Assembly (NCBI GenBank): GCA_046760705.1
Contig: JBHIER010000181.1
Location: 1-6,957, forward strand
Length of the DNA: 6,957 nucleotides
From: JBHIER01 sp046760705 [NCBI: bacterium]
GTDB taxonomy: Bacteria; JBHIER01; G020348925
Direction of reading: 5' to 3'
The position numbers and the translations under genes were made by a program. A model generated the notes under the pieces. That model did not search any database. It had not been told where the DNA came from and worked only from the letters and a program-made list of their open reading frames with translations. Below are positions 1 through 6,957 of the stretch, one piece after another; positions within the stretch are counted from its first letter, which is position 1; each line of letters begins with the position of its first letter.

Positions 1-312
1 ACTGCCAGATCTGATTGGGGTGGTCAGCCTGGAAGCGTCCCAACAGTTTCTTTTTACTCTTCAGTTGTGGGGTCGAATAGCCCCTCTGGGAGAGCAGCCG
101 GGACTGGGTACTCTGCTTAATCTGCCCGGCCCGACCAGCCCTTCCTTCTTCAGGATGCTGATGAGCTTGCGCACGCTTCTCTGGGGCGCTTCCTCCTTCA
201 GGGCCATGGCCATCTGAAGAATAGCCTCCAGAATGGTTCGGGAGCTAAGAATATCAGAGCAGGTCTTTGGTTTTAGAGCCTCAAAGACTCCCTGCTGGTG
301 GAGCATCTCCAC
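1..312 (-). pseudogene. Integrase-core (rve) DDE transposase, N-terminal part, frameshifted and cut by window edge
   Basis: Read on the minus strand from about 312 downward, this encodes a helix-turn-helix transposase N-terminus. It includes GVFEALKPK, then a helical stretch ending in EEAPQRSVRKLI, then EGLVGPGRLSR. At about position 109 the frame breaks: the first frame turns to nonsense and stops near 61. The frame offset by one lost base continues sensibly as SRLLSQRGYSTPQLK and KKLLGRFQADHPNQIWQ to the window edge. The RF-A-xxPNxIWQ pattern is the start of the rve/DDE catalytic domain in Mu-like and related integrase-core transposases, where a catalytic Asp normally follows shortly. That residue and the rest of the domain lie outside the window. 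No clear start codon or terminal inverted repeat is visible. The upstream end abuts another transposase fragment near 315-325. The family (rve core) is fairly sure; the exact IS family is not. It is non-functional as read. Confidence 0.8.
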
Positions 313-323
313 TGGGCCGCTTT

Positions 324-733
324 CTAGGTCAAAGGATGGTCGTAGGAGTCAAGGAAGGGGTCCACCAATGCTCGGGCCATCCGAGTCGTCGTCGCTGACT
401 CGCCAGGGCATCATCAGAGATCGGCAGCCGCTCGCACGCTGCTTTCATCGCTGGATCATGCCTGAGCTCATCACAATCGTTGGCATCCTCGTCCTCACAG
501 GCAATCTGAAAGACCCGTTGCCGCACCAGATCCTCATACGGATGGTTTCCATAACTCTGATGACGCCCATCCCTGAGCACCCTCACCAAACGCCTGATTA
601 CGCCAACGACCACCTTCACCTTGCGAAGAGACAAGACACCTGCATCGCTGGTCAGGGAGGTGAGGCGTCGGGGCAAATGACCCAATTTGTCCCTCAAGGC
701 GATGATCTGATGAAACTTCTTACAGAAGATCAA
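324..733 (-). pseudogene. IS1380-family transposase, N-terminal remnant with deletion and frameshift
   Basis: On the minus strand, a TTG at 733, 5 bases after GGAGG, opens a reading frame with family-typical segments in order: LTSDAGVLSLRKV, RRLVRVLRDGRHQS, HPYEDLVRQRVFQIA and EDANDCDELRHDPAMKAAC, then LASQ. IS1380 transposases carry this N-terminal block, including the near-invariant ANDxDxLRxDP signature. After LASQ (about 400) the frame is lost. The offset frame resumes with TTTRMARALVDPFLDSYDHPLT, the block that should lie some 10 residues further on, so about 30 bases plus the frame have been lost. That frame ends at a TAG at 324-326. Only about 130 of the usual 430-450 residues remain. 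The catalytic DDE core is absent, so the fragment cannot transpose. The next gene fragment, another transposase on the same strand, begins immediately beyond. Family assignment is by recognised motifs only. Confidence 0.85.
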
Positions 734-822
734 ATATACCTCCGTTCAAAATCATGACCGAAAATTTTAATAATCCCTACTATGTTGAAAGCTGTGATAT
801 TCTCGGGCTGAAGATTTTTTAC

Positions 823-851
823 TTGACTTGAGACATGAGAGTACATATATT
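823..851 (+). promoter_or_regulatory. Predicted sigma70-type promoter for the operon
   Basis: TTGACT at 823-828 matches the -35 consensus at 5 of 6 bases. TATATT at 846-851 matches the -10 consensus at 5 of 6. The spacer is exactly 17 bases. Transcription would start near 858, leaving a leader of roughly 118 bases that includes the inverted repeat at 901-921. No other candidate in the gap has both boxes at acceptable spacing. This is predicted from sequence only. Confidence 0.5.
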
Positions 852-900
852 ATAACTAAAATGATTTGTGCTGGAATTATTAGAACAGAAAGAATCTGGA

Positions 901-921
901 GTGACAACTTCCTTTTGTCAC
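901..921. promoter_or_regulatory. Perfect inverted repeat, candidate operator for the MarR regulator
   Basis: GTGACAA (901-907) and TTGTCAC (915-921) are perfect inverted arms around a 7-base spacer, giving a 21-base site. It lies about 43 bases downstream of the predicted transcription start and 55 bases before the preferred marR start. Dimeric winged-helix regulators of the MarR family bind such palindromes, usually near their own gene, and a roadblock position in the leader is compatible with repression. Alternatively it could form a weak RNA hairpin (7-bp stem, 7-base loop), though without a U tract it is not a terminator. The operator role is inferred. Confidence 0.45.
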
Positions 922-975
922 GGTTCTTGAACTTGGGTCTCTGGAGATAAACCACAGTTTATGGAAAGGGGGGGC

Positions 976-1629
976 ATGAGTGAAATGTCAACATTCTCTC
1001 ATGAAAATGGGCTGACCTCGCCCATTCAGCCAAAGAGTACTGAGGGGAATTCACCACAGGTTGGGAAAGAAAGCAAAGAGATCTCAAGTAATCAATCGTC
1101 ATTTTCCACCAATTCCCAAACCCGCTATGATTTGCAGATTCTCCGATCATTGCGCCGGATTATCCGGGCTATTGATATCCACTCTCGGAAACTGAAATCC
1201 GAATACGAACTCACCGCTCCCCAGTTGATTTGTTTGCTTGAAGTAGTCGAAAATAGTCCTCTGAGCGCATCAAAAATTGCTCAGAATGTCCATTTGAGCC
1301 CCAGCACCATTGTTGGAATATTGGACCGTCTGGAGAAGAAGGGGCTTATACAGCGGACACGGAACGTTAAAGATCGTCGACTGGTCGATGTGACAGCGAC
1401 TGAAAACGGACGCCAGTTAGCAGGACACGCACCTTCTCCGCTTCAGGATGGCTTGGCGAGTGCGTTGAAGAGGCTTACCGAATTAGAGCAAGCAACTATT
1501 GCACTCTCTCTGGAACGAATCGTTGAGCTCATGGAGGCGAGGGAGATCGATGCGGCTCCAATTTTGGAGACAGGTCAGCTTGACCAAGACATAACGAGTA
1601 ATAATCCGTCTGCCGCGGGAGTCGAATAG
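976..1629 (+). CDS. MarR-family winged-helix transcriptional regulator with long N-terminal tail
   Basis: This is a DNA-binding regulator, probably dimeric, and most likely controls the operon it heads. From the ATG at 976 it has 217 residues. Residues 1 to about 48 are polar and rich in Ser, Asn, Gln and Lys, and look disordered. The fold proper starts near TRYDLQILRSLRRI. The winged helix spans about 79-145: LTAPQLICLLEV, LSASKIAQNVHLS, the recognition helix SPSTIVGILDRLEKKGLI, and the wing RTRNVKDRRLVDVTAT with the family's DRR motif. A C-terminal dimerisation helix follows, with a polar tail after about 185. MarR proteins are usually near 140-160 residues, so both ends are extended. An ATG at 961 is in frame but lacks a ribosome site. 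The G-rich tract at 968-974 sits just before 976, although its distance better suits the ATG at 985. The next gene starts 3 bases after the stop. MarR-type EctR proteins control ectoine operons in other bacteria, a precedent for an osmolyte role. The ligand is unknown. Confidence 0.92.
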   Translation: MSEMSTFSHENGLTSPIQPKSTEGNSPQVGKESKEISSNQSSFSTNSQTRYDLQILRSLRRIIRAIDIHSRKLKSEYELTAPQLICLLEVVENSPLSASKIAQNVHLSPSTIVGILDRLEKKGLIQRTRNVKDRRLVDVTATENGRQLAGHAPSPLQDGLASALKRLTELEQATIALSLERIVELMEAREIDAAPILETGQLDQDITSNNPSAAGVE

Positions 1630-1632
1630 ACC

Positions 1633-3357
1633 ATGTGCGGGATTGCAGGAATCGTAAGTTCAACCTATCGGGAGTTGGGTCCCCTTTTGAAGGAGATGCT
1701 TCAGACTATGGAGCATCGAGGTCCCGATGGCGCAGGTTATGTCATCGGAAAGTCCTGCGAGCGGGCTGCAAAGTTGGAATCGCTAAATTTTCGCGGGAAG
1801 AAAGGGTACATTGCTCTCGGCCATGTGAGACTCGCCATTACGGGTGAACGTGCTGGTTTGCAGCCTTTTCAATCAGATGATAGTAAGTTGAGTCTTTTGC
1901 ATAACGGGGAAATTTATAACTATTATGACTTATTGAAGGAACTGAATGGCAAAACTTCATTGTCCACGGGAAGTGACAGTGAAGTCCTTTTCCGTCTCAT
2001 CGAGACGGAATATAAGGGGGATTTGACCAAAGCTGTGGAAGAGGTGTTTCCGAAGCTTGATGGTGTCTATGCCCTGGCAATAACAGATCAAGAGAAAACG
2101 ATTATTGCCCGCGATAAGATTGGCGTTCGTCAACTTTACTATTATAGGACCAGTGATTTTGTTGCTTTTGCCTCAGAAAAGAAAGCCCTCTTAGCCCTTG
2201 GAGGTGACGGCGCTGATATTCGTCGTCTTCCACCTGGACACATAATGATGCTTCGTCCAGATAGTTTCCGACTTCAGCCTTTTTGGACTCCAGATCAACT
2301 TCGGGCGAAAGAGCATATTGCAGACCCACAAGAGGCAATGGAAGCTTATGACCTGGTGATCAGGGAAGCTGTTCGTAAACGGGTTGACGGTAAAGACCAT
2401 GTTGGGATCATTTTTTCAGGCGGTGTCGATAGTTGCATGATTGCTTACTTAGTGAAACATTTGGGGGTTCCCTTCACCTGTTACACGGCGGGCAGAGAAG
2501 AAGGGGCCACTGATGTTGAGTGGGCTCATCGTTCTGCGGACAAATTTGGATTTCCCCTTCAAGTAAAGACGCTGTCAATAGATGAAATCAAGCATTTGAT
2601 TCCTGAAGTTATCAGGACCATTGAGGACTACAGCTTAAATCAAGTTGAAGTGGCTATCCCGATATATGCATCCGCCCGGATGGCCCACGAGGCGGGAGAG
2701 CGGGTCATCTTGACAGGCCAGGGGGCAGATGAGTTGTTTGGAGGCTACCCATGGTATGCCACGATTGTAGACCGAGAGGGGTATGATATTTTCGACAGGC
2801 GGTCCTGGGAGGATACATTTCTCTTGTACAAGGAATGTCTTGAACGTGAGGACAAAATCGCTATGGCCCATTCGATGGAACTCAGGGTACCTTTCCTTGA
2901 CTCAGAAGTCATCCGAGTGGCATTTCAGATTGCTCCGGAGTTGAAGATCCAGCGTGGTGGTGACTCATTGGGAAAACGAATTCATCGCGCATATTGCTCG
3001 TTTGGCATGACTGATGAGATCGCATTCCGACCAAAAGAGGCAGCCCAGCACGGCGCGAACGTGCACGATGCCTTTGAAGAGATCGCAGAAAGCCACGGTC
3101 TCACAGCCTCACTCTTGGAAGACGTTGGCTATGATCCGGAGAAAACTGTCCAAGAGAAGCTCGGAAGCTCTTCGCGGTACGGATATCAATACGGCGCAGA
3201 ACATCTCTGGAAGCCCCTGCCTCATGTGCAGTATTACCTTGATTCTCATGCGGTGCGACTTGGATTGCTCCCACGGCTCCCTCACTACTACTGGGATAAG
3301 ACCAGACGGAAGCTTGCAGACCGTGGGATACAGCTTTTGCAGGGAGGAGTACAGTGA
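1633..3357 (+). CDS. asnB: AsnB-like glutamine-dependent amidotransferase (asparagine synthetase family)
   Basis: Cytosolic two-domain enzyme: an N-terminal class II glutaminase releases ammonia, and a C-terminal ATP-pyrophosphatase domain activates a carboxylate as acyl-AMP and amidates it. All key glutaminase parts are visible in 574 residues: nucleophile Cys2 in MCGIAGIV, HRGPDG (28-33), R66 in GHVRLAIT, NGEIYN (91-96) and D115 in SDSE. The synthetase half has the PP-loop SGGVDS (262-267), TGQGADELFGGY (361-372), MELRVPFLD (415-423) and K468 in FRPKEAAQHG, the position of the catalytic lysine. Length fits AsnB (about 550-640). At 363 it has Gln where E. coli AsnB has Glu (GEGSDE); archaeal-type homologues share this Gln, so it does not by itself prove a new substrate. 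The start follows marR by 3 bases, with only a distant GGGAG (1617-1621). The stop overlaps the mpgS start by 4 bases. The family is certain. The substrate is not: aspartate is the default, but a solute carboxylate such as that of mannosylglycerate is suggested by the neighbours. Confidence 0.9.
   Translation: MCGIAGIVSSTYRELGPLLKEMLQTMEHRGPDGAGYVIGKSCERAAKLESLNFRGKKGYIALGHVRLAITGERAGLQPFQSDDSKLSLLHNGEIYNYYDLLKELNGKTSLSTGSDSEVLFRLIETEYKGDLTKAVEEVFPKLDGVYALAITDQEKTIIARDKIGVRQLYYYRTSDFVAFASEKKALLALGGDGADIRRLPPGHIMMLRPDSFRLQPFWTPDQLRAKEHIADPQEAMEAYDLVIREAVRKRVDGKDHVGIIFSGGVDSCMIAYLVKHLGVPFTCYTAGREEGATDVEWAHRSADKFGFPLQVKTLSIDEIKHLIPEVIRTIEDYSLNQVEVAIPIYASARMAHEAGERVILTGQGADELFGGYPWYATIVDREGYDIFDRRSWEDTFLLYKECLEREDKIAMAHSMELRVPFLDSEVIRVAFQIAPELKIQRGGDSLGKRIHRAYCSFGMTDEIAFRPKEAAQHGANVHDAFEEIAESHGLTASLLEDVGYDPEKTVQEKLGSSSRYGYQYGAEHLWKPLPHVQYYLDSHAVRLGLLPRLPHYYWDKTRRKLADRGIQLLQGGVQ
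3343..3349 (+). promoter_or_regulatory. Strong ribosome binding site setting the GTG start of mpgS
   Basis: GGAGGAG ends 4 bases before a GTG at 3354-3356. The GTG overlaps the TGA of the asnB-like gene (3355-3357), giving a GTGA junction. The resulting N-terminus, MRIELPKNVERFG, matches the beginning typical of mannosyl-3-phosphoglycerate synthases, which supports this non-ATG start. Confidence 0.85.
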
Positions 3358-4565
3358 GAATCGAACTGCCAAAAAACGTTGAGCGGTTTGGTGGGATCCG
3401 TTTCGGCGATTTGCAGAAGGTGTTTGAGTTGGATTCCGGGATGGATAATGGGCCATTACCGGCACCGACAAATGCTATCCAGCGTATTCCATATCAGGAA
3501 ATGAACAAAGTGTATCGAGAGATGGCTGTGGTCGTCCCCATTCGCAGTGAGCGCCTCAAGCTGGTCGAAGGGGTCTTATGCGGTATCCCCCACCCGTGTT
3601 TGATCATAATTGTTTCTAACAGCCCTCTGACTCCAGTCGACCGGTTCAATATGGAACAAGATGCGTTACGTGATTTTTGTATGTTTGCTGGAAAGAAGGC
3701 CCTTATCGCTCACCAGAAAGATTCCATTCTCGCCGAGGCGTTCAAGAACGCCGGTTACACAGCCATTCTGGATAAGGACGGAGTGGTTCGGGATGGAAAG
3801 GCGGAAGGGATGCTTATTGCTACGATGCTGGCCCATCTTGCCGGCAAAAAATATATCGGTTTCGTGGACGCCGACAACTACTTCCCAGGTTCGGTTGAAG
3901 AATATATACGAGAATACGCTGCGGGATTTATCATCGGTCGGTCTCCATATGTAATGGTTCGGATTGCGTGGCAGAGTAAACCGAAGATAGTCGAATCCAA
4001 ACTCTTCTTCCGTAAGTGGGGGCGGACTTCTGCCAGGACGAATGCATTACTTAACGGCCTCATTAGCCATTATACTGGATTCGAAACGGAGATTATCAAA
4101 ACGGGGAATGCCGGGGAGCACGCATTGACTATGGATCTGGCCTTGAATTTGGACTATTCCGCCGGCTATTCAATTGAACCGTATCACATCATCAATATCC
4201 TTGAAAAATTCGGCGGTATCCTTGAATCTCCTCTACCTGAAGTCATGAAAGAGACAGTCGAAATCTATCAGATCGAGTCTCGCAATCCACATCTGCATGA
4301 GGCGGGGGACAAGGAGCATATTGATCAAATGCGATACCTCGCCATGCAGGTTATCTACCATTCGCCCATTTGCCCAGAGCCGGTGAAAAAGGAGATTGCC
4401 CGTGAGGCGGTGACTCGAAAGTATGTCAATCAGGAAGAGCTTCCTGCGCGGCCCCACTATTTTCCTGCATTATCCTGTATCGATCCCGACGCTTTTCTCA
4501 AAGACATTGCCGCAGCACCGTATGCTAAGTTAATAAAAGACGGAATAGGTCAGGAAAGCCGATGA
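3354..4565 (+). CDS. mpgS: Mannosyl-3-phosphoglycerate synthase (GT55)
   Basis: Cytosolic glycosyltransferase of family GT55 (EC 2.4.1.217). It transfers mannose from GDP-mannose to 3-phosphoglycerate, giving mannosyl-3-phosphoglycerate, the committed step to the compatible solute mannosylglycerate. The 403 residues span the family's full length (about 390-430). Recognisable blocks are the N-terminus RIELPKNVERFG, VVVPIRSERLKLVEGVL (58-74) at the nucleotide-sugar fold, GKAEGM (148-153), the metal/donor motif DADNYFPG (172-179, DxD at D172/D174), TGFETE and GNAGEHALTMDLAL (241-265), and IESRNPHLHE (307-316). These agree closely with the Thermus-type enzyme as I remember it. No lesion is seen. 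The gene overlaps the upstream and downstream genes by 4 bases each (GTGA and ATGA), so translation is coupled to both. The usual partner, mpgP, sits two genes downstream but is broken here. Glucosyl-3-phosphoglycerate synthase is a different family and is less likely. Confidence 0.97.
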   Translation: MRIELPKNVERFGGIRFGDLQKVFELDSGMDNGPLPAPTNAIQRIPYQEMNKVYREMAVVVPIRSERLKLVEGVLCGIPHPCLIIIVSNSPLTPVDRFNMEQDALRDFCMFAGKKALIAHQKDSILAEAFKNAGYTAILDKDGVVRDGKAEGMLIATMLAHLAGKKYIGFVDADNYFPGSVEEYIREYAAGFIIGRSPYVMVRIAWQSKPKIVESKLFFRKWGRTSARTNALLNGLISHYTGFETEIIKTGNAGEHALTMDLALNLDYSAGYSIEPYHIINILEKFGGILESPLPEVMKETVEIYQIESRNPHLHEAGDKEHIDQMRYLAMQVIYHSPICPEPVKKEIAREAVTRKYVNQEELPARPHYFPALSCIDPDAFLKDIAAAPYAKLIKDGIGQESR

Positions 4566-6196
4566 CTCTTTTGGATTGGGTAGTTATTGCTGTTTATTTC
4601 TCCGCTATCGTCATCTTTGCGATTGTGCGAAGCCGTTCACAATATGACGTACATGATTACTATCTTGCCGGCCGAAGAACCCGATGGTGGCAGTCGGGAG
4701 TATCAACGATGGCTACTCAATTGGGCGCTATCAGTTTCGTTTCTGCACCGGCTTTTGTTGCCCTCAAGGAGGGCGGCGGTCTGAAATGGCTCTGCTATGA
4801 GTTTGGTGTCCCATTGGGGATTCTCCTGGTGATGATGCTCATCCTGCCCACTTTGCATCGAGGTGGCTACATCAGCATCTACGAGTATCTCGAACAACGA
4901 TTCGACCGGTCTACACGAACCTTAGTGAGCATCCTATTTCAGGTTGGTCGGGGATTGGCCACGGCGGTATCGGTGCTTGCCGGTGGATTGATTCTTTCAA
5001 CCGCCTTGCCTTTGACGACCACCGAAGCAATCATTCTCATTGGCGCGGTTACGATCGTTTATGATGTCCTTGGTGGTATCCGAGTTGTCATCTTGAGCGA
5101 TGTTTTTCAAATGTTGATTATTATGCTCGGCATTGCAATCTGTGGGGCAGCAGCATTGTGGCTGGTAGGATGGGACGCAGCCTGGCACATGTTAAGTCCG
5201 GATCGACTTAAGATTCTGGACTTCAAGCACTGGGGATTTACACCGGAAGGGGAGTATGCCTTTTGGCCTATGGCGCTCGGAGGGATTTTTCTCTACGCCT
5301 CCTATTACGGGTGCGATCAGAGCCAGGTCCAGCGGGAACTGTCTGTTGGGAGCGTCCGGGAAGTCAGAAAGTCCTTACTTGTGAACGCTTTTGGCCGTTT
5401 CCCTGTTGTTCTCTCATATTGTTTAATGGGTGTAGCTGTGGGGGCGATATTTGTCTCTCCGGACTTTCTCGGTCAGGTGGCTTCCAAACTTCACACTGAT
5501 CCGACAGCTGTTGCGGAGACATTGCGACACAATCCCGATCGTATGGTCCCAATGTTTGTTCTCAGCTTCCTGCCCCCTGGAATTGTTGGACTCATTTTCG
5601 TCGCCGTACTTTCTGCATTGATGTCGAGTCTGGACTCGGCCATTAACTCGTTGAGTGCTGTCACCATGCAGGACTTCTATCGAGTCTACATAAAACCACT
5701 TGCTACCGAACGACACTATTTAATTGTCTCAAAAATCCTGACCTTTTTCTGGGGAGTCTTTTGTGCGAGTGCAGCTCTTGTCTTTATCCATGCAGGGGAA
5801 GCGACCCGACAAACGACCATTGTCCTGATCAACGCAGTAGGGAGTCTGCTTTACGGTCCGATCTTAGCGGCCTTCATCCTTGGCATGCTCACCCGGAGCA
5901 TTACATCATTGTATATGAAGGTGGGTGTTCTATCCGGAATAGCCGCAAATGTGGCCTTGTGGCAGTTGACCGAGGTGTCTTGGCTGTGGTGGAACCTCGC
6001 CGGCTTTGGAACGTCGGTCGCGGTAGCTAGCCTGCTTTCCATTTTGTGCGTACCCCGAGTGGTCAGGATGTTTCAAGCCAGACGCCTACAACCGGGACAG
6101 AGTCTTCCTGAGAATTGGAAGGCTTCCTACGTATCAGTTATTACATACTTCTTTCTAATCATTTTAGTTGCATACGTCATACAGACGGTGACGTAA
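4562..6196 (+). CDS. Sodium:solute symporter (SSS/SSF family)
   Basis: Inner-membrane transporter with the LeuT fold, using the Na+ gradient to import a solute. The 544 residues contain about 13 hydrophobic segments, beginning with WVVIAVYFSAIVIFAIV (6-22). Family landmarks are DYYLAGRRTRWW (32-43), GVSTMATQLGAISFVSAPA (46-64), YDVLGGIRVVILSDVFQ (167-183), the loop DQSQVQREL (252-260) and MSSLDSAINSLSAVTMQDFY (354-373). This last segment is where the family places Na+-coordinating Ser residues. The last helix ends near 541. The substrate cannot be read from sequence; SSS members carry proline, sugars, pantothenate, iodide or carboxylates. The ATG overlaps the mpgS stop in an ATGA junction, with AGGA at 4553-4556. 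Placement inside an mpgS operon suggests uptake of an osmolyte or precursor, or a role in sodium-linked stress; this is inference. No terminator is visible after it, and the mpgP remnant starts 34 bases later. Confidence 0.94.
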   Translation: MTLLDWVVIAVYFSAIVIFAIVRSRSQYDVHDYYLAGRRTRWWQSGVSTMATQLGAISFVSAPAFVALKEGGGLKWLCYEFGVPLGILLVMMLILPTLHRGGYISIYEYLEQRFDRSTRTLVSILFQVGRGLATAVSVLAGGLILSTALPLTTTEAIILIGAVTIVYDVLGGIRVVILSDVFQMLIIMLGIAICGAAALWLVGWDAAWHMLSPDRLKILDFKHWGFTPEGEYAFWPMALGGIFLYASYYGCDQSQVQRELSVGSVREVRKSLLVNAFGRFPVVLSYCLMGVAVGAIFVSPDFLGQVASKLHTDPTAVAETLRHNPDRMVPMFVLSFLPPGIVGLIFVAVLSALMSSLDSAINSLSAVTMQDFYRVYIKPLATERHYLIVSKILTFFWGVFCASAALVFIHAGEATRQTTIVLINAVGSLLYGPILAAFILGMLTRSITSLYMKVGVLSGIAANVALWQLTEVSWLWWNLAGFGTSVAVASLLSILCVPRVVRMFQARRLQPGQSLPENWKASYVSVITYFFLIILVAYVIQTVT

Positions 6197-6230
6197 GGCC
6201 TTGTAGAAACCGCCTCTGAGCGAAAGAGAG

Positions 6231-6788
6231 ATGATAATTTTTACCGACTTGGACGGAACACTTCTTGATAGACAAGCGTACTCGTATCGGGAGGCTGAGC
6301 CGGCACTTGATTTGATTAAAAAAAGAGACATACCTCTTATTTTTTGCTCTGCCAAGACAAGAGCTCAACAAGAGGTGTACAGAAAAGAGTTGGACTTTCA
6401 TGGTCGATTTATTGTTGAGGACGGAGGTGCAGTTTTTGTGGGAATGATTATTTCCCTTTTCAGTTCAAACACGATAGACCCATTGACGACTATCACGTCA
6501 TCGAAATCGTCTCAGGGGGGCCGATTCTATGCGGTAATGGGTTCAAATGACAAGGGCAAAGCGGTTTCTCTACTTACTGATCTGTATCGCAAACAGCATG
6601 GTGTGATTTGGACAGTCGGTATAGGTGATAGCGAGAATGATGCTCCCCTTCTTGCTGCAGTTGACCTCCCCGTACTCGTCCAAAAGCCAAATGCGACGTG
6701 AGAAAACATTTACATTCCCAGGCTTCGACCCGTTGAGGGGATCGGCCCTGTCGGATGGAATTGCTTTGTTCTTGACTTGTTATCCTAA
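6231..6788 (+). pseudogene. mpgP: Mannosyl-3-phosphoglycerate phosphatase, decayed (frameshift, internal deletion, nonsense)
   Basis: The intact enzyme (HAD family IIB, about 245-275 residues) removes phosphate from mannosyl-3-phosphoglycerate. Here the HAD core is still readable: TDLDGT (5-10, nucleophile D6, acid/base D8), FCSAKT (38-43), then IVEDGGAVFV. At about 6441 one base is missing, and the frame offset by one carries the expected NDYFPFQFKHDRP and DDYHVIEIVSG. At the G run 6515-6520 the text jumps to GGRFYAVMGSNDKGKAV in the original frame, so roughly 80 codons of the cap domain are gone. GDSENDAPLL and PVLVQKPNAT follow, and then a TGA at 6699-6701. Beyond it the same frame still reads ENIYIPRL, GIGPVGWN and VLDLLS to a TAA at 6786-6788. 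The TGA therefore probably replaced a Trp TGG. A 156-residue product could be translated from 6231, but with no cap domain and no C-terminus it should be inactive. Gene identity is sure from the combination of HAD motifs, YHVIE and GIGPVGWN beside mpgS. Confidence 0.9.
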
Positions 6789-6826
6789 GTAAAATCAGTG
6801 ACCTATCTTTCAAAGCAGAATCAGTT

Positions 6827-6833
6827 AGGAGGT
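6827..6833 (+). promoter_or_regulatory. Ribosome binding site before the FKBP-like fragment
   Basis: AGGAGGT lies 9 bases before an ATG at 6843, which gives a prolyl-isomerase N-terminus. A nearer ATG at 6836 is in another frame and gives no recognisable protein, so 6843 is preferred. The site indicates that the gene was once, or still is, translated. Confidence 0.6.
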
Positions 6834-6842
6834 ATATGCACA

Positions 6843-6957
6843 ATGGAAACTGTGCAAAACGGTTCTGTTGTTCTCTTCGATTATGTGGGTAAATTGGACA
6901 CCGTGAAGTTTTTGATACGTCATTGAAAAATGAAACTCAGAAGACAAACCTATATAT
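6843..6957 (+). pseudogene. FKBP-type peptidyl-prolyl isomerase, N-terminus, frameshifted and cut by window edge
   Basis: The ATG at 6843 begins METVQNGSVVLFDYVGKLD, matching the first beta strands of FKBP/SlyD-type isomerases (the common form is NGxxVxxxYxGKLxDGxVFDTS). After codon 19 (about 6900-6903) the frame is wrong and stops at a TGA at 6924-6926. The frame offset by one missing base continues as REVFDTSLKNETQKTNLY to the end of the window, restoring the family's VFDTS motif. The fragment is therefore a FKBP-fold protein folding catalyst with a one-base deletion, either a real pseudogene or a sequencing error. The stretch ending NLY resembles the longer SlyD-like archaeal-type FKBPs, which have an insertion after the VFDTS motif. 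The rest lies outside the window. It is probably unrelated to solute synthesis. Confidence 0.72.

Follow-up and report, generated by a model that had tools for sequence, protein, structure and literature searches.

Mannosylglycerate is a sugar derivative that protects against salt and heat, and mannosylglyceramide is its uncharged amide. According to the accessible portion of a review (PMC1224877, citing a 1999 study), mannosylglyceramide occurs in Rhodothermus marinus and is favoured by NaCl; the first-pass annotation had likewise stated that this organism accumulates the amide of mannosylglycerate. The available excerpts of the literature searched name no gene for mannosylglycerate amidation. 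Described systems that invite comparison are the MpgS/MpgP pathway to mannosylglycerate, asparagine synthetase B (AsnB) of E. coli (TIGR01536/PRK09431), and the N-acetylglutaminylglutamine (NAGGN) amidotransferase (TIGR03104), an AsnB-fold enzyme whose gene adjoins that of an osmolyte synthetase (ngg).

The stretch of DNA analysed here (the window) comprises 6,957 nucleotides of contig JBHIER010000181.1 from JBHIER01 sp046760705 and carries an AsnB-type gene within an mpgS operon (Table 1). As had been read from the letters, this gene lies between a regulator and the solute synthase: a MarR-type ORF stops 3 bases 5' of its start, and the coordinates agree with an overlap of 4 bases between its end and mpgS. 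The mpgS and symporter ORFs likewise overlap by 4 bases. The earlier wording that the amidotransferase is "fused" into the operon has to be corrected to "embedded", since these are separate, overlapping genes. Mannosyl-3-phosphoglycerate synthase itself is intact, scores above the TIGR02460 cut-off as in the MpgS/MpgP pathway, and is 46% identical to PDB chains 2wvk and 2zu7 over the regions that align. Unlike that pathway, the window adds an amidotransferase and a symporter, and its own mpgP is broken: tblastn with MpgP queries from two other loci (L001 and L065) revealed a frame change, an internal deletion and a stop within the homologous stretch, and the remnant ORF at 6231-6701 reaches 148.9 bits against a TIGR02461 cut-off of 244.35. 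The MarR-type protein is possibly a local regulator of the operon; no homologue of it was found at E<=1e-8 in 80 mpgS loci. Symporters of the window type also lie near AsnB in two other loci, L001 (59% identity to the window copy) and L028 (49%), and in the R. marinus-matching locus (42%). The window DNA had no match in the plasmid collection and MpgS none in plasmids, phages or viral contigs, while a plasmid search with AsnB matched 717 records, every one below 60% identity.

Table 1. Features of the mpgS operon in the window
Feature	Coordinates	Strand	Evidence
MarR-family regulator	961..1629	+	PF01047 57.7 bits
AsnB-type amidotransferase, 574 aa	1633..3357	+	PF00733 170.8 bits, GATase_7 (PF13537) 103.8, TIGR01536 316.7 (cut-off 267.1)
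mpgS, mannosyl-3-phosphoglycerate synthase, 403 aa, GTG start	3354..4565	+	TIGR02460 480.4 bits (cut-off 351.2)
Sodium:solute symporter (SSF)	4562..6196	+	PF00474 135.8 bits
mpgP remnant, mannosyl-3-phosphoglycerate phosphatase	6231..6957	+	TIGR02461; tblastn with L001 and L065 MpgP

The AsnB-type protein is a class II glutamine amidotransferase with an N-terminal Cys glutaminase domain and a C-terminal ATP-pyrophosphatase synthetase domain. Both domains had appeared complete at first reading, and this holds: the protein matches PF13537 and PF00733. Its glutaminase domain keeps Cys2 and the counterparts of Arg49, Asn74, Glu76 and Asp98 in the E. coli enzyme, and both Lys468 and the SGGxDS loop are present. 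An AlphaFold2 model (pLDDT 88.1) finds E. coli AsnB (1ct9) as its top PDB match, with a Z score of 36.5 and 26% identity. The two proteins are thus alike in two-domain architecture, catalytic residues and fold, and the window protein passes the TIGR01536 cut-off; they differ in that sequence identity is just 26-27% and the PRK09431 score is 264.9 bits against a cut-off of 499. The TIGR03104 score (181.2 against 570.1 bits) likewise places the protein outside the NAGGN amidotransferases, and its neighbours belong to other families, with mpgS in place of ngg. Current models name homologues of this AsnB family asparagine synthase.

In a phylogenetic tree, the mpgS-linked AsnB-type proteins, the window protein and the R. 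marinus copy form a single clade of 34 sequences with support of 100/100, which leaves out AsnB of E. coli and Latilactobacillus, three Rhodothermales AsnB sequences and the NAGGN amidotransferase. The tree proposed in the first-pass annotation therefore separates the protein from both bona fide AsnB and the NAGGN enzyme. The R. marinus copy forms the first, long branch of the clade, and an AU test rejects its placement among E. coli-type AsnB (p 1.2e-43, for a grouping picked after seeing the tree). Across 18 linked loci, MpgS and AsnB distances correlate with r 0.74 (0 of 2000 permutations; kinship uncorrected). The clade also differs in its active site (residue numbers are E. coli alignment positions counted from Cys1). 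At the positions of Thr322 and Glu348, Gln is present in 34/34 clade sequences versus 0/18 and 4/18 other sequences; the Sinorhizobium NAGGN amidotransferase shares the Gln at the Glu348 position. Where E. coli AsnB has Thr-Thr-Ile-Arg-Ala, which we take to be the aspartate-binding stretch, the window protein reads Asn-Gln-Val-Glu-Val and so lacks the presumed aspartate-pocket residues of bona fide AsnB. Of the 20 clade sequences compared at position 324, where the Arg of this stretch falls, 16 have Glu, 2 have Asp and 2 have Gly.

Adjacency to mpgS recurs beyond the window. Close AsnB homologues adjoin mpgS in 21 of 80 mpgS loci (3 of the 21 are cut by contig ends), spread over Verrucomicrobiota, Acidobacteriota, Chloroflexota and Nitrososphaeria and in many gene orders. 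These include the run mpgS - mannose-1-P guanylyltransferase-like - AsnB - mpgP (L065, L067, L070) and the run mpgS - HAD phosphatase - AsnB (L038, L060, L040). The other 59 loci have no AsnB of this type in the mpgS flanks; L042 and L043 hold only a generic relative of 256 aa (89-92 bits) and were kept out of the 21. Ten Nitrososphaeria AsnB loci, as distinct from the MpgS/MpgP pathway, have no MpgP in their flanks, and five of them carry a HAD-IB phosphatase. A second AsnB copy in one genome (G008; L093, L122) sits on a 3,027-base contig where a HAD phosphatase is the neighbour seen.

The two genes are not always adjacent: AsnB lies far from mpgS or on a separate contig in 8/25 Nitrososphaeria and 4/8 Dehalococcoidia genomes that carry it. 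In samples of these two classes, MpgS is present in 31/33 genomes with this AsnB type, as against 28/412 without it; one of the 31 (G133) has a broken MpgS below the TIGR02460 cut-off. The figures are 23/25 versus 8/175 for Nitrososphaeria (Fisher p 2.5e-21) and 8/8 versus 20/237 for Dehalococcoidia (p 1.1e-8), with kinship ignored in both tests. Leaving out the genomes already known from the mpgS scan (G003, G006, G010 and G020; G014, G015 and G017), the counts are 19/21 and 5/5. The search profile (A2) was built from mpgS-linked sequences and is biased towards linked members; eight unlinked genomes score 730-808 bits, the two without MpgS 551-555, and the next match 227. In these two genomes, both Nitrososphaeria, AsnB stands between a glycosyltransferase resembling glucosyl-3-phosphoglycerate synthase (GpgS-like) and a HAD phosphatase, a pairing that keeps the sugar-3-phosphoglycerate theme. 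Members of the clade are thus linked to mpgS or to a gpgS-like gene, or share a genome with one of them. Among 396 Acidobacteriota and 387 Verrucomicrobiota genomes, a search at E<=1e-100 found only one already known genome in each (G002 and G001), so the trait is rare there. The recurrent adjacency and these counts rule out chance; the link between AsnB and mpgS is not accidental.

The R. marinus-matching genome carries a clade member (complement of 2,761,153-2,762,817) next to an amidohydrolase-type gene and a symporter of the window type. It is unlinked to mpgS, which lies at 561,636 whereas the AsnB gene lies at 2,761,375, a distance of about 1.1 Mb on a circular map. A "Rhodothermus sp." MAG (L004/G022) has mpgS and mpgP and lacks this AsnB.

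Its place in a mannosylglycerate operon, its own pathway-linked branch and its relative in R. marinus, where the expected product occurs, suggest that the AsnB-type protein is probably the missing amide-making enzyme. The original suggestion that it may amidate mannosylglycerate or its phosphorylated precursor thus gains comparative support from the separate clade and the recurrent mpgS adjacency, and we consider it likely, on sequence grounds, that the protein is a glutamine- and ATP-dependent amidotransferase making mannosylglyceramide. Several observations weigh against this: the R. marinus copy is long-branched, unlinked to mpgS and might make asparagine, other AsnB copies lie far from mpgS, 28 sampled genomes with MpgS and the flanks of 59 mpgS loci lack this AsnB, as does the "Rhodothermus sp." MAG, and eight Dehalococcoidia sequences have a decayed glutaminase domain. 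MpgS would supply the precursor, from which MpgP or an unrelated HAD-IB phosphatase would take off the phosphate. Ammonia released from glutamine by the N-terminal domain would travel to the C-terminal domain; there the glycerate carboxylate, either of mannosylglycerate or of mannosyl-3-phosphoglycerate prior to dephosphorylation, would be activated as an acyl-adenylate and converted into the neutral amide. In some genomes, the symporter and an isochorismatase-type hydrolase may transport the amide or revert it to the acid.

The source of the amine bears on an alternative that we regard as unlikely, in which the enzyme acts in this pathway but couples a different amine to the carboxylate, or forms the amide of a sugar glycerate that carries additional modifications, to give a product other than mannosylglyceramide. 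In beta-lactam synthetase, the glutaminase domain is decayed and the amine comes from the enzyme's own substrate. The glutaminase domain is similarly decayed in the eight Dehalococcoidia sequences of the clade (Cys1 kept in 2/8, Arg49 and Asp98 in 0/8), and the two genomes with a GpgS-like partner could also fit a different product. However, Cys1, Arg49, Asn74, Glu76 and Asp98 are all kept in the other 26/26 clade sequences, those of the window and R. marinus included, which argues for glutamine-derived ammonia, and the simple amide is a natural solute documented in the accessible part of PMC1224877. The class II glutaminase domain would suit an enzyme that supplies ammonia or senses glutamine, coupling synthesis of an unamidated solute to nitrogen status. 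We find this barely credible, as the synthetase-site residues Ser234, Gly235, Gly236, Asp238, Asp351, Glu352, Tyr357 and Lys449 persist in 34/34 clade sequences, even where the glutaminase has decayed.

Ordinary asparagine synthesis, with mpgS a mere neighbour, was set aside as the main reading in view of the separate clade, the recurrent adjacency and the co-occurrence, and seems very improbable, although the TIGR01536 score would allow it. Also in its favour is the R. marinus-matching genome, which has no second AsnB-like match at E<=1e-20 and no AsnA but does have AsnRS, so that the copy there might make asparagine. Several relatives carry further AsnB-family proteins. Against asparagine synthesis, 175 of 200 sampled Nitrososphaeria genomes have no such gene, and two Dehalococcoidia genomes that carry it (G014 and G017) have GatB and no AsnRS over the cut-off, so translation should need no free asparagine.

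For amidation of the sugar glycerate, the distribution of the clade opens a broader possibility, on which we are evenly divided: a widespread, unrecognised branch leading to uncharged sugar glyceramides, shared by ammonia-oxidising archaea, Dehalococcoidia and Rhodothermus with some members of the Acidobacteriota and Verrucomicrobiota. Such a branch would combine a dedicated family of amidotransferases with an alternative phosphatase; some genomes would add an amidase and a sodium symporter, through which the solute could gain or lose its charge reversibly as salinity changes. In the two Nitrososphaeria genomes with a GpgS-like enzyme the sugar would be glucose, giving glucosylglyceramide, a compound named nowhere in the available excerpts of the literature searched. 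A candidate gene for mannosylglyceramide synthesis can now be named in the R. marinus-matching chromosome, together with a family of homologues. Two papers on ammonia-oxidising archaea (PMC4084955, PMC7554672) exemplify genomes read as making anionic mannosylglycerate; their accessible portions mention mannosylglycerate and do not mention asparagine. If the proposal is correct, the family would supply enzymes for producing a protein stabiliser, and ammonia-oxidising archaea and others may make a neutral solute, so that their potassium balance and salt response would have to be reinterpreted.

In the window, the gene for the AsnB-type amidotransferase overlaps mpgS, encoding mannosyl-3-phosphoglycerate synthase, by 4 bases, and mpgS overlaps the symporter gene by a further 4 (see the table). 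An IS1380-type transposase fragment sits upstream of the operon. The mannosyl-3-phosphoglycerate phosphatase gene, mpgP, is disrupted by lesions that may be real decay or sequencing error; the remaining operon genes are open. We used an alignment of three MpgS sequences to search GTDB species genomes; this confirmed at least 199 relatives, of which the best 80 were examined. Using tblastn with the window AsnB over up to 10 kb on each side of mpgS, often less at contig ends, a close AsnB homologue was found in 21 of these 80 loci; eight of the nine in Chloroflexota are titled Dehalococcoidia or Dehalococcoidales. Three of the 21 are partial at contig ends (L047, L063, L071), and in L069 AsnB is spread over two frames. 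The fetched flanks of the other 59, which include Bacteroidota, Opitutales relatives, Chloroflexota and Nitrososphaeria, gave no close homologue. Gene order varies among the linked loci. The L065 nucleotidyltransferase is similar to mannose-1-phosphate guanylyltransferase, though its 285.8 bits fall short of the cut-off (440).

Features of the window and of loci carrying mpgS or the AsnB type
Feature	Location	Strand	Remark
IS1380-type transposase fragment	329-733	-	NF033539, 64.4 bits; cut-off 180
MarR-type regulator	961-1629	+	
AsnB-type amidotransferase	1633-3357	+	
mpgS	3354-4565	+	
Sodium:solute symporter	4562-6196	+	
Broken mpgP	from 6231 (remnant 6231-6957)	+	frame change, ~70 residues lost, stop within homologous stretch
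AsnB near mpgS, Verrucomicrobiota	L001		n=1
AsnB near mpgS, Acidobacteriota	L028		n=1
AsnB near mpgS, Nitrososphaeria	L038, L040, L044-L048, L060, L078, L079		n=10
AsnB near mpgS, Chloroflexota	L039, L057, L063, L065, L067, L069, L070, L071, L076		n=9
AsnB-mpgS-symporter-mpgP	L001		
symporter-AsnB-mpgS	L028		
mpgS-nucleotidyltransferase-AsnB-mpgP	L065, L067		
mpgS-AsnB-mpgP	L039		
mpgS-HAD phosphatase-AsnB	L038, L060		
mpgS and AsnB convergent	L057, L076		
mpgS and AsnB divergent	L079		
Second clade member of G157	L132:7239-9383		721 aa
Second AsnB and clade member of G304	L140:625-2190, 3028-4746		
Isochorismatase-family hydrolase	L128:8472-9137		adjoins Rhodothermus AsnB
GpgS-like glycosyltransferase, AsnB type, HAD-IB phosphatase	L137:7707-10742, L138:7078-10115		genomes without MpgS
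HAD-IB, serB-like phosphatase	L038:11222-11947, L060:7528-8190, L079:5628-6281		adjoins mpgS or AsnB

With a profile derived from mpgS-linked rows, the AsnB type was called at 550 bits or more in 200 Nitrososphaeria (next match 227; MpgS at E ≤ 1e-20) and at 594 bits or more in 245 Dehalococcoidia (next match 272). Among the Nitrososphaeria, 25 genomes have the AsnB type and 31 have MpgS. The two occur together in 23 genomes; 2 have only AsnB, 8 only MpgS and 167 neither. For 15 of the 25, the distance to mpgS is about 1.7 kb or less; in 8, mpgS is remote or on another contig. MpgS was found in 28 Dehalococcoidia, including all 8 with the AsnB type, and the two genes are neighbours in 4 of these. 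Fisher tests that ignore kinship give p = 2.5e-21 and 1.1e-8, respectively. Eight Nitrososphaeria (G003, G092, G114, G121, G130, G135, G176, G191) carry two mpgS genes, one adjoining AsnB and one elsewhere; in genome G157, a second clade member lies in a longer open frame, its profile match splitting after the first 128 positions.

A 39-row tree groups 19 rows in a single clade with a long stem (100/100): the window protein, 17 proteins encoded next to mpgS and genome G008's second copy. When unlinked and Rhodothermus copies were added (52 rows), the clade grew to 34 rows (100/100), separate from E. coli-type AsnB, the N-acetylglutaminylglutamine amidotransferase, plasmid AsnB and the same-genome AsnB paralogues included. 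Full-length mpgS-adjacent proteins score 303-681 bits against the window protein, non-members at most 143, and AsnB and MpgS distances correlate across 18 linked loci (r 0.74, 0/2000 permutations). In G304, a second AsnB, closer to the E. coli type, adjoins the clade member.

In the window AsnB, Cys2 and the rest of the glutaminase residues are conserved, as are the catalytic lysine and the SGGVDS loop. Its AlphaFold2 model (mean pLDDT 88.1, 14-row alignment) best matches E. coli AsnB (Z 36.5, rmsd 2.8 Å over 478 residues, 26% identity). We compared the 34 clade rows with 18 others, using E. coli alignment numbering counted from Cys1. Gln occupies the Thr322 position in 34/34 versus 0/18 rows and the Glu348 position in 34/34 versus 4/18; Tyr239, Glu406 and Gln472 are each found in 34/34 versus 0/18, and Arg515 in 34/34 versus 2/18. 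The TTIRA arginine, which belongs to the aspartate pocket, is replaced by Glu, Asp or Gly in the 20 clade rows displayed. Such residues are compatible with an acceptor other than aspartate, without pinpointing it. The glutaminase domain has decayed in eight Dehalococcoidia-type copies (L039, L057, L070, L076, L141-L144; Cys1 in 2/8, Arg49 and Asp98 in 0/8). Their synthetase site is intact, a combination which suggests that ammonia or another amine would be the nitrogen donor.

According to a review (PMC1224877), Rhodothermus marinus accumulates mannosylglycerate and mannosylglyceramide, NaCl favouring the amide. Among 99 genomes of its order, the AsnB profile scored 475.6 bits in the R. marinus-matching genome, G476, and 470.4 in G461, the third best reaching 223.6. 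The G476 protein is the first branch within the 34-row clade; its grouping among E. coli-type AsnB, picked after tree inspection, was rejected (p-AU 1.2e-43). Its gene, apart from mpgS on the chromosome, is followed by an isochorismatase-family hydrolase and a symporter 42% identical to that of the window. Among NCBIfam models, the hydrolase is nearest to those for ureidoacrylate-type (RutB, 113.4 bits) and biuret amidohydrolases (91.1 bits), both far below cut-off, and could possibly be an amidase reversing the amidation. Relatives (about 48-64%) lie near AsnB in L135, L136 and L142, from two other lineages; besides these and the Rhodothermus loci, none was found among 150 loci in all.

A role of the G476 protein in asparagine synthesis is possible, as this genome has AsnRS and its sole AsnB-like match at E ≤ 1e-20 is the clade member. 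The MAG G022, whose title is Rhodothermus sp., carries mpgS and AsnRS, but neither the AsnB type nor AsnA was found in it. This hints that the AsnB type is dispensable in the genus, although an incomplete MAG calls for caution. Across G022 and 12 genomes with the AsnB type, GatB was found in 13/13, AsnRS over cut-off in 11/13 and AsnA in 0/13. AsnRS over cut-off was not found in Dehalococcoidia G014 and G017; there, Asn-tRNA should therefore form by transamidation, and free asparagine would not be needed for translation.

By analogy with AsnB, the most likely reaction is the amidation of mannosylglycerate or mannosyl-3-phosphoglycerate: either the free acid or the phosphorylated form would react with glutamine and ATP to give the amide, glutamate, AMP and PPi. 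Position and family point to roles for the phosphatase, symporter and hydrolase in the pathway. In open-licence literature, we found no paper tying the mannosylglycerate pathway to an asparagine synthase, asparagine synthetase or amidotransferase, which is weak evidence of absence.

MpgP was not found by tblastn in 10 Nitrososphaeria AsnB loci. A HAD-IB, serB-like phosphatase, which adjoins mpgS or AsnB in three loci and also lies near mpgS in L049, L055, L069 and L074, may be an unrecognised mannosyl-3-phosphoglycerate phosphatase. In the AsnB-type Nitrososphaeria genomes G116 and G177, where MpgS was not found at E ≤ 1e-20, AsnB is flanked by a 238-240 aa glycosyltransferase and a HAD-IB phosphatase akin to that adjoining mpgS or AsnB in other Nitrososphaeria. 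The top model of the glycosyltransferase is glucosyl-3-phosphoglycerate synthase (GpgS; PRK13915, 160.6 and 181.6 bits, cut-off 262), whose PDB entries are also the best matches of the G116 protein. This run is possibly a glucosylglyceramide route. Because AsnB sits here between a GpgS-like enzyme and a phosphatase, the invariant theme is a sugar-3-phosphoglycerate synthase, a phosphatase and an AsnB-type amidotransferase.
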